64,000 bases of DNA from Streptomyces showdoensis (GTDB lineage: Bacteria > Actinomycetota > Actinomycetes > Streptomycetales > Streptomycetaceae), in contig NZ_BAAAXG010000026.1 in the NCBI RefSeq assembly GCF_039535475.1, positions 3,715,501-3,779,500 on the forward strand. Direction: 5' to 3'. The position numbers and the translations under genes were made by a program. Positions 1 to 64,000 of this stretch are shown in pieces; the first letter of the stretch is position 1; every line of letters starts with the position of its first letter. A model generated the notes under the pieces. That model saw nothing but the letters and a program-made list of their open reading frames with translations, did no database searches and was not told where the DNA came from.

Positions 1-2578
1 CGCGGACGCCTGCTGCCCGGACTCACCGCCGACGACCACGACGCCTGGCGGGCCGGACCCCTCGACGCCGACGACATCGCCCACCTGAGGGCGATCGCCG
101 CCGCCATGCCGTACGAGGGGCACGCCGTGCCCGTGCCGGCCGGCCGCGGGCCGCTCCGCCTGCCCGAGCCGGAGGCACTGGTCCGGGCCTTCCTCGACGC
201 GGTCGCCGACACCCTGCCCCGCACGCCCGCCGCGCCGCACGCCGTCGGCGCCGCGTTCGCCGCCCGGGAGCCCGTCCACCTGCCCCGCGCGCGTGCCTGG
301 GCCGCCGAGGCGGCCGCCGGCATGGACGCCGGAGTCCGCGTCTCCCTCCGCCTCGACCTGTCGACGTTCGAGCTCTTCGACGCCTCGGGGGAGCCGGACG
401 AGGGGACGGAGCGGCAGGCCGCCGCCGTGCTGCTCCAGGTGCACAGCCTCGCCGACCCCACCCTCGTCATCGACGCCGCCGCCCTGTGGGCCGGCGACGG
501 CGACGAGCACTTCGGCCCCCGCGCCCGGATCGACGCCGTCCTCGCCCTGCGCCGTGCCGCCCGCGTCTGGCCACCGCTCGGCCGCCTCCTCGAACGGGAG
601 GTGCCCGACGTCCTGCCGATCACCGAGGACGAGCTGTACGAGCTCCTCGGCCCCGCCACCCCCCGCCTCGCCGACGCCGGGGTCGTCGTCCACTGGCCCC
701 GCGACCTCGCCCGCTCGCTCAGCGCCTCGGCCGTCGTCCGCCCGGCCCGCTCCGCGCCGGGCTCCGCCACCGACGGCACCTCCTTCTTCGACAGCGACGA
801 GCTGCTCCGCTTCAACTGGCAGCTCGCCCTCGACGGCGACCCCCCTCACCGAGCGCGAGATGGACGCCCTCGCCGAGGCCCACCGGCCGGTCGTCCGGCT
901 CCGCGACCAGTGGGTCGTCGTCGACCCCGACCTGGTCCGCAAGGCCCGCAAGCGCGAGCTCGGCCTCCTGCAGCCGGTCGACGCGCTCGCCGTCGCCCTC
1001 GGCGGCACCGCCGAGGTGGACGGCGAGACCGTCCCCGCCGTCCCCGTCGGCGCCCTCGCCGTCCTGCGCGACCGGCTCCTCGCCGGACCCGAGGACGTTC
1101 CCCCGCCGCCCGGCCTCGACGCCACCCTCCGCGACTACCAGCTGCGCGGCCTGGCCTGGCTCGACCTGATGACCTCGCTCGGCCTCGGCGGCTGCCTCGC
1201 CGACGACATGGGCCTCGGCAAGACCGTCACCCTCATCGCCCTCCACCTGCGCCGCGCCCGCCCCGCTCCCACCCTCGTCGTCTGCCCCGCCTCGCTGCTG
1301 GGGAACTGGCAGCGGGAGATCCGGCGCTTCGCCCCCGGCGTGCCCGTGCGCCGCTTCCACGGCACCGACCGCACCCTCGGCGGCCTCGACGGCGGCTTCG
1401 TCCTCACCACCTACGGCACCCTGCGGACCAGCGCCGCCCACCTCGCCGAGCAGGAATGGGGCATGGTCGTCGCCGACGAGGCCCAGCACGTCAAGAACCC
1501 CTTCTCGGCGACGGCCAAGGCGCTCCGCACCATCCCCTCGCCCGCCCGGGTCGCCCTCACCGGCACCCCCGTGGAGAACAACCTCTCCGAGCTGTGGGCG
1601 CTCCTCGACTGGACCACCCCCGGCCTCCTCGGCCCCCTCAAGGCCTTCCGCTCCCGCCACGCCCGCGCGGTGGAGAACAACGAGGAGATCGACAACGAGG
1701 AGGCGGTCGAGCGCCTCGCCCGGCTGGTCCGGCCGTTCCTGCTGCGCCGGCGCAAGTCCGACCCCGGCATCGCCCCCGAGCTGCCGCCCAAGACCGAGTC
1801 CGACCACCCCGTCGCCCTCACCCGCGAGCAGGCCTCGCTCTACGAGGCGGTGGTGCGCGAGACCATGGCGCAGATCGAGGCCGCCGAGGGCATGGCCCGG
1901 CGCGGGCTGATCATGAAGCTGCTGACCTCGCTCAAGCAGATCTGCAACCACCCCGCCCAGTACCTCAAGGAGCGGTCCCCCCAGGGGCGCGGGACGGGGA
2001 CGACCGGAGCGGGGAGCGGCCCCGGTGCCGGGGCCGTGCGGCTCGCCGGGCGCTCCGGGAAGCTCGCCCTCCTCGACGAGCTCCTCGACACGATCCTCGC
2101 AGAGGACGGATCGGTCCTCGTCTTCACGCAGTACGTGTCGATGGCCCGGCTCCTCGCCGACCACCTGGCCTCCCGCGGCATCGGCGCCCAGCTGCTGCAC
2201 GGCGGCACGCCCGTTCCCGAGCGCGAGCGGATGGTGGACCGCTTCCAGGCCGGCGAGGTCCCCGTCTTCCTGCTCTCCCTCAAGGCCGCCGGCACCGGGC
2301 TCAACCTCACCCGGGCCGGGCACGTCGTGCACTACGACCGCTGGTGGAACCCGGCGGTCGAGGAGCAGGCCACCGACCGCGCCTACCGCATCGGACAGAC
2401 CCAGCCCGTCCAGGTCCACCGCCTGATCGCCGAGGGCACGGTCGAGGACAGCATCGCCGAGATGCTGCGCGCCAAGCGGGCCCTCGCCGACGCCGTCCTC
2501 GGCACCGGCGAGGCCGCGCTCACCGAACTGACCGACCGCGAACTGGCCGACCTGGTGTCCCTGAGGAGGCCGTCATGA
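1..2578 (+). CDS. SNF2-family DNA helicase/translocase, 5' partial, apparent frameshift
   Basis: ATP-dependent DNA translocase of the Swi2/Snf2 superfamily 2 type. The reading frame is open from the first base in frame 1 (N-terminal SNF2-associated region, with the phrase VHWPRDLARSLSA). It then passes to frame 2 at a run of six C (840-845) and continues to 2578. Frame 2 carries Walker A (DDMGLGKT, about 1202-1225), the DEAQ Walker B box (about 1474-1491) and the C-terminal helicase motif VI with DRAYRIGQ (about 2370-2400). With one C fewer the two frames join as LDGD-PLTERE, so one base appears to have been gained. It may be a sequencing error or a real inactivating mutation. The true start lies left of the window. 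The stop overlaps the ATG of the SWIM gene, a pairing common in actinobacteria, so the two products probably act together, perhaps in DNA repair. Confidence 0.85.
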
Positions 2579-3924
2579 CCCCCGACGCCCCCCGCCTCCC
2601 CGACGGCCCGCGCCTTCCCGGCCGTCCCCGCCCGGACGCCGCCCGCACCCGGCTCTCCCGCACCCCTCCGGCCCGCCCCGCCCTGCCCCGCCACGACGAC
2701 CGGCGCAGGACCTTCCCCCAGCTCGCCCCGCGCGAGGCGCCCGACGGCCGCTTCGCCGCCACCTGGTGGGGCAACGCCTGGGTCGAGTCCCTGGAGGACA
2801 CCGCCCTCGACCCGGCCCGGCTCGGCCGCGGCAAGGCCTACGCCCGGCGCGGCCACGTGGACGCGATCACCGTCACCCCCGGCCGGGTCGTCGCCTACGT
2901 GCACGGCAGCCGGCCGCGCCCGTACCGCACGGAGATCCGCCTGCGGACCCTCGGCGACGACGACTGGGAGCGGTTCCTCGACGAGGCCGCCGCCCGGCCC
3001 GAGCACATCGCGGCCCTCCTCGACAAGGACGTCCCGCACGCCCTGGAAGCCGTCACCGGACTCCTGCCCGCCCCCGGCGACCTCGTCCCCGACTGCTCCT
3101 GCCCCGACGACGGCTACCCCTGCAAGCACGCCGCCGCCCTCTGCTACCAGGCCGCGCGGCTCCTCGACGAGGACCCCTTCGTCCTCTTCCTCATGCGCGG
3201 CCGCGGCGAACAGGAACTCCTCGCCGACCTCACCCGGCGCAACGCGGCCCGCTCCGCCGCCGAACGCTCCACCACGCCCCCGGCCCTCCCCACGGTGCCC
3301 GCCCGCACCGCGCTCGCCCCGCTCACCGGACACAACCTGCCACCGCTGCCCCCGCCGCTCCCCGTGCCCGCGCACCCCGGCCGCCCCGCCGTCTTCCCGG
3401 CCGACCCCGAGGCGCCCGACCCCCTCGCCCTCGACCTCCTGGCCGGCGAGGCCGCCGTCCGCGCGCACGCCTTCCTCGCCACCGGCCACGACCCCGTCGC
3501 CGCGCTGACCCCCTGGCAGGACGCGGTACGGCTGGCGGCCGCACACCCCGGCTCAGGCCTCACCGCCTCCACCCGAGCCCTCTACCGCGACCTCTCCCAC
3601 GCCCTCGACCGCACCCCGACCGACCTGGCCCGCGCCGTCGCCGCCTGGCGCCAGGGCGGACCGGCCGGACTCGCGGTCCTCGAAGACCCCTGGGACCCGC
3701 CCGCCGGCCCGTTCGACCGCGCCCGCCCCGCCCTGCTCGCCGCCGACCTCCCCGCCTTCCGCCCCTGGCGCAACTGGCTCTCCACCCGCTCCCTCCAGCT
3801 CCGCTTCGGCCGGGACGGACTCTGGTACGGGTACGAGTCGGACACCGACCGCGAGGACTGGTGGCCGCGCGGCACGCCGGACGCCGACCCCGTCGGTGCG
3901 GTCACGGCCCTGCTCGGCAGATGA
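2575..3924 (+). CDS. SWIM zinc-finger domain protein
   Basis: A 449-residue protein whose ATG overlaps the stop of the upstream SNF2 helicase (ATGA), with GGAGG seven bases before it. The SWIM signature is visible as CSCPDDGYPCKH at residues 174-185 (C-x-C-x6-C-x-H), which would bind one zinc and is usually a DNA- or protein-binding module. An N-terminal region with FAATWWGNAWVESLED precedes it, and a proline/alanine-rich linker follows the finger. SNF2 plus SWIM gene pairs are conserved in streptomycetes; a joint role in chromatin remodelling or repair is inference from the pairing. The precise biochemical function is unknown. Confidence 0.85.
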   Translation: MTPDAPRLPDGPRLPGRPRPDAARTRLSRTPPARPALPRHDDRRRTFPQLAPREAPDGRFAATWWGNAWVESLEDTALDPARLGRGKAYARRGHVDAITVTPGRVVAYVHGSRPRPYRTEIRLRTLGDDDWERFLDEAAARPEHIAALLDKDVPHALEAVTGLLPAPGDLVPDCSCPDDGYPCKHAAALCYQAARLLDEDPFVLFLMRGRGEQELLADLTRRNAARSAAERSTTPPALPTVPARTALAPLTGHNLPPLPPPLPVPAHPGRPAVFPADPEAPDPLALDLLAGEAAVRAHAFLATGHDPVAALTPWQDAVRLAAAHPGSGLTASTRALYRDLSHALDRTPTDLARAVAAWRQGGPAGLAVLEDPWDPPAGPFDRARPALLAADLPAFRPWRNWLSTRSLQLRFGRDGLWYGYESDTDREDWWPRGTPDADPVGAVTALLGR

Positions 3925-3971
3925 CCGACCGATAGGCTGGAGCGACGCGAAGCGGACTCGAAGGGGGCCTG

Positions 3972-4460
3972 GTGGAAGCCGAGTTGATGGCACTGGCGTC
4001 GGCGGGCGCGACCGCCCTGGTGCAGCAGATGGTGAGCGACGGCTGGGAGCGCGCGCGGACCAGGGTCGCCGCGTTCCTCGCCGCCCGCTCCGGGGCCGAC
4101 GAGCAGGCGCTCGGCGAGGAACTCGAAGCGGCCCGCGACGAGGTGCTGCGCGCCGAACGGTCCGGCGACGAGGAAACGGCGGACGAGGCGAGGACCGAGG
4201 CCCGCACCGAATGGCGGGCACGGATGCGACGGAGCCTGCTCGCGGACCCCGAGGCCGCCGCGGAACTGCAGGCGATCCTGGACGAGTTGGACGGTAGTGG
4301 CGAAGCCCCGCAGGCGCACCACACCACGGTCATCACCAACAACCTCACCGGGGGCGTCCACCACAGCTTCACCCTCCAGGTCGGTACGGTCGGCCGGATC
4401 AACCGGATCGGAAACGACGACGTCTCCGGTACCGGGGGACAGGGCGGCCCCCGCCCATGA
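3972..4460 (+). CDS. conserved hypothetical protein with coiled-coil-like N-half
   Basis: A 162-residue protein of unknown function. The GTG start has AAGGGGG five bases upstream, and a -10-like TAGGCT lies at about 3931-3936. The first 100 residues are Ala/Glu/Arg-rich and look like long amphipathic helices. The C-terminal third turns into a beta-like stretch (TTVITNNLTGG, HHSFTLQVG), followed by a Gly-rich end. There is no signal peptide or membrane segment. It stands alone between the helicase operon and a convergent gene, so context gives no role. Confidence 0.7.
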   Translation: MEAELMALASAGATALVQQMVSDGWERARTRVAAFLAARSGADEQALGEELEAARDEVLRAERSGDEETADEARTEARTEWRARMRRSLLADPEAAAELQAILDELDGSGEAPQAHHTTVITNNLTGGVHHSFTLQVGTVGRINRIGNDDVSGTGGQGGPRP

Positions 4461-4530
4461 CCCCCGACCCCGTCGTCCCGGTCGTCCTCCCCGCCGCCCG
4501 GACGCCCCGGTCGCTCCCGGCGCCGACCCG

Positions 4531-6345
4531 CTAGCCGGGGCCAGGGCCCTCCGCGCCGGCCCGAGCCCCCACCGCCCGCACCCCGACCCGGTGTCGGACC
4601 GCGCCGGTCACCACGACCAGCGTCCCCGCGGCGGCGAGCGCGGTGAGCGGGCGGCCGCCGGTCCGCCAGGCATGGACGGCGGAGGCGTACGCGGCGGGGT
4701 CGCACGGGTCGGCGAAGCCGTCCGGGCGGGGGAGCGCGGTCAGTTCGAGCGAGGCGTCGCCTGCCCCCTCCGCCGTGTCCTCCCTCGCCCGCACCAGGCA
4801 GCTCCCCGGCCCCGTCCGCACGGCCACGAGACCGGCGTACGGGTACTGCCGGAGCAGTTCGGCCGCGCGCGGGCCCGCCGGGTCGCCGTTCCGCAGGCGG
4901 TCGACGATCACGTCCGCGAGGGCGAGTTGTCCGGTGTCGGCGGTCGCCTCGTCCACCGCCGTGTGCGCGGCGTCGGCGTCCGGGGCGTCGGGTTCCGCCG
5001 CGGGGTCGGCGTGGCGGGTGACGGTGATCTCCGGCAGGCCGTCGGGCCCGGTCGGCCGGACCGAGGTGAGGACCCGGACGGGAACGGTGACGGCCGGCGG
5101 CCCGAGCCCCTCGGGCACCGGCAGCGGGTCGAGCCGGGCCGGGCGCGCGGGTTCGGGCAGCCGCAGCAGGGAGTGGAAGAGCGTCCGCAGCAGCCGCGCG
5201 GATCCGCCCGGGTCGGAGCTCGCGGTCGCAGCGAACCCGTCGTACCGCCCGGGCACGTGTCCCTCGATCACCGCGTCCAGTTGCGCGCGCAGCGGTACGC
5301 CCGGGCGGAGCGCGGGCGCGGTCCGCCCGAGCTCGGCGACCGGGGACGCCGGGTCCAGGTCCTCGTGCGCGAACGCGCCCAGCAGGACCGGGAGTCCGAG
5401 CGCGGCGGCGTAGTAGGTGACGGAGCCGTGGTCGCCGAGCACGCAGTCGGCCGCGGCGACCGCCTGCCGCCAGGGGCCCAGCGGATCGATCGGCGTGAGC
5501 CCGGAGTCCTCGGCCCGGCGCAGCCACCTGCGGACCTGGCCGGGCCCGTGCCCGTACCAGATGTTGGGGTGGAGCACCGCGCACAGCCGGTACTCGTCCG
5601 CGGGCAGGGTCTCGGCCGACTCCCGCAGCAGCGCGGGGAAGGCGTCCGATCCGGCGAGCGAGGCCCGGCCCCAGGTGGAGTTCAGGACGACGAGCCGCCG
5701 CCCGTCGCCCACGCCGAACGCGCGGCGCAGCGCGGGGCGCCGGTGGCGGAGCGCGAGCATCCGGTCGAAGCAGGGGTCTCCGGCGAGGACCGCGGTCGCG
5801 GCGGCCTCGGGGCAGTCGCGCCGCAGCCGTTCGAGCTGTTCGGGATGGGACAGCACCGTCGCCGTGGCGAGCGGCCGGCCCTCGTGGAGCACCCACTCCG
5901 GGGCCGTTCCGAAGACGGGCGCGGCGGCCGACGGCTCGCGCGCCCCGCCACCGGTGTCCGGCGTCGGCAGCCTTTTGTTGTAGCCGACGCCGTGTGAAAG
6001 AATGGTCAACTTCCCTTCGAAGAAATGGAGTTCACCTCCATAGCTCGCTGTGACCGCGAGGTCGATCCGTCCCTCCGTCGCCAGTTCCCTGGCCTGTTCC
6101 CACGGCACGACCGGCAGTCCGGCCCCGTCGAGCAGTTCCGGTACGCCGGCCTGGAAGGGGGAGGAGCCGGTGCAGGTCGCGAGACACAGCACGTCGGGGG
6201 CGTCGTCGAAGAGCGGGAGAACGTCGAGCAGGCGGGTCGCCGAGGTCACGTTGTGCACGATGAAGAGCACGGTGCGGAGGCCCTCCCGGGTCCGCCAGCG
6301 TGTCGAGTCCCGTCCCACCGGCACGCGTAGACGCTCCGGTCCCAT
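4531..6345 (-). CDS. GT-B-fold glycosyltransferase-like / CDP-glycerol transferase-like protein
   Basis: A 604-residue cytoplasmic protein. The start at 6345 is chosen because GGGAGG sits five bases upstream; in-frame starts further out to 6393 exist. The N-terminal half looks like a Rossmann-type domain (VLFIVHNVTSATRLLDVLPL, SYGGELHF, LSHGVGYNK). The middle has features of the second domain of GT-B enzymes (VVLNSTWG, HPNIWYGHG, and AADCVLGDHGSVTYYAAALG, where such enzymes bind the nucleotide). This suggests relation to polyglycerolphosphate or epimerase-type GT-B proteins, but I do not recognise a characterised member. The last 150 residues are variable. Function unproven. Confidence 0.65.
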   Translation of the reverse strand: MGPERLRVPVGRDSTRWRTREGLRTVLFIVHNVTSATRLLDVLPLFDDAPDVLCLATCTGSSPFQAGVPELLDGAGLPVVPWEQARELATEGRIDLAVTASYGGELHFFEGKLTILSHGVGYNKRLPTPDTGGGAREPSAAAPVFGTAPEWVLHEGRPLATATVLSHPEQLERLRRDCPEAAATAVLAGDPCFDRMLALRHRRPALRRAFGVGDGRRLVVLNSTWGRASLAGSDAFPALLRESAETLPADEYRLCAVLHPNIWYGHGPGQVRRWLRRAEDSGLTPIDPLGPWRQAVAAADCVLGDHGSVTYYAAALGLPVLLGAFAHEDLDPASPVAELGRTAPALRPGVPLRAQLDAVIEGHVPGRYDGFAATASSDPGGSARLLRTLFHSLLRLPEPARPARLDPLPVPEGLGPPAVTVPVRVLTSVRPTGPDGLPEITVTRHADPAAEPDAPDADAAHTAVDEATADTGQLALADVIVDRLRNGDPAGPRAAELLRQYPYAGLVAVRTGPGSCLVRAREDTAEGAGDASLELTALPRPDGFADPCDPAAYASAVHAWRTGGRPLTALAAAGTLVVVTGAVRHRVGVRAVGARAGAEGPGPG

Positions 6346-6420
6346 GGCCACCTCCCGCCCCTCCGGCGTCATGATGACGCTCCGCGAACCCACGACGTCG
6401 GGCCATGATCCACCGCGTCA

Positions 6421-6438
6421 CACTCGCTCGATGGAGTG
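6421..6438 (+). promoter_or_regulatory. inverted repeat upstream of chaplin gene
   Basis: CACTC-N8-GAGTG, about 95 bases before the chaplin start in the divergent intergenic region, is a candidate operator. The factor is unknown; the assignment rests only on position and symmetry. Confidence 0.3.
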
Positions 6439-6531
6439 AAACCCGCCATCGGTCGGAGCCGGGCACCTCACGGATGGCGTTATTTCGGGTACGGGCGACT
6501 GCCCGTGAAGACATCCGGAAGGCAGGAAGCC

Positions 6532-7287
6532 ATGAGGCAGATTCGCCGAAGTGGTCTGGCCACACTGTTGGTCACCGGTGGCGCGCTCGCGCTCTCGGCG
6601 GGCGCCGCCCACGCCGACTCCGCGGCCCAGGGTGCCGCCGTCGGTTCGCCGGGGGTCGGCTCCGGCAACGCCGTTCAGCTGCCCGTGCACGTCCCCGTCA
6701 ACGTCTGCGGGAACACCGTCAACGTCGTCGGACTGCTCAACCCGGCGGCCGGCAACAGCTGTGCGAACCGCTCCGAGCCCGCGGGGTACGGCTCCGAGGA
6801 CCGCGGCCCCACCCACAAGGACCTGCCGGGCACGCCGCGCGCCGGATCCTCCGACAACGGCGGCCGCTCGGGCGGCTCGTCCAACGGCGGCGGCGCGACC
6901 GCCGAGAGCCGCACCGAGGGCTCGCCCGGCGTGCTCTCCGGCAACGGGCTGCAGCTCCCGGTCGACCTGCCGGTCAACCTCAGCGGCAACTCGCTGAACG
7001 TGGTCGGCATCGGCAACCCGGCCATCGGCAACACCTCGGTCAACGGCCCGGTCGAGGAGCCCTGCGAGGAGAACCCTCCGCCCCGCCCGCACACCCCGCC
7101 CCGCACCCTGCCGCCGGCCCCGGGCTCCGAGGAGCACGTGCCCTCGCCGGCCCCGCAGACGAGCTCCGTGCAGCTCGCCAGCACCGGCTCGGACGCGGTC
7201 GGCCTCGCCGCCCCGGCCGGTGCCGCGCTGCTCCTCGGCGGCGCGCTGATGTACCGCAGGGCCCGCCGCGCGGCGGACCAGGGCTGA
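6532..7287 (+). CDS. long chaplin with two chaplin domains and sortase signal
   Basis: Chaplins are secreted hydrophobic proteins that assemble into amyloid-like films on aerial hyphae. This 251-residue protein has a Sec signal peptide (residues 1-28, ending AHA). A first chaplin domain (about 36-79) has the typical cysteines C59 and C77. A Gly/Ser linker leads to a second domain (about 130-171), then a proline-rich stretch, LASTG at 215-219 (LAxTG sortase motif), a hydrophobic helix and an RR tail for cell-wall anchoring. This is the layout of the long chaplins ChpA-C. The ATG at 6532 has a GGCAGGA-type ribosome site and begins the signal peptide; an earlier in-frame ATG (6436) lacks one. 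Odd: the second domain has serine at both cysteine positions (S151, S169). Confidence 0.9.
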   Translation: MRQIRRSGLATLLVTGGALALSAGAAHADSAAQGAAVGSPGVGSGNAVQLPVHVPVNVCGNTVNVVGLLNPAAGNSCANRSEPAGYGSEDRGPTHKDLPGTPRAGSSDNGGRSGGSSNGGGATAESRTEGSPGVLSGNGLQLPVDLPVNLSGNSLNVVGIGNPAIGNTSVNGPVEEPCEENPPPRPHTPPRTLPPAPGSEEHVPSPAPQTSSVQLASTGSDAVGLAAPAGAALLLGGALMYRRARRAADQG

Positions 7288-7294
7288 GCCGGCT

Positions 7295-7954
7295 TCAGTC
7301 GGTACGCCAGGCCCGGAGCACCGCCTCGATGGCGGGCGCGACCCTCGTCCGGGCCTGGTGACGGGGGACCCCGGTCATCAGCAGCCTGTCGTACTCGGTG
7401 TCGACGTGCCGCACCGCGGCCCGTACCGCGGCGGTGACCGCGCCCCGGTCCAGGGACCGGCCGGCGGCCGTGCGCCCCACCCGGCCGCTGCCCTTCGCCG
7501 AGGCGTGCCCGGCGATCTCCGCCGCCCGGTCGGACGGGCAGCTCGGGAAGAGGCGCAGGATCTCCGCCTCCAGCGCCGCCGTGATCTCGGCGTCGCGCCC
7601 CGCCCGGCGCTCCGCGTCCCGGGCCCGGCGCCGCGCCCGTGCCTCGGCGTCCGCGAGGCAAGCGGCCTCCGCGCGCCGCAGCGCCGACTCCTCGACGAGC
7701 AGGCCCTGGCGTTCGTACCGGGTGCGGCGCCTGTTGTGCCGTACCACCACGGCCCACAGCGCGCTGCCCTCGCGGGCCCGCCGGGTGAGCGCGGTGTCGC
7801 CGCGGCGCAGGAAGACGAGGTGTCCGAGGTCGGCGCAGTCCAGGCAGACGAAGGCGTTGAACTCGACGATCACGCGCTCCAGCGGCCCCTGACGGCACTC
7901 CGAGCAGCGGCGTCGCTTGAGCGGTTCGACCACGACGGGGGCGACGAGATCCAC
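7295..7954 (-). CDS. DUF2293 protein with N-terminal zinc ribbon
   Basis: A 219-residue protein of unknown function with a GTG start. Two CxxC pairs near the N-terminus (CSEC and CLDC) suggest a zinc ribbon. A highly basic helical middle (RARRRARDAERRAGRDAE) follows. The C-terminal region with ILRLFPSCP and GHASAKGSGRVGR matches what I know of the DUF2293 family, found in actinobacteria and fungi. It converges with the chaplin gene, seven bases apart, with no terminator hairpin between them. Confidence 0.75.
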   Translation of the reverse strand: MDLVAPVVVEPLKRRRCSECRQGPLERVIVEFNAFVCLDCADLGHLVFLRRGDTALTRRAREGSALWAVVVRHNRRRTRYERQGLLVEESALRRAEAACLADAEARARRRARDAERRAGRDAEITAALEAEILRLFPSCPSDRAAEIAGHASAKGSGRVGRTAAGRSLDRGAVTAAVRAAVRHVDTEYDRLLMTGVPRHQARTRVAPAIEAVLRAWRTD

Positions 7955-8040
7955 GGTGTCGTCCTACCCGTACGGGGGCGTCCCGACGCCAGGCGCCGGA
8001 CCGTCCGCCCGCGATACGCGCCCGCGCCGCACGTCCCGGC

Positions 8041-8499
8041 TCAGCGCACTCCGGGGGCGGCCGCCGAGATGAAGACGGCCAGGGCTTCCTTGGCCTGCTC
8101 CGAGCGTGCGGTCCGGTCGCCGTCGTCGGTCGCCTCGTGCATGCAGTGGGTCAGCTCGAAGGCGGTCTCGGCGAGTTGGCGGGTGCGCGGGTCGTCGCAG
8201 ACCAGCTGGACCCGGAAGAGGGCCTGGCGGGCGACGGTGCGCTGCCGGTAGGAGGCGTGCCGCGACTCCTCCGCCTCCTCGGAGCCCGGTTCCAGCCGGG
8301 CCCGGAACCAGCGGTCGTTCTGGCTGTGGCGGTAGTCGACGACCGCGCCGGCGAACGCGCTGTAGGTGGCGATCCGTTCCTGTCGCAACTGCTCGGTCCT
8401 CGCCAGTGCCGCCGTCCGCTCGGTGGCCCGGCCCTGGAACCAGTGGGTGGCGACCACGCCCAGCAGGGTTCCGACGACGGCTATCAGCGCCGCATCCAT
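8041..8499 (-). CDS. small membrane-anchored hypothetical protein
   Basis: A 152-residue protein starting at the ATG at 8499, which has GAGGAGCG about eight bases upstream. One N-terminal transmembrane helix (ALIAVVGTLLGVVATHWF) is followed by a soluble helical domain rich in Arg, Glu and Gln (RTEQLRQERIATYSAFAGAV). This is the look of many uncharacterised actinobacterial proteins with a single anchor and a cytoplasmic coiled domain. No enzymatic motif seen. It is divergent from the next gene. Confidence 0.65.
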   Translation of the reverse strand: MDAALIAVVGTLLGVVATHWFQGRATERTAALARTEQLRQERIATYSAFAGAVVDYRHSQNDRWFRARLEPGSEEAEESRHASYRQRTVARQALFRVQLVCDDPRTRQLAETAFELTHCMHEATDDGDRTARSEQAKEALAVFISAAAPGVR

Positions 8500-8573
8500 G
8501 ACGGATTCGCTCCTCGCATCCTCGACGCACCCCCGACGCATCGTCAGCGCGTGCCAACCGGCAGGAAAAACAG

Positions 8574-8603
8574 TTCGATTCACCGGGCGCCGCCCCCTAG
8601 GGT
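8574..8603 (+). promoter_or_regulatory. promoter for leaderless gene at 8611
   Basis: TTCGAT (8574-8579), an 18-base spacer and TAGGGT (8598-8603). Only seven bases separate the -10 from the GTG at 8611 and no ribosome site is present, so transcription probably starts at the start codon. Confidence 0.5.
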
Positions 8604-8610
8604 CGGTCGC

Positions 8611-9345
8611 GTGGCAACGAAACTCAATCAGATCATCGCAGTAGAGAAAGGCGTCAAGTCCCGGGCGCAGCAGGACCTGACCACCGCCCAGCACGGGCTG
8701 CAGAAGCCGGCGCTGCTGGCGGGCATCTCCCGTACGTACCAGCCGAAGGACGAGGAGGGCGAGCAGCTGCCGCCCGAGTCGACGCCGGTGCAGGTCAAGG
8801 CCGAGGACGTGCTGCGCGACACGGCGCGGACGCTGACCCGCCTCTTCGACGTCACCGCCACCAAGGACTGGGCGAACTGCGAGGCCCGCGCCGACGTCAC
8901 CGTCGACGGACGGGTGCTCGTGGACGGGGTGCCGGTCGGGTACCTGCTCTTCCTGGAGAAGCAGCTCGCCGAGATCCTCGCCTTCGTCCGCAGGCTGCCG
9001 GTCCTGGACGCCGCCGAGTCGTGGACGCAGGACCCGTCGACGGACGCGTGGAAGACCGAGCCCGTCCGCACCGTCCGTACGAAGAAGGTGCCGCGCAACC
9101 ACGTCAAGGCGGAGGCGACGGAGAACCACCCGGCGCAGGTCGAGGTGTACTACGAGGACGTCCCGGTGGGGTACTGGACCACCGTGAAGTTCTCCGGCGC
9201 GCTGCCCGCCCGGCGGGTGAGGGAGCTGATCGAGCGGGTCGAGAAGCTCCAGCAGGCGGTGAAGTTCGCCCGCGAGGAGGCGAACGGCACCGAGATCACC
9301 GACCGGCGCGTCGGCGACGCGGTCTTCGGCTACCTCTTCGGGTAG
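8611..9345 (+). CDS. conserved actinobacterial hypothetical protein (DUF7873-like)
   Basis: A 244-residue soluble protein. The GTG start is placed just after a TAGGGT -10 box, consistent with a leaderless message, and gives the family-typical opening ATKLNQIIAVEKG. No catalytic motif is recognised. The sequence has repeated short features, such as VDGVPVGYL and YEDVPVGYW, which suggest a duplicated beta element (residues about 105-115 and 185-195). It ends in a charged helix. I believe it belongs to the family named DUF7873, but that is from memory. Function unknown. Confidence 0.7.
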   Translation: MATKLNQIIAVEKGVKSRAQQDLTTAQHGLQKPALLAGISRTYQPKDEEGEQLPPESTPVQVKAEDVLRDTARTLTRLFDVTATKDWANCEARADVTVDGRVLVDGVPVGYLLFLEKQLAEILAFVRRLPVLDAAESWTQDPSTDAWKTEPVRTVRTKKVPRNHVKAEATENHPAQVEVYYEDVPVGYWTTVKFSGALPARRVRELIERVEKLQQAVKFAREEANGTEITDRRVGDAVFGYLFG

Positions 9346-9475
9346 CCGTCCGCCGACGGCCGCACGGCCGTCACCATGAACTCCCCGGCCGCCAGCCGCG
9401 GCCGGGGTGCGCGAGGAGCGCAAAGCTGAAGCTGAGCCTTGTCGTGAATCCGCGGCCCGGGTCACCCGAGCACCT

Positions 9476-9504
9476 CTGACCCGGATCGCGTTCAAACTCA
9501 GACT
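9476..9504 (+). promoter_or_regulatory. candidate promoter for the tRNA-like RNA
   Basis: CTGACC (9476-9481), 17 bases, CAGACT (9499-9504). The predicted start near 9510 coincides with the 5' edge of the helix that would close the structure described at 9563-9637. Weak matches; inference only. Confidence 0.3.
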
Positions 9505-9562
9505 ATTGCTCCAGATTCAGCATGCGCCGCTCATCGCCGGACCGACCGGGCCCGGGCCCAGG

Positions 9563-9637
9563 TGCGTCGAAATGCCAGTTCGAATCTGGTCCGCCGAGCT
9601 CTCGATCGGCGGTGGTCCAATGGCAGGACGCGACGCA
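9563..9637 (+). tRNA. permuted tRNA-like gene (3' half precedes 5' half)
   Basis: The 3' half comes first: anticodon-stem strand CGTCG (9565-9569), variable bases AAAT, T-arm GCCAG-TTCGAAT-CTGGT (9574-9590), acceptor strand CCGCCGA (9591-9597) and G73 (9598). After seven bases comes the 5' half: acceptor strand TCGGCGG (9606-9612), TG, D-arm GTCC-AATGGCA-GGAC (9615-9629), G26, then CGACG (9631-9635). All acceptor pairs (7/7), T-stem, D-stem and anticodon-stem pairs (5/5, extendable to 7) form. Invariant T54, T55, C56, A58, G18, G19 and an A15/T48 Levitt pair are present. U1-A72 with G73 is seen in Gln and Asn tRNAs. No anticodon loop with U33 can be assembled from the ends. It may be a permuted gene, a tRNA-like ncRNA, or a relic of a truncated tandem pair. 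Confidence 0.5.
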
Positions 9638-9695
9638 ATGACGACTCACCCGGGTTCTCAAGTGGGCCGGCGTGTGAAGAGGAGCGGCTTCGAAA

Positions 9696-9726
9696 GGGTC
9701 CGGGGGCAGGCTACGCCCTCGGACCC
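9696..9726. terminator. terminator hairpin, bidirectional position
   Basis: A 12-pair stem (one G-T pair; arms 9696-9707 and 9715-9726) with a seven-base loop lies downstream of the minus-strand aminotransferase and also downstream of the plus-strand tRNA-like element. It could end either transcript. Confidence 0.6.
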
Positions 9727-9787
9727 GCTGCCGTTCCGGGGCGGCCTGCGGCCGGCGCCCCCGCCGCTCCTGACCGACGGCCCCGGA

Positions 9788-10999
9788 CTACTGGCGGTAG
9801 CCGCCGAGGAAGCGTCCGATGCGGCTGATCGCCGCGTCCAGGTCGTCCGCGTGGGGGAGCGTCAGGATGCGGAAGTGGTCCGGGCGCGGCCAGTTGAACC
9901 CCGTGCCCTGGACGACCTGGATCTTCTCCCGCAGGAGCAGGTCGAGGACGAAGCGCTCGTCGTCGTGGATCCTGTGGACCTTCGGATCCAAGCGCGGGAA
10001 GGCGTAGAGCGCGCCCTTCGGCTTGACGCAGGAGACGCCGGGGATCTCGTTCAGCTTCTCCCAGGCGCGGTCGCGCTGTTCGTACAGGCGTCCCCCGGGG
10101 GCGGTGAGGTCGTCGATCGACTGCCGGCCGCCGAGGGCCGCCTGGATGGCGTACTGGGCGGGGGCGTTGGGGCAGAGCCGCATGGAGGCCAGCATCGTCA
10201 GGCCCTCCAGATAGCTCCGGGCGTGCTCCCTGGGGCCGGTGACGACCAGCCAGCCCGAGCGGAAGCCCGCCACCCGGTACGTCTTCGACAGGCCGCCGAA
10301 GGTGAGGACCACCAGGTCGGGGGCGAGGGAGGCGGCCGGGTAGTGCACGGCGTCGTCGTAGACGATCTGGTCGTAGATCTCGTCGGCGAAGACCATCAGG
10401 CCGTGCCGGCGGGCGAGGTCGAGGATGCCCTCGACGATCTCCTTCGGGTAGACCGCGCCGGTGGGGTTGTTCGGGTTGATGATCACGACGGCGCGGGTCC
10501 GGTCGGTGATCTTCGAGGCCATGTCGTCGAGGTCCGGATACCACTCGGCGGACTCGTCGCACAGGTAGTGCACGGCCTTGCCGCCCGCGAGGGTCGTGAC
10601 GGCCGTCCACAGGGGGAAGTCGGGGGCCGGGATCAGGACCTCGTCGCCGTCCTCCAGGAGCGCCTGGACGGCCATCGACACCAGCTCGGAGACGCCGTTG
10701 CCGAGGAAGACGTCGTCGACGTCGACGTCCCGCAGCCCCATCGACTGGTAGCGCTGGGCGACCGCGCGGCGGGCGGAGAGGATGCCGCGCGAGTCGGTGT
10801 ACCCGTGCGCCTTGGGGAGCATCCGGATCATGTCCTGGACGATCTCCTCGGGCGCCTCGAAGCCGAAGAGCGCCGGGTTTCCGGTGTTGAGGCGCAGGAC
10901 GCTGTGGCCCGCCTCCTCCAGGGCGTTGGCGTGCTCGATGACCGGGCCGCGGATCTCGTAGCAGACCTCGCTCAGCTTGCTCGACTGCCGGAACTCCAT
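9788..10999 (-). CDS. class I/II PLP-dependent aminotransferase (alanine transaminase type)
   Basis: A 403-residue fold-type I aminotransferase. It shows the substrate/PLP loop NPNNPTG, the aspartate of FADEIYD, the PLP lysine in FGGLSKTYRVAGFRSGW and the C-terminal arginine in DHFRILTLP. Overall it resembles the AlaA/YfbQ group, which transfers amino groups between alanine and glutamate through pyruvate and 2-oxoglutarate. Specificity is by family resemblance only. The ATG at 10999 has GGGGAGG seven bases before it; the frame stays open upstream but without support. It is divergent from an HxlR regulator across an 84-base region with three overlapping palindromes, so that regulator probably controls it. 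Confidence 0.88.
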   Translation of the reverse strand: MEFRQSSKLSEVCYEIRGPVIEHANALEEAGHSVLRLNTGNPALFGFEAPEEIVQDMIRMLPKAHGYTDSRGILSARRAVAQRYQSMGLRDVDVDDVFLGNGVSELVSMAVQALLEDGDEVLIPAPDFPLWTAVTTLAGGKAVHYLCDESAEWYPDLDDMASKITDRTRAVVIINPNNPTGAVYPKEIVEGILDLARRHGLMVFADEIYDQIVYDDAVHYPAASLAPDLVVLTFGGLSKTYRVAGFRSGWLVVTGPREHARSYLEGLTMLASMRLCPNAPAQYAIQAALGGRQSIDDLTAPGGRLYEQRDRAWEKLNEIPGVSCVKPKGALYAFPRLDPKVHRIHDDERFVLDLLLREKIQVVQGTGFNWPRPDHFRILTLPHADDLDAAISRIGRFLGGYRQ

Positions 11000-11026
11000 G
11001 CGCCGACCTCCCCAGAATTGTTGATG

Positions 11027-11061
11027 CTTGGTTTTACCAAGTTCGAGCTTGGAAAGTCCAA
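11027..11061. promoter_or_regulatory. paired palindromic operator in the alaA-like/hxlR divergent region
   Basis: CTTGG-TTTTA-CCAAG (11027-11041) and TTGGA-AAG-TCCAA (11049-11061) lie 21 bases apart start to start, two helical turns. An overlapping CCAAG-N6-CTTGG (11037-11052) bridges them. A dimeric winged-helix regulator such as the adjacent HxlR protein could bind both and control both directions. Confidence 0.6.
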
Positions 11062-11083
11062 CAACATGTCTAGACTGCGTCGC

Positions 11084-11698
11084 ATGCCACGCCGCCGAAG
11101 CTATGACCAGTACTGCGCCGCAGCCCGCGCCCTCGACGCCGTCGGCGACCGCTGGACGCTCCTGATCGTCCGTGAACTCCTCGCCGGGCCGCGCCGCTAC
11201 ACCGACCTGCACGCCGATCTCCCGGGCGTCAGCACCGACATGCTCGCCGGGCGGCTCAAGGACATGGAGGGCGCCGAGCTCGTCACCCGCCGCCGGCTCC
11301 CGCCGCCCGTCTCCGCGGCGGTGTACGAACTCACCGACCGCGGCCGCGAACTCCTCCCCGTCCTGCGCGCCCTCGCCGCCTGGGGCGCGCCCGCCCTCGA
11401 CGCGCCCCGGCCGACGGACGCCGTGCGCGCCCACTGGTTCGCCATCCCGCTCCTCACCGCCCTGGAACCGCTGGGGGCGCGGGTCGTCCAGGTCACCCTC
11501 GACGAGGGGGAGTTCCACGTGCGGACCGGGGCCGACGGCCGGGCGCAGTACGGGGACGGGGCGGCCGTCGACGCCGACGTGCGCCTGGTGACCGACGCGG
11601 AGACCTGCCGGGCCCTGGCGAACGGGGAGTCGACGCTCGCCGACGCCGTCGCGGCCGGCCGGGCCGAGCTCGTCGAGACGGCCCCGGCGCCCTCCTGA
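11084..11698 (+). CDS. HxlR-family winged-helix transcriptional regulator
   Basis: A 204-residue regulator. Residues about 5-100 form the HxlR winged helix, with the hallmark DAVGDRWTLLIVRELL, then GPRRYTDL and STDMLAGRLKDME (recognition helix), and the wing before YELTDRGREL. The C-terminal 100 residues form a SCP2-like or ligand-binding-like extension seen in longer actinobacterial members. The cysteine in DQYCAAARA near the N-terminus is at the position used for redox or aldehyde sensing in some HxlR proteins. ATG at 11084 is chosen; 11066 is also in frame. Divergent from the aminotransferase over shared palindromes, so autoregulation and control of the neighbour are likely. Confidence 0.85.
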   Translation: MPRRRSYDQYCAAARALDAVGDRWTLLIVRELLAGPRRYTDLHADLPGVSTDMLAGRLKDMEGAELVTRRRLPPPVSAAVYELTDRGRELLPVLRALAAWGAPALDAPRPTDAVRAHWFAIPLLTALEPLGARVVQVTLDEGEFHVRTGADGRAQYGDGAAVDADVRLVTDAETCRALANGESTLADAVAAGRAELVETAPAPS

Positions 11699-11737
11699 CG
11701 GGCCGTCGGCGACCTGGGCGCCGGTCCGGGCGTCCCC

Positions 11738-12157
11738 CTAGTCGTCGGTCCGGGCGCCGCCCCGGGAGCCGTCCGAGGAGTGGTGGCCCAAGGCTTCCCG
11801 TGCGGCGGCCGCCCCGGGCGAGGCCAGGGCGGCCGCGAGCCGGTCCCTGGCCTCCGTCTGGGCCGCGATCCGCGCGTCGAGCACCGCGAGCCGCTCGCGG
11901 GCTATCTCCAGGCCGCGGGCGGACGGCGGCGCGGCGGGCACGTCCCCGTCGAGGCAGGACGCGAACGCGGCCACGTCGTCGAGCGTCAGCCCCGCGTCCA
12001 GCAGATACCGGATATTGGACACGCGCACCACGGCGCCCTCCTCGTAGACCCGGTACCCGTTGGCCGCGCGCTCCGAGGAGAGCAGCCCCGCCTGCTCGTA
12101 ATGGCGCAGGGCGCGCGCCGTCGTCCCCGTCCTGCGGGCCAGTTCGCCGATGCGCAA
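11738..12157 (-). CDS. MerR-family transcriptional regulator
   Basis: A 139-residue protein. The N-terminal MerR helix-turn-helix is clear: RIGELARRTGTTARALRHYEQAGLL, with the wing NGYRVYEE. The effector half has a dimerisation helix (about 80-115). No conserved metal-binding cysteine pair is present, so it is more like the small-molecule or stress members. I take a TTG start at 12157 because GGAGG lies eight bases upstream and it yields the classic opening MRIGELA; a GTG at 12163 is only two bases from the same site. It lies 35 bases downstream of the SDR gene on the same strand, probably one operon. Confidence 0.85.
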   Translation of the reverse strand: MRIGELARRTGTTARALRHYEQAGLLSSERAANGYRVYEEGAVVRVSNIRYLLDAGLTLDDVAAFASCLDGDVPAAPPSARGLEIARERLAVLDARIAAQTEARDRLAAALASPGAAAAREALGHHSSDGSRGGARTDD

Positions 12158-12192
12158 GGACACCACCTCCCCGCGCAGTCGTACCACGCCGT

Positions 12193-12993
12193 TCAGGCCA
12201 CCAGGGCACCCCCGTCGACGGGCAGCACCGTGCCCGTCAGGTAGGCGGCGTCCGGCGAGGCCAGCGAGGCGATCGCCCAGGCCACGTCCTCCGGGCGGCC
12301 GATCCGGCCCATCGGGATGTGCGCGAGCTGCCAGTCCCGCAGGGCCTTCCGCCGTTCCGGGGAGAGCCCCATGTGGTCGGCGATGGGCGTCTCGATCGCG
12401 CCGGGCGCGACGGCGACGACCCGCACCCCGCGCGGGGCCAGCTCCACGGCCCAGCAGCGGGTCAGCGTCTCCAGCGCGCTCTTGGTCGCCGGATAGACGG
12501 AGCCGCCGGGCCAGCCGCGCTGTCCGATCGTGGTCGTGACGTTGACGACGACGCCCCCGGAGGCCTCCAGCGCCGGGACGGCCGCCTGGGTGAGCAGGAC
12601 CGGGGCGACGAGGTTGGTCTCCAGGAGCGGCCCGATCGCCTCGCGGCCCAGCGTGCCGAGCGGCCCGCCGCCGCCGATCCCGGCGTTGTTGACGAGCACG
12701 TCGAGCCGCCCGTACCCGCCGACCGCCGCCGCCACGATCTCCTCGGGCGCGCCCTCCGCCGTGATGTCCGCGACCAGGGGGCGGATGCCCGGGAAGCCCT
12801 CGGCGGCCTCCGCGAGCGGCTGCGGCCTGCGTCCCACGGCGAGCACCGTCGCCCCCTCGCGCGCGAAGGTCCGCGCCGTCGCCCGGCCGATGCCGGTCCC
12901 GGCCCCCGTGACCACGACGACCCGGGTGGTGCCGTCCGTGGCGGCCGTGCCGGCCGTGCTGTGAGCGTTCTTCCGCTGCGTGCTGGTGTCCAT
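12193..12993 (-). CDS. short-chain dehydrogenase/reductase
   Basis: A 266-residue NAD(P)-dependent oxidoreductase of the classical SDR family. The cofactor motif is TGAGTGIG (about 28-35) and NNAG follows. The catalytic pair YPATK is clear. At the catalytic serine position, 13 residues before the tyrosine, the sequence reads Thr (NVTTTIG), an uncommon but workable change. The C-terminus ends with LPVDGG. The arginine in AVGRR after beta-2 suggests NADP preference. ATG at 12993 has an AGGATC-type ribosome site. Cotranscribed with the MerR regulator that follows. Substrate unknown. Confidence 0.85.
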   Translation of the reverse strand: MDTSTQRKNAHSTAGTAATDGTTRVVVVTGAGTGIGRATARTFAREGATVLAVGRRPQPLAEAAEGFPGIRPLVADITAEGAPEEIVAAAVGGYGRLDVLVNNAGIGGGGPLGTLGREAIGPLLETNLVAPVLLTQAAVPALEASGGVVVNVTTTIGQRGWPGGSVYPATKSALETLTRCWAVELAPRGVRVVAVAPGAIETPIADHMGLSPERRKALRDWQLAHIPMGRIGRPEDVAWAIASLASPDAAYLTGTVLPVDGGALVA

Positions 12994-13044
12994 GGGGTGA
13001 TCCTCGAACCCTGCCGCCAAGGGCAAGGTCAAGACTGGATCCAC

Positions 13045-13134
13045 AACCCCGAGTCCCGAATCCAGAGGTCCGAGTTCCGAATCCCGGATCCCACATCCCA
13101 AATCCCGAATCCCGAATCCAGAGTCCCGAATCGC
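13045..13134. repeat. degenerate tandem repeat of CCCGAATC-type units
   Basis: About nine imperfect copies of an 8-10 base unit around CCGAATCC, in the gap between the divergent SDR and kinase-like genes. The A/T content contrasts with the surrounding sequence. Confidence 0.8.
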
Positions 13135-13137
13135 GTC

Positions 13138-13170
13138 GTGCGGCCCGTGCGGCCCGTGCGGCCCGTGCGG
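13138..13170. repeat. nine-base tandem repeat GTGCGGCCC, 3.7 copies
   Basis: Three perfect copies plus GTGCGG, directly abutting the previous repeat and ending 14 bases before the start of the next gene. It may vary in copy number between strains. Confidence 0.85.
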
Positions 13171-13183
13171 CAGGATGGGACGG

Positions 13184-13834
13184 ATGCGATTCGAAGCGAT
13201 CAGCTGGGAGCGGCTCGCCGAGGCGGTGGCCGGCCGGGTCGACGGGGCCGAGCCCGCCGACGGCAGCGCCTGGCTCAAGGTGGGGATCGACGGCGCCCCC
13301 GCCGCACCGGGAGCGGAGCTGGCCGGGCGGGTCGCCGACGCGCTGCGGCTGCGCGGTCGGTCCGTGCTCGTGGTCGGAACGGCCGGTTTCCTGCGGCCCG
13401 CCTCGCTGCGCTTCGAGTACGGCAGGCAGGACCCCGACGCGTACTACGGCGGCTGGTTCGACACCGGGGCCCTGTGGCGGGAGGTCTTCGGCCCGCTGGA
13501 ACCGGGCGGCAGCGGCCTGGTGCTGCCGGACCTGTGGGACCCGGCCACCGACCGGGCGACCCGCAGCCCCGCCGTACCGCTGCCGCCCGGCGGCGTTCTG
13601 GTCCTGCACGGCCCGTTCCTGCTCGGGCACTGGTTCCCCTTCGACCTGAAGGTGCACCTGAGCCTGTCGCCCGGCGCCCTCGCCCGCCGTACGGAGGAGC
13701 CCTGGGCCCTCCCCGCCTTCGAGCGGTACGAGGACGAGGTCGGCCCGGCCGGGGTCGCCGACGCCGTCGTGCGCGTCGACGACCCGCGCCGCCCCGCCTG
13801 GGCCGGGTTCGAGGACTCCCCGGCCACCGGCTAG
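13184..13834 (+). CDS. uridine kinase-like protein with degenerate P-loop
   Basis: A 216-residue protein resembling the actinobacterial uridine kinase-like family: an N-terminal WERLAEAVAG segment, a beta strand leading into the would-be Walker A, then RFEYGRQDPDAYYGGWFD (compare the YRRGRxSPEGYY segment of relatives), LLGHWFPFDLKVHLS and an RRTEE/RYEDE region. The Walker A itself reads GAPAAPGA (residues 37-44) and lacks the GK[S/T] that holds ATP phosphates. It may therefore have lost kinase activity. ATG 13184 gives the family opening; ATG 13175 is an alternative. A CAGGAT -10-like box seven bases before 13184 suggests a leaderless message. Confidence 0.7.
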   Translation: MRFEAISWERLAEAVAGRVDGAEPADGSAWLKVGIDGAPAAPGAELAGRVADALRLRGRSVLVVGTAGFLRPASLRFEYGRQDPDAYYGGWFDTGALWREVFGPLEPGGSGLVLPDLWDPATDRATRSPAVPLPPGGVLVLHGPFLLGHWFPFDLKVHLSLSPGALARRTEEPWALPAFERYEDEVGPAGVADAVVRVDDPRRPAWAGFEDSPATG

Positions 13835-13848
13835 CGGCGCCGCGGCGG

Positions 13849-15336
13849 CTACAGGTACACGTCGGAGACCTCGAAGGTCTGCACCGTACGGGCGTTGAAG
13901 TAGGACCAGAACCGGTTGCCCCGGACGAAGGTGTCCGCGTGGTACTGGTAGCGCTCGCCGGAGGCGTCCGTCCCCGTGGCCCAGCGGTCGATGGGGGCGC
14001 CGTCCTTGCCGGGCTTGGTGAACCGGGACAGGTCGAAGTCGATCCACTGCCCCTCGCCGTGGTTCACGGCGACGACGACGAGCTTGTGGTTGACGCCGTC
14101 GTAGGCCGCGACGGCGTCGGGGTGACCGGCGTCGATGATCCGCATGCCCGGGCGGATGTGGCGCATGTACTGGGCCAGCACGAAGTACTTCGGGTTGACG
14201 GCGCCGATCACCCCGTTGGTGAGGGTGATCGCCCCGTAGTTCTCCCAGTCGAGGATCTGCCAGATGACCCAGGCCGTGGGGTGGAGCCAGCGCAGGTCGT
14301 AGTTGAGGTTGCGCGCGAGGGTCAGGCCGCTGGTGTCCCCGTCGCCGTACTCGGACATCCAGATGTTCTTGCCGTCCGCCGCCACGGCGTCGTAGAGCGC
14401 GGCGCGGTCGCCGTCCATCTCGTAGCCGTGGACGTTCACCCGGCCCACGGCCGCGCGGGTGGCGGCGTCGAAGTCGGCGTTGTTCTTCCAGTGGTAGACG
14501 GCGCTGCCGACGCCCCAGTCGTCCATGCCGGCCACCATCATCCACTGGAGTCCCCGGGCGTCCAGCTGCGTGCGGGTCTGCCGGATGATCTCGGCCAGCT
14601 GGCGCCGGTCGTAGTGGCAGCCCTCCTGCCCGCCGATGGAGCCCGCCGGGAACCCGCCCCAGCGCGCCCCCGGCTCGTTGACCGGCTGGACGGAGGTGAA
14701 GTCGATGCCCCAGTGGTCGTGCGCGTACCGCGCCACCGTCGCCATGTACGCGGCGTGGCGGCCGAAGTTCCCGTCCTGCAGGTTGCAGGTCAGCGGGTCC
14801 GCCGCGCCGCGCGGGTCGTCGTTCTTCAGCATCCACCACATCGGCGAGTTGCTGAAGAGCTCGAACTTGTCGGCGCCCCGGTCCCTGGCCAGCCACATCA
14901 TGTCGCGCTGGTTCGCGTCGGCGTACCAGTTCCAGCTCGCCGACTGCGGGTCGGCCGAGTACCAGTCGCGCTGGTAGCCCTCTATCTGCTTGAAGCCGTC
15001 CAGCGTCGGAGCCGGCTTCATCGTCCTGCCGCCGATGCTGTTCGTCCCCGAGCCGCCGGCGTTGTAGCGCACGACGTTCATCCCCAGGCCGGGCAGCGAC
15101 TGCCCGCGGAAGGAGACGGTCTTCCGGCTGAACAGCACGTCGGCGAGGTCCTCCCGGGGGCCGAGCTGATTGGCCCACCAGGCCAGGGACGTGCCCCAGC
15201 CCTCCCAGGTGCCCCAGTTCACCGTCGGATTCACCTTGGTGGCGAAGTCCGCCCAGGCCGGCTGTGCGGCGGAGACGGCGGCCACCGCCCCGACCGGCAG
15301 ACCCACCAGACCCCGCAGGACCGTACGACGTTCCAT
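13849..15336 (-). CDS. secreted glycoside hydrolase, endo-beta-1,6-galactanase-like (GH30 type)
   Basis: A 495-residue exported enzyme. A Tat signal (ERRTVLRG, residues 2-9; cleavage near PAWA) is followed by a (beta/alpha)8 hydrolase domain with the opening WGTWEGWGTSLAWWA, typical of the galactan endo-1,6-beta-galactosidase group. The likely acid/base Glu is in QPVNEPG and the nucleophile Glu in WMSEYGDGD. A beta-sandwich follows (AAYDGVNHKLVVVAVNH). It would cut beta-1,6-galactan side chains of plant arabinogalactan proteins. The start at 15336 gives the twin-arginine motif at the right place. It stands alone; the neighbours on both sides belong to other pathways. Confidence 0.8.
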   Translation of the reverse strand: MERRTVLRGLVGLPVGAVAAVSAAQPAWADFATKVNPTVNWGTWEGWGTSLAWWANQLGPREDLADVLFSRKTVSFRGQSLPGLGMNVVRYNAGGSGTNSIGGRTMKPAPTLDGFKQIEGYQRDWYSADPQSASWNWYADANQRDMMWLARDRGADKFELFSNSPMWWMLKNDDPRGAADPLTCNLQDGNFGRHAAYMATVARYAHDHWGIDFTSVQPVNEPGARWGGFPAGSIGGQEGCHYDRRQLAEIIRQTRTQLDARGLQWMMVAGMDDWGVGSAVYHWKNNADFDAATRAAVGRVNVHGYEMDGDRAALYDAVAADGKNIWMSEYGDGDTSGLTLARNLNYDLRWLHPTAWVIWQILDWENYGAITLTNGVIGAVNPKYFVLAQYMRHIRPGMRIIDAGHPDAVAAYDGVNHKLVVVAVNHGEGQWIDFDLSRFTKPGKDGAPIDRWATGTDASGERYQYHADTFVRGNRFWSYFNARTVQTFEVSDVYL

Positions 15337-15471
15337 CAGACCCCCCAAACACGTCCTCGCGCCCGGATCTCGGTGCGCGCGAACTGCATACTGCACCACC
15401 AAGATCACCACGGCGAAAGGGAGCCGAGACGGGCCCGGCACGATCCGGAAGACGCGGCCCTGACGAGCTCG

Positions 15472-16362
15472 TCAGGGCCGCCCGCCCACCCCGGTGACGG
15501 CCTCCGCCCCCGCACGGCAGCCCGCCCCGGCCGCCGACGCCGGGTCCGCGCCCGCGAGCAGGGCGGCCAGGAAGGCGCCCGTGAAGGCGTCCCCGGCGCC
15601 GGTGGAGTCCACGGGGCGGACCGGCGGTGCCGTCACCCGGGCTGTCACCCGCCCCTCCACGGCGACCACGGCACCCTCGCCGCCCAGGGTCACCGCGACC
15701 AGCGGGAAGCGCCGGCTCAAGGCCGCGGCGGCCTCGTCGGGGTCCGTGCGGCCGGTCAGCAGCCGGGCCTCGTCGGCGTTCGGCAGCAGGCACTCCGCGC
15801 CGTCCACCGCCCCGAGGAAGCGCTCCGCGCCCAGCTCCGTCAGGAACCCGGCCGATGCCGGGTCCACGCTCACCGGGACGCCCGCCGCGCGCGCGTCCCG
15901 CAGCACCCGCCCGGCCGTCTCCCGGCTCGGCCCGGCGAAGAACAGGTACCCCGACAGATGCGCCCGGGCGGTCCCGTCGAGCAGCGCGGGCGACCAGTCC
16001 CCGGGCGCCAGGCGCAGCGAGGCCCCGCTGTCCGTGAGGAACGTGCGCTCCGCGTCGGGGCCCACGAGGGCGATGACCGACGCGGTCGGCGCGTCCGGGT
16101 CCACGGCGAGCAGCGGCCGTACGCCCGCGCGGCGCAGCTCCCGCTCGTGCCAGGCCGCCGAGTCGGTGCCCACCCGCCCCAGGAGCCGCACGTCGGCGCA
16201 GCCCGAACGGGCCGCCCAGCAGGCCACGTTCGCCCCGGCCCCGCCGGGGAGCGTCCGGATCCGGGCCGGGGTGTCCGTCGCCGGCGCCAGGGGTTCGCGG
16301 TGCCGGGCGATCACGTCCGTGACGACGTCCCCGACGACCAGGAGTCCGGCGCGGCCGGTCAC
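15472..16362 (-). CDS. psuK: PfkB-family kinase, probable pseudouridine kinase
   Basis: A 296-residue ribokinase-family enzyme. The N-terminal motif LPGGAGANVACWAARSG and the C-terminal PfkB signature DSTGAGDAFTGAF (catalytic Asp in GAGD) are intact. Its GTG start overlaps the stop of the upstream pseudouridine-5'-phosphate glycosidase gene (GTGA). In this pathway pseudouridine is phosphorylated by PsuK and then split by PsuG to uracil and ribose 5-phosphate, so the assignment rests on operon context; by sequence alone it is only a PfkB sugar kinase. Confidence 0.8.
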   Translation of the reverse strand: MTGRAGLLVVGDVVTDVIARHREPLAPATDTPARIRTLPGGAGANVACWAARSGCADVRLLGRVGTDSAAWHERELRRAGVRPLLAVDPDAPTASVIALVGPDAERTFLTDSGASLRLAPGDWSPALLDGTARAHLSGYLFFAGPSRETAGRVLRDARAAGVPVSVDPASAGFLTELGAERFLGAVDGAECLLPNADEARLLTGRTDPDEAAAALSRRFPLVAVTLGGEGAVVAVEGRVTARVTAPPVRPVDSTGAGDAFTGAFLAALLAGADPASAAGAGCRAGAEAVTGVGGRP

Positions 16363-17270
16363 GGGCGCCCGCGGTAGGCCGCCGCGATCCGCGCCGCGAG
16401 CCGCACGTTGCCCCGTACCGCCGCGAGGTTGGCCTCCAGGGACGCCCCTTCCGTGTGCACCGTCAGATGGTCGAGGAGGAACGGCGTCACCGCCTGCCCC
16501 GTGATCCCCTTCTCCTTCGCCCACGCGAGGCCCTGGGCGAGCACCCGGTCGTGCAGCGCCGGATCGAGCTGGTCCTCGCGCGGCACCGGATGGGCGACGA
16601 TCAGCGCGGCCCGCGGACCGCCGAGCCCGTCCTGGGCGCGTATCACCGCCGCCACCTCCTGCGGGGTGCGCAGCGTCCAGTCGACCGGCTCGCCCGACGA
16701 CGTCAGGTAGAAGCCGGGGAAGCGGTCCGTCCCGTAGCCGACGACGGTCACGCCGAGCGTCTCCAGGCGCTGGAGCGTCGCGGGCACGTCGAGGATCGAC
16801 TTGACCCCCGCGCACACCACCGTCACGCCGACCCGGGCGAGCAGCCGCAGGTCGGCCGACTCGTCCTGGGTCTCGGCCCAGTTCCGGTGGACCCCGCCGA
16901 GGCCGCCGGTCGCGAAGACCCGGATGCCCACGGAGTCCGCGAGCCAGGCCGTCGCGGACACGGTCGTGGCGCCCGTCGCCCCGGTCGCGAGCGCGGGCGC
17001 CAGATCGCGGTGCCCGAGCTTCCGCACCGTCGGGTCCTCCGCGATCCGGGTCAGCCCGGCCTCGTCCAGGCCGACCCGGGCCGTGCCGTCGAGCACCGCG
17101 ATGGTGGCGGGGACGGCTCCGCCCTCCCGTACCAGTGCCTCCAGCTCGCCTGCCACGGCCAGGTTGCGGGGGCGTGGCAGACCGTGGGCGATGATCGTCG
17201 ACTCGAGCGCGACGACGGGACGCCGCTCGTGGAGCGCCTCCCGTACCTCCTCGGACACCTGTGTGGACAT
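16359..17270 (-). CDS. psuG: pseudouridine-5'-phosphate glycosidase
   Basis: A 303-residue member of the PsuG/IndA family, cleaving the C-C bond of pseudouridine 5'-phosphate in reverse with ribose 5-phosphate and uracil. Family stretches are clear: ALESTIIAHGLPRP, PATIAVLDG, GATTVSATAWLA, VFATGGLGGVHR, DVPATLQRLETLGV, PGFY and TPFLLDHLTVHTEGASLEANLAAV. The ATG at 17270 begins the usual MSTQVSEEV; the frame extends upstream into a low-complexity repeat without support. It overlaps the kinase gene by four bases, one operon. Confidence 0.93.
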   Translation of the reverse strand: MSTQVSEEVREALHERRPVVALESTIIAHGLPRPRNLAVAGELEALVREGGAVPATIAVLDGTARVGLDEAGLTRIAEDPTVRKLGHRDLAPALATGATGATTVSATAWLADSVGIRVFATGGLGGVHRNWAETQDESADLRLLARVGVTVVCAGVKSILDVPATLQRLETLGVTVVGYGTDRFPGFYLTSSGEPVDWTLRTPQEVAAVIRAQDGLGGPRAALIVAHPVPREDQLDPALHDRVLAQGLAWAKEKGITGQAVTPFLLDHLTVHTEGASLEANLAAVRGNVRLAARIAAAYRGRP

Positions 17271-17383
17271 GGGGGATCTCTGACGCAACCGCGGTCCCGG
17301 CAAACCTCGGTGGCGCGCATCGGCCACAGGACGACTGGCCTGAGCCGTCTGTCCTGGGCCGTCTGCCTGGGCCGTTCGTTCCG

Positions 17384-17481
17384 GGCCTTCCGTCACAGGC
17401 CTTCCGTCACAGGCCTTCCGTGACGGGCCTTCCGTGACGGGCCGTCCGTGACGGGCCGTCCGTCACGGCCTGCCCGTCACG
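17384..17481. repeat. 14-base tandem repeat, seven copies
   Basis: Units of 14 bases around GGCCTTCCGTCACA, drifting to GGCCGTCCGTGACG, run from 17384 to 17481 between psuG and the lipoprotein gene. The last copy enters the 3' end of the lipoprotein gene (stop at 17477). Several units contain the dyad CCGTCACGG or its neighbour, so short hairpins could form. Confidence 0.85.
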
Positions 17482-18685
17482 GCGCGTCGGTCGCGGCGCT
17501 CCCGCCGCACCGCGGCAGCCCGGGCAGCCGGTCCGCGTCCACCACCTGGATCACCGCCCGTGCCCCCGTCGCCTTCGCGTCGCCCACGCTGTACGCGAGG
17601 GCCAGGGCGCCGCCCGCCGCCTGCGCGTACCCGTAGGCGGGGGTGATCTCGGCGTACGCGCCCGCGTCGAGGTCCAGGCCGTAGGAGGTCTCCGGGGTCC
17701 GCCAGGTGACCAGGCGGCCGGAGACCCGGAGCTGGTCCATGCCGTCGACGGCGGGGGAGGCGGTCACGGCGGCCGAGGGCCGGGCCTCGCCCGCGCGCCA
17801 CACCATCAGCCGGGGCGCGGTCTCGCCCGCCACCCACGCCCAGGTCGTGCCGTCGGACACCGCGGACCGGATGTCGCGCAGGGCGGCGACCGGCGGGGGC
17901 AGTGCCGCCGGGCGCCCGTCCCGCAGCGAGACGGCCGCCAGCCGGGTCCCGTTCCCGACGGCCTCGCGCCACACCAGGAGGCCGCCCGCGGCGAACGGGC
18001 CGTCCAGCACGCCCGTGTGCCACGCGCGCGCGGTGCCGCCCCCGGCGGGGGCGGCGAGGACGGCGGCCTTGCCGGAGCCCGTGCCCTGCGCCCACAGCAC
18101 GGTGCCGTCGCGGACGAACGGGCGGGGGAGGGGGCCCGGCCGGTCGGCGCGGGCGAGCCGGCGGGACCCGCCCGTGGCCGCGTCCCACACGTACAGGCTC
18201 CACGGGCTGTCCAGGGTCCGTCCCTCCAGGACCGCGAACACCGCCCACCGGCGTCCGTCGAAGTCCGCGGCCAGCAGCTGGTGCTCGACGGGATCGGCGA
18301 AGCGGAGCAGGGTGCGCGGCGCGGCCTCGCCCCGGCGTACGAGGACGGCGCGGCGCCCCGCGGCGCCGGTGAGCTGGAGCACGGTCCAGCCCGGCCCGGT
18401 CTCCGTGAGGACCGCGTGCTCTCCCTGCGGCGGCCGGTACGCGCCGGCGGCGAAGGCGGAGCGCCAGGCGGCGGGCAGCGCGACCCGGCAGGCCGCGGCC
18501 CGCACGGCGGGTGCGGACGCGGACGCCGCCGCCGACGCGGAGGAGGACGCGGAAGAGGTCGCCGACGTGGGCGACGTCCGCGCGGGAGCGGGTTCGGGGC
18601 CGCCGCCCGACGAGCACCCCGCCAGCAGCAGGGCGCCCGTCAGGAGCGGCGGTGACAGGAGGCGTCGCCTACCAGACGTACCCAC
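17477..18685 (-). CDS. secreted lipoprotein with beta-propeller-like repeats
   Basis: A 402-residue predicted lipoprotein: an RRR n-region, a hydrophobic core and the lipobox LLAG-C24, then a Ser/Ala/Pro-rich linker (about 25-62). The mature part contains repeating WD-like strands (FDGRRWAVFAVLEG, SLYVWDAATGGSRR, DGTTWAWVAGE, GRLVTWRTPE), suggesting a six- or seven-bladed propeller. One cysteine pair (about C66 and C394) might join the ends. Its GTG start overlaps the end of the upstream protease-like gene by 17 bases, so the two are translationally coupled and probably act together outside the cell. Function unknown. Confidence 0.75.
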   Translation of the reverse strand: MGTSGRRRLLSPPLLTGALLLAGCSSGGGPEPAPARTSPTSATSSASSSASAAASASAPAVRAAACRVALPAAWRSAFAAGAYRPPQGEHAVLTETGPGWTVLQLTGAAGRRAVLVRRGEAAPRTLLRFADPVEHQLLAADFDGRRWAVFAVLEGRTLDSPWSLYVWDAATGGSRRLARADRPGPLPRPFVRDGTVLWAQGTGSGKAAVLAAPAGGGTARAWHTGVLDGPFAAGGLLVWREAVGNGTRLAAVSLRDGRPAALPPPVAALRDIRSAVSDGTTWAWVAGETAPRLMVWRAGEARPSAAVTASPAVDGMDQLRVSGRLVTWRTPETSYGLDLDAGAYAEITPAYGYAQAAGGALALAYSVGDAKATGARAVIQVVDADRLPGLPRCGGSAATDAP

Positions 18686-19580
18686 GGCCGCCCATGATGG
18701 TGGTGAGGGTGTCGGACGAGATGTGCGCGGACTTCGGCACCGGGCCCGCCCAGGAGATGACGCCGGTGCTGACGCCGCCCACCGGATCGAGGTAGTTCAC
18801 CTCGCCGGCCGCCGTGTCGGTGTTGTAGCCGTCGATCGAGACCCAGTGGAAGATCTCGATGTTGGGGTGGCCCACGAGATGCGGCCCGCCCGGCACCTCC
18901 CAGGCGTTGCCCGCGATGGCGTAGTCGTTGTCGGTGTCGTGCGTGATGTGCTGCTTGAACGTGGCCTTGTCGGTGGCGGTCGGGGTGTAGGGAAGCGCCT
19001 TGGGCACGTAGCCGGCGCCCGGGAGGCGGTAGTTCAGGGCGTCCGCCATGGGGTAGCCGGTCGGGTTCGGAACGTTGATGTCGATCCCGTACCAGGCGGT
19101 GCCGCTGCTGGTCGCCTTGAGCAGGGTCGCCGCGTCCTGCTGCGAGCGGCCGCCGACCTCGTCGTGGGCGGACTGGGTGATCACCAGGGTGGCCGGGCCG
19201 CACCAGTAGGAGGTCTTCTGTGACTGGTGGAGGGCGCCGGAGAGCTTGTACCCGGCGAGGGCGCGCGCCCCCGCGTACGTCCACTCCGCCGCGGCCTGCT
19301 TTGCGGCGGCGAGTCTGTGCTGGGCGGGCGTGAGCCGTTGCGGCCCGAGGGTGTCGCGGGCGGCCTTGTACCAGGCGCCGGGCGCGGGATCGGCCGCCGA
19401 GGCCGCCGAGGCCGCCGCGGGTACGGGGACCACCGAGCTCGCCGCGGGCACGGAGCGCGCGGTGGCGGCGGCGGACGCCGCGGCGGAGGCCGAGGAGGCG
19501 GCGGGGAGGGCCGAGGCGGCGGTCAGCAGGGCCGTCGCGCCGAGGACGGCCGCGCGGGCGCGGGTTCGGGTGGGGGGCAT
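18669..19580 (-). CDS. secreted C39-like cysteine peptidase family protein
   Basis: A 303-residue exported protein. A long signal peptide and an Ala/Ser-rich segment fill the first 70 residues. The catalytic-type core starts at QSQKTSYWCGPATLVI (Cys in WCGPA, the C39-like peptidase signature). The histidine is in IEIFHWVSIDGY and the following Asp/Asn in NYLDPVGG. Start at 19580 has AGGAGAG at suitable distance; the frame is open far upstream but without a signal sequence. It leads a two-gene operon with the overlapping propeller lipoprotein. It could be a peptidase or a related bacteriocin-processing fold with other use. Confidence 0.8.
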   Translation of the reverse strand: MPPTRTRARAAVLGATALLTAASALPAASSASAAASAAATARSVPAASSVVPVPAAASAASAADPAPGAWYKAARDTLGPQRLTPAQHRLAAAKQAAAEWTYAGARALAGYKLSGALHQSQKTSYWCGPATLVITQSAHDEVGGRSQQDAATLLKATSSGTAWYGIDINVPNPTGYPMADALNYRLPGAGYVPKALPYTPTATDKATFKQHITHDTDNDYAIAGNAWEVPGGPHLVGHPNIEIFHWVSIDGYNTDTAAGEVNYLDPVGGVSTGVISWAGPVPKSAHISSDTLTTIMGGRGYVW

Positions 19581-20047
19581 CGCACTCTCCTGTCCGAGTG
19601 GGGGAGGAACGGGAGTGGTTCGGGGGGAGTGTGCCGCCCCCGCGCCGTCGATGTCAGCGAACCGGACATAATCCACCCGACCGCCATTGGCCCCACCAAA
19701 GGCGCTGCCTCCCACCAGCGAGGATGTCCGCCGGCGCTTCCCGCCCGGACAGCGGGTTTCAGGGTCGTGACGTGCCGCCAGGTCGTGGACGCGCCCCGGG
19801 GCCCGGATCACGCTCCCCGCGCGCGTGCGCGGGCGGCCGCCGGGCGGCTGCGGAATCGGTGCCCCGCGCGCCCCTTCCGCGCACCCCGGCCGCCCCTTGG
19901 CGCACGCCCGCGCCGCAAACCCCTCCTGCGGATTCCGTCGTGCCGGGCGCCCTGGCGAAGTGCCTGGTCGGAGCATGAAACGGAAGGGATTCCTCCAGGC
20001 GGTCCCGGCCCCGTACCGGCGCCGGTATCCCGCTACAGTCACCGGCC
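19581..20047. other. 467 bp gene-free divergent region
   Basis: Between the minus-strand C39 gene and the plus-strand cupin gene. An A/T-rich spot at about 19664-19675 (minus strand reads GGATTATGTCC) could be the C39 promoter. The cupin promoter lies at the right end (20014-20039). I see no conserved gene or RNA in the rest. Confidence 0.4.
20014..20039 (+). promoter_or_regulatory. leaderless promoter with palindrome before the cupin gene
   Basis: TACAGT (20034-20039) stands eight bases before the ATG at 20048. The perfect 14-base palindrome TACCGGCGCCGGTA (20014-20027) covers the -35 region and may be an operator. Confidence 0.45.
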
Positions 20048-20404
20048 ATGACCACTCACGCGCAGCCCTCGTTCGCCGTCCACATCCCCGATGCCGAGCT
20101 CGAAGCCGAGCCGCTGGACCCCGGCCAGATCGTCTCCGGCACCCCCGAGGTGACCGGCAAGGTCCTGTGGGAGTCCGCCGACGGCAAGCAGCTCCGCGGC
20201 ATCTGGCAGATCACCCCCGGCGTGGTCACCGACACCGAGGCGAACGAGCTCTTCGTCGTCGTCAGCGGCCGCGCCACGGTCGAGGTCGAGGGCGGCGACA
20301 CCCTGGAGATCGGCCCCGGCGACGCCTGTGTGCTGCGCGAGGGCGACCGCACCACCTGGACCGTCCACGAGACCCTGCGCAAGGCGTACCACATCAGCCT
20401 CTGA
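20048..20404 (+). CDS. small cupin-domain protein (Cupin_3/DUF861 type)
   Basis: A 118-residue single-domain cupin, related to the (S)-ureidoglycine aminohydrolase-like DUF861 group. The first conserved cupin segment is DTEANELFVVVSGRATVEVEGG and the second GPGDACVLREGDRTTWTVHETLRKAYHI, with glutamates and a histidine at likely metal-binding positions. ATG at 20048 lacks a ribosome site and follows a -10 box by eight bases, so the message is probably leaderless. Single gene, ended by a hairpin at 20486. The substrate cannot be told from sequence. Confidence 0.85.
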   Translation: MTTHAQPSFAVHIPDAELEAEPLDPGQIVSGTPEVTGKVLWESADGKQLRGIWQITPGVVTDTEANELFVVVSGRATVEVEGGDTLEIGPGDACVLREGDRTTWTVHETLRKAYHISL

Positions 20405-20437
20405 ACTCCCTCCGGAGGAGCCGGGTCCGGAGTCTGG

Positions 20438-20452
20438 TAGGAAACTTTCCTA
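20438..20452. promoter_or_regulatory. perfect palindrome, ROK-type operator candidate
   Basis: TAGGAAA-C-TTTCCTA, an A/T-rich 15-base palindrome between the cupin stop and its terminator. From memory, AGGAAA/TTTCCT palindromes are bound by ROK-family repressors such as the chitosanase regulator CsnR in streptomycetes. It may control the secreted phosphoesterase operon 205 bases downstream, though a hairpin lies between. Confidence 0.5.
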
Positions 20453-20485
20453 TCCACTACGATCCCCGGCAGCGGCTTGGCGCGG

Positions 20486-20520
20486 CGCCCGCTCCCCAGG
20501 ACTACCCCGGGGAGCGGGCG
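20486..20520 (+). terminator. terminator hairpin after the cupin gene
   Basis: A perfect 12-pair stem (arms 20486-20497 and 20509-20520) with an 11-base loop and no T tract, the usual streptomycete form. Confidence 0.65.
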
Positions 20521-20657
20521 TGACGCGCTCAGCGAGAGCTCTGACCCGGCCGCCGTGCACCGCAGCACGCCCCGTGGCGCCCCTGCCACGCGGGCCGGGC
20601 CGCGCTGCCCGCACCGGTGTCCAGCTCTCGCCGTCCCCAGGCCAGGGAGTCCCAGGT

Positions 20658-21989
20658 ATGCGCCTGAACGCCTCCGCCCCACCCCGCCCGACCGCACTGT
20701 CCCTCCTCCTCGCCGCCGTCCTCCTCCTCACCGGCGGTCTGCTGCTCGGCGCCCCCGGTCGCGCCGACGCCGCCGACCCGCTCCTCTCCCGCGGCAAGCC
20801 CGCCACCTCCTCCTCCGACGAGGACTCCTCCCTCACCCCCGCCAAGGCCTTCGACGGCGACCCCGCCACCCGCTGGGCCAGCGCCGAGGGATCCGACCCC
20901 CAGTGGCTGCGCGTCGACCTCGGCGCCGCCTCCACCGTCAGCCGCGTCCGCCTCTCCTGGGAGGCGGCCTACGCCAAGGCCTACCGCGTCGAGGTCTCCG
21001 CCGACGGCGCCACCTGGACCGCCCTCGCCACCGAGACCGCCGGCAACGGCGGCACCGACGACTGGACCGGACTGGCCGGAAAGGGCCGCTACCTCCGCGT
21101 CTACGGCACCGCCCGCGGCACCTCGTACGGCTACTCCCTCTACGAGGTGGAGGTGTACGGGACGACGGACGGCACCACCCCGCCGCCCACCGGCTTCACC
21201 GTCGTCGCGGCCGGCGACATCGCCGCGCAGTGCACCGCCTCCAGCAGCTCCTGCGCCCACCCCAAGACCGCCGCCCAGGCCCAGCGGATCAACCCGAGGT
21301 TCTACCTGACGATGGGCGACAACCAGTACGACGACGCCCGCCTGAGCGACTACCGCGCCTACTACGACAAGACCTGGGGCGCCTTCAAGGCCAAGACGCG
21401 CCCCGTGCCCGGCAACCACGAGACCTACGACCCGGCCGGCTCCCTCGCCGGGTACAAGTCGTACTTCGGCGCCCTCGCCTACCCCCAGGGCAAGCCCTAC
21501 TACAGCTACGACGAGGGCAACTGGCACTTCGTCGCCCTCGACTCCAACTCCTTCGACGACCCCGCCCAGATCCAGTGGCTCAAGGACGACCTGGCCCGCA
21601 ACGCCAAGGGCTGCGTCGCCGCCTACTTCCACCACCCGCTGTACTCCTCCGGCGGCCACGGCAACGACCCCGTCTCCAAGCCCGTCTGGCAGATCCTCTA
21701 CGGGGCCAAGGCCGACCTCGTCCTCAACGGGCACGACCACCACTACGAGCGGTTCGCCCCGCAGGACCCGAACGGCAAGGCCACCGCCGACGGCATCGTC
21801 GAGATCGTCGGAGGCATGGGCGGCGCCGAGCCGTACGACATCGAGACCGTCCAGCCCAACAGCCAGAAGCGGATCAGCGGCCCGTACGGGGTGCTGAAGC
21901 TGGACTTCACCGACACCACGTACAGCTGGCAGTACGTGGGCACCGACGGCGCGGTCAAGGACACCGGCCCGACCTACACCTGCCACTGA
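20658..21989 (+). CDS. secreted metallophosphoesterase with N-terminal discoidin domain
   Basis: A 443-residue exported enzyme. Signal peptide (about 1-36, ending ADA), then an F5/8 type C (discoidin, galactose-binding-like) domain (about 37-170, with FDGDPATRWAS and WLRVDLGAASTVSRVRL). A metallophosphoesterase domain follows: GDIA, GDNQYDD, GNHET, HHPLYSSGGHG and NGHDHHYERFAP provide the Asp, Asn and His ligands of a two-metal site. This is the arrangement of secreted calcineurin-like or purple-acid-phosphatase-like enzymes that release phosphate from organic esters. ATG 20658 with CAGGTAT starts the signal peptide. The next gene's ATG overlaps its stop (TGATG), so it heads a three-gene operon. 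Confidence 0.88.
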   Translation: MRLNASAPPRPTALSLLLAAVLLLTGGLLLGAPGRADAADPLLSRGKPATSSSDEDSSLTPAKAFDGDPATRWASAEGSDPQWLRVDLGAASTVSRVRLSWEAAYAKAYRVEVSADGATWTALATETAGNGGTDDWTGLAGKGRYLRVYGTARGTSYGYSLYEVEVYGTTDGTTPPPTGFTVVAAGDIAAQCTASSSSCAHPKTAAQAQRINPRFYLTMGDNQYDDARLSDYRAYYDKTWGAFKAKTRPVPGNHETYDPAGSLAGYKSYFGALAYPQGKPYYSYDEGNWHFVALDSNSFDDPAQIQWLKDDLARNAKGCVAAYFHHPLYSSGGHGNDPVSKPVWQILYGAKADLVLNGHDHHYERFAPQDPNGKATADGIVEIVGGMGGAEPYDIETVQPNSQKRISGPYGVLKLDFTDTTYSWQYVGTDGAVKDTGPTYTCH

Positions 21990-23236
21990 TGTACCTCGCG
22001 ACCACCGGTCGCCGCGGCGCGCCGCCCGCCCCCTCCGGGGTGCGGCGGCGCGTCCCCGCCACCGTCCTCGCCCTCGGCACGGTCAGCCTCGTCACCGACG
22101 TGTCCTCCGAGATGGTCACCGCCGTCCTGCCGCTCTACCTGGTCCTCGGACTCGGCCTGACCCCGCTCCAGTTCGGCTTCCTCGACGGGCTGTTCACCGG
22201 CGCCACCGCACTCGTCCGGCTCCTCGGCGGCCACGCCGCCGACCGCGGCGGCCGGCACAAGCGGGTCGCCGGGTTCGGCTACGCCCTCTCCGCCTGCTCC
22301 CGGCTCGGCCTGCTCCTCGCGGGCGGCGCGACCGGCCTCATCGCCGCCGCCCTCGCCGCCGACCGGCTCGGCAAGGGCATCCGCACCGCCCCGCGCGACG
22401 CCCTCATCACCCTCGAAAGCCCGCCCGACGCCCTCGGCCGCGCCTTCGGCGTGCACCGGGCCATGGACACCACCGGCGCCCTCCTCGGCCCCCTGGCCGC
22501 CTTCGCGCTGCTGTGGGCCACCGCCGACGCGTACGACGCCGTCTTCGTCGTCAGCTTCTGCGTCGGCCTCCTCGGCGTGCTGCTCCTCGTCGTGCTCGTC
22601 CCCGGCGGACGCCGGGAGACCGTCGGGGCCGCCCGCGGACCGCTCGGCCTCGCCGCCCTGCTCCGCCGTCCCGCCGTACGCCGGGTCACGCTCGCCGCCG
22701 CGCTCCTCGGCGCGGCCACCGTCGGCGACGCCTTCCTCTACCTGCTGCTCCAGCGCAGGACCGGCCTGGACGCCACCTGGTTCCCGTTCCTGCCGCTCGG
22801 CGCCGCGGCCGCCTACCTGCTGCTCGCCGTGCCCGCCGGGCGGCTCGCCGACCGCATCGGCCGCAGACGCCCCTTCCTGTACGGGCACGGCGCCCTGCTC
22901 CTCGCCATGGCCCTGCTCCTCGCCCCCGTCCCGGACGCGCTCCTCGTCGGCGGGGTCCTCGCCCTGCTCGGGGTCTTCTACGCCGCCACCGACGGCGTCC
23001 TCATGGCCCTCACCGGACCGCTGCTCCCGGCCGCGCGGCGGGCGAGCGGCCTCGCCCTCGTCCAGACCGCGCAGGCCCTCGCCAAGGTCGTCGCGGCGAC
23101 CGGCTTCGGCGCGGCCTGGACCCTGTGGGGCCCGTCCACCGCGCTCCTCCTCGCCTCGGCCGGCCTCGCGGCGGCCCTGGTCTGCGCCGCCCGCCTGCTG
23201 CCCGCCGACCCCTCGCACGGAAGGACCCCGACATGA
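21989..23236 (+). CDS. MFS transporter
   Basis: A 415-residue inner-membrane protein with about 12 hydrophobic helices. It opens with VSLVTDVSSEMVTAVLPLYL, a stretch shared by a subgroup of MFS permeases, and has the loop 2-3 motif GGHAADRGGRHKR and a second copy AGRLADRIGRRR between helices 8 and 9. Both halves are complete. Its start codon shares a base with the stop of the phosphoesterase gene (TGATG) and its stop overlaps the following gene (ATGA). An organic phosphate or phosphoesterase product is a possible substrate by context, but that is inference. Confidence 0.85.
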   Translation: MYLATTGRRGAPPAPSGVRRRVPATVLALGTVSLVTDVSSEMVTAVLPLYLVLGLGLTPLQFGFLDGLFTGATALVRLLGGHAADRGGRHKRVAGFGYALSACSRLGLLLAGGATGLIAAALAADRLGKGIRTAPRDALITLESPPDALGRAFGVHRAMDTTGALLGPLAAFALLWATADAYDAVFVVSFCVGLLGVLLLVVLVPGGRRETVGAARGPLGLAALLRRPAVRRVTLAAALLGAATVGDAFLYLLLQRRTGLDATWFPFLPLGAAAAYLLLAVPAGRLADRIGRRRPFLYGHGALLLAMALLLAPVPDALLVGGVLALLGVFYAATDGVLMALTGPLLPAARRASGLALVQTAQALAKVVAATGFGAAWTLWGPSTALLLASAGLAAALVCAARLLPADPSHGRTPT

Positions 23237-24201
23237 CCGCCCGTCGCCTGTGGGCACTCGCCCTGGGTGCCCTGCTCCTCCTCGGCGGCGCCACCGCCTA
23301 CACCCTGCGCGCCGCCGCCGACCACCCGTCGGCACGGGCCGAGGGCGCCGACGCCGGCTTCGGGCTCGACGGCCACCCGGGCGCGCTCTACTTCCGCGAC
23401 ACCGCCTCCGGACGCGTCGCCCGCCAGGACCCGGCGGCGCCCGCCGCACGGCGCGTCGGAGGGCCGCGCTGCGACCGCTTCCACGCCGCCGGGAGCACCG
23501 CGCTCTGCCTCCAGCGCCGGCCGGGGCTGCCGGCCCGCTCGTACGTCATCGTCCTCGACCGGCAGCTGCGCGAACTGCGCCGGATGAGCCTGCCCGGCAT
23601 CCCCAACCGGGCCCGGGTCTCCGCCTCCGGACAGGTGCTCGCCTGGACGGCCTTCGCGACCGGCGACTCCTACGCCACCTCCGCGTTCTCCACCAGGACC
23701 TCGATCCTCGACCTGCGCACCGGCTACCTGATCAAGAACATCGAGCAGATCCCGCTCACCCTGGACGGGCGCCGCCACCACGCCCCGGACGTCAACTACT
23801 GGGGCGTCAGCTTCGCCCGCGACGACAACCGCTTCTACGCCACCGTCGCCACCCAGGGGCACACGTACCTCGTCGAGGGCGACCTGCGGAAGTGGTCCGC
23901 GCGCGCGATCAAGGAGAACGTCGAGTGCCCCTCGCTCTCCCCGGACGGCACCCGCATCGCCTACAAGAAGAAGGTCTCCACCGACCCCGCCGCACCCTGG
24001 CGGCTGCACGTCCTCGACCTCGCCACCCTGCGCGAACACCCGCTCGCCGACCCCCGGTCCGTCGACGACCAGGCCTCCTGGACCGGCCCCGGCACCGTCT
24101 CGTACGCCTATGGGGGCGCGGTGTGGAGCGTGCCCGCGGACGGGACGGGGGCGCCCCGCCGGGTGGCGGAGGGGGCGAGCTCGCCGGTGGCGGTGCGCTG
24201 A
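23233..24201 (+). CDS. TolB-like beta-propeller protein, membrane-anchored or secreted
   Basis: A 322-residue protein with an N-terminal hydrophobic segment (LWALALGALLLLGGATAYTL) that may be an uncleaved anchor or signal. The rest shows TolB/PD40-type strands: CPSLSPDGTRIAYKKK and RLHVLDLATLREHPLA, and FARDDNRFYATVAT. A pair of cysteines (CDRF and CLQRR) may form a disulfide. It ends the operon with the phosphoesterase and MFS genes (ATGA overlap, GGAAGG ribosome site). Probably an extracytoplasmic partner; function unknown. Confidence 0.78.
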   Translation: MTARRLWALALGALLLLGGATAYTLRAAADHPSARAEGADAGFGLDGHPGALYFRDTASGRVARQDPAAPAARRVGGPRCDRFHAAGSTALCLQRRPGLPARSYVIVLDRQLRELRRMSLPGIPNRARVSASGQVLAWTAFATGDSYATSAFSTRTSILDLRTGYLIKNIEQIPLTLDGRRHHAPDVNYWGVSFARDDNRFYATVATQGHTYLVEGDLRKWSARAIKENVECPSLSPDGTRIAYKKKVSTDPAAPWRLHVLDLATLREHPLADPRSVDDQASWTGPGTVSYAYGGAVWSVPADGTGAPRRVAEGASSPVAVR

Positions 24202-24275
24202 GGCGGGCGGCTCGTGGACACGGGTGGACCTCGGACCCGGATGGATCGTGGACATCGGATCCGCGCCCGGACCGC

Positions 24276-25568
24276 TCAGCCCTTCCGCACCGCCCCCCGC
24301 AGCGCCAGCACCGCCATCGGGACCAGCAGGCACGCGCCCACCGCGTTCAGCCAGCCGTATCCCACCGTTGACACGATGAGCCCCGCCGCCAGGCCGCCGA
24401 CCCCGGCGGCGGTGTTCATGATGAAGTCGGAGAGCCCCTGGACCGCCGCCCTTGCGGCCTGCGGGACGGAGTCCGTGAGGAGCGCCGAACCGGAGACCAG
24501 CCCGGCCGACCAGCCGAGGCCGAGGACGAAGAGGCCGAGCGCGGTCTGCCCGTGGCTCGCCCCGGCGGTGCCCGCGAGGAGCGCGGCGACGGCGGTCAGC
24601 GCGACGGCGAGGCCGATCACCGAGAGCCGGCCGAGCCGGTCCGACAGCCAGCCCATCACCGGCGAGAAGGCGTACATGCCCGCGATGTGCCCGCTGATCA
24701 CCAGGCCGATCAGCCGGATGTCGGCCCCGTGGTGGCTGAGCGCGACCGGGGTCATCGACATGATCGACACCATCGCCGTGTGCGAGCCGGCCACGGTGAC
24801 CAGGGCGAGCCGGGCCCGGGAGGACTCCCGCACCGCCCGCAGGCCGGCCTTCAGGGAGCGGCCCTCGGCCGCCGCGTCCCCCTCCGGGCCGGCCAGCGCC
24901 CGTGCCGTCAGGAGCGGGTCGGGGCGCAGCAGCACCGCCACCACGAGGGCCGAGATCACGAACACGCCGGAGGCCCAGACGAAGGGCCCGGCCGCCACCG
25001 GGATGCCGAGGCCCGCCACGCTCTCCCCGGCCGGGGCGGCGACGTTGGGGCCGAGGACGGCGCCGATGGTGGTGGCCCACACCACGGTGGAGATGGCCCG
25101 GGCCCGTCGGTCGGGCTCGGCCAGGTCGGCGGCGGCGAAGCGGGCCGCCAGGTTGGCCGAGGAACCGGCCCCGAAGCCGACCAGGCCGGCGAGCAGCACC
25201 GGGAAGCTGTCGAGCACCGCGCCGAGCACCGCGACGCCCGCGCCGAGGGCGCCGACGAGATAGGCGAGGACGAGTCCGGCCCGTCGGCCCCGGGTGGCCA
25301 TCAGCGAGGCGAGCGGCATCGCGAGCAGGGCCGGGCCGGCCACCGAGGCGGTCGAGGCGAGCCCGGACAGCGCCTCCGTACCGCTGACCTCCTTGGCGAG
25401 GACCGCGGCCAGCGCCACTCCGGTGGCGATGCCGAGCCCGCCGAGGATCTGGGTCGCGATCAGCACCGCCTGGATGCGCCGCCGCAGCGCCGGGAGCCGC
25501 GCGGGGGAGAGGGGGCCGGATATCTCGGTCGACTGGAGCGCGTCAGGGGCGCCTGGCGTGTTGGTCAC
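24276..25568 (-). CDS. MFS transporter
   Basis: A 430-residue permease with about 12 hydrophobic segments and a cytoplasmic loop in the middle (about 215-235). Loop motifs include MATRGRRAG and GWLSDRLGRLS. It resembles drug-efflux-type MFS of actinobacteria; substrate unknown. The GTG at 25568 lacks a ribosome site and follows a promoter by six bases, implying a leaderless message. It is convergent with the propeller gene across 74 bases. Confidence 0.85.
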   Translation of the reverse strand: MTNTPGAPDALQSTEISGPLSPARLPALRRRIQAVLIATQILGGLGIATGVALAAVLAKEVSGTEALSGLASTASVAGPALLAMPLASLMATRGRRAGLVLAYLVGALGAGVAVLGAVLDSFPVLLAGLVGFGAGSSANLAARFAAADLAEPDRRARAISTVVWATTIGAVLGPNVAAPAGESVAGLGIPVAAGPFVWASGVFVISALVVAVLLRPDPLLTARALAGPEGDAAAEGRSLKAGLRAVRESSRARLALVTVAGSHTAMVSIMSMTPVALSHHGADIRLIGLVISGHIAGMYAFSPVMGWLSDRLGRLSVIGLAVALTAVAALLAGTAGASHGQTALGLFVLGLGWSAGLVSGSALLTDSVPQAARAAVQGLSDFIMNTAAGVGGLAAGLIVSTVGYGWLNAVGACLLVPMAVLALRGAVRKG

Positions 25569-25574
25569 TTACGC

Positions 25575-25603
25575 ATAGTGCCAGCCTTCTCACAGTGTGG
25601 GAA
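25575..25603 (-). promoter_or_regulatory. promoter of the MFS gene at 25568
   Basis: On the minus strand TTCCCA (25603-25598), 17 bases, CACTAT (25580-25575). The spacer side contains the palindrome CACACTGTG, a possible repressor site. Only six bases separate the -10 from the GTG. Confidence 0.5.
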
Positions 25604-25637
25604 CGGCCGGGCGACCCCCCCTTGGAGCCGCCCTGGC

Positions 25638-26201
25638 TCAGAACAGCGGTTCCGGCAGCACCCCTTCCAGGGCGAGGAGCCTGCGCTTGGTCTCCAGACC
25701 CCCGCCGAAGCCCCCGATCCCGCCGCCGCTCTCCACCACCCGGTGGCACGGCACCACCACCGGCAGCGGATTGGCGCCCATCGCCGCCCCGACCGCCTGG
25801 GCCGCCGCGGGCTGCCCGACCCGGCGGGCCAGCTCCCCGTACCCCACCACCGTCCCGTACGGGACGCCGTCCGCGAGCGCGCGCAGGACCTGGCGGTTGA
25901 ATCCGGTCACCAGCGACCAGTCGAGCTTGACGTCGAAGCTCCGGAGCCCCCCGCCGAAGTACGCCTCCAGCTGCCGCACCGGCTCCGCCAGCAGGCCCGA
26001 CGGGCTGTGCACGAGCTCCCCGCCCAGCGCGCCCGCGAGGCGCTCCAGAGCCCGGTCGCGCACCCGGTCGTCGGCGTGGAAGACCACGCTCACCAGACCC
26101 CGCCCCGTCGCGGCGAGCAGCAGCGGACCGATGGTGCCGGGCACCACCGTCCACTCCACCCGCAGCGCCGTCCGTCCCGTCTCCGGCCGCTCGTTCTCCA
26201 T
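25638..26201 (-). CDS. ogt: methylated-DNA-protein-cysteine methyltransferase
   Basis: A 187-residue suicide repair protein that moves the alkyl group from O6-alkylguanine to its own cysteine. The active site PCHRV is present with Cys152, the DNA-binding helix-turn-helix with [16 protein letters not shown] precedes it, and the N-terminal RNase-H-like domain is complete. The start at 26201 is fixed by a damage-type promoter (TTGTCAGTG-N8-TACGGT) whose -10 ends seven bases before the ATG; longer in-frame starts fall inside the promoter. The message should be leaderless and induced by DNA damage independently of LexA. Confidence 0.92.
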
Positions 26202-26208
26202 GCCGGTC

Positions 26209-26231
26209 ACCGTACGACCCGGCACTGACAA
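26209..26231 (-). promoter_or_regulatory. RecA-independent DNA-damage promoter (PafBC type) of ogt
   Basis: Minus strand reads TTGTCAGTG (26231-26223), eight bases, TACGGT (26214-26209), a full match to TTGTCRGTG-N8-TANNNT. The 21 bases from GTCAGTG through TACGGT are identical to those before uvrB. Confidence 0.8.
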
Positions 26232-26357
26232 CCGGGCAGGTCAATTCCCGGACACCGTGGCCGAGGGGACCCGTCGGACGCCATAATCCGGTAGCACTAC
26301 TCAGCGGTACCGACTGTTTTCGGACGACGTCGCACCAGGGGTGGAGGACAGACGCTC

Positions 26358-27266
26358 ATGCAGGGCACGGTCGACGGATTCAGTTACGGCCTCGTCACAC
26401 CGGTGGCGGCCTTCCTCATGGCCTGCCTGGGCGCGGCGCTCGGACTGCGCTGCACCACACGGTCGCTGCGCCACGACGACACCTTCAAGGCCGGCTGGCT
26501 CGCGCTCGGCGCCACCTCCATAGGCACCGGCATCTGGACCATGCACTTCATCGCCATGATGGGCTTCTCCGTCCAGCAGGCCCCGATCAGCTACGACCGG
26601 CCCCTCACCTTCGCCAGCCTCGGCGTCGCCATCGTCATGGTGGGCGTCGGCATCTTCATCGTGGGCTACCGCGGCGCCACCGCCCTGACCCTGGTCACCG
26701 GCGGCACCATCACCGGCCTCGGCGTCGCCACCATGCACTACCTCGGCATGGCCGGCATGCGGCTGCACGGCCAGATCACCTACGACACCCCCACCGTGGC
26801 CCTCTCGGTGGTCATCGCCGTCGTCGCCGCCACCGTCTCCCTCTGGGCGGCCGTCTCCATCCACGGCTTCCTGGCCAGCCTCGGCGCCAGCCTGGTGATG
26901 GGCGTGGCCGTCAGCGGCATGCACTACACCGCCATGGCGGCGGTCGACGTCGAGCTGCACGGCACGCCCGCCCCCGGCGGCGGCGACACCGCCACCTCGC
27001 TGCTGCTGCCCATGCTGATCGGGCCGGCCGTCTTCCTCCTGCTGGCCGCCGTCGTGGTCATGTTCGACCCGCTGCTCGTCATGGGCGAGCCCGACTGGCA
27101 GAAGCCCACGGCCCGCGGCGGCTACCGCCACGGGGCCCCCGGCGTACCCGCGCCGCGCCGCGCCCCGGCGTACGGCGAGCCCGCGAACTGGTCGTCCGCG
27201 CGGCCCGCCGCGCGCACGGCCCGCAGACACACCCAGCGGGGCACCTACCGCTCCCAGGACTGGTGA
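26358..27266 (+). CDS. MHYT-domain integral membrane sensor protein
   Basis: A 302-residue protein with seven predicted membrane helices (about 10-245). It carries the MHYT motif three times as [18 protein letters not shown] and MHYTAMAAV, plus flanking conserved Ser/Gly turns. MHYT domains are thought to bind copper or sense gases such as oxygen, CO or NO through Met and His residues near the outer membrane face. No GGDEF, EAL or kinase domain is attached here. The cytoplasmic tail of about 60 residues is basic and Pro/Ala-rich. Monocistronic by spacing; partner unknown. Confidence 0.88.
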
Positions 27267-27311
27267 TCCGACCGCCGCTCCGGCCACGGCGCCGAGCCGA
27301 TCACCGCCCGG

Positions 27312-27334
27312 CTGTCAGTGCCGGGTCGTACGGT
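27312..27334 (+). promoter_or_regulatory. RecA-independent DNA-damage promoter (PafBC type) of uvrB
   Basis: CTGTCAGTG (27312-27320), eight bases, TACGGT (27329-27334), six bases before the ATG of uvrB. The near-perfect consensus and spacing imply a leaderless, damage-induced message. Confidence 0.8.
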
Positions 27335-27340
27335 GGTTCC

Positions 27341-29473
27341 ATGCGGCCCGTTTCCAAGATCGAACGTACGGTGGCGCCCTTCGAGGTCGTCAGCCCCTTC
27401 CAGCCCAGCGGCGACCAGCCCGCCGCCATCGCCGAGCTCGACCGGCGCATCCGCGCCGGCGAGAAGGACGTCGTCCTGCTCGGCGCCACCGGCACCGGAA
27501 AGTCGGCGACGACCGCCTGGATGATCGAGCGGCTCCAGCGCCCCACCCTGGTGATGGCGCCGAACAAGACCCTCGCCGCCCAGCTGGCCAACGAGTTCCG
27601 CGAGCTCCTGCCGAACAACGCGGTCGAGTACTTCGTCTCGTACTACGACTACTACCAGCCCGAGGCGTACGTCCCGCAGTCCGACACCTACATCGAGAAG
27701 GACTCCTCGATCAACGAGGAGGTCGAGCGGCTGCGCCACTCCGCGACCAACTCGCTGCTGACCCGCAGGGACGTCGTCGTGGTCGCCTCCGTCTCCTGCA
27801 TCTACGGCCTCGGCACCCCGCAGGAGTACGTCGACCGGATGGTCGACCTCAAGGTCGGCGACGAGATCGACCGCGACCAGCTGCTCCGCCGCTTCGTCGA
27901 CATCCAGTACACCCGCAACGACCTGGCGTTCACCCGCGGCACCTTCCGGGTCCGCGGCGACACCATCGAGATCTTCCCGGTCTACGAGGAGCTCGCCGTC
28001 CGCATCGAGATGTTCGGCGACGAGATCGAGGCGCTCTCCACGCTGCACCCGCTCACCGGCGAGGTCATCAGCGACGACCAGCAGCTGTACGTCTTCCCCG
28101 CCAGCCACTACGTCGCGGGCCCCGAGCGCATGGAGCGGGCCGTCAACGACATCGAGCGCGAGCTGGAGCAGCGCCTCGAGGAGCTGGAGAAGCAGGGCAA
28201 GCTGCTGGAGGCCCAGCGCCTGCGCATGCGGACCACGTACGACATCGAGATGATGCGCCAGATCGGCTCCTGCTCCGGCATCGAGAACTACTCGATGCAC
28301 TTCGACGGCCGCGAGCCCGGCTCCCCGCCCAACACCCTCCTGGACTACTTCCCGGAGGACTTCCTGCTCGTCATCGACGAGTCGCACGTGACCGTCCCGC
28401 AGATCGGCGCGATGTACGAGGGCGACGCCTCCCGCAAGCGCACCCTCGTCGACCACGGCTTCCGGCTGCCCTCCGCCCTCGACAACAGGCCGCTGAAGTG
28501 GGAGGAGTTCCAGAAGCGGATCGGCCAGACCGTCTACCTCTCCGCCACCCCCGGCACCTACGAGCTGTCCCGGGGCGACGGCTTCGTCGAGCAGATCATC
28601 CGCCCGACCGGACTCGTCGACCCCGAGGTCGTGGTCAAGCCCACCGAGGGGCAGATCGACGACCTGGTGCACGAGATCCGGCTGCGCACCGAGCGCGACG
28701 AGCGCGTGCTGGTCACCACGCTCACCAAGAAGATGGCCGAGGACCTCACCGACTACTTCCTGGAGCTCGGCATCCAGGTGCGCTACCTGCACAGCGACGT
28801 CGACACCCTGCGCCGCATCGAGCTGCTGCGCGAGCTGCGGGCCGGCGAGTACGACGTCCTGGTCGGCATCAACCTGCTCCGCGAGGGCCTCGACCTGCCC
28901 GAGGTGTCCCTGGTCGCCATCCTCGACGCCGACAAGCAGGGCTTCCTGCGCTCCGGCACCTCGCTCATCCAGACCATCGGCCGCGCGGCGCGCAACGTCT
29001 CGGGCCAGGTCCACATGTACGCGGACCGGGTCACCCCGGCGATGGAGCAGGCCATCGACGAGACCAACCGGCGCCGCGAGAAGCAGGTCGCCTACAACAA
29101 GGCCAACGGCATCGACCCGCAGCCGCTGCGCAAGAAGATCAACGACATCGTCGCGACCATCGCGCGCGAGGAGGTCGACACCGAGGAGCTGCTCGGCAGC
29201 GGCTACCGCAAGTCGAAGGACGGCAAGGGCGCCAAGGCGCCCGTCCCCTCGCTCGCCGCACACGCCCCGAAGGGCAGGGCGGGCAAGGCCGGTTCCACCG
29301 TCGAGCTCGGCGACCGCCCCGCGACCGAACTGGCCTCGATCATCGAGGAGATGACCGACCGCATGAAGGCGGCCGCCGCCGAGCTGCAGTTCGAGGTCGC
29401 CGCCCGGCTGCGCGACGAGGTCTCCGAGCTGAAGAAGGAACTGCGCCAGATGAAGGAGGCGGGCCTGGCCTGA
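27341..29473 (+). CDS. uvrB: UvrABC excinuclease subunit B
   Basis: A 710-residue damage-verification helicase of nucleotide excision repair. It has Walker A GATGTGKS, the beta-hairpin region [20 protein letters not shown] that inserts at lesions, motif II in [11 protein letters not shown], helicase motifs V and VI in [17 protein letters not shown] and QTIGRAARN, and the C-terminal UvrC-binding UVR motif (about 660-700). A short insert with Lys/Ala lies before the UVR motif. ATG 27341 is six bases after the promoter -10. Followed by a hairpin terminator, so monocistronic. Confidence 0.97.
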
Positions 29474-29480
29474 CCGGCCC

Positions 29481-29521
29481 GCGGGCCGGTGTGTTGCAAC
29501 ACCGACACAAAACCGGCCCGC
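29481..29521 (+). terminator. terminator after uvrB
   Basis: Outer stem of 10 pairs (29481-29490 with 29512-29521) encloses the perfect dyad GTGTTGCAACAC. It begins eight bases after the uvrB stop. Confidence 0.6.
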
Positions 29522-29531
29522 GCCCGGCGCG

Positions 29532-29554
29532 TTGTCAGTGCCCCTGCGTAGGGT
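29532..29554 (+). promoter_or_regulatory. RecA-independent DNA-damage promoter (PafBC type) of the TerD operon
   Basis: TTGTCAGTG (29532-29540), eight bases, TAGGGT (29549-29554), a full consensus match. The leader to the GTG at 29584 is about 22 bases and includes a GAGAGGGG ribosome site. Confidence 0.75.
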
Positions 29555-29583
29555 GCTGCTCACACCGATGAGAGGGGCAGCGC

Positions 29584-30162
29584 GTGACGGTCAACATGAC
29601 CAAGGGGCAGGCCATCAGCCTGGAGAAGAAGGACGGGGGCAACCTCACGTCCGTGCGGATGGGCCTCGGCTGGCAGGCGGCGCCCCGCCGCGGCCTGTTC
29701 GGCTCGCGCACCCGCGAGATCGACCTGGACGCCTCCGCCGTGCTGTTCGCCGACAAGCAGCCGGTGGACGTGGTCTTCTTCCGCCACCTGGTCAGCGACG
29801 ACGGCTCGGTCCGCCACACCGGCGACAACCTGGTGGGCGGCGTCGGCCAGGGCGGCGACGACGAGGCGATCCTGGTCGACCTCCAGCGCGTCCCGGTCCA
29901 CATCGACCAGATCGTCTTCACGGTGAACTCCTTCACCGGCCAGACCTTCCAGGAGGTGCAGAACGCGTTCTGCCGCCTGGTGGACGAGACCAACGGCCAG
30001 GAGCTCGCCCGCTACACGCTGGCCGGCGGCGGCCAGTACACGGCCCAGATCATGGCCAAGGTGCACCGGGCCGGTGCCGGCTGGCAGATGACGGCCCTGG
30101 GCAACCCGGCCAACGGCCGCACCTTCCAGGACCTCATGCCCTCGATCTTCCCGGTCCTGTAA
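29584..30162 (+). CDS. terD: TerD-family stress protein
   Basis: A 192-residue TerD-domain protein, a calcium-binding beta-sandwich fold tied to tellurite, phage and DNA-damage stress. Typical stretches are MTKGQAISLEKKDG, MGLGWQAA, IDLDASAVLFAD and HTGDNLVGGVGQGGDDEAILVDL, with acidic residues for calcium. The GTG start has a GAGAGGGG ribosome site. It is the first gene of a two-gene unit with a larger TerD-like gene and carries a damage-type promoter, so it should be induced together with uvrB and uvrC. Confidence 0.93.
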   Translation: MTVNMTKGQAISLEKKDGGNLTSVRMGLGWQAAPRRGLFGSRTREIDLDASAVLFADKQPVDVVFFRHLVSDDGSVRHTGDNLVGGVGQGGDDEAILVDLQRVPVHIDQIVFTVNSFTGQTFQEVQNAFCRLVDETNGQELARYTLAGGGQYTAQIMAKVHRAGAGWQMTALGNPANGRTFQDLMPSIFPVL

Positions 30163-30206
30163 GCACGCCCGAGCACCACGTTCGCACGTACGGAGAGACG
30201 CAGCAG

Positions 30207-32078
30207 ATGACCGCCGAGCTGGTCCGGGGGCAGAACCACCCCCTGCCCCACACCCGCCTGGAGATCCGGGTCTCGGCCGGTCATCCGGTCCTCGCCGCGG
30301 CCACCCTGGTCGACGAGGGGGGACGCGTCCCGGGTTCCGGGGCCGTCGCCCACCCCGGGGCCGCCGCGCTGCCCGGCATCGAGGTGCCCCGGCAGGCCGC
30401 GACCCAGCACCGGCTCGCCGTCGACCTGGAGGCCGTCGAGGCCGCCGTCCACCGCGTCTGCGTCCTGCTCGCCCTGCCCGTCGGGGTGGAGGGGCCGGCC
30501 CGCTTCGGGGTCGCCGCGGCCCCCGTCGTCACCGTCACGGCACCCGACGGCACCGGCATCGCCGACTACACCATCACCGGCCTCGACCGGGAGTCCGCGC
30601 TCGTCGCCCTGGAGCTCTACCGCCGCCAGGGCGCCTGGAAGGTCCGGGCCGTCGGCCAGGGGTACGAGGGCGGGCTCGCCGCGCTCCTCGCCGACCAGGG
30701 CCTGGAGCGCCCCGCGGAGCTCGCCGCCTCGATCCTGGAGGCCGTCGCCCAGGGTCTGGCCCGCTCGGTCGCCGCTCCGCCCCCGCGCGTCCCCGACACC
30801 GACCGGGTCCGGCAGCCGGCCCCGGCCACTCCCGCGACCCCCGCGGCCCCCGGCGGGCCCGTCGACTACACGCACCCGCGCCGCCGCCCCGCCCCCGACG
30901 CCGCGCCGCCGCGGCCCGAGCAGCCCCCGGCCCCGCCCGCCCACCCGCTCCCCGTCGCGGGCGACGCCACCGGCTGGTCCATGGACGAGCGCCTCTACAA
31001 CCAGGTCTGGGGCATGTTCGAGGACCTGGCCCGCACCGCCGCCGCCTACCGCAGCGCGTGCCAGTTCGCCGAGTCCCGCCTCGACCAGGAGCTCGACCGG
31101 GCGCTGTCCGACCCGCGCAGCCGGATCGGCGGCGCCGGGGACGCCGCCCGGGCCGCGGCCAAGGCGAAGCACGACGAGCTCACCGCCCGCGCCCAGGAGG
31201 CCCTCGACCGCGACCTCGCGCAGCTCACCGCCGAGTCCGAGGTCGTCGAGCCCGCACTGCCCGCCGCCTACGCCCGCTGGGACAGCCCGGTCTGGCAGGC
31301 CTACCGGGTCCCGATGGAGGCCCCGATGGCCGTCCGCCTGGGCGACCTCCACCTCCCCGAGCGCACCGGGCTGCGCATCCCGTTCCTGGCCCGGCTCCCG
31401 CTGGCCCGCGGACTCTGGGTGGACGCCGGGTGCGGCCACTCCGAGGCGGCCGCCCTGCTGGACGAGACCGAGCTGCGCCGGCTCGCCCTGGAGACGGCCG
31501 TCGCGCTGGTGGCCCGGCTGGTCGCGGTGTATCCGGCGGACGGCTTCCGGGTGCGGGTGATCGACCCGGCCGGGTCCGGCGCGGGCGCGTTCGCCCCGCT
31601 GGTCCAGGCCGGGGTGCTCGCCGGCCCGCCCGCGGCCGGGGCCGCCGGGGTCTCGGCCACCCTCGCCCAGCTCACCGAGCGGGTCGACCTGCTGCAGATG
31701 GCGGTCCGCGCGGGTGCCGCCGAGGACCTGCCGCCCGGCGTCGACACCGCCGAGCACCTCCTCGTCGTGCACGACTTCCCGCACGGCTTCGACGACCGGG
31801 CGGTCAACCAGCTGCGCTATCTCGCCGACGAGGGCCCGGAGGTCGGGCTGCACCTGCTGATGGTCGCGGACCGGGCGGACGCCGCCGCGTACGGACCGGT
31901 GCTCGATCCGCTGTGGCGCTCGCTCACGCGGCTCACCCCGGTGCCCGACGACCACCTCGCCGACCCCTGGGTCGGCCACGCCTGGACCTACGAGCCGCCG
32001 ACGGTCCCCCGGGGCAGCGACGTGCTGCGGCAGGTGCTTTCCCAGGTAGCCGATGCCCGACGGCAGTGGGGCCCCTGA
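30207..32078 (+). CDS. TerD-domain fusion with degenerate FtsK/HerA-like C-terminal region
   Basis: A 623-residue protein. The N-terminal 190 residues follow the TerD beta-sandwich plan (MTAELVRGQNHPLP, LEIRVSAGHPV, ALELYRRQGAWKVRAVGQGYEGGLAALL). A Pro/Ala-rich linker (about 205-255) and an alpha-helical segment (about 260-360) follow. The C-terminal half resembles a P-loop ATPase domain of the kind fused to TerD in phage-defence and stress islands (LHLPERTGLRIPFLARLPLARGL, VRVIDPAGSG, EHLLVVHDFPHGFDD, LHLLMVADRADA), but the expected Walker A reads DAGCGHSE and lacks a lysine. It probably scaffolds or processes TerD-associated complexes; inference. ATG 30207 has CGGAGAG upstream. Confidence 0.7.
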   Translation: MTAELVRGQNHPLPHTRLEIRVSAGHPVLAAATLVDEGGRVPGSGAVAHPGAAALPGIEVPRQAATQHRLAVDLEAVEAAVHRVCVLLALPVGVEGPARFGVAAAPVVTVTAPDGTGIADYTITGLDRESALVALELYRRQGAWKVRAVGQGYEGGLAALLADQGLERPAELAASILEAVAQGLARSVAAPPPRVPDTDRVRQPAPATPATPAAPGGPVDYTHPRRRPAPDAAPPRPEQPPAPPAHPLPVAGDATGWSMDERLYNQVWGMFEDLARTAAAYRSACQFAESRLDQELDRALSDPRSRIGGAGDAARAAAKAKHDELTARAQEALDRDLAQLTAESEVVEPALPAAYARWDSPVWQAYRVPMEAPMAVRLGDLHLPERTGLRIPFLARLPLARGLWVDAGCGHSEAAALLDETELRRLALETAVALVARLVAVYPADGFRVRVIDPAGSGAGAFAPLVQAGVLAGPPAAGAAGVSATLAQLTERVDLLQMAVRAGAAEDLPPGVDTAEHLLVVHDFPHGFDDRAVNQLRYLADEGPEVGLHLLMVADRADAAAYGPVLDPLWRSLTRLTPVPDDHLADPWVGHAWTYEPPTVPRGSDVLRQVLSQVADARRQWGP

Positions 32079-32110
32079 CCTGCGGGTTTGGCTCGACTTT
32101 ACCCTTCTCT

Positions 32111-32139
32111 TTACCTTTCCTTGGTTCTTCGGGTAGTCT
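32111..32139 (+). promoter_or_regulatory. promoter of the terC riboswitch transcript
   Basis: TTACCT (32111-32116), 17 bases, TAGTCT (32134-32139). The predicted start near 32146 coincides with the first base of the riboswitch P1 stem. Confidence 0.65.
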
Positions 32140-32147
32140 GTTTTGCG

Positions 32148-32254
32148 CGGAGGGGAGTACTCCCCATGCGCGGCGTACCCGTCAGTACGGACAGATCGAC
32201 GATCTGATCCCGGGGCGTCGGCCCGGGCTCTCGCCCGGGTGGAAGAGACCTCCG
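32148..32254 (+). ncRNA. yybP-ykoY (manganese) riboswitch
   Basis: P1 is formed by CGGAGG (32148-32153) and CCTCCG (32249-32254). The 5' consensus GGGGAGTA follows P1 directly and the 3' consensus GAGACC precedes its partner strand. Internal hairpins (GATCGACGATC and CCCGGGC-N-GCCCGGG) sit between. It lies 45 bases before terC, the TerC/Alx family being a known target of this manganese sensor. Expression of terC should rise with manganese. Confidence 0.8.
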
Positions 32255-32298
32255 GCAGCGACGACGCTGATCACAAGCCGTACGACGCCGGAGGCGCA

Positions 32299-33318
32299 GT
32301 GGACGTTTCGATGACCCTGTGGGTACTGACCATTCTCGGTCTGGGTGCCCTGATCGCAGTCGACTTCTTCATCGGGCGCAAGCCCCATGACGTGTCGGTG
32401 AAGGAAGCCGGAATCTGGACGATCGTCTGGATCGCCCTCGCGGTGCTGTTCGGCATCGGCCTGCTCATCTGGGGCAACAGCCAGGCGTCGGGCGAGTTCT
32501 TCGCCGGCTTCATCACCGAGAAGTCCCTCAGCGTGGACAACCTGTTCGTCTTCGTCCTGATCATGGCGAAGTTCTCGGTGCCCTCCCACCTCCAGCAGCG
32601 CGTGCTGCTGGTGGGCGTGCTGATCGCCCTGGTGCTCCGCGCGATCTTCATCGCCGCCGGTGCCGCGATCATCACGAGCTTCTCGTGGGTCTTCTACATC
32701 TTCGGCGCGTTCCTCATCTACACCGCCTGGAAGCTGATCCAGGAGGCGCGCTCCGACGAGGACGAGGACGAGTTCGAGGAGAACCGTCTCCTCAAGTCCA
32801 TCGAGAAGAAGTTCGGCGTCGCCGACCGCTACCACGGCACCAAGCTCTTCATCCGCAACAACGGCAAGCGGATCATGACCCCGCTGATGGTCGTCATGCT
32901 GGCGATCGGCACCACCGACGTGCTGTTCGCCCTCGACTCCATCCCGGCGATCTTCGGCCTCACGCAGGACCCGTACATCGTCTTCACCGCCAACGCCTTC
33001 GCCCTCATGGGTCTGCGCCAGCTGTACTTCCTGATCGGCGGCCTGCTCAAGAAGCTGGTCCACCTCAGCTACGGCCTGTCGGTGATCCTGGGCTTCATCG
33101 GTGTGAAGCTGGTGCTGCACGCGCTGCACGAGTCCGGGGTGCACGTCCCGGAGATCTCCATCCCGTTCTCGCTCTCCGTCATCTGCGGCGTCCTGATCAT
33201 CACCACGATCACCAGCCTCATCGCCTCCAAGAAGCAGGAGCAGCGTGAGGCGGCCGAGGCCGCGAAGGCCCCGGCGGTCGACGCCGGCGAGACCGAGAAG
33301 GACAGCGTCGACGCCTGA
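32299..33318 (+). CDS. terC: TerC/Alx-family membrane transporter, probable manganese exporter
   Basis: A 339-residue integral membrane protein with about nine helices. It has the family motif in EKSLSVDNLFVFVLI and the second in IGTTDVLFALDSIPAIF, whose Asp residues line the metal site, and an acidic cytoplasmic loop (RSDEDEDEFEENR). The family exports manganese or supplies it to secreted metalloproteins. The GTG at 32299 follows GGAGG by four bases; the ATG at 32311 is a weaker choice. Controlled by the manganese riboswitch immediately upstream. It ends in a 13-pair terminator. Confidence 0.92.
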   Translation: MDVSMTLWVLTILGLGALIAVDFFIGRKPHDVSVKEAGIWTIVWIALAVLFGIGLLIWGNSQASGEFFAGFITEKSLSVDNLFVFVLIMAKFSVPSHLQQRVLLVGVLIALVLRAIFIAAGAAIITSFSWVFYIFGAFLIYTAWKLIQEARSDEDEDEFEENRLLKSIEKKFGVADRYHGTKLFIRNNGKRIMTPLMVVMLAIGTTDVLFALDSIPAIFGLTQDPYIVFTANAFALMGLRQLYFLIGGLLKKLVHLSYGLSVILGFIGVKLVLHALHESGVHVPEISIPFSLSVICGVLIITTITSLIASKKQEQREAAEAAKAPAVDAGETEKDSVDA

Positions 33319-33331
33319 CGGCCGACGTGAG

Positions 33332-33377
33332 CAGGGGCCGGTGCCCGGTGGTGTCACGCCACCCGCACCGGCCCCTG
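33332..33377. terminator. bidirectional terminator between terC and the MHS transporter
   Basis: Perfect 13-pair stem (33332-33344 with 33365-33377) between convergent genes. Confidence 0.75.
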
Positions 33378-33390
33378 TGCCGTTCCCGGC

Positions 33391-34701
33391 CTAGACGGGC
33401 TCCGGGGCGGGCTCCGGTGCCACCGCCCGGGACGGCAGGGTCTCCGGGAGCAGCGCGAAGCAGCCCAGGCTCACCAGCGCCACCACCGTCAGATAGGCGG
33501 CCACGCCCCACGGCGGCCCCTCGCCGCCCTCGGAGACCGTCGTGGCCACGATCGGGGTGAGCGCCCCGCCGAGCACGCCGGCGAGGTTGTAGCCGACGGC
33601 CGCGCCGGTGCAGCGGACCCGCGGCTCGTACAGCTCGGGCAGATAGGCGGCGACCACCGAGAACATCGTGATGAACGCCAGCATCGAGCCGAGGAAGCCC
33701 AGGAACATGAGCGGCGGCCGCGCGGTGTGCAGCAGCGCCACCATCGGGAACATCCACAGCGCCGAGGCCGCGCAGCCCGCCAGGCACAGCGTCCGGCGCC
33801 CGAAGCGGTCCCCGAGCATCGCCGCGAAGGGGGTCACCGCCCCCATGATCGCCACCGCCGCCATCACGCAGACCAGCATCACCGTGCTGGACACGCCCAG
33901 CCGCTCGGTGCCGTAGGCCAGCGCCCAGGTGGAGACCGCGTAGAAGACCGCGTACCCGACGGCCAGTGCGCCCGCCGTCAGGAGCACGAGCCGCCAGTGC
34001 CCGCGGAACACCTCGGCCAGCGGTGCCTCCGCCCGCCGCCCCGAGGCGGCCAGCTCCTCGAACTGGGGCGTCTCGGCGAGCGAGGAGCGCAGCCCGAGAC
34101 CGGCCGCGGCGAGCAGTCCGGCGGCCCAGAACGGCACCCGCCAGCCCCAGGAGCGGAAGTCCGCGTCGCTCAGTCCCGCGGTCAGCGCCAGCATCACCCC
34201 GTTCGCGAGCACGAAGCCGACCGAGGGCCCGATCTGCGGGAAGCTCGCCCACAGCGCCCGCCGCCGCTCCGGGGCGTGCTCGGCGGTCAGCAGCACCGCC
34301 CCGCCCCACTCCCCGCCGAGACCGAGCCCCTGGAGGAAGCGCAGGACGAGCAGCAGCGCCGGGGCGGCGATGCCGATGCTCTCGTACGTGGGGACGCAGC
34401 CGACCGCGACCGTGGCGCAGCCGGTGAGCACCAGCGAGGCGAAGAGCACCGGCCGCCGCCCGTAGCGGTCGCCGACGTGCCCGAAGAGGACCGAGCCGAG
34501 CGGCCGGGCGACGAAGCCGGCCGCGAAGGTGCCGAAGGCCGCCAGGGTGCCCGCGAGGGGCGAGAAGTGCGGGAAGAAGAGCGGGCCGAGGACGAGCGCG
34601 GCGGCCGTCCCGTAGACGAAGAAGTCGAAGAACTCGATGGCGGTGCCGACGAGGGAGGCGGCGGCGAGCCGCCCCATCGACGGAGAGTGACTGTGGCGCA
34701 T
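33391..34701 (-). CDS. MFS transporter, metabolite:H+ symporter (MHS) subfamily
   Basis: A 436-residue permease with 12 predicted helices. The opening VGTAIEFFDFFVYG and GHVGDRYGRRPVL with GLGLGGEWGGA are hallmarks of the MHS group (citrate, alpha-ketoglutarate, shikimate or proline/betaine symporters). The exact substrate is not evident. ATG at 34701. It is convergent with terC and upstream of nothing on its strand. Confidence 0.88.
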   Translation of the reverse strand: MRHSHSPSMGRLAAASLVGTAIEFFDFFVYGTAAALVLGPLFFPHFSPLAGTLAAFGTFAAGFVARPLGSVLFGHVGDRYGRRPVLFASLVLTGCATVAVGCVPTYESIGIAAPALLLVLRFLQGLGLGGEWGGAVLLTAEHAPERRRALWASFPQIGPSVGFVLANGVMLALTAGLSDADFRSWGWRVPFWAAGLLAAAGLGLRSSLAETPQFEELAASGRRAEAPLAEVFRGHWRLVLLTAGALAVGYAVFYAVSTWALAYGTERLGVSSTVMLVCVMAAVAIMGAVTPFAAMLGDRFGRRTLCLAGCAASALWMFPMVALLHTARPPLMFLGFLGSMLAFITMFSVVAAYLPELYEPRVRCTGAAVGYNLAGVLGGALTPIVATTVSEGGEGPPWGVAAYLTVVALVSLGCFALLPETLPSRAVAPEPAPEPV

Positions 34702-34771
34702 GTCGCGCCAACTACCCGCCCGCCGTCCGGGTTACGGGGGCGTGCGGGGGCGCGACGGGATCACCGGGGGA

Positions 34772-35428
34772 TCACCAGCCGCGCTCGCGCCACTCCTCCA
34801 GGTGCGGACGCTGGTCACCGAGCGTGGTGTCGCCGCCGTGGCCGGGGTAGACCCAGGTCTCGTCCGGCAGGGCCCCGAACAGCTTGGTCTCGACGTCGTC
34901 GATCAGGCTCGCGAAGGCCTCCGCGTCGCCCCAGGTGTTGCCGACGCCGCCCGGGAAGAGGCAGTCGCCGGTGAACACGTGCGGGTGGCCGTGCGGGTCG
35001 TCGTAGACCAGCGCGATCGAGCCCGGGGTGTGCCCGACGAGGTGCCGGGCGGTGAGCTCGACCCGGCCGACCCGGATCGTGTCGCCGTCCTGCACGAGGA
35101 CGTCGGTCGGGACGGTGATGCCCTCCGCGTCGTACGCCCCGGCGTAGGTACGGGCGCCGGTGGCGCCGACGACCTCCTCCAGGGCCTGCCAGTGGTCGCC
35201 GTGCTGGTGGGTGGTGACGACGGACGCGATGCCGTCGTCACCGATCAGCGTGAGCAGGGTCCCGGCCTCGTTGGCCGCGTCGATCAGCAGCTGCTCGCCG
35301 GTCGCCCGGCAGCGCAGCAGATACGCGTTGTTGTCCATCGGGCCGACCGCGACCTTCGAGATCATCAGGTCGGTCAGCTCGTGCACGTCCGCAGGTCCGC
35401 CGACCTTCACCGCTCCGCTGTACGTCAT
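34772..35428 (-). CDS. metallo-beta-lactamase-fold hydrolase (glyoxalase II-like)
   Basis: A 218-residue MBL-fold enzyme. Zinc ligands are visible in THQHGDHW, in LVGHTPGS and in FTGDCLF, with a final histidine in YPGHGGDT. The layout is that of the small hydroxyacylglutathione hydrolase-like proteins of actinobacteria, which hydrolyse thioesters, perhaps of mycothiol. The ATG at 35428 is six bases after TAGGCT, so a leaderless message is likely. It lies 47 bases downstream of the maleylpyruvate isomerase-like gene on the same strand. Confidence 0.85.
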   Translation of the reverse strand: MTYSGAVKVGGPADVHELTDLMISKVAVGPMDNNAYLLRCRATGEQLLIDAANEAGTLLTLIGDDGIASVVTTHQHGDHWQALEEVVGATGARTYAGAYDAEGITVPTDVLVQDGDTIRVGRVELTARHLVGHTPGSIALVYDDPHGHPHVFTGDCLFPGGVGNTWGDAEAFASLIDDVETKLFGALPDETWVYPGHGGDTTLGDQRPHLEEWRERGW

Positions 35429-35475
35429 GGCCTCAGCCTATCCCCGGGCGCGGGGGCCCGGGGCGGCAACGGCGC

Positions 35476-36168
35476 CTACAGGGGCGGGAGCTGGGGGAGC
35501 GGGCCGCCCTCGGCGGCGAGCCGCGCACCCTTGTCGCCGCGCCCGGCCAGCCAGCCCAGGAGCTCGTCCAGGGGGCCGGTGACGGTCACCGGGGCGCCCT
35601 TGTCCCCGCCGGTCCGCCCACGGTCGGCGCCGTCGGGGGTGCGCAGGGTCACCGGCGGCACCTCGGGGCGGCCGGACCAGCGGTCGGCGAGGAAGGCGAT
35701 CTCTCGCAGCTGGAACTCCTCCGGGAGGTCCGCGAGCTCGTAGCCGGCGCCCAGGTCGACGTGGTGCAGGGCGACCTCGACCCAGCGGCGGAAGGGCACC
35801 CGGGAGGCGCTGTCGGTGACGCCGTTGCGCAGCTCCACGGTCCGGTCCCAGTCGGCCGGCTCGTCGCACACGGCCTGGAAGCGGTCGGCGGTCGCCTTCA
35901 GGTCGGCGAGCTGGACGTCGAGGGTGCGGACGGCGTCCCGCTCGATGTCCGCGTCGCGGGTCTCGCCGTCCTCGTACATCGGCAGGCCCTGGAGCACGTT
36001 CACCAGGGCGTCGGCGTTGCGGGCCAGGTGGGCGAGGACGTGGCCACGGGTCCAGCCCGGAAGCCGTGACGGCTCGGCGAGCGCCGCGTTGTCCCAGGAG
36101 GAGGCGGCGGCGAGGAGCCGGTCGGTCGCCTCGCGTACGGAGGTCAGGTCACGCACATGGTCGATCAT
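35476..36168 (-). CDS. mycothiol-dependent maleylpyruvate isomerase-like protein
   Basis: A 230-residue DinB-like four-helix protein of the MDMPI family. The metal triad is visible as His47 (HVLAHLARN) with Glu131 and His135 (EVALHH, an ExxxH pair). GWTRGHVLAHLARNADAL is the family signature and a small SCP2-like C-terminal domain follows. Members act as mycothiol-dependent isomerases or transferases; here no aromatic degradation genes are near, so the substrate is open. The ATG at 36168 is seven bases after TAGGGT, suggesting a leaderless message. Divergent from uvrA. Confidence 0.85.
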   Translation of the reverse strand: MIDHVRDLTSVREATDRLLAAASSWDNAALAEPSRLPGWTRGHVLAHLARNADALVNVLQGLPMYEDGETRDADIERDAVRTLDVQLADLKATADRFQAVCDEPADWDRTVELRNGVTDSASRVPFRRWVEVALHHVDLGAGYELADLPEEFQLREIAFLADRWSGRPEVPPVTLRTPDGADRGRTGGDKGAPVTVTGPLDELLGWLAGRGDKGARLAAEGGPLPQLPPL

Positions 36169-36237
36169 GGCGCAGACCCTAGCGCCGCCGGGGTGTCGCC
36201 ACTCGTTCGGGTGAAGAGGGCAGCGGAACTCCGGAAA

Positions 36238-36259
36238 TCGAATGTGCGTGCTATAGGCT
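36238..36259 (+). promoter_or_regulatory. uvrA promoter with LexA-like box
   Basis: A -10 TATAGG/TAGGCT lies at 36252-36259. Overlapping it, TCGAATGTGCGTGCTA (36238-36253) matches 12 of 16 positions of the palindrome TCGAACGTACGTTCGA, a weak SOS-box candidate. Unlike uvrB and uvrC, uvrA has no TTGTCAGTG promoter. Confidence 0.4.
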
Positions 36260-36335
36260 CGTCGGAAGCATCCGGCATCCTTGGTTGTTGGGTGTGTCAG
36301 GCACATCCGCTCTCTCAAGAAAGGTGCGGACCGGC

Positions 36336-39300
36336 GTGGCCGACCGTCTCATCGTCCGTGGCGCTCGTGAGCACAACCTCAAGAACGTCTCGCTCGACCT
36401 CCCCCGTGACTCCCTGATCGTCTTCACCGGGCTCTCCGGGTCGGGCAAGTCCTCCCTCGCGTTCGACACGATCTTCGCCGAGGGGCAGCGCCGGTACGTC
36501 GAGTCGCTCTCCTCCTACGCCCGTCAGTTCCTCGGCCAGATGGACAAGCCGGACGTCGACTTCATCGAAGGTCTGTCGCCCGCCGTCTCCATCGACCAGA
36601 AGTCGACCTCGCGCAACCCGCGCTCGACGGTCGGCACGATCACCGAGGTCTACGACTACCTCCGGCTCCTCTTCGCCCGCATCGGCAAGCCGCACTGTCC
36701 GGAGTGCCGTCGGCCGATCTCCCGCCAGTCGCCGCAGGCCATCGTCGACAAGGTCCTGGAGCTGCCCGAGGGCAGCCGCTTCCAGGTCCTCTCGCCGCTG
36801 GTGCGCGAGCGCAAGGGCGAGTTCGTCGACCTCTTCGCCGACCTCCAGACCAAGGGCTACAGCCGCGCCCGGGTCGACGGGGTGACGATCCAGCTCAGCG
36901 AGCCGCCGACGCTGAAGAAGCAGGAGAAGCACACCATCGAGGTGGTCATCGACCGCCTCACCGTGAAGGACAGCGCCAAGCGGCGGCTCACCGACTCGGT
37001 CGAGACCGCGCTCGGCCTCTCCGGCGGCATGGTCGTGCTCGACTTCGTCGACCTCGCCGAGGACGACCCCGAGCGCGAGCGGATGTACTCGGAGCACCTC
37101 TACTGCCCGTACGACGACCTGTCCTTCGAGGAGCTGGAGCCGCGCTCCTTCTCCTTCAACTCGCCCTTCGGCGCCTGCCCCGACTGCACCGGCATCGGCA
37201 CCCGCATGGAGGTCGACCCCGAGCTGGTCGTCCCCGACGAGGAGAAGTCCCTCGACGAGGGCGCCATCCACCCCTGGTCGCACGGCCACACCAAGGAGTA
37301 CTTCGGCCGGCTCATCGGCGGCCTCTCCCAGGCGCTGGGCTTCCGCACCGACATCCCGTACGCCGGGCTGCCGCAGCGGGCCAAGAAGGCCCTCATGTAC
37401 GGCCACAAGACCCAGGTCGAGGTCCGCTACCGCAACCGGTACGGCCGCGAGCGGGCCTACACCACCCCCGCCTTCGAGGGCGCCGTCTCCTTCGTGAAGC
37501 GGCGGCACAGCGAGGCCGAGAGCGACTCCAGCCGCGAGCGCTTCGAGGGCTACATGCGCGAGGTGCCCTGCCCCACCTGTGAGGGCACGCGCCTCAAGCC
37601 GATCGTGCTCGCGGTCACCGTGATGGAGAAGTCCATCGCCGAGGTGTCCGCCATGTCGATCAGCGACTGCGCCGACTTCCTCGGCCGCCTCACCCTCAGC
37701 GCCCGCGACAAGAAGATCGCCGAGCGGGTCCTCAAGGAGGTCAACGAGCGGCTCCGCTTCCTCGTCGACGTCGGCCTCGACTACCTCTCGCTCAACCGTG
37801 CCGCCGGCACCCTCTCCGGCGGCGAGGCCCAGCGCATCCGGCTCGCCACCCAGATCGGCTCCGGCCTGGTCGGCGTGCTCTACGTGCTGGACGAGCCCTC
37901 CATCGGTCTGCACCAGCGCGACAACCACCGGCTCATCGAGACCCTGGTCCGGCTCCGCGACATGGGCAACACGCTCATCGTCGTCGAGCACGACGAGGAC
38001 ACCATCAAGGTCGCCGACTGGGTCGTCGACATCGGCCCCGGCGCCGGCGAGCACGGCGGCAAGGTGGTCCACTCCGGCCCCTTGAAGGAGCTCCTCGCCA
38101 ACGAGGAGTCGATGACCGGGCAGTACCTGTCGGGCCGCAGGGCCATCGGCACCCCGGACATCCGCCGCCCCGTGGACCCCGGCCGCCGCCTCACCGTGCA
38201 CGGCGCCCGCGAGAACAACCTGCGGGACATCGACGTCTCCTTCCCGCTGGGCGTCCTCACCGCGGTCACCGGAGTCTCCGGCTCCGGCAAGTCGACGCTG
38301 GTCAACGACATCCTCTACACCCACCTGGCGCGCGAGCTCAACGGCGCCAAGTCGGTGCCCGGCCGGCACACCCGGGTGGACGGCGACGACCTCGTCGACA
38401 AGGTCGTGCACGTCGACCAGTCGCCCATCGGCCGCACCCCGCGGTCGAACCCGGCGACCTACACCGGCGTCTTCGACCACGTCCGCAAGCTCTTCGCGGA
38501 GACCATGGAGGCGAAGGTCCGCGGCTATCTGCCCGGCCGCTTCTCCTTCAACGTCAAGGGCGGCCGCTGCGAGAACTGCTCCGGCGACGGCACCATCAAG
38601 ATCGAGATGAACTTCCTCCCGGACGTCTACGTCCCGTGCGAGGTCTGCCACGGCGCCCGGTACAACCGGGAGACCCTGGAGGTCCACTACAAGGGCAAGT
38701 CCATCGCCGAGGTCCTGGACATGCCGATCGAGGAGGCCCTGGACTTCTTCGAGGCCGTCCCGACCATCGCCCGCCACCTGCGCACGCTCCACGAGGTCGG
38801 CCTCGGGTACGTCCGCCTCGGCCAGTCCGCGCCCACCCTCTCCGGTGGCGAGGCCCAGCGCGTCAAGCTGGCCTCCGAGCTCCAGAAGCGCTCCACCGGC
38901 CGCACGGTCTACGTCCTGGACGAGCCGACCACCGGCCTCCACTTCGAGGACATCTCGAAGCTGATCAAGGTCCTGTCCGGCCTGGTCGACAAGGGCAACT
39001 CGGTGATCGTCATCGAGCACAACCTCGACGTGATCAAGACCGCCGACTGGATCATCGACATGGGTCCCGAGGGCGGCAGCGGCGGCGGCATCGTCGTCGC
39101 CGAGGGCACGCCCGAGGAGGTCGCCTCCGTCCCGGCCAGCCACACCGGCAAGTTCCTCCGCGAGGTCCTGGGCGCCGACCGGATCAGCGACGCCACGGTC
39201 CCGGCAGCGCGGAGCGCCAAGAAGGCCCCCGCGAAGAAGGCCCCCGCGAAGAAGGCCCCCGCGAAGAAGGCGACGGCCACCAAGGCCGCCACCAAGGCGA

Positions 39301-39386
39301 CGGCCGCCAAGACCGCCGCCAAGAAGGCCGCGCCGGCCAAGAAGACCGCCGCGAAGAAGACGACCGCCAGGGCCCGCAAGGCCTGA
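36336..39386 (+). CDS. uvrA: UvrABC excinuclease subunit A
   Basis: A 1016-residue damage-recognition ABC ATPase of nucleotide excision repair. It has two ATPase modules with Walker A in [12 protein letters not shown] and [15 protein letters not shown] signatures in [14 protein letters not shown] and [14 protein letters not shown], and zinc-binding cysteines (CPEC with the CPDC module; CENCSGDG with CEVCHG). The GTG at 36336 begins the usual [17 protein letters not shown]. The last 57 residues (960-1016) are an added Lys/Ala/Pro tail built on AKKAP repeats, resembling histone H1 or the basic tails of actinobacterial HupS. Regulated by its own promoter, possibly LexA. Confidence 0.97.
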
Positions 39387-39418
39387 CGGGCACCGACGAC
39401 CGGCCCCGTCCCGGCCCC

Positions 39419-39458
39419 GAGGGGGTGGCCCCGCCGACACCGGCGGGGCCACCCCCTC
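39419..39458. terminator. bidirectional terminator between uvrA and the sugar kinase
   Basis: Perfect 18-pair stem (39419-39436 with 39441-39458) and a four-base loop; it includes the last bases of the convergent kinase gene. Confidence 0.8.
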
Positions 39459-40350
39459 AGCCGTCGCCCAGCTCGTGCCCGTACGGCGGCTCCGCGCCCG
39501 CCCTCGTGCAGGTCAACGCCGCCGCCCGGGCCGCGAGGGACAGCAGCTCCCGCCACTCCTCCCGGGACAGGGCGGCCGGGTCGCGGCCGGCGAGCCCGTG
39601 CAGCAGGGCCGCGTTCACCGTGTCGCCCGCGCCGATCGTGTCCACCACCCGCACCCGTACCGCCGGCACCGACACCTCGAACCCGCGCGTGAAGACCGTC
39701 AGGCCCCCGGCGCCCCGGGTCAGGACCACCGCCCCCGGGCCCCGCTCCAGCAAGCCGGCCGGGGAGCCGCCCAGCCAGGCCGCGTCCTCCTCCGAGAGCT
39801 TCAGCAGCGAGACGTACGGCAGCCAGCCCGCGAAGCGGTCCCGGTAGGCCGCCGGGTCCGGGATCAGGCCGGGCCGCACGTTCGGGTCGAGCAGGGTGAA
39901 GACGCCCTCCCGGGACGAGCGCCGCAGCAGCTCCTCGTACGCGCTCGCGCCCGGCTCCAGGGCCAGCGAGCAGGTCCCGAAGGCCACGGCCCGCACCCCC
40001 TCCGGCAGCCGCTCGGGGAGCACGAAGAGGCGGTCCGCCGTGCCCTCCACGTAGAAGCCGTAGCGCGCGGAGCCGTCCGGGCCCACCGAGGCCACCGCCA
40101 GGCTCGTCGGCTCGGGCCCGCGCTGCACGAGCCCGGTCGCCACCCCCGCCGCCCGCAGGCCGCCGAGCAGGGCCTCGCCGAAGGCGTCGGTCGAGACCCG
40201 GGAGCAGAAGGCGGCCTCCGCGCCGATCCGCCCGAGGGCCACCGCCGTGTTGTACGGGCCGCCGCCCGGCCGGGGCAGCAGCGGGGACAGGGGGCCAGCG
40301 GCCCCGTCCGGAACCAGGTCGATCAGGGATTCACCGGCGACGACGATCAC
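39457..40350 (-). CDS. PfkB-family sugar kinase, fructokinase-like
   Basis: A 297-residue ribokinase-family kinase. The N-terminal signature PGGGPYNTAVALGRIG and the C-terminal DTIGAGDTVNAALLHGL (catalytic Asp) are complete. The pattern with GESLIDLVP at the start and LDPNVRPGLI is that of bacterial fructokinases, which phosphorylate fructose at O6. The GTG at 40350 gives VIVVAGESLID; no clear ribosome site. It is divergent from the Rieske gene and convergent with uvrA, sharing its terminator. Confidence 0.82.
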   Translation of the reverse strand: MIVVAGESLIDLVPDGAAGPLSPLLPRPGGGPYNTAVALGRIGAEAAFCSRVSTDAFGEALLGGLRAAGVATGLVQRGPEPTSLAVASVGPDGSARYGFYVEGTADRLFVLPERLPEGVRAVAFGTCSLALEPGASAYEELLRRSSREGVFTLLDPNVRPGLIPDPAAYRDRFAGWLPYVSLLKLSEEDAAWLGGSPAGLLERGPGAVVLTRGAGGLTVFTRGFEVSVPAVRVRVVDTIGAGDTVNAALLHGLAGRDPAALSREEWRELLSLAARAAALTCTRAGAEPPYGHELGDG

Positions 40351-40486
40351 GTACCGGAAGGTAACCCATGCCCCACCCGTCACGACAGCCCCGCCGCAGG
40401 CCCCCGCGAGCGCGCCGGTATCGTCGTTCGGGTCACCCGCTTCGGGTGGCTTGTCCCCGATTTCCCCGTGAACCCGTGGAGCGCTC

Positions 40487-40912
40487 ATGTCCGGCCAGTC
40501 CACCCGCCGCACCGTGCTGAAAGGCGCCGCCCTCGCCGGGGCCGCCGGGCTGGGTGTCTCCGCCTGCTCCACGGACTCCAAGCTGGGCCACGCCCAGACC
40601 CCGACCCCGACCGCGCCGGTCGCCCTCGGCGCGCCCGACGAGGTCCCCGTCGGCGGCGCCAAGCTCTACCGCGAGCAGCGCCTCCTGGTGCACTGCCCCG
40701 CCAAGGGTCAGTACAAGGCGTTCAGCGCCCAGTGCACCCACGCCGGCTGCGTCCTCGACAAGATCGAGGACAACGAGGGCAACTGCCCCTGCCACGGCAG
40801 CCGCTTCGACGTGACCACCGGCAAGGCGCTCCAGGGCCCGGCGACCGTGCCGCTGCCCGAGGTCCCGGTCCGCGTCGAGAACGGCAAGCTGATCGCCGGC
40901 CCCGAGGCGTAG
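40487..40912 (+). CDS. Rieske [2Fe-2S] lipoprotein, Tat-exported
   Basis: A 141-residue iron-sulfur protein. A twin-arginine signal (TRRTVLKG, residues 6-13) ends in a lipobox with Cys27 (GVSAC), so it is exported folded and lipid-anchored. The Rieske ligands are in QCTHAGC and CPCHGS, binding a [2Fe-2S] cluster through two Cys and two His; the extra Cys pair would form the usual disulfide. Such stand-alone Rieske proteins shuttle electrons at the outer membrane face; the partner is unknown. Monocistronic. Confidence 0.9.
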   Translation: MSGQSTRRTVLKGAALAGAAGLGVSACSTDSKLGHAQTPTPTAPVALGAPDEVPVGGAKLYREQRLLVHCPAKGQYKAFSAQCTHAGCVLDKIEDNEGNCPCHGSRFDVTTGKALQGPATVPLPEVPVRVENGKLIAGPEA

Positions 40913-40934
40913 AGCCCGAGACGCAGGGCCGCCG

Positions 40935-41864
40935 CTAGGCCCAGTCCCAGTCGATCCCCAGGATCCCCGGGCGCACCCCCTGCTCCACCAGGTGCACCGC
41001 GCGGTGCCGGCCGCTCACCGTCAGCTCGGCCCGGCCGCCGCGCGGCGCACCCGCCGACGCCTGGGCGAACCGCCGGCACCGCACCGGCAGCGCCGCCTCG
41101 TCGAAGCGCACCTGCAGCACGTACTGCCCGCCCGCGAAGCTGAAGCCCCGCACGTACTCCCGGCTCGTACCGCCCGTCCCGTCCTCGAAGCCGTACGAGA
41201 AGAAGTACGTGTCGCCGGCCCGCAGCCGCGTGTCGAAGAGCAGCTCCGCGACCACCACCCCCGCCTCCACGTGCCGCCGCACCCGCCCGGTCCGGCAGTT
41301 CTCCGCCGCCCGCACCTCCACCCGGGACGGATCGCAGCCGGGGTCGCCCCAGTGGATCGCCAGATAGCGGTCGATGCCGTCCCGGTGCGCCCGCACCACC
41401 TGCTGCGAGTCCCGGCCGAGCAGCTCCCGCCCCGCCCCGATCCGCACCCGCTCGTGGTGGCCCACCGTGTGCAGCCCGCCGTCCGCCGGGCTCTCCAGCT
41501 CGGCCAGCAGCTCCTCCACCACCCCGGAGGCCTCCACCAGCGAGCGGTACGAGCGGGTCGCCGGGCGCTCCACGTCGGCGCGGGCGGCGACGTCCTCGGC
41601 GAGCAGCCGGATGAGCGAGTTCCCCGGCAGCTGGAGCACCTCCTCCAGGGCCCGGACCGCCTTCATCGACTCGGGCCGCTGCGGGCGGCGGGCGCCCTGC
41701 TGCCAGTAGCTCAGCGAGGTCACCCCGACCTTGATGCCCCGGTGCGCCAGATGGTGCTGGACCCGCTGGAGCGGCAGCCCGCGCACCGCGAGCGCCGTGC
41801 GCAGCGCCAGGTGGAACGGGCCGGTGTGCAGCAACTGCGCCAGATCGGCCTCGGTGTGACCCAC
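40935..41864 (-). CDS. XRE-like helix-turn-helix regulator with large C-terminal domain
   Basis: A 309-residue protein. The N-terminal 85 residues form a lambda-repressor-like helix-turn-helix (VRGLPLQRVQHHLAHRGIKVGVTSLSYWQQG, then LEEVLQLP). The rest is a beta-rich domain of unknown role (GRVRRHVEAGVVVAELLFDTRL, YFFSYGFEDG, LQVRFDEAALP) that may sense a ligand. This type is frequent in Streptomyces but uncharacterised. The start at 41864 has GAGGA nine bases upstream. A perfect palindrome lies 13 bases before it and suggests autoregulation; it is divergent from a secreted protease operon. Confidence 0.75.
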   Translation of the reverse strand: MGHTEADLAQLLHTGPFHLALRTALAVRGLPLQRVQHHLAHRGIKVGVTSLSYWQQGARRPQRPESMKAVRALEEVLQLPGNSLIRLLAEDVAARADVERPATRSYRSLVEASGVVEELLAELESPADGGLHTVGHHERVRIGAGRELLGRDSQQVVRAHRDGIDRYLAIHWGDPGCDPSRVEVRAAENCRTGRVRRHVEAGVVVAELLFDTRLRAGDTYFFSYGFEDGTGGTSREYVRGFSFAGGQYVLQVRFDEAALPVRCRRFAQASAGAPRGGRAELTVSGRHRAVHLVEQGVRPGILGIDWDWA

Positions 41865-41876
41865 GAGGACTCCTCA

Positions 41877-41888
41877 GTGAACGTTCAC
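41877..41888. promoter_or_regulatory. 12-base palindrome before the XRE-like regulator
   Basis: GTGAACGTTCAC, 13 bases upstream of the regulator start. Its half-site GTTCAC recurs in the direct repeats at 41950 and 41970, suggesting one protein binds all three. Confidence 0.5.
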
Positions 41889-41949
41889 GTCAGGGCGGGA
41901 CGAGTACGGCACCGCCCGGGACGGGCGGGCTGGTGGACCGGGGGCCGCT

Positions 41950-41978
41950 GTTCACAGCCGGGTCACACCGTTCACAGC
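41950..41978. promoter_or_regulatory. direct repeats GTTCACAGC spaced 20 bases
   Basis: Two perfect copies at 41950-41958 and 41970-41978, same helical face, with a related GTCACACC between. They sit just before the promoter of the protease operon; candidate operator of the neighbouring regulator. Confidence 0.45.
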
Positions 41979-42004
41979 TCGCCGTCATCCCGCATTGAAG
42001 CGTG

Positions 42005-42033
42005 TTGACCCGTTCCGGACAACGGCCGATGCT
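42005..42033 (+). promoter_or_regulatory. promoter of the secreted cysteine protease operon
   Basis: TTGACC (42005-42010), 17 bases, GATGCT (42028-42033). Leader of about 60 bases to the ATG at 42100. Confidence 0.5.
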
Positions 42034-42099
42034 CCTGACCAGCGTCCGGACGCGCTCCTCTCCTCCAACTCCCCACATCCCCACCTCGGGAGGAACGCG

Positions 42100-42705
42100 A
42101 TGCGCAAGAGAAAGCTCTCCTTCGCGGCACTCGCCGCGGCCGCCGCACTCTTCGTCCTGCCCGCCACGCCGGCGTCCGCCGCGCCGGACGGCTCAGGGAC
42201 GCAGGGCGACACCGTGTCGGCGTACGCCTACAAGCGCCTCAACATCACCATGCAGGCCCAGCAGAAGACCAACTGGTGCTGGGCGGCGGCCGGCAACACC
42301 ATCGCCACCTGGTTCGGCCGCTCCTACAGCCAGAACCAGTTCTGCAACGCCGCCTTCAACCGCCAGCAGGGCTACGAGTGCCCCAACTCGCAGGCCACCC
42401 TCGGCAACGTCCAGACCGGGCTGAGCTGGGCGGGCATCAACCCCGGCTCGTACGTGGACGGCTGGCTGCGCTACTCCACCGTGCAGACCGAGATCAACGC
42501 CAACCGGCCGGTCGAGACCCGGATCCAGTGGTCCAGCGGCGGCGGCCACATGCACGTGATCTACGGCTACGACGACGCCAACAGCTGGGTCTACTGGGGC
42601 GACCCCTGGCCGTCCAGCGACCGCTACAACTGGGCCTCGCACGACTGGTACGTGAACAACAACTCCTTCTCCTGGACCCACTCGCTCTACCGGATCGGGG
42701 CGTGA
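42100..42705 (+). CDS. secreted papain-like cysteine protease family protein
   Basis: A 201-residue exported protein. Signal peptide 1-28 (MRKRK, hydrophobic core, ASA), then a single domain with the active cysteine in QKTNWCWAAAGNTIATWFG and histidine in GGGHMHVIYGYDD, followed by YWGDPWPS. This matches the papain-like C39_2-type family common in Streptomyces and related to AvrRpt2-type cysteine proteases. Three further cysteines could form disulfides. ATG at 42100 has GGGAGGAA upstream. The next gene begins at or just after its stop, so the two form an operon. Confidence 0.85.
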   Translation: MRKRKLSFAALAAAAALFVLPATPASAAPDGSGTQGDTVSAYAYKRLNITMQAQQKTNWCWAAAGNTIATWFGRSYSQNQFCNAAFNRQQGYECPNSQATLGNVQTGLSWAGINPGSYVDGWLRYSTVQTEINANRPVETRIQWSSGGGHMHVIYGYDDANSWVYWGDPWPSSDRYNWASHDWYVNNNSFSWTHSLYRIGA

Positions 42706-42710
42706 CGACG

Positions 42711-43526
42711 ATGACCGTACGCACACGTGCCCTGGGCGCGGGCCTGCTGACCGCCGCCGCCCTGGTCGTCCTCGGGGCCGCCCCGGCCGACGCGGCCCCG
42801 GCCCCGGTCCCGCCGACCGCCCCCACCCCCGAGCAGGCGGTGGCGGCGCCGCAGACGCTCGACACGCTCGCCCGCTTCTTCGCCCGGGACGCCAAGGGCA
42901 GCGCCGCCCTCGCGCGGTCCGCGGCCGCGCCCCGGATCGAGGGCGCGTCCGTGCCGGTGCGGATCCTCTCGCCGGACTTCGTCGCCGGGAAGCCGGGGGC
43001 GCCCGTCGCCCGCGTGGAGTTCCACGCGAGCAGGGCGGTCGCCGCCGACGGCCAGACCGCCTCGCTGTGGACCGTGCGCGGGGCCGGCGGCTGGCGGGTG
43101 GTGAACATCGCCACCGGCGACGACGAGGTGCGCTACGCGCGACAGGGCCTGCGGGCGCTGCCCGGCGGGACCGTCTTCCGCGAGCCGCAGATCGACGCGT
43201 GGTACGTCCAGAAGGGGGCGAAGGTGCTGCCGCTGGACGAGGACGCGGTGCGGGCGGTCGGGAAGAACGGGACCAGCCTCGTCGCGTACCGGGAGCGGGT
43301 GGTGAAGGCGTACGGGGACAAGCTGCCGGGGTCCGCGTACGCGAAGAAGGGGGCGGCGGGCGGGTTCGACACCTCCGCTCCCGCCCCGGCGGTGGCCGCG
43401 CCCGCGGTCTCCGACGGGCCCGCTGTCACCGCCGCGTCCACCGCGGCGGGGGCCGGGGCCGTCCTGGTCCTCGGGCTGACCGCGACCGCGGCGATACGGA
43501 GGCGGCGCGGGTCCCGGGAGGCCTGA
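42711..43526 (+). CDS. exported protein with C-terminal membrane anchor
   Basis: A 271-residue protein of unknown function: signal peptide (about 1-27, ADA), a Pro/Ala-rich stretch, a globular central domain (about 50-215, with VARVEFHASRAV, WRVVNIATGDDEVRYA), an Ala/Pro-rich stalk and a final transmembrane helix (AVLVLGLTATAA) with an RRRRG stop-transfer. ATG 42711 is taken; a GTG at 42702 overlaps the protease stop. Topology suggests a surface protein tied to the membrane. It is probably a partner, inhibitor or substrate of the coupled protease; that is inference from pairing. Confidence 0.75.
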   Translation: MTVRTRALGAGLLTAAALVVLGAAPADAAPAPVPPTAPTPEQAVAAPQTLDTLARFFARDAKGSAALARSAAAPRIEGASVPVRILSPDFVAGKPGAPVARVEFHASRAVAADGQTASLWTVRGAGGWRVVNIATGDDEVRYARQGLRALPGGTVFREPQIDAWYVQKGAKVLPLDEDAVRAVGKNGTSLVAYRERVVKAYGDKLPGSAYAKKGAAGGFDTSAPAPAVAAPAVSDGPAVTAASTAAGAGAVLVLGLTATAAIRRRRGSREA

Positions 43527-43560
43527 GGTACGAGCGGCGGGGCGCCGTCGCGTCGTGCCT

Positions 43561-43593
43561 GCCCGCTCCCCGGGTTCCGTCCGGGGAGCGGGC
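43561..43593. terminator. bidirectional terminator between the protease operon and the SDR gene
   Basis: Perfect 13-pair stem (43561-43573 with 43581-43593) and a seven-base loop between convergent genes. Confidence 0.75.
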
Positions 43594-43601
43594 GGGCGGC
43601 G

Positions 43602-44357
43602 TTACTGCGCCAGATACCCCCCGTCCACCGGCAGCACCGCCCCCGTCACGAAGGAGGACTCGTCCGAGGCCAGGAAGAGGATGGCCGAGGCGACCTCCTC
43701 CGGGCGGCCGAAGCGGGCCATCGGGTGGGCCCGGGCGACGGTGTCCAGGTAGGCGGGGCCGCCCGGTTCCCCGCGGACGGCGGCGACGCGTTCGGTCTCG
43801 ATCGTGCCGGGGGCGACCGCGTTGACCCGGATGCCGTGGGCGGCCCACTCCACCGCCAGGTGCTTGGTGAGTCCGGTCGCCACGAACTTCGCCGGGCCGT
43901 AGACCGCCTGCCGGGCCTGGCCGGCGACGCCCGAGACCGACGAGGTGCAGACGATCGCGCCGCCCCCGGTGAGGCGCATCGCCTCGATCGCGTACTTGCA
44001 GGTCAGGAACATGCCCCGGCCGTCCACGGCCATCACCTCGTCGAAGTCCGAGCCGGTCGCCTCGGTCACGTCGAGCAGCGGGATCACCCCCGCGTTCGCG
44101 ACCAGGACGTCGAGCCGGCCGAAGCGCTCGACCGCCGTGGCGATCATGCGCCGGGCGTCCTCGTCCCGCGAGACGTCGCCCACCACCGTCACCATGCCGT
44201 CGCCGAGCGTGCCGAGCCGCTCCGCGTCCACGTCCGTCGCCACCACGCGGGCGCCCTCGCGCGCGAAGCGCAGCGCCGTCGCCCGGCCGATCCCGCTCGC
44301 CGCACCGGTGACCACGCACACCCGGTCCGCGAGCCGTCCTGAAACCTCGTTCGCCAT
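43602..44357 (-). CDS. short-chain dehydrogenase/reductase
   Basis: A 251-residue classical SDR. Cofactor motif TGAASGIG (about 15-22) with [10 protein letters not shown]: the Asp after beta-2 indicates NAD preference. Catalytic Ser in CTSSVSG and Tyr-Lys in YGPAK. The C-terminal [10 protein letters not shown] is typical. ATG at 44357. It is divergent from uvrC across 58 bases, which also hold the uvrC promoter. Substrate unknown; a polyol or 3-hydroxyacyl compound is possible. Confidence 0.88.
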
Positions 44358-44385
44358 GTCCGGCCAACGAGCGCGCACGGTCGGA

Positions 44386-44408
44386 GTGTCGGTCCCCGCC
44401 AGTAGGGT
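44386..44408 (+). promoter_or_regulatory. RecA-independent DNA-damage promoter (PafBC type) of uvrC
   Basis: GTGTCGGTC (44386-44394), eight bases, TAGGGT (44403-44408), matching TTGTCRGTG-N8-TANNNT at the core. Seven bases to the ATG, so a leaderless message is expected. Confidence 0.65.
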
Positions 44409-44415
44409 GGGAACC

Positions 44416-46416
44416 ATGGCCGACCCCTCCAGCTACCGCCCGAAGCCGGGACAGATCCCCGACTCGCCGGGGGTCTACAAATTCCGCGACGAGCACCGCC
44501 GGGTGATCTACGTCGGGAAGGCGAAGTCCCTCCGGCAGCGCCTGGCGAACTACTTCCAGCCGCTCGCGAGCCTGCACCCGCGGACGGCGACGATGGTGAC
44601 CACGGCCGCCTCCGTGGAGTGGACCGTCGTGTCGACCGAGGTCGAGGCGCTGCAGCTGGAGTACTCCTGGATCAAGGAGTTCGACCCCCGCTTCAACGTG
44701 AAGTACCGGGACGACAAGAGCTATCCGTACCTCGCGGTCACGCTGAACGAGGAGTATCCGCGGGTCCAGGTCATGCGCGGCCACAAGAAGAAGGGCGTGC
44801 GCTACTTCGGGCCGTACGCGCACGCGTGGGCGATCCGCGAGACCGTCGACCTGATGCTGCGGGTGTTCCCGGTGCGGACCTGCTCCGCGGGCGTGTTCCG
44901 CAACGCCGCCTCGGCCGGCCGGCCCTGCCTGCTCGGCTACATCGGCAAGTGCTCGGCGCCCTGCGTCGGCCGGGTCACCCCCGAGGAGCACCGCGAACTG
45001 GCCGAGGACTTCTGCGACTTCATGACCGGCCGCACCGGCACGTACCTGCGCCGGCTGGAGAAGCAGATGATGGTCGCGGCCGAGGACATGGAGTACGAGA
45101 AGGCCGCCCGGCTGCGCGACGACATAGGGGCGCTGCGCAAGGCCATGGAGAAGAGCGCGGTCGTCCTCGCCGACGCCACCGACGCCGACCTGATCGCGCT
45201 CGCCGAGGACGAGCTGGAGGCCGCCGTCCAGATCTTCCACGTCCGCGGCGGCCGGGTCCGCGGCCAGCGCGGCTGGGTCACCGACAAGGTCGAGGCCGTC
45301 GACACCGCCGGGCTCGTCGAGCACGCCCTCCAGCAGCTGTACGGCGAGGAGACCGGCGACGCGGTCCCCAAGGAGGTGCTGGTGCCCGCCCTGCCGGAGG
45401 ACGCCGAGGCGGTCACCGCCTGGCTCTCCGGCCGCCGCGGGTCCAACGTCTCGCTGCGGGTCCCGCAGCGCGGCGACAAGAAGGACCTGATGGAGACCGT
45501 CGCGCGCAACGCGCAGCAGGCCCTCGTGCTGCACAAGACCAAGCGGGCCAGCGACCTCACCACCCGCTCCCGGGCCCTGGAGGAGATCGCCGACGCCCTG
45601 GACCTCGACTCGGCTCCGCTGCGCATCGAGTGCTTCGACATCTCCCACCTCCAGGGCGAGGACGTCGTGGCCTCCATGGTCGTCTTCGAGGACGGGCTGC
45701 CGCGCAAGAGCGAGTACCGCCGCTTCCAGATCAAGGGCTTCGAGGGGCAGGACGACGTCCGGTCCATGCACGAGGTGATCAGCCGCCGGTTCAAGCGCTA
45801 CCTCGCCGAGAAGGAGAGGACCGGCGAGTGGGTGGACGGCGAGGTCCCGGCGGAGGAGGCGGCCGACGCGCCCGAGGGCCGCGACGACGAGGGGCGCCCC
45901 AAGCGCTTCGCCTACCCGCCGCAGCTCGTCGTGGTCGACGGCGGACAGCCGCAGGTGGCGGCGGCCCGGCGGGCCCTGGACGAGCTCGGCATCGACGACA
46001 TCGCCGTCTGCGGCCTCGCCAAGCGCCTGGAGGAGGTCTGGCTGCCCGGCGACGACGACCCGGTGGTGCTGCCCCGCTCCAGCGAGGGGCTGTACCTCCT
46101 CCAGCGGGTACGTGACACGGCTCACGATTTCGCCATCCGCTACCAGAGGTCCAAGCGGAACAAGCGCATCCGCAGCAGCCCCCTGGACGCCGTCCCCGGC
46201 CTCGGCGAGACCCGCAAACAGGCACTCATCAAGCATTTCGGCTCGGTCAAACGCCTCCGACAGGCGACAATCGAGCAGATCTGCGAGGTCCCCGGCATGG
46301 GCCGCAAGACGGCGGAGGCCGTGGCGGTGGCGCTCGCGACGGCGGCCCCGGCCGCGCCCGCCGTGAACACGGCAACAGGAGAGATCATGGAAGACGACGG
46401 GGGCACGACGGCATGA
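44416..46416 (+). CDS. uvrC: UvrABC excinuclease subunit C
   Basis: A 666-residue dual nuclease that makes both incisions in nucleotide excision repair. It has the N-terminal GIY-YIG domain ([24 protein letters not shown]), the UVR motif ([20 protein letters not shown]), the RNase-H-like C-terminal nuclease ([32 protein letters not shown]) and tandem HhH motifs at the end ([31 protein letters not shown]). ATG 44416 follows its promoter by seven bases. It heads the operon uvrC-rapZ-yvcK-whiA, with stop overlapping the rapZ start. Confidence 0.97.
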
Positions 46417-47450
46417 CCACGCACGACCGGCAGCACGCGAACGAACCGCAGGCCGAGCAGCACCAGAGCGACCAGAACCACCAGAGCGACCCGCACGACC
46501 CGCACGACCCGCACAACGAGCACGAAGACGGAGCGCCAGACATGGACACGGGCACCACCGAGCCCGCGGGCGAGAACAACGCCGACGCGGCCACCCCCGA
46601 ACTGGTGATCATCTCCGGCATGTCCGGAGCAGGCCGGTCCACCGCGGCGAAGTGCCTGGAGGACCTCGGCTGGTTCGTCGTCGACAACCTGCCGCCCGCG
46701 CTGATCCCCACCATGGTGGAGCTCGGCGCCCGCTCGCAGGGCAACGTGGCCCGGATCGCGGTCGTCGTCGACGTCCGCGGCCGGCAGTTCTTCGACAACC
46801 TCCGCGACTCCCTCGCCGACCTCGACTCCAAGCAGGTCACCCGCCGGATCGTCTTCCTGGAGTCCTCCGACGACGCCCTGGTCCGCCGCTTCGAGTCGGT
46901 CCGCCGCCCGCACCCCCTGCAGGGCGACGGCCGCATCGTCGACGGCATCGCCGCCGAGCGCGACCTGCTGCGCGAGCTGCGCGGCGACGCCGACCTGGTG
47001 ATCGACACCTCCAGCCTCAACGTCCACGAGCTGCGCGCCAAGATGGACGCCCAGTTCGCCGGCGAGGAGGAGCCCGAGCTGCGGGCCACCGTGATGTCCT
47101 TCGGCTTCAAGTACGGCCTGCCCGTCGACGCCGACCTCGTCGTCGACATGCGCTTCCTGCCCAACCCGCACTGGGTCCCCGAGCTGCGCCCCTTCACCGG
47201 TCTGAACGAAGAGGTCGCCAACTACGTCTACAACCAGCCCGGCGCCAAGGAGTTCCTCGACCGCTACACCGAGCTGCTCCAGCTGATCGCCGCCGGATAC
47301 CGCCGCGAGGGCAAGCGGTACGTGACGATCGCCGTCGGCTGCACGGGCGGCAAGCACCGCTCCGTGGCCACCGCCGAGAAGCTGGCCGCCCGGATCGCCG
47401 CGGAGGGCGTCGAGACCGTCGTCGTGCACCGGGACATGGGGCGCGAGTGA
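46413..47450 (+). CDS. rapZ: RapZ/YvcJ-type nucleotide-binding protein with His-rich N-terminus
   Basis: A 345-residue P-loop protein of the RapZ family, which binds nucleotides, amino-sugar phosphates and, in enterobacteria, small RNAs. Walker A is GMSGAGRST at 69-77 with Arg instead of Lys, as in actinobacterial members; the family sequences [44 protein letters not shown] and [13 protein letters not shown] are complete. Odd: the first 60 residues are an acidic, Gln/His-rich extension with eight histidines, including [12 protein letters not shown], possibly metal-binding. The ATG overlaps the uvrC stop and the stop overlaps the yvcK start. Confidence 0.92.
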
Positions 47451-48475
47451 AGCCGTACAAGCGGCGCGCGTCCACCCTCTCGGTGCGGCGCACGCTCCGC
47501 AGGCGCGGTGCCCAGCCCAAGGTCGTCGCCCTCGGCGGCGGCATGGGGCTCTCGGCCTCCCTCGCCGCCCTGCGCCGCATCACCGGCGACCTGACCGCCG
47601 TGGTCACCGTCGCCGACGACGGGGGCTCCAGCGGCCGGCTCCGCGAGGAGCTGGGCGTGCTGCCCCCCGGCGACCTGCGCAAGGCGCTCGCGGCGCTCTG
47701 CGGCGACGACGACTGGGGCCAGACCTGGGCCCGGGTGATCCAGCACCGCTTCCAGTCCAAGGGCGAGATGCACGGCCACGCGGTCGGCAACCTGCTGATC
47801 GTCGCGCTCTGGGAGCAGCTGGGCGGCGACCCCGTCCAGGCCCTCGACCTGGTCGGCAAGCTGCTCGGCGCGCACGGCCGGGTGCTGCCCATGTCCGCCG
47901 TGCCGCTGGAGCTCCAGGCCCTGGTCAAGGGCCACGACCCGGAGCGCCCGCTCGACGTGGACACCGTCCGCGGCCAGGCCACCGTGGCCCTCACCCCCGG
48001 CGAGGTGCAGTCCGTCCACCTGGTGCCGCACGACCCGCCGGCCGTGCCCGAGGCCGTCGAGGCGGTCCTGGACGCGGACTGGGTGGTGCTCGGCCCGGGG
48101 TCCTGGTTCTCCTCGGTGATCCCGCACCTGCTGGTGCCCGAGCTGCTCGACGCCCTGGTGGAGACCAAGGCCCGCCGGGTGCTCTCGCTGAACCTCGCGC
48201 CGCAGCCCGGAGAAACAGAGGGCTTCTCCCCGCAGCGTCATTTGGAGGTTTTGGCACGACACGCCCCTAAACTCGCCCTGGACGTGGTGCTGGCCGACGA
48301 GGCCGCCGTGCCCGATCGCGAGTCCCTCGCCGACGCCGCCAAGCGGCTCGGCGCCGCGGTCGAGCTGGCGCCGGTGGCCAGGCCCGACGGTGCTCCGAAG
48401 CACGACCCGGAGCTGTTGGCCGCCGCGTACGACCGTATTTTTCGGATGCATGGAAGGATCGGCCCATGGCGATGA
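47447..48475 (+). CDS. yvcK: YvcK/CofD-like gluconeogenesis factor
   Basis: A 342-residue protein of the YvcK (GlmR) family, a UDP-GlcNAc-binding regulator of cell-wall precursor supply. Family motifs are visible: [59 protein letters not shown] and [15 protein letters not shown]. The GTG start overlaps the rapZ stop (GTGA) and its end overlaps whiA by ten bases. Found between rapZ and whiA in nearly all Gram-positive genomes. Confidence 0.93.
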
Positions 48476-49455
48476 CGGCAGCGGTGAAGGACGAGATCTC
48501 CCGGCTCCCCGTCACCCGGACCTGCTGCAGGAAGGCCGAGGTCTCGTCGATCCTGCGGTTCGCGGGCGGGCTGCACCTGGTGAGCGGCCGGATCGTGATC
48601 GAGGCGGAGCTGGACACCGCGATGGCGGCCCGCCGCCTCAAGCGGGACATCCTGGAGATCTTCGGGCACAGCTCGGAACTGATCGTGATGGCGCCCGGCG
48701 GACTGCGCCGGGGCTCGCGCTTCGTGGTGCGCGTGGTGGCGGGCGGCGACCAGCTGGCCCGCCAGACCGGCCTGGTGGACGGCCGCGGCCGCCCCATCCG
48801 GGGACTGCCCCCGCAGGTCGTGTCGGGTGCCACCTGTGACGCGGAGGCGGCCTGGCGCGGCGCCTTCCTGGCGCACGGCTCGCTGACCGAGCCGGGCCGC
48901 TCCTCCTCCCTGGAGGTGACCTGCCCGGGCCCGGAGGCCGCCCTCGCCCTGGTCGGCGCGGCCCGCCGGCTCTCCATCGCGGCGAAGGCCCGCGAGGTGC
49001 GCGGCGTGGACCGGGTGGTGGTCCGCGACGGCGACGCCATCGGTGCCCTGCTGACCCGGCTCGGCGCGCACGAGTCGGTGCTGGCCTGGGAGGAGCGGCG
49101 GATGCGCCGCGAGGTCCGCGCCACTGCCAACCGGCTGGCCAACTTCGACGACGCCAACCTGCGCCGCTCGGCCCGCGCGGCGGTCGCCGCGGGCGCCCGG
49201 GTGCAGCGGGCCCTGGAGATCCTCGCCGACGAGGTGCCCGAGCACCTCGCCGCGGCCGGCCGGCTGCGCATGGAGCACAAGCAGGCCTCCCTGGAGGAGC
49301 TGGGCGCGCTCGCCGACCCGCCGCTGACCAAGGACGCGGTGGCCGGCCGGATCCGCCGGCTGCTCGCGATGGCGGACAAGCGGGCGCAGGACCTGGGCAT
49401 CCCCGGGACCGAGTCCAACCTGACGGAGGAGCTGGACGACAGCCTCGTCGGCTGA
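48466..49455 (+). CDS. whiA: sporulation transcription factor WhiA
   Basis: A 329-residue DNA-binding regulator that acts with WhiB to switch Streptomyces from aerial growth to sporulation septation. It has the N-terminal LAGLIDADG-like domain ([32 protein letters not shown]) and the C-terminal helix-turn-helix with [21 protein letters not shown]. Opening [26 protein letters not shown] is as in other streptomycetes. The ATG overlaps yvcK by ten bases. Last gene of the uvrC operon, though whiA genes often carry an extra internal promoter. Confidence 0.97.
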
Positions 49456-49491
49456 CCCCTCACCAGAACGGCCGATTCCGTTCAACTCCGC

Positions 49492-49522
49492 GCTGCCGGT
49501 GCCCTTCTGAGGCGCCGGCAGC
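49492..49522 (+). terminator. terminator after whiA
   Basis: A 12-pair stem with one T-G pair (49492-49503 with 49511-49522), seven-base loop, followed by TTCCGTTTC. Confidence 0.7.
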
Positions 49523-49622
49523 TTCCGTTTCGGCACGCCGTACGCACCCTTGACGAGGCCCGTGAGTCACCACGAGCCTGGCGTCTGTTCACTTTCGTGG
49601 CAGACAAGAGCAAGGGGGGCTT

Positions 49623-52583
49623 ATGAGGCGCAGGGTGAGGGCGGCGGTCGCCGCCGCTTCACTGGTGATCGCGGGACTGGCGGCGGCACCCGTCGCCGGG
49701 GCGCAGCCGAACGCCGACGGCGCCGGCCAGGGCGACGGACTCTCCGTGTGGCGGGCCGAGGTCTCCCAGGAGCAGCTGCCGCTCCTCCTGGACGCCGGCA
49801 CCGACGCCCGCGAACTGAGCGAGCAGGTGCCCGCCGAGGGCTCCGCCACCGTCGAGCTCTACCTCACCGACGCGCAAGCCGGGAAACTGCGCGGCGAGGG
49901 CGTCCGGATCACCGAGCACACCCTCTCCGCCCAGGCGGAGAAGCGGGTCGCGGGCGCCGGGGACGGAGTCTTCCGCCCGTACGGCGGCCCCGGCGGGCTC
50001 AAGCAGGAGATCATGGACACCGCCCGGTCCCACCCGGGGATCACCAAGGTCGTCTCGATCGGCAAGACCGTCAAGGGCCAGGACATCCTCGCCCTCAAGA
50101 TCAGCAAGGGCGCCGCCAAGAGCAGGGACGGCTCGCGGCCCGCCACGCTGTACATGTCCAACCAGCACGCCCGCGAGTGGATCACCCCCGAGATGACCCG
50201 GCGGCTGATGCACCACTACCTCGACGGCTACGGCAAGGACAGCCGCCTCACCCGGATCGTCGACACCACCGAGCTGTGGTTCGTGCTCTCCGCCAACCCC
50301 GACGGCTACGACTACACCCACGCCGACCCGGCCAACCGCCAGTGGCGCAAGAACCTGCGCGACAACAACGGCGACGGGCGCATCGAGTCCGGCGACGGCG
50401 TCGACCTCAACCGCAACTTCGGCTACAAGTGGGGCTACGACGACGAGGGCTCGTCGCCCGACGCGGCCGACGAGACCTATCGCGGCCCGCGCGCCGCCTC
50501 CGAGCCGGAGACCCGCGCCCTGGACGCCTTCGAGAAGCGCATCGGCTTCCAGTACGGCATCAACTACCACTCCGCCGCCCAGCTGCTGCTGTACGGCGTG
50601 GGCTGGCAGGTCGCCACCGACACCCCCGACGACGTGGCCCTCAGGGCGCTCGCCGGCACCCCGCAGAAGTCCGCGGTCCCCGGCTACCGCCCGCAGGTCT
50701 CCTCGGAGCTCTACATCACCAACGGCGAGGCCGACGGACACGCCGCCAACGTCAACGGGATGCAGATGTTCACCCCGGAGATGTCGACCTGCGCCACCGC
50801 CTCCCGCGTCGACCCGAACGACGCCTGGAACCCGGCGGACTGCGCCTCCGTCTTCACCTTCCCCGACGACGAGAAGCTGATCCAGGCCGAGTTCGCCAAG
50901 AACATCCCCTTCGCGCTCGCCGTCGCCGAGACCGCCGCCCACCCGGACCGGCCCGTCTCCCCGGTGGGCATCGAGGCCCCCGACTTCACCCCGGACGCCT
51001 TCGCCACCTCCTACGCCGCCCGCGGCCAGGAGCAGGAGGTCGCCGTCACCGCCCGCAAGTCGCTGCGCGCCAAGACCCTCAACTACCGGATCAACGGCGG
51101 CCGCACCCACCGCGAGGGCCTGGAGCCCTGGAAGGGCGGCGAGACCTTCGGCGGCGAGGACAACCTCTACTTCGACCAGTTCCGCGCCGAGGTCGAGGGC
51201 ACCCGGCCCGGCGACAAGGTCGAGGTCTGGTACACGGCCCGCACCCGCGAGGGCAGGGCCACCGCGTCCGCCCCGTTCACGTACACCGTGGCCGAGCGGC
51301 CCCGCGGCGACGTCCTCGTCCTCGCCGAGGAGGGCGGCACCGCCGCCGCGAAGAACGCCGACGCCTATGTGAAGGCCGTCGCCGCCAACGGCCGGCGGGC
51401 CGCCGTCTGGGACGTCGCCACCCAGGGCGCCCCGCACCCCCTCGGCGTGCTGAGCCACTTCCGCACCGTCGTCTGGTACTCCGGCGCCGAGCAGCCCTCC
51501 GGCGGCTCGCTGCTCGCGGTCCGCGCCTACCTCAACGAGGGCGGCAAGCTGATCAACGCGGGCGAGAAGTCCGGCGGCCTGGTCACCATCGGCCGGGCCG
51601 AGTCCAACGACTTCGCCCAGTACTACCTCGGCGCCTACCGCAGGGCCGGTCTGAACGGCCCGGTCTCCTTCGCCGGAGCCGGCCGCCTCGGCGGCGCCGG
51701 CGCGCCGCTCGGCGCTGCGGAGGGCAACCCGCTCGACAACGCGGGCGCCTACACCGTCACCTCCGACACCCTGAAGCCCGCGCTCTTCCCGCAGTTCGCC
51801 GACAGCGCCTCGGCGGGCGACTACCCGGGCATCCGGACCCCCTTCGAGCCCTACGAGGGGAGCCGGTTCGCTGCCCTGCGGCACTCGGACAACACCTGGG
51901 CGCGGCTCGCCAGGACCGTGGACCTCACCGGCGTCGTCGCCGCCCAGCAGCCGAACCTGACCTTCCAGGTCAGCTACGACACCGAGCCGGGGTACGACAA
52001 CGTGATCGTCGAGGCCCACACCGTCGGCCAGGACGATTGGACCACCCTGCCCGACGCCAACGGCGGCACCTCCGCCGAGCCGCCCGCCGACTGCGGCGAG
52101 GGCTACTACGTGCGCGGCCACCCCTTCCTCGCCCACTACCTCACGGTCGGCGAGGACGGCTGCGCCGCCACCGGCACCACCGGCGCCTGGAACGCCTTCA
52201 CCGGCCCCTCCAACGGCTGGCGGCAGGCGAAGATCGACCTGAGCGCGTACGCGGGCAAGCAGGTCGAGCTGGCCGTCTCCTACGTCTCCGACCCGGGCAC
52301 CGGCGAGATGGGCGCCTTCGTCGACGACCTCCGGCTCTCCGCCGGCGCCGTCGCCGAGACCGAGGGCTTCGAGACCGGGACCGGAAACTGGTCCGTACCG
52401 GGTGCTCCGGCCGGCAGCCCCGGGAACGGATCCGACTGGACCCGTTCCGAGGCGCTCTTCCACTCCCAGGCGTCGGTCACCACCCGTGACACCGTCCTCT
52501 TCGGCTTCGGTCTGGAGCACGTCCCGAATGCGGCGGATCGGGCGGCTCTGCTCGGAAAGGCCCTTAATTCGCTCCGACGCTGA
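49623..52583 (+). CDS. secreted zinc carboxypeptidase (M14) with C-terminal immune-inhibitor-A-like domain
   Basis: A 986-residue exported metallopeptidase. Signal peptide 1-27 and a propeptide (about 28-125) precede the M14 domain (about 126-440). Zinc ligands are in NQHAREW (HxxE) and NYHSAAQ, substrate arginine in VDLNRNFGYKW, catalytic Glu in the EPETRALD or later segment. A beta domain, a GATase-like segment (about 560-720, DVLVLAEEGG, VVWYSGAEQPSGG) and a lectin/MAM-like domain with FQVSYDTEPGYDNVIVEAH (immune inhibitor A type) follow. It digests extracellular proteins. The ATG 49623 has AAGGGGGG upstream. Monocistronic, closed by an intrinsic terminator. Confidence 0.9.
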   Translation: MRRRVRAAVAAASLVIAGLAAAPVAGAQPNADGAGQGDGLSVWRAEVSQEQLPLLLDAGTDARELSEQVPAEGSATVELYLTDAQAGKLRGEGVRITEHTLSAQAEKRVAGAGDGVFRPYGGPGGLKQEIMDTARSHPGITKVVSIGKTVKGQDILALKISKGAAKSRDGSRPATLYMSNQHAREWITPEMTRRLMHHYLDGYGKDSRLTRIVDTTELWFVLSANPDGYDYTHADPANRQWRKNLRDNNGDGRIESGDGVDLNRNFGYKWGYDDEGSSPDAADETYRGPRAASEPETRALDAFEKRIGFQYGINYHSAAQLLLYGVGWQVATDTPDDVALRALAGTPQKSAVPGYRPQVSSELYITNGEADGHAANVNGMQMFTPEMSTCATASRVDPNDAWNPADCASVFTFPDDEKLIQAEFAKNIPFALAVAETAAHPDRPVSPVGIEAPDFTPDAFATSYAARGQEQEVAVTARKSLRAKTLNYRINGGRTHREGLEPWKGGETFGGEDNLYFDQFRAEVEGTRPGDKVEVWYTARTREGRATASAPFTYTVAERPRGDVLVLAEEGGTAAAKNADAYVKAVAANGRRAAVWDVATQGAPHPLGVLSHFRTVVWYSGAEQPSGGSLLAVRAYLNEGGKLINAGEKSGGLVTIGRAESNDFAQYYLGAYRRAGLNGPVSFAGAGRLGGAGAPLGAAEGNPLDNAGAYTVTSDTLKPALFPQFADSASAGDYPGIRTPFEPYEGSRFAALRHSDNTWARLARTVDLTGVVAAQQPNLTFQVSYDTEPGYDNVIVEAHTVGQDDWTTLPDANGGTSAEPPADCGEGYYVRGHPFLAHYLTVGEDGCAATGTTGAWNAFTGPSNGWRQAKIDLSAYAGKQVELAVSYVSDPGTGEMGAFVDDLRLSAGAVAETEGFETGTGNWSVPGAPAGSPGNGSDWTRSEALFHSQASVTTRDTVLFGFGLEHVPNAADRAALLGKALNSLRR

Positions 52584-52648
52584 TCCGGCCGCTCAGGCGA
52601 GCATGGATTTCGGTCACTCTCCGTAGTGGGGGCGAAGGTCCCGCGATG

Positions 52649-52687
52649 GCCCTTACCTCTTGGTAGGTAAGGGCTGTCGGCCTTTTT
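52649..52687 (+). terminator. intrinsic terminator after the M14 gene
   Basis: Ten-pair stem GCCCTTACCT/AGGTAAGGGC (52649-52658 with 52665-52674), then T5 at 52683-52687. Confidence 0.75.
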
Positions 52688-52721
52688 CCAGCACTTTCAG
52701 GGCGCGTACGGCTGCACTGGA

Positions 52722-52752
52722 TGTCACTCTCGGCCGCTGGGAGAGGTAGGGT
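52722..52752 (+). promoter_or_regulatory. candidate promoter of gap
   Basis: A clear -10 TAGGGT (52747-52752); TGTCAC (52722-52727) is a possible -35 at a long 19-base spacing. Leader about 70 bases with AACGAGGAG before the GTG. Confidence 0.4.
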
Positions 52753-52815
52753 CGTAAGCGGTCGGGGACATCCCAAAAGAGAAGCTCGCCGGGCGTCGAA
52801 ACCCGGCGTACCTAA

Positions 52816-53841
<1,026 letters not shown>

Positions 53842-53867
53842 ACTTCAGGGCGGGTTTTCGATGTGAG

Positions 53868-53907
53868 CAGGGCTCGGGCAGCGCGAAGACGCGCTGCGCG
53901 AGCCCTG
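53868..53907 (+). terminator. hairpin between gap and pgk
   Basis: GGGCTCG/CGAGCCC outer stem and GCAGCGC/GCGCTGC inner stem separated by one G-G mismatch. Placed between two genes of the same pathway, it may be a partial terminator that lowers pgk relative to gap, or an mRNA-stabilising element. Confidence 0.5.
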
Positions 53908-53950
53908 TCTCGTGTGCTCCACCGCGTGTACCAAGGGAGTCAGTGAACAG

Positions 53951-55162
53951 ATGAAGACGATCGACGAGCTTCTCGCCGAAGGCGTCTCCGGCAAGCGGGT
54001 GTTCGTCCGCGCCGACCTCAACGTGCCGCTCGACGGCACCACCATCACCGACGACGGCCGCATCCGCGCCGTCGTCCCCACCGTCAAGGCGCTCGCCGAC
54101 GCCGGCGCCCGCGTGGTCGTCGCCTCGCACCTGGGCCGCCCCAAGGGCGCCCCGGACCCGGCGTTCTCGCTCGCCCCGGCCGCCGCGCGGCTCGGCGAGC
54201 TGCTCGGCGCCGACGTGGCCTTCGCGACCGACACCGTGGGCGACTCGGCCAAGGCGACCGTCGCGGGCCTGGCCGACGGCCGGGTGGCCGTCATCGAGAA
54301 CCTGCGCTTCAACGCCGGCGAGACCTCCAAGGACGACGCCGAGCGCGGCGCCTTCGCGGACGAGCTCGCCGCCCTCGCCGACCTCTACGTCGGCGACGGC
54401 TTCGGCGCGGTGCACCGCAAGCACGCCTCGGTCTTCGACCTCCCGGCCCGTCTGCCGCACGCCGCCGGCTACCTCATCGCCAACGAGGTCGGCGTCCTGA
54501 AGAAGCTGACGAGCGACGTCCAGCGCCCGTACGTGGTCGTCCTCGGCGGCGCCAAGGTCTCCGACAAGCTCGGTGTGATCGACCACCTGCTGGAGAAGGC
54601 CGACCGCATCCTGATCGGCGGCGGCATGGCGTACACCTTCCTCAAGGCCCAGGGCCACGAGGTCGGCATCTCGCTGCTCCAGGAGGACCAGATCCCGGCT
54701 GTCCTGGACTACCTCAAGCGCGCCGACGAGCGCGGCGTGGAGTTCGTGCTCCCCGTCGACGTGCTGGTCTCGGCCGAGTTCCCGGACCTGAAGACCAAGG
54801 CCCCGGCCAACCCGACCACGGTCGCCGCGACCGCCATCCCGGCCACCGAGGAGGGCCTGGACATCGGTCCGGAGACCCGCAAGCTCTACGCCTCGAAGCT
54901 CGCCGACGCGGCCACCGTCTTCTGGAACGGCCCGATGGGCGTCTTCGAGCACCCCGACTACGCCGAGGGCACCAAGGCCGTCGCGCAGGCGCTTGTCGAC
55001 TCCCCGGCCTTCACCGTGGTCGGCGGTGGGGACTCGGCCGCCGCCGTCCGCATCCTGGGCTTCGACGAGAATGCCTTCGGCCACATCTCGACCGGCGGCG
55101 GCGCCTCCCTCGAATACCTCGAGGGCAAGACGCTCCCCGGCCTCGCCGCACTGGAGGACTGA
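53951..55162 (+). CDS. pgk: phosphoglycerate kinase
   Basis: A 403-residue two-domain glycolytic kinase making ATP from 1,3-bisphosphoglycerate. Clear signatures: [72 protein letters not shown] and [13 protein letters not shown] 53951 begins [15 protein letters not shown] lies 13 bases upstream. Seven bases separate its stop from tpiA, so the two are cotranscribed. Confidence 0.97.
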
Positions 55163-55169
55163 CCGCTTT

Positions 55170-55949
55170 ATGAGCAACACCCGCACCCCGCTGATGGCGG
55201 GCAACTGGAAGATGAACCTCAACCACCTCGAGGCCATCGCCCACGTCCAGAAGCTCGCCTTCGCGCTCACCGACAAGGACTACGACGCCGTCGAGGTCGC
55301 GGTCCTCGCGCCCTTCACCGACCTGCGCTCCGTGCAGACCCTGGTCGACGGCGACAAGCTGAAGATCAAGTACGGCGCCCAGGACATCTCGGCGCACGAG
55401 TCCGGTGCCTACACCGGCGAGATCTCCGGCCTGATGCTGTCGAAGCTGAAGTGCTCCTTCGTGGCCGTCGGCCACTCGGAGCGCCGCCAGTACCACGGCG
55501 AGTCCGACGAGCTGTGCAACGCCAAGGTGAAGGCCGCCTTCCAGCACGGGATCACCCCGATCCTCTGCGTCGGCGAGGAGCTGGAGGTCCGTGAGGCCGG
55601 CGAGGCCGTCCCGCACACCCTGGCCCAGGTCGAGGGCGGCCTGAAGGGCCTCCCGGCCGAGCAGGCCGAGACCATCGTGATCGCCTACGAGCCCGTGTGG
55701 GCCATCGGCACCGGCAAGGTCTGCGGCGCGGACGACGCGCAGGAGGTCTGCGCGGCGATCCGCGGCAAGCTGGCCGAGCTGTACTCGCAGGACGTGGCCG
55801 ACAAGATCCGCATCCAGTACGGCGGGTCCGTCAAGGGCTCGAACGTCGCCGAGATCATGGCGCAGGCCGACATCGACGGCGCGCTGGTGGGCGGTGCCTC
55901 GCTGGACGCCGACGAGTTCGTCAAGATCGTGCGCTTCCGCGACCAGTGA
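55170..55949 (+). CDS. tpiA: triose-phosphate isomerase
   Basis: A 259-residue (beta/alpha)8 enzyme interconverting dihydroxyacetone phosphate and glyceraldehyde 3-phosphate. Catalytic Lys in AGNWKMN, His in [11 protein letters not shown], Glu in [11 protein letters not shown], and the phosphate loop [11 protein letters not shown] are intact. ATG 55170 follows the pgk stop by seven bases and uses the GGAGG at the pgk end. Confidence 0.97.
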
Positions 55950-56040
55950 GTATGCGGTAGCGGAGATACGTCGTACCCTTGCGGGGGTCGGGCAGGCGCC
56001 CGGCCCCCGTCCGTATAAGTCCGAGGAAGTTGGTCCAGCC

Positions 56041-56277
56041 GTGGTTATGGGGTTCTCGATCGCCCTGATCGTCTTCAGCGCGCTGCTGATGCTGCTCGTG
56101 CTGATGCACAAGGGGAAGGGCGGCGGCCTCTCCGACATGTTCGGTGGCGGCATGCAGTCGTCCGTCGGCGGCTCCTCGGTCGCCGAGCGCAACCTGGACC
56201 GCATCACCGTCGTGGTCGGTCTGCTGTGGTTCGCGTGCATTGTCGTACTTGGCCTGCTGATGAAGCTGGACGGGTAA
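56041..56277 (+). CDS. secG: preprotein translocase subunit SecG
   Basis: A 78-residue membrane subunit of the SecYEG channel. Two helices (GFSIALIVFSALLMLLVLMH and ITVVVGLLWFACIVVLGLLM) flank the conserved loop KGKGGGLSDMFGGG. The GTG at 56041 is preferred because GAGGAAG lies 11 bases upstream; an ATG two codons later is possible. It follows the glycolytic genes as in other actinobacteria and may be read through from tpiA. Confidence 0.95.
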   Translation: MVMGFSIALIVFSALLMLLVLMHKGKGGGLSDMFGGGMQSSVGGSSVAERNLDRITVVVGLLWFACIVVLGLLMKLDG

Positions 56278-56315
56278 CTCCAATCACTGGACGCGCGTTG
56301 GGCCTTACGTAGACT
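56274..56315 (+). promoter_or_regulatory. two overlapping promoters of rbpA
   Basis: GTAAC (56274-56278), 18 bases, GTT (56297-56299) fits the sigma-R oxidative-stress promoter form GGAAT-N18-GTT with one change. CTGGAC (56287-56292), 17 bases, TAGACT (56310-56315) fits the principal sigma factor. rbpA of S. coelicolor is known to be partly sigma-R dependent. Confidence 0.55.
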
Positions 56316-56354
56316 GGGGCATCTTCGAGCACCATCACGCAGGGAGTTACGACC

Positions 56355-56690
56355 GTGGCAAGTGGCAACGCGATCCGGGGAAGCCGGGTCGGAGCGGGGC
56401 CGATGGGCGAGGCCGAGCGGGGCGAGTCCGCACCCCGTCTCCGCATCTCCTTCTGGTGCTCGAACGGGCACGAGACCCAGCCGAGCTTCGCCAGTGACGC
56501 ACAGGTCCCGGAGACCTGGGACTGCCCGCGCTGCGGCTTCCCGGCAGGTCAGGACCGGGACAACCCGCCGGACCCGCCGCGCACCGAGCCCTACAAGACG
56601 CACCTCGCGTACGTACGGGAGCGGCGCAGCGACGCGGACGGCGAGGCGATCCTCGCCGAGGCGCTTGCCAAGCTCCGTGGCGAGATCTGA
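56355..56690 (+). CDS. rbpA: RNA polymerase-binding protein RbpA
   Basis: A 111-residue actinobacterial transcription factor that binds the principal sigma factor and stabilises open complexes. The core fold with FWCSNGHETQPSFA and WDCPRCGFPAG, and the basic linker plus C-terminal sigma-interaction domain with RTEPYKTHLAYVRERRSD, are complete. GTG start with CAGGGAG upstream. Monocistronic with its own promoters, closed by a very strong terminator. Confidence 0.96.
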   Translation: MASGNAIRGSRVGAGPMGEAERGESAPRLRISFWCSNGHETQPSFASDAQVPETWDCPRCGFPAGQDRDNPPDPPRTEPYKTHLAYVRERRSDADGEAILAEALAKLRGEI

Positions 56691-56710
56691 GCACGGTGTG
56701 ATGATGTGAC

Positions 56711-56757
56711 CGAACGGGCCCCGCCCGCGAACCGAGTTCGCGGGCGGGGCCCGTTCG
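56711..56757. terminator. bidirectional terminator after rbpA
   Basis: Perfect 22-pair stem (56711-56732 with 56736-56757) and a three-base loop, between the convergent rbpA and RpiR-type genes. Confidence 0.85.
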
Positions 56758-56760
56758 TCG

Positions 56761-57612
56761 TCAGCCGCGGTGGACGTCCGCGATGTGCGCGGTGAGCGCC
56801 AGGGCGGCGGTCGCACGCGAGTAGGTCAGCTGGGCCACGCGCGCGTACAGGCAGTCCAGGATCAGCAGCACCGAGTGGCGGGTGCCGAATCCGCCGTGCC
56901 GGAAGCCGGTCCCGGCGGCCGTCGAGGTGAGGTGGACGCCCGCCGCGCGGGCCACCGGCGAGCGCGGGTCCCCGGTGACGGCGACCGTTGCGGCCCCCCG
57001 CTCGGCGGCCAGCCGCAGCGGCCCGAGCACCTCGCGGGTGGCGCCCGAGTGGGACAGGGCGACGACCGCGTCCGCGGGGGTCAGCAGGGCCGCCGAGGTC
57101 TCCGCCGCGTGCACCTCGGTCCAGGCGCGCGCCTCGCAGCCGATGCCGAAGAGCCGGGCCTGGGTCTCCAGGGCGAGCACCCCGGAGGCGCCGACCCCGT
57201 AGACGTCGATCCGGCGGGCCTGGGCGAGGACCCGGGCGGCCCGCTCCAGGGCGCCGAGGTCGAGCTGCTCGGCGGTGGCGCGTAGCGCCTGGAGGTCGGC
57301 GCGGGCGACGGCGGCCACGACCCGCTCCAGCGGCTCCTCGGGTCCGATCTCGGGCCCGAGCGGCGTGCGTTCGGCCGCCTCGCTCTCCTGCCCCTGCTCC
57401 CGGGCGAGTTCGAGCAGCAGCCGCTGGTACGAGTCGAGCCCGAGGGCGTGGCAGAACCGGGTCACGGTGGCCTGCGAGGTCCCCGTACGGCGGCCCAGCT
57501 CGGCGGCGGACAGCCCGGAGACCCGGGCCGGATCGGCGAGGACCCAGTCGCCGACCTTGCGCAAGGAGCCGGACATCCGGGGGAGTTCGGAGCGGATCAG
57601 CGCGGTGATCAT
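56761..57612 (-). CDS. RpiR/MurR-family transcriptional regulator (HTH + SIS)
   Basis: A 283-residue regulator with an N-terminal helix-turn-helix (AAELGRRTGTSQATVTRFCHALG) and a C-terminal SIS sugar-phosphate-binding domain (DVYGVGASGVLALETQARLFGIG, VVALSHSGATREVLGPLRLA). Relatives respond to amino-sugar phosphates or MurNAc 6-phosphate. ATG 57612 is chosen; a start at 57657 is in frame. Divergent from a BadF-type kinase gene over a 60-base gap, so it likely controls that gene and itself. Confidence 0.88.
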   Translation of the reverse strand: MITALIRSELPRMSGSLRKVGDWVLADPARVSGLSAAELGRRTGTSQATVTRFCHALGLDSYQRLLLELAREQGQESEAAERTPLGPEIGPEEPLERVVAAVARADLQALRATAEQLDLGALERAARVLAQARRIDVYGVGASGVLALETQARLFGIGCEARAWTEVHAAETSAALLTPADAVVALSHSGATREVLGPLRLAAERGAATVAVTGDPRSPVARAAGVHLTSTAAGTGFRHGGFGTRHSVLLILDCLYARVAQLTYSRATAALALTAHIADVHRG

Positions 57613-57672
57613 GAGGTGCCGGCCTTCGTGGGTCTTGTGTTCCGATGAATCTATCAATCACCATGCGGGCTG

Positions 57673-58587
57673 ATGAACGAATCCGGGATTCAGTGGGTGG
57701 TCGGTGTCGACGCGGGCGGTACGCGGACCAGGGCACGGCTCGCCGAGGCGGCGACCGGCCGGGTGCTCGGCGAGGGCACCGGGGGCGCCGGGAACGCGCT
57801 GAGCGTCGCCCCCGACGCGCTCGTCCGCCATCTGGGCGAGGCCCTGTGCGGGGCCCTGCCGCCGGGCGGGGGAGCCGTCGCGGCCGTGGTGGGCGGCTTC
57901 GCGGGCGGCGGGCCCGGCGGGGGCCGGGAGCGGGCGCACGCGGCCCTCGCGGAGGCGCTGGCCCGCGCGGGCGTGCGGGCGGCGCGGGTCGAGGTGCGGG
58001 GCGACGCGGACGTCGCCTTCGCCGGCGGCGAGGGGACCCCGGCCGACGGGCTCGTCCTCATCGCCGGCACGGGCGCGGCCGCCGCCCGGGTCGCCGGCCG
58101 CCGGGCCATCCGCGCCGCCGACGGCGACGGCTGGCTGCTCGGCGACGCCGGCAGCGGCTTCTGGCTGGGCCGGGAGGCGCTGCGGGCGGTGCTGCGCTCG
58201 CTGGACGGACGGGGGCCTTCGACCGCGCTCACCGGACCGGTGGGCGCGCTCTGCGGGGGCCTGGCCAAGGAGGACGTCGTCCGGTACGCGTACGGGGCGG
58301 AGCCGGTGCGGCTGGCCGCGCTGAGTCCGGTGGTGGTGGAGGCGGCGGGGGCGGGGGACGAGGTGGCGTCGGCCCTGCTGGACCGGGCGGCGGACGAACT
58401 GTGCGCCACGGTGGCGGCGTTGGGCCCGCGCCCCGGCGAGCCGCTGGTGGTGACCGGGGGTCTCCTGGGCCCTGGGGGCCCGCTGCTGGAGCGCCTGAGG
58501 GCGCGGGTGTCGGCGCTGGGGCTCACTCCGGACCCGGTCCGGGACGGGCTCGCGGGGGCGGTGGCGTTGGCGCGGCTGCGGGTCTGA
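57673..58587 (+). CDS. BadF/BadG-type ATPase, probable N-acetylglucosamine kinase
   Basis: A 304-residue member of the ASKHA superfamily. ATP-binding signatures are GVDAGGTRTRARLAE (phosphate 1), a central IAGTGAAAAR (phosphate 2) and a later VVTGGLLGPGGPLLERL (adenosine loop); DGDGWLLGDAGSGFWLG is typical of GlcNAc kinases of this group. It would phosphorylate an amino sugar at O6. Context (RpiR regulator, SIS protein, pgi) fits amino-sugar use or cell-wall recycling. Specificity is inferred. Confidence 0.83.
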   Translation: MNESGIQWVVGVDAGGTRTRARLAEAATGRVLGEGTGGAGNALSVAPDALVRHLGEALCGALPPGGGAVAAVVGGFAGGGPGGGRERAHAALAEALARAGVRAARVEVRGDADVAFAGGEGTPADGLVLIAGTGAAAARVAGRRAIRAADGDGWLLGDAGSGFWLGREALRAVLRSLDGRGPSTALTGPVGALCGGLAKEDVVRYAYGAEPVRLAALSPVVVEAAGAGDEVASALLDRAADELCATVAALGPRPGEPLVVTGGLLGPGGPLLERLRARVSALGLTPDPVRDGLAGAVALARLRV

Positions 58588-58675
58588 CGGGGCGGGCGCG
58601 GAATCCCGGGCCTGGCAGGGGTCGCCGTCCGTCGGGCCCGCCCTCCCCAGGCTTCGTCCGGGGAACCCCGGGCCC

Positions 58676-58786
58676 TGCGGAACGAGTGTCCGCGACGGGG
58701 TGGGCACCGCTCTGCGGAACGATGGTCGGCAAGGGGAAGGGCGCCGTCCCGCGGCACGGATGTCCGCGACGCGGGGCGGGAGGCGA
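58676..58786. repeat. imperfect tandem repeat, three units of 37 bases
   Basis: Units begin at 58676, 58713 and 58750 with GCGGAAC or GCGGCAC and share GTCCGCGAC or a variant. Located in the 443 bp gene-free stretch (58588-59030) after the kinase gene. Confidence 0.65.
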
Positions 58787-58804
58787 GGTCTCGTGACGGC
58801 GGGA

Positions 58805-58922
58805 GGGGGCCGGAGCCGGAGCGGGGGTGGGGGTGTCCGGACGTGGCGGCGCCCGTAACGGAACGAAGCGAAGTGAAGGTCGCAGTCCGGACACCCCCAC
58901 CCCCGCGGAGGTTCCGGCCCCC
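58805..58922. repeat. long inverted repeat with conserved-looking loop
   Basis: Inner arms of 22 bases are perfect complements (58821-58842 and 58885-58906); outer arms of ten add GGGGGCCGGA and TCCGGCCCCC (58805-58814 and 58913-58922). The 42-base loop contains GAACGAAGCGAAGTGAAGG, purine-rich and unlike its surroundings. It may be a strong terminator for the kinase gene or a mobile palindromic element. The remaining part of this gap shows no gene. Confidence 0.75.
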
Positions 58923-59030
58923 GTCGCCCCACGGGTGGAAGCGGCACCCTTGACGCGCTCCCACCGGACTGGTTCATTGAGCCGAAAGATCTCGCACTGC
59001 CCGGTTGTCTGAACCAGAGGAGCGAACCGC

Positions 59031-59795
59031 ATGCCCCAACCCACCCCCACCGCAACCCAGTTCGCCGACCTGGCCCGATCGGCCCTCGACCGGGCCGCCG
59101 CCGCCAACAAGGACGCCGTTCCCGCCGCCGCCCGGCTCTTCGCCGACTGCGTGGCGGCCGACGGGGTGATCCACGCCTTCGGGACCGGTCACTCGCAGGC
59201 CGCCGCGCTCGAAGTGGCCGGCCGGGCCGGAGGGCTCGTGCCGACGAGCCGGATCGCGCTCGCCGACCTCGTGCTGCGGGGCGGCGAGGACCCAGAGGTC
59301 CTCCGGGACCCGCTGCTCGAACGCTCCCCGGGACTCGCCGACCGGCTCTACGCCCTCGCCACGCCCCGCCCCCAGGACCTCTTCGTCATCATCTCCAACT
59401 CGGGCGTCAACAACTCGATCGTGGACATGGCGCTCAAGGTCACCACCGCCGGGCACCGCCTCGTCGCGCTCACGTCGCTGGAGCACACCCACGCCGTCCC
59501 CGCGCTGCACCCCGCCGGCCACCGGCTCGCCGACCTCGCCGACGCCGTGCTCGACAACTGCGCCCCCGCCGGCGACGCCGTCCTCCCGCTCCCCGACGGC
59601 ACCGCGCTGTGCGGCATCTCCACACTCACCTCCTCCCTGCTCGTCCAGATGGTCGTCGCCGAAGCCGTCGCGCTGCTGCTCGCGGAGGGGCACGAGCCGC
59701 CGGTCTACGTCTCCGCCAACCTCCCCGGCGGCCACGAGCGCAACGCCCTCCTCGAAGCCCGCTACGCGGGACGGCTGCACCGCGGCGGCCACTGA
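59031..59795 (+). CDS. SIS-domain protein, UPF0309-like
   Basis: A 254-residue sugar-isomerase-fold protein related to phosphoheptose isomerase and the UPF0309 group. SIS features: [24 protein letters not shown] and [19 protein letters not shown] with a phosphate-binding Ser/Thr-rich loop ([16 protein letters not shown]). It would bind a phosphosugar, probably the product of the neighbouring kinase. The ATG 59031 has CAGAGGAGCG upstream. Follows the gene-free repeat region rather than forming a tight operon with the kinase. Confidence 0.83.
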
Positions 59796-59889
59796 ACGCG
59801 TTTCGCACACCGGATCAATTAGGTTGGAGGGGCAGCGGGGCACACACGCGACAAGACGCGGCATGACGAAGAAATGGGCGATGTCCGAG

Positions 59890-61545
59890 ATGAGTAACGA
59901 AGGCCGTACCAGGCTCAACCAGCTGCCCGAGTGGGCGGCCCTCGGCAAGCACCGCGAGCAGCTCGGCGACACGCACCTGCGCGAGCTGTTCGCCGCCGAC
60001 CCGGCGCGCGGCACCGGCTTCACGCTGCGCGTCGGCGACCTGTATCTGGACTACTCCAAGAACCTCGTCACCGACGAGACCCTGGCGCTGCTGCGCGAGC
60101 TCGCCGCCGCCACCGGCGTCGCCGAGCTGCGCGACGCCATGTTCCGCGGCGACAAGATCAACAACACCGAGCACCGGGCGGTCCTGCACACCGCGCTGCG
60201 CGCCCCGCGCGGCGCCGTGGTCGAGGTGGACGGCGTGGACGTCGTCCCCGAGGTGCACGCCGTCCTCGACAAGATGGCCGCCTTCGCCGACCGCGTTCGC
60301 GCCGGCGAGTGGACCGGTCACACCGGCAAGCCGATCAAGAACGTCGTCAACATCGGCATCGGCGGCTCGGATCTCGGCCCCGCCATGGCCTACGAGGTGC
60401 TGCGCTCCTACACCCGGCGCGACCTGACGTTCCGTTTCGTCTCCAACGTCGACGGCGCCGACCTGCACGAGGCCGTCCGCGACCTCGACCCGGCGGAGAC
60501 CCTCTTCATCGTCGCCTCGAAGACCTTCACCACCATCGAGACGATCACCAACGCCACCTCCGCCCGCGACTGGCTGCTCGCCGGTCTCGGAGCCGGCCAG
60601 GAGGCCGTCGCCCGCCACTTCGTGGCCCTGTCGACCAACGCCGAGAAGGTCGAGGAGTTCGGCATCGACACGGCGAACATGTTCGAGTTCTGGGACTGGG
60701 TCGGCGGCCGCTACTCGTACGACTCCGCCATCGGCCTGTCCCTGATGATCGCCATCGGGCCGGACGCCTTCCGCGAGATGCTCGACGGCTTCCACCTGGT
60801 CGACGAGCACTTCCGCACGGCCGCCCCGGAGGAGAACGCCCCGCTGCTGCTCGGCCTCCTCGGCATCTGGTACGGCGCCTTCCACGACGCCCAGTCGCAC
60901 GCCGTGCTGCCGTACTCGCACTACCTGTCGAAGTTCACCGCGTACCTCCAGCAGCTCGACATGGAGTCCAACGGCAAGTCCGTGACCCGTGACGGGCAGC
61001 CGGTCGACTGGCAGACGGGCCCCGTCGTCTGGGGCACCCCGGGCACCAACGGCCAGCACGCCTACTACCAGTTGATCCACCAGGGCACGAAGGTCATCCC
61101 GGCCGACTTCATCGGCTTCGCCCGGCCCGTCGCGGACCTGCCGGCCGGCCTGGTCGCCCAGCACGACCTGCTGATGGCGAACTTCTTCGCCCAGACGCAG
61201 GCGCTCGCCTTCGGCAAGACGCCCGAGGAGGTACGGGCGGAGGGCGTTCCCGAGGAGCTCGTCCCGCACAAGACCTTCCAGGGCAACCACCCGACCACCA
61301 CGATCCTGGCGGACGCGCTCACCCCGTCCGTGCTGGGCCAGCTCGTCGCGCTGTACGAGCACAAGGTCTTCGTCCAGGGGGCCGTCTGGAACATCGACTC
61401 CTTCGACCAGTGGGGCGTCGAGCTCGGCAAGGTCCTCGCGAAGAGGATCGAGCCGGTGCTCACCGAGGGCGAGGGCGGCGAGCGGCTCGACAGCTCCACC
61501 GCCGGGCTCGTCGCCGCCTACCGCTCGCTGCGCGGCCGGGACTGA
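59890..61545 (+). CDS. pgi: glucose-6-phosphate isomerase
   Basis: A 551-residue glycolytic enzyme interconverting glucose 6-phosphate and fructose 6-phosphate. Signatures: [66 protein letters not shown] (catalytic Glu and His region) and [17 protein letters not shown]. The start at 59890 ([15 protein letters not shown]) fits relatives; in-frame ATG codons at 59863 and 59881 are alternatives. Three bases separate its stop from the PH-domain pair. Confidence 0.95.
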
Positions 61546-61548
61546 CGG

Positions 61549-62052
61549 ATGACCACGGGGGAGGGGGCGGTGCGGCTGCGCCCGCCCAGGAACGCCGTGG
61601 ACCGCCGGGCCGTGCCCTGGTGGCGGGTCCAGCTGCTCGTCACCACGGCCGTGCCGGTGGCCGTCCTGGCCGTGCTGGGGTGGCTCATCACCCCGGCACG
61701 GTTCTGGCTGCTGCTCCCGGCCGCGATCGTGGCGGTCCTCGGGCTCGCCTGCGCCGCCCTCCTCCCCTCCTGGTGGTTCCGGGTGCACCGCTGGGAGGTG
61801 ACGGAGGACGCCGTGTACGTACGGACCGGTGCCCTCTGGCAGGAGTGGCGGATCGCGCCCATGTCCCGGATCCAGACCGTCGACACCGTACGGGGCCCGC
61901 TGGAGCAGAGCTTCCGGCTGGCCACGGTCACCGTCACCACCGCCTCCTCCAAGGGGGCGCTGCGGATCGAGGGCCTCGACCACGAGCTCGCCGCCGAGCT
62001 CGCCGAACGGCTCACCGCGATCACCCGGGCCACCCCCGGGGACGCCACATGA
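61549..62052 (+). CDS. membrane PH-domain protein (YdbS-like)
   Basis: A 167-residue protein with two membrane helices (about 25-75) and a bacterial PH (bPH2) domain at the C-terminus (EDAVYVRTGALWQEWRIAPMSRIQTVDTVRGPLEQ). Its stop overlaps the start of a larger PH-domain gene (ATGA). The pair matches ydbS-ydbT of Bacillus, membrane proteins of unclear role that have been tied to resistance against antimicrobial peptides. ATG four bases after the pgi stop. Confidence 0.87.
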   Translation: MTTGEGAVRLRPPRNAVDRRAVPWWRVQLLVTTAVPVAVLAVLGWLITPARFWLLLPAAIVAVLGLACAALLPSWWFRVHRWEVTEDAVYVRTGALWQEWRIAPMSRIQTVDTVRGPLEQSFRLATVTVTTASSKGALRIEGLDHELAAELAERLTAITRATPGDAT

Positions 62053-63704
62053 GCGAGGACACGGGTACCCGCCCGGTCACGGACCCCGACCCCGCCCCGG
62101 CGCGGGCCGCCGACCCGGCACGGGAGTGGCGGCGCCTCCACCCGCGCTCCCTCCTGGCCGGCGCCGCCGTCCTGTGCGGGATCGCCGGCGGCGGCGCCCT
62201 GCCCGCCTTCCTCAGCCTCTCCTCCGGCTCCCGGCCCGCCTGGCAGGCCGCCGCCTGGGTCCTCGCCGGGGCTGTGCTGCTCATCGGCGGAGGCACGGCC
62301 GCCGACTGGGTCCGGCTGCGCCGCACCCGCTACCGGATCGGCCCCGAACTGGTCGAGCTGCACACCGGTCTCGTCGTGGTGAAACGGCGTTCCCTGGCCC
62401 GCGAGCGGATCCGCAGCGTCGACCTCACCGCCAACCCGCTGCAACGCGTCCTCGGCCTGGTCAAGGTCGGGATCGGCACCGGCGAACACACCGACGGCGA
62501 CTCCACCCTGGAACTCGACCTGGTCGCCCGCGCCGAGGGCGAGCGGCTCCGCCACACCCTGCTGGCCCGGCTCGAGGGTCCCGAGGACCCCGTCCACGAC
62601 GGGGTCCTCGCCGCCGTGGACCCGCGCTGGATCCGCTACGCCCCGGTCTCCTTCGTCACCCCGCTGCTCGCCGTCGCGGCGGGCGGTGCCGTGATGCAGG
62701 TCAGCGACTGGTTCGGCGCGCAGGACGAGGTCATCCACTGGATAGGGGACCGCTTCGAGGACGTCTCGCTGCTCTGGATGCTCGTCGACCTCGTCCTGAT
62801 CGCGCTGGTCGCCGGCCTGTTCGGCGCCCTCGGCCTCTGGGTCGAGATGTGGTTCCGCTACCGCCTGGAGCGGGAGCCGGGCGGCACCCTGCGGGTCCGC
62901 CGGGGCCTGTTCACGGCCCGCTCGATCTCCCTGGAGGAGCGCAGGCTGCGCGGGGTGGAGCTGGTCGAACCGCTCGGCGTACGGCTCTTCCGCGCGGCCC
63001 GCGTCGACGCCGTCGCCACCGGGCTCGCCCAGAACGACGACGACAAGCACGCCGACCTCAAGAACCTGGTGCCGCCGGTGCCCCGCGCCGTCGCGGACCG
63101 GGTCGCCGCGCAGGTGCTGCGCGAGCCCGAGCCGCCGACCGGCGCCCCGCTCGCCGGGCACCCCCGGGCCGCCCGCCGCAGGCGGCTCGGCTGGGCGCTG
63201 TGGACCGGGCTCGGCCCCGCGGCCGTCCTCGCCCTGCTCGGCGCCTGGCTCACCCCGGTCCTGGGGTACGCGGCGGCCGCCTTCGCCGCCCTGGTGACCC
63301 CGCTCGCGCTGGTCCTCGCCCTCGACGCCTACCGGAACCTCGGGCACGGCGTCAGCGGCGCCTACCTGGTCACCCGTTCGGGCACCGTGCGCCGCTCCAC
63401 CGTCGCCCTCCAGCGGGCCGGGGTCATCGGCTGGACGGTCAAGCAGTCCTGGTTCCAGCGCCGGGCCGGCGTGCTCACGCTGAGCGCCACGACGGCCGCC
63501 GGAGAGGGCGCGTACGCCGTCTACGACGCGGGCGAGAGCCAGGGCCTGACCTTCGCCGCCGAGGCCGTACCGGACCTGCTGGGCCCCTTCCTGGAGCCCG
63601 TACGCGACGAGCCCGTACAGGGTGGGTCCGTACGTGAGGAGTCCGTGCGCAGCCGGCCCGTACGAAGCCCGGAAACGCCGGAGGCCCGGTCCACCGAAGG
63701 GTGA
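62049..63704 (+). CDS. membrane PH-domain protein (YdbT-like)
   Basis: A 551-residue integral membrane protein with three bPH2 domains alternating with paired helices: the first after the N-terminal helix pair (RYRIGPELVELHTGLVVVKRRSLARERIRSVDL), the second at about 270-350 (VRRGLFTARSISLEERRLRGVEL), the third at about 425-500 (LVTRSGTVRRSTVALQRAGVIGW). The acidic tail has irregular EPV/ESV repeats. ATG overlaps the YdbS-like gene, so the two are coupled and probably form one complex. Confidence 0.87.
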   Translation: MSEDTGTRPVTDPDPAPARAADPAREWRRLHPRSLLAGAAVLCGIAGGGALPAFLSLSSGSRPAWQAAAWVLAGAVLLIGGGTAADWVRLRRTRYRIGPELVELHTGLVVVKRRSLARERIRSVDLTANPLQRVLGLVKVGIGTGEHTDGDSTLELDLVARAEGERLRHTLLARLEGPEDPVHDGVLAAVDPRWIRYAPVSFVTPLLAVAAGGAVMQVSDWFGAQDEVIHWIGDRFEDVSLLWMLVDLVLIALVAGLFGALGLWVEMWFRYRLEREPGGTLRVRRGLFTARSISLEERRLRGVELVEPLGVRLFRAARVDAVATGLAQNDDDKHADLKNLVPPVPRAVADRVAAQVLREPEPPTGAPLAGHPRAARRRRLGWALWTGLGPAAVLALLGAWLTPVLGYAAAAFAALVTPLALVLALDAYRNLGHGVSGAYLVTRSGTVRRSTVALQRAGVIGWTVKQSWFQRRAGVLTLSATTAAGEGAYAVYDAGESQGLTFAAEAVPDLLGPFLEPVRDEPVQGGSVREESVRSRPVRSPETPEARSTEG

Positions 63705-63716
63705 ACCGGGCCTCCG
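63679..63716. terminator. bidirectional terminator between the PH pair and pgl
   Basis: Perfect 12-pair stem (63679-63690 with 63705-63716). The loop contains the stop codon of the YdbT-like gene. Confidence 0.75.
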
Positions 63717-63726
63717 TGGCGCGTCC

Positions 63727-64000
63727 TCAGGCCGTGGCCGGGGGGTACAGCGCGCGGGGCAGCTCCGAGGCCGCCGCCGCGTCCAGCAGCCACAGCGTCC
63801 GCGAGCGGCCGTAGGCGCCCGCCGCCGGGGCCTGCACCTCGCCCGCGCCGGACAGGGCGATGGCCGCGGCCTTCGCCTTGTCCTCGCCGGCCGCGAGCAG
63901 CCAGACCTCCTTGGCGGCGCGGATCGCCGGCAGGGTCAGCGAGACCCGGGTCGGCGGCGGCTTGGGCGCGCCGTGCACCCCGACCACCGTCCGCTCGGTC
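63727..64000 (-). CDS. pgl: 6-phosphogluconolactonase, C-terminal part
   Basis: The last 90 residues of a protein running off the right edge (its start is outside). GAPKPPPTRVSLTLPAI followed by EVWLLAAGEDKAKAAA and a TLWLLDAAAASELP end are typical of DevB/Pgl, which hydrolyses 6-phosphogluconolactone in the oxidative pentose phosphate route. Its place near pgi is as in other streptomycetes, where pgl lies in the zwf-opcA cluster. Confidence 0.88.
   Translation of the reverse strand, partial: TERTVVGVHGAPKPPPTRVSLTLPAIRAAKEVWLLAAGEDKAKAAAIALSGAGEVQAPAAGAYGRSRTLWLLDAAAASELPRALYPPATA

Follow-up and report, generated by a model that had tools for sequence, protein, structure and literature searches.

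Circularly permuted tRNA genes exist in algae and archaea. Among bacterial RNAs, the closest described system is YrlA, a Y RNA whose partner is Ro60 (Rsr). Excerpts of two reports describe a tRNA-like domain of YrlA that resembles the D, T and acceptor arms and is a substrate of the modifying enzymes DusA and TruB, as well as the tethering of Rsr to PNPase by a bacterial Y RNA (PMC8394870, PMC7790460); in an excerpt of the second, YrlA is also suggested to act as a competitive inhibitor of an anticodon nuclease (PMC7790460). Here, we analyzed a 64,000-nucleotide stretch of Streptomyces showdoensis DNA (contig NZ_BAAAXG010000026.1, positions 3,715,501 to 3,779,500, hereafter the window) that contains a tRNA-like module within a structured noncoding RNA. 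This RNA lies 3' of a gene encoding a DUF7873 protein, a family without assigned function, and probably forms with it a Y-RNA-like ribonucleoprotein (RNP) that does not depend on Ro60.

A permuted tRNA-like module in a structured RNA

The structured RNA extends over about 9383-9726, just downstream of the DUF7873 gene and on the same strand, its first hairpin starting 38 nt past the stop codon. The features of the locus are listed below.

8611-9345, + strand: DUF7873 (PF25283) gene, 244 aa, GTG start (Pfam; start set by comparison with homologues)
9383-9407, + strand: conserved 10-bp hairpin, the first of the RNA (fold and alignment)
9408-9422, + strand: short hairpin TGCGC/GCGCA, near-invariant in 11 aligned Streptomyces
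9423-9449, + strand: conserved element AAGCTGAAGCTGAGCCTTGTCGTGAAT, partly paired with 9498-9521 in the predicted fold
9451-9490, + strand: plain hairpin at the site of module 1 (a class-II-like permuted tRNA module in 49 of 70 relatives)
9493-9521, + strand: conserved linker CAAACTCAGACTATTGCTCCAGATTCAGC, from the module-1 site to module 2
9526-9563, + strand: 5' strands of the stems supporting module 2 (covarying pairs and fold)
9564-9569, + strand: 3' strand of the module 2 anticodon stem, partner of 9631-9636
9574-9590, + strand: T-arm of module 2 (sequence, covariance model and fold)
9591-9597, + strand: 3' acceptor strand of module 2 (sequence, covariance model and fold)
9598-9605, + strand: acceptor-joining loop of module 2, from position 73, without CCA here
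9606-9612, + strand: 5' acceptor strand of module 2 (sequence, covariance model and fold)
9615-9629, + strand: D-arm of module 2, class I, 4-bp stem, loop AATGGCA
9631-9636, + strand: 5' strand of the module 2 anticodon stem (sequence and fold)
9640-9690, + strand: 3' strands of the stems supporting module 2, including the conserved element CTCAAGTG..GCCGGCGTGTG
9696-9726, + strand: strong 3' hairpin GGGTCCGGGGGC..GCCCTCGGACCC, conserved, without a T-run

Both the sequence and its predicted fold give a complete permuted cloverleaf at 9564-9636. The T-arm (stem GCCAG/CTGGT at 9574-9578/9586-9590, loop TTCGAAT) is followed by the two acceptor strands, paired at 7 of 7 positions, then by U8-G9 (9613-9614) and by a D-arm (stem 9615-9618/9626-9629) whose loop provides A14, A15, G18, G19 and A21. 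The variable region AAAT supplies U48, which pairs with A15, and the anticodon stem, formed by 9564-9569 and 9631-9636, is predicted to extend to 7 bp. For 9376-9730, the minimum-energy structure is exactly the same cloverleaf atop a long stem. The back-to-front tRNA-like halves, the acceptor pairing, the anticodon stem and the 15-48 pair read in the initial annotation are thus confirmed; its seven-base linker holds if position 73 is left out, and is 8 nt long with it.

The fold of 9376-9730 has a z-score of -4.67, none of 100 shuffled sequences being equally stable. Taken alone, the module (9552-9650) gives a z-score of -0.34, with 66 of 200 shuffles equally stable, so that its stability is no evidence and conservation provides the evidence instead. 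Against a covariance model built from 37 relatives, 9560-9639 reaches 72.7 bits (E 4.6e-23); the rows of the model include a near-identical Streptomyces copy (L113) but not the window itself. Fold, covariance model and conservation agree on a permuted tRNA-like fold within a structured RNA, as first proposed, which is neither a chance structure nor a tRNA relic nor a decoding tRNA. The module has no U33 or anticodon, and the earlier view that it is non-decoding is probably right.

Two proposals on the limits of the transcript fared differently. The promoter seen in CTGACC-17-CAGACT is not retained: CTGACC sits in the 3' strand of the hairpin 9451-9490, which occupies the site where many relatives have another tRNA-like module, and a simple consensus scan found no sigma-70-type site. 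The hairpin said to end the unit at 9726 is indeed conserved but has no T-run; it is probably the end of the transcript.

Conservation and covariation of the modules

Many relatives contain two modules, and the window copy, with a single one, resembles those of 21 of the 70 Streptomyces described below. Among 154 loci with at least two modules, a class-II-like module (3-bp D-stem, Leu-like) comes first and a class-I-like module (4-bp D-stem) second in 123; the other 31 include 20 with one D-arm left untyped by our script and 9 typed 3-3. The T-arm spacing minus the first linker has a median of 141 nt in hosts and 143 nt in phages, and the acceptor sequences of the two modules of one locus differ. 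Outside the modules, conserved elements are found on the 5' side (GAGCGCAAGCTGA..), between the modules (TCAGACT..CGCTCCAGACTCAGCAT and GATCGACCGG) and on the 3' side (CCTTAAACG..), and they likely form a protein-binding scaffold.

The modules covary. Covariation scores reach 0.765 for module 2 (37 rows; 0.220 shuffled) and 0.611 for module 1 (38 rows; 0.175 shuffled), and changes on both sides occur at 20 of 21 pairs of module 2 (17.5 in shuffles, hence a weak measure alone) and at 19 of 20 pairs of module 1 (13.3 in shuffles), all these comparisons overstating significance because the sequences share ancestry and the events are not independent. The compensatory-change check put forward in the initial annotation is thus positive for both modules. 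In a whole-RNA alignment of 30 rows, 49 pairs are predicted and 43 of them show at least one compensatory change, among them pairs in the stems supporting module 2; the covarying pairs behind 9526-9563 correspond to columns 266-271/414-419 and 279-286/396-403 of alignment A5.

Over the 301 unique modules with a typed D-arm, the acceptor and T stems display many pair types. Since detection required 6 of 7 acceptor pairs, 4 of 5 T-stem pairs and a full D-stem, the percentage of pairing in these helices is circular, both-side changes being less so; the 15-48 pair, the anticodon stem and CCA at 74-76 are independent of detection. Positions 15-48 are A-U in 262 modules, G-C in 29 (26 of them from phages), A-C in 7, and G-U, C-U and C-C in one each, so that this tertiary pair is A-U or G-C in 291 of 301. 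The anticodon stem pairs at 5 of 5 positions, in the best of several registers, in 102 of 134 first modules and 139 of 167 second modules, as compared with 28% and 42%, respectively, when halves are dealt among loci. With one forced register, only 63.7% (module 1) and 59.5% (module 2) of cells are paired.

Linkage of the RNA to DUF7873 genes

The RNA accompanies DUF7873 genes in hosts and phages. Regions matching the window RNA at E<=1e-7 are present in 13 of 36 other genomes of the genus (in one over 66 nt only), and all 13 genomes belong to the DUF7873-positive set. Their alignment revealed in many of them a second module of similar build immediately upstream. PF25283 is found in 70 of 150 Streptomyces genomes, as a single copy in each. 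A module detector (T-arm, 3' acceptor, loop and 5' acceptor) applied to the 700 nt after DUF7873 returned one module in 21 of these 70 genomes, two in 49 and zero in none, and the question of conservation raised in the initial annotation is answered positively. One or two modules were also detected in 80 of 80 loci of a separate host genome collection (best 80 of 567), which overlap in species with the 70 Streptomyces genomes. For viral loci from IMG/VR (best 80 of 407), the detector found at least one module in 72 of 80 and the covariance model in 76 of 80, adding L209, L216, L255 and L256; a further locus, L257, has an apparent module with a long linker, seen by eye, and no module was found by tools or eye in L267 or in L213 and L214, whose downstream sequences are identical. 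Control matches over the 80 host and 80 viral loci totaled 0.4 and 0.8 in shuffled sequences, 1 and 1 on the reverse strand, and 2 and 8 upstream.

Seventy-three named phage records contain a DUF7873 relative, and we fetched 11, from phages of Arthrobacter, Gordonia (2), Rhodococcus, Pseudanabaena, Klebsiella (2), Rhizobium (2), Vibrio and Microcoleus. Modules lie within 900 nt after DUF7873 in 10 of them, two in 7 phages and one in 3 (L106-L108). In the eleventh (L109, Microcoleus), model matches occur about 1.8 kb downstream, beyond a gene of about 1.3 kb (3675-4952) whose product looks, by eye, like an IscB-type RNA-guided nuclease. Downstream model matches were likewise found in 11 of 11 further viral loci (L272-L282). 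The RNA/DUF7873 locus is common in tailed phages, several copies being located inside tRNA gene arrays or clusters, and roughly one in two of the sampled Streptomyces has it. No description of this RNA was found in the literature searched, and no Rfam family covers it at cut-off in the loci scanned.

Some of these loci contain other RNAs. In the Rhizobium and Vibrio phages L107 and L108, the one module is followed by an ordinary tRNA gene at the possible site of module 2. A cobalamin riboswitch (86.4 bits) lies near the RNA in one Streptomyces genome (L086, 759-939), a tmRNA (RF00023) in Gordonia phage Phendrix (L101, 1078-1606), and a permuted tmRNA (RF04321) in a viral contig with a DUF7873 gene (L270, 5037-5334).

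The DUF7873 protein as presumed partner

The window protein is a member of PF25283, which it matches at 395.9 bits for a cut-off of 27; five phage homologues score 214-292 bits. Its nearest named protein, from Streptomyces, is 92% identical, and identity drops to 26-32% in some phage and viral loci. The family is large, with 7,129 proteins at E<=0.001 among 7,998 scored. An AlphaFold2 model of the protein is confident (pLDDT 92.8, pTM 0.77) and displays long helices and long beta-strands. Neither sequence searches (best E 0.11 and 0.14) nor structure comparison gave a convincing relative among solved proteins. We found no PADLOC or NCBIfam match for three proteins each, no PHROGs match for 15 members, and no paper naming DUF7873 in the literature searched. 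DUF7873 is present on three Streptomyces plasmid records too (H21-H23), and Deinobacterium chartae is the sole one of 14 control genomes matching both DUF7873 and TROVE. We know of no earlier link between this family and RNA.

We presume that DUF7873 is the protein partner of the RNA, and we infer that the RNA is transcribed, bound by DUF7873 and functional. The RNA enters the tRNA fold through the anticodon stem, as in YrlA-type Y RNAs, and this mode of entry accounts for both the permuted gene order and the acceptor closed by a loop. DUF7873 would hold the conserved scaffold, on which many relatives (49 of 70 Streptomyces) have two tandem modules. By analogy with Rsr and YrlA, the modules may imitate the elbow and acceptor of tRNAs and so recruit or occupy tRNA-handling machinery, candidate targets being enzymes that process or modify tRNAs, or an exonuclease, for example PNPase.

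The acceptor loop in phages and in Streptomyces

CCA is found exactly at 74-76 in 77 modules, that is, 58 of 123 from phages and 19 of 178 from hosts, as compared with 8 modules among all 301 in which CCA stands elsewhere within the first six linker offsets. U at -1 is present in 82 of 123 phage modules and in 125 of 262 ordinary tRNAs of those phage loci. Ordinary tRNA genes are found in 43 phage loci and mostly lack CCA in 37; a module with CCA is present in 25 of these 37, indicating that it is not a mere gene convention. Together, CCA and the frequent U at -1 suggest that the phage modules are recognized by tRNA-end-handling enzymes, perhaps with cutting by RNase P. In Streptomyces, the module-2 loop is for the most part conserved, and 106 of 110 such loops have no CCA. 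Of these 110, 79 have CTC at 74-76, 71 end in CGA and just 17 have U at -1, and a closed acceptor is therefore expected there. The putative opening of the loop by RNase P, envisaged in the initial annotation, gains some support from the phage relatives but not from the window loop GCTCTCGA, which has neither CCA nor U at -1.

These loops bear on a reading that is compatible with the RNP proposed above, and that we consider unlikely. RNase P and 3' trimming would open the acceptor loops, leaving two or three pieces held together by the stems. Every module would then have a mature CCA end open to charging or to binding by RNase P, the CCA enzyme, EF-Tu or the ribosome; the two-piece permuted tmRNA offers a parallel. 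The position of CCA, its independence of the tRNA gene convention and the U at -1 all fit such processing in phages. The Streptomyces module-2 loops, that of the window included, do not, and CCA may act in recognition without any cutting. In a tentative scenario, to which we give an equally low probability, a widespread phage-born RNP would combine DUF7873 with tandem class-II-like and class-I-like permuted mimics, the CCA loops of phage copies being opened by tRNA-processing enzymes into a multi-piece RNA that would present two acceptor ends at once to the ribosome or to tRNA enzymes, and the Streptomyces form would be a domesticated version with closed loops.

Other possible roles for the same locus

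The same RNP could also be used as a phage-born decoy that occupies tRNA-targeting defense factors or toxins recognizing the elbow or acceptor and thereby protects tRNAs, Streptomyces retaining a domesticated copy. Its frequency in phages, several times within tRNA gene clusters, and its mimicry of tRNA without an anticodon are consistent with this role, as is the anticodon-nuclease inhibition suggested for YrlA in the excerpt cited above (PMC7790460). However, the module offers no anticodon loop as bait for anticodon nucleases, the three DUF7873 proteins compared with PADLOC matched no defense family, and the finding of the locus in roughly one in two of the sampled Streptomyces suggests that it serves these hosts in some way of its own. 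We regard a decoy role as rather unlikely.

The proximity of the first hairpin to the DUF7873 stop codon, on the same strand, and the lack of a separate promoter in the simple scan would fit a cis-acting 3' UTR whose structure controls the stability or translation of the DUF7873 message, perhaps through binding by DUF7873 itself. We find this improbable: two elaborate tRNA mimics with tertiary contacts exceed the needs of such a role, and in L109 a gene of about 1.3 kb separates DUF7873 from the model matches.

Kinship with Y RNAs

The Rfam YrlA consensus displays the same permuted module, and the DUF7873-linked RNA shares with YrlA a permuted tRNA-like module with a closed acceptor. The YrlA model (RF02553) matches 8 of 8 relatives' loci scanned at E<=5, mostly over its full length and all below the cut-off of 69, the best matches scoring 38.7 bits (1.8e-5) and 31.1 bits (0.0027) and the others 22.8-25.8. 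No match was obtained at the gathering score in 40 other phage and host loci, nor at E<=10 in the window at 9000-10300. As both Ro60 association and the model cut-off were tested with negative results, we call the RNA Y-RNA-like and do not class it as a member of YrlA.

No match to a TROVE (Ro60) gene was found in the genome of the window. Among 150 Streptomyces genomes, 41 match both DUF7873 and TROVE, 29 DUF7873 only, 39 TROVE only and 41 neither (p 0.25), absence of TROVE meaning none by that search because the matches span only about 61-74 of 442 model positions. The DUF7873-linked RNA thus occurs independently of the Ro60 gene. At least 21 matches to our model R1 lie 0.9-1.4 kb from a TROVE match, and models R1 and R2 identify two RNAs, with starts about 170-255 nt apart, at 9 of 9 Streptomyces TROVE loci (L294-L302) that had been chosen for fetching by their R1 match. 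These RNAs also score below the Rfam YrlA cut-off. The matches beside TROVE genes indicate that the Ro60-linked Y-like RNAs of Streptomyces have a locus of their own. The motif GTGCG[AC]AGG, picked after viewing the loci, is present in 8 of 9 TROVE loci (beside the first module in 7 of 9); none of the 70 host DUF7873 stretches has it, and 1 of the 80 viral ones does. The sequence GNCGAANG, which we take to be the Ro60-binding stem motif, is absent from the window RNA; 25 of 70 host stretches and 20 of 80 viral ones contain it, whereas none of the 9 TROVE loci does, so that it cannot serve to tell the two kinds of RNA apart.

It is very doubtful, then, that the RNA is an ordinary YrlA Y RNA working in trans with host Ro60 (Rsr), DUF7873 being a mere neighbor. 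The type of module and the TROVE match in 41 of 70 DUF7873-positive Streptomyces would allow it; against it stand the other 29, the window's genome included, the YrlA-like RNAs that TROVE genes have of their own, with their distinct motif, and the link to DUF7873 across unrelated phages.

Finally, a true permuted tRNA gene circularized to a decoding tRNA, or the relic of a tandem tRNA pair, both raised in the initial annotation, can hardly be credited: the gene order agrees with either and tandem identical tRNA genes give the same pattern, but there is no U33 anticodon loop, the open ends of the anticodon stem continue into long covarying outer stems, the module halves covary with each other, the two modules of one locus differ in their acceptors, and the RNA is tied to DUF7873. 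A permuted gene whose anticodon loop is rebuilt from its termini is rejected on the same grounds, and ARAGORN, which found 0 tRNA genes in the window, does not support a functional tRNA gene. Two adjacent tRNA-Asn(gtt) genes in another Streptomyces sequence (L293, 497-648) do resemble a permuted tRNA and give false matches to the permuted-module models, and 61.1-bit matches such as theirs recur in many other Streptomyces.

Comparison with known systems

The initial reading was correct in part, and missed the second module of the relatives, the DUF7873 gene and the link to Y RNAs. The uncharacterized DUF7873 family now has a candidate partner RNA, and bacterial Y RNAs appear to share their tRNA-mimic architecture with RNAs that are not tied to Ro60. 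A second, often doubled phage version, many copies of which have exact CCA ends, makes the purpose of the tRNA-like module in Y RNAs testable, and the coexistence of both systems in 41 of 150 Streptomyces allows a direct comparison.

The order of the halves is that of the circularly permuted tRNA genes of algae and archaea, but the present RNA is bacterial and phage-borne, has no anticodon, and possesses outer stems and a protein neighbor. As in the permuted two-piece tmRNA (RF04321), the 3' acceptor half precedes the 5' half and is joined to it by a loop; in contrast, the modules have full 4-bp or 3-bp D-stems, and no tmRNA-family covariance match covers any module in the loci scanned. The closest likeness is to YrlA, the partner of Ro60/Rsr, with which the RNA shares a tRNA-like module that comprises T-arm, D-arm and closed acceptor and is reached from the RNA ends by a basal stem. 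It differs from YrlA in neighboring DUF7873 and not TROVE, in scoring below the Rfam gathering score, in lacking the motif of the Streptomyces TROVE-linked RNAs, in often having two modules about 141-143 nt apart (linker excluded), and in the CCA that many phage copies carry at 74-76.
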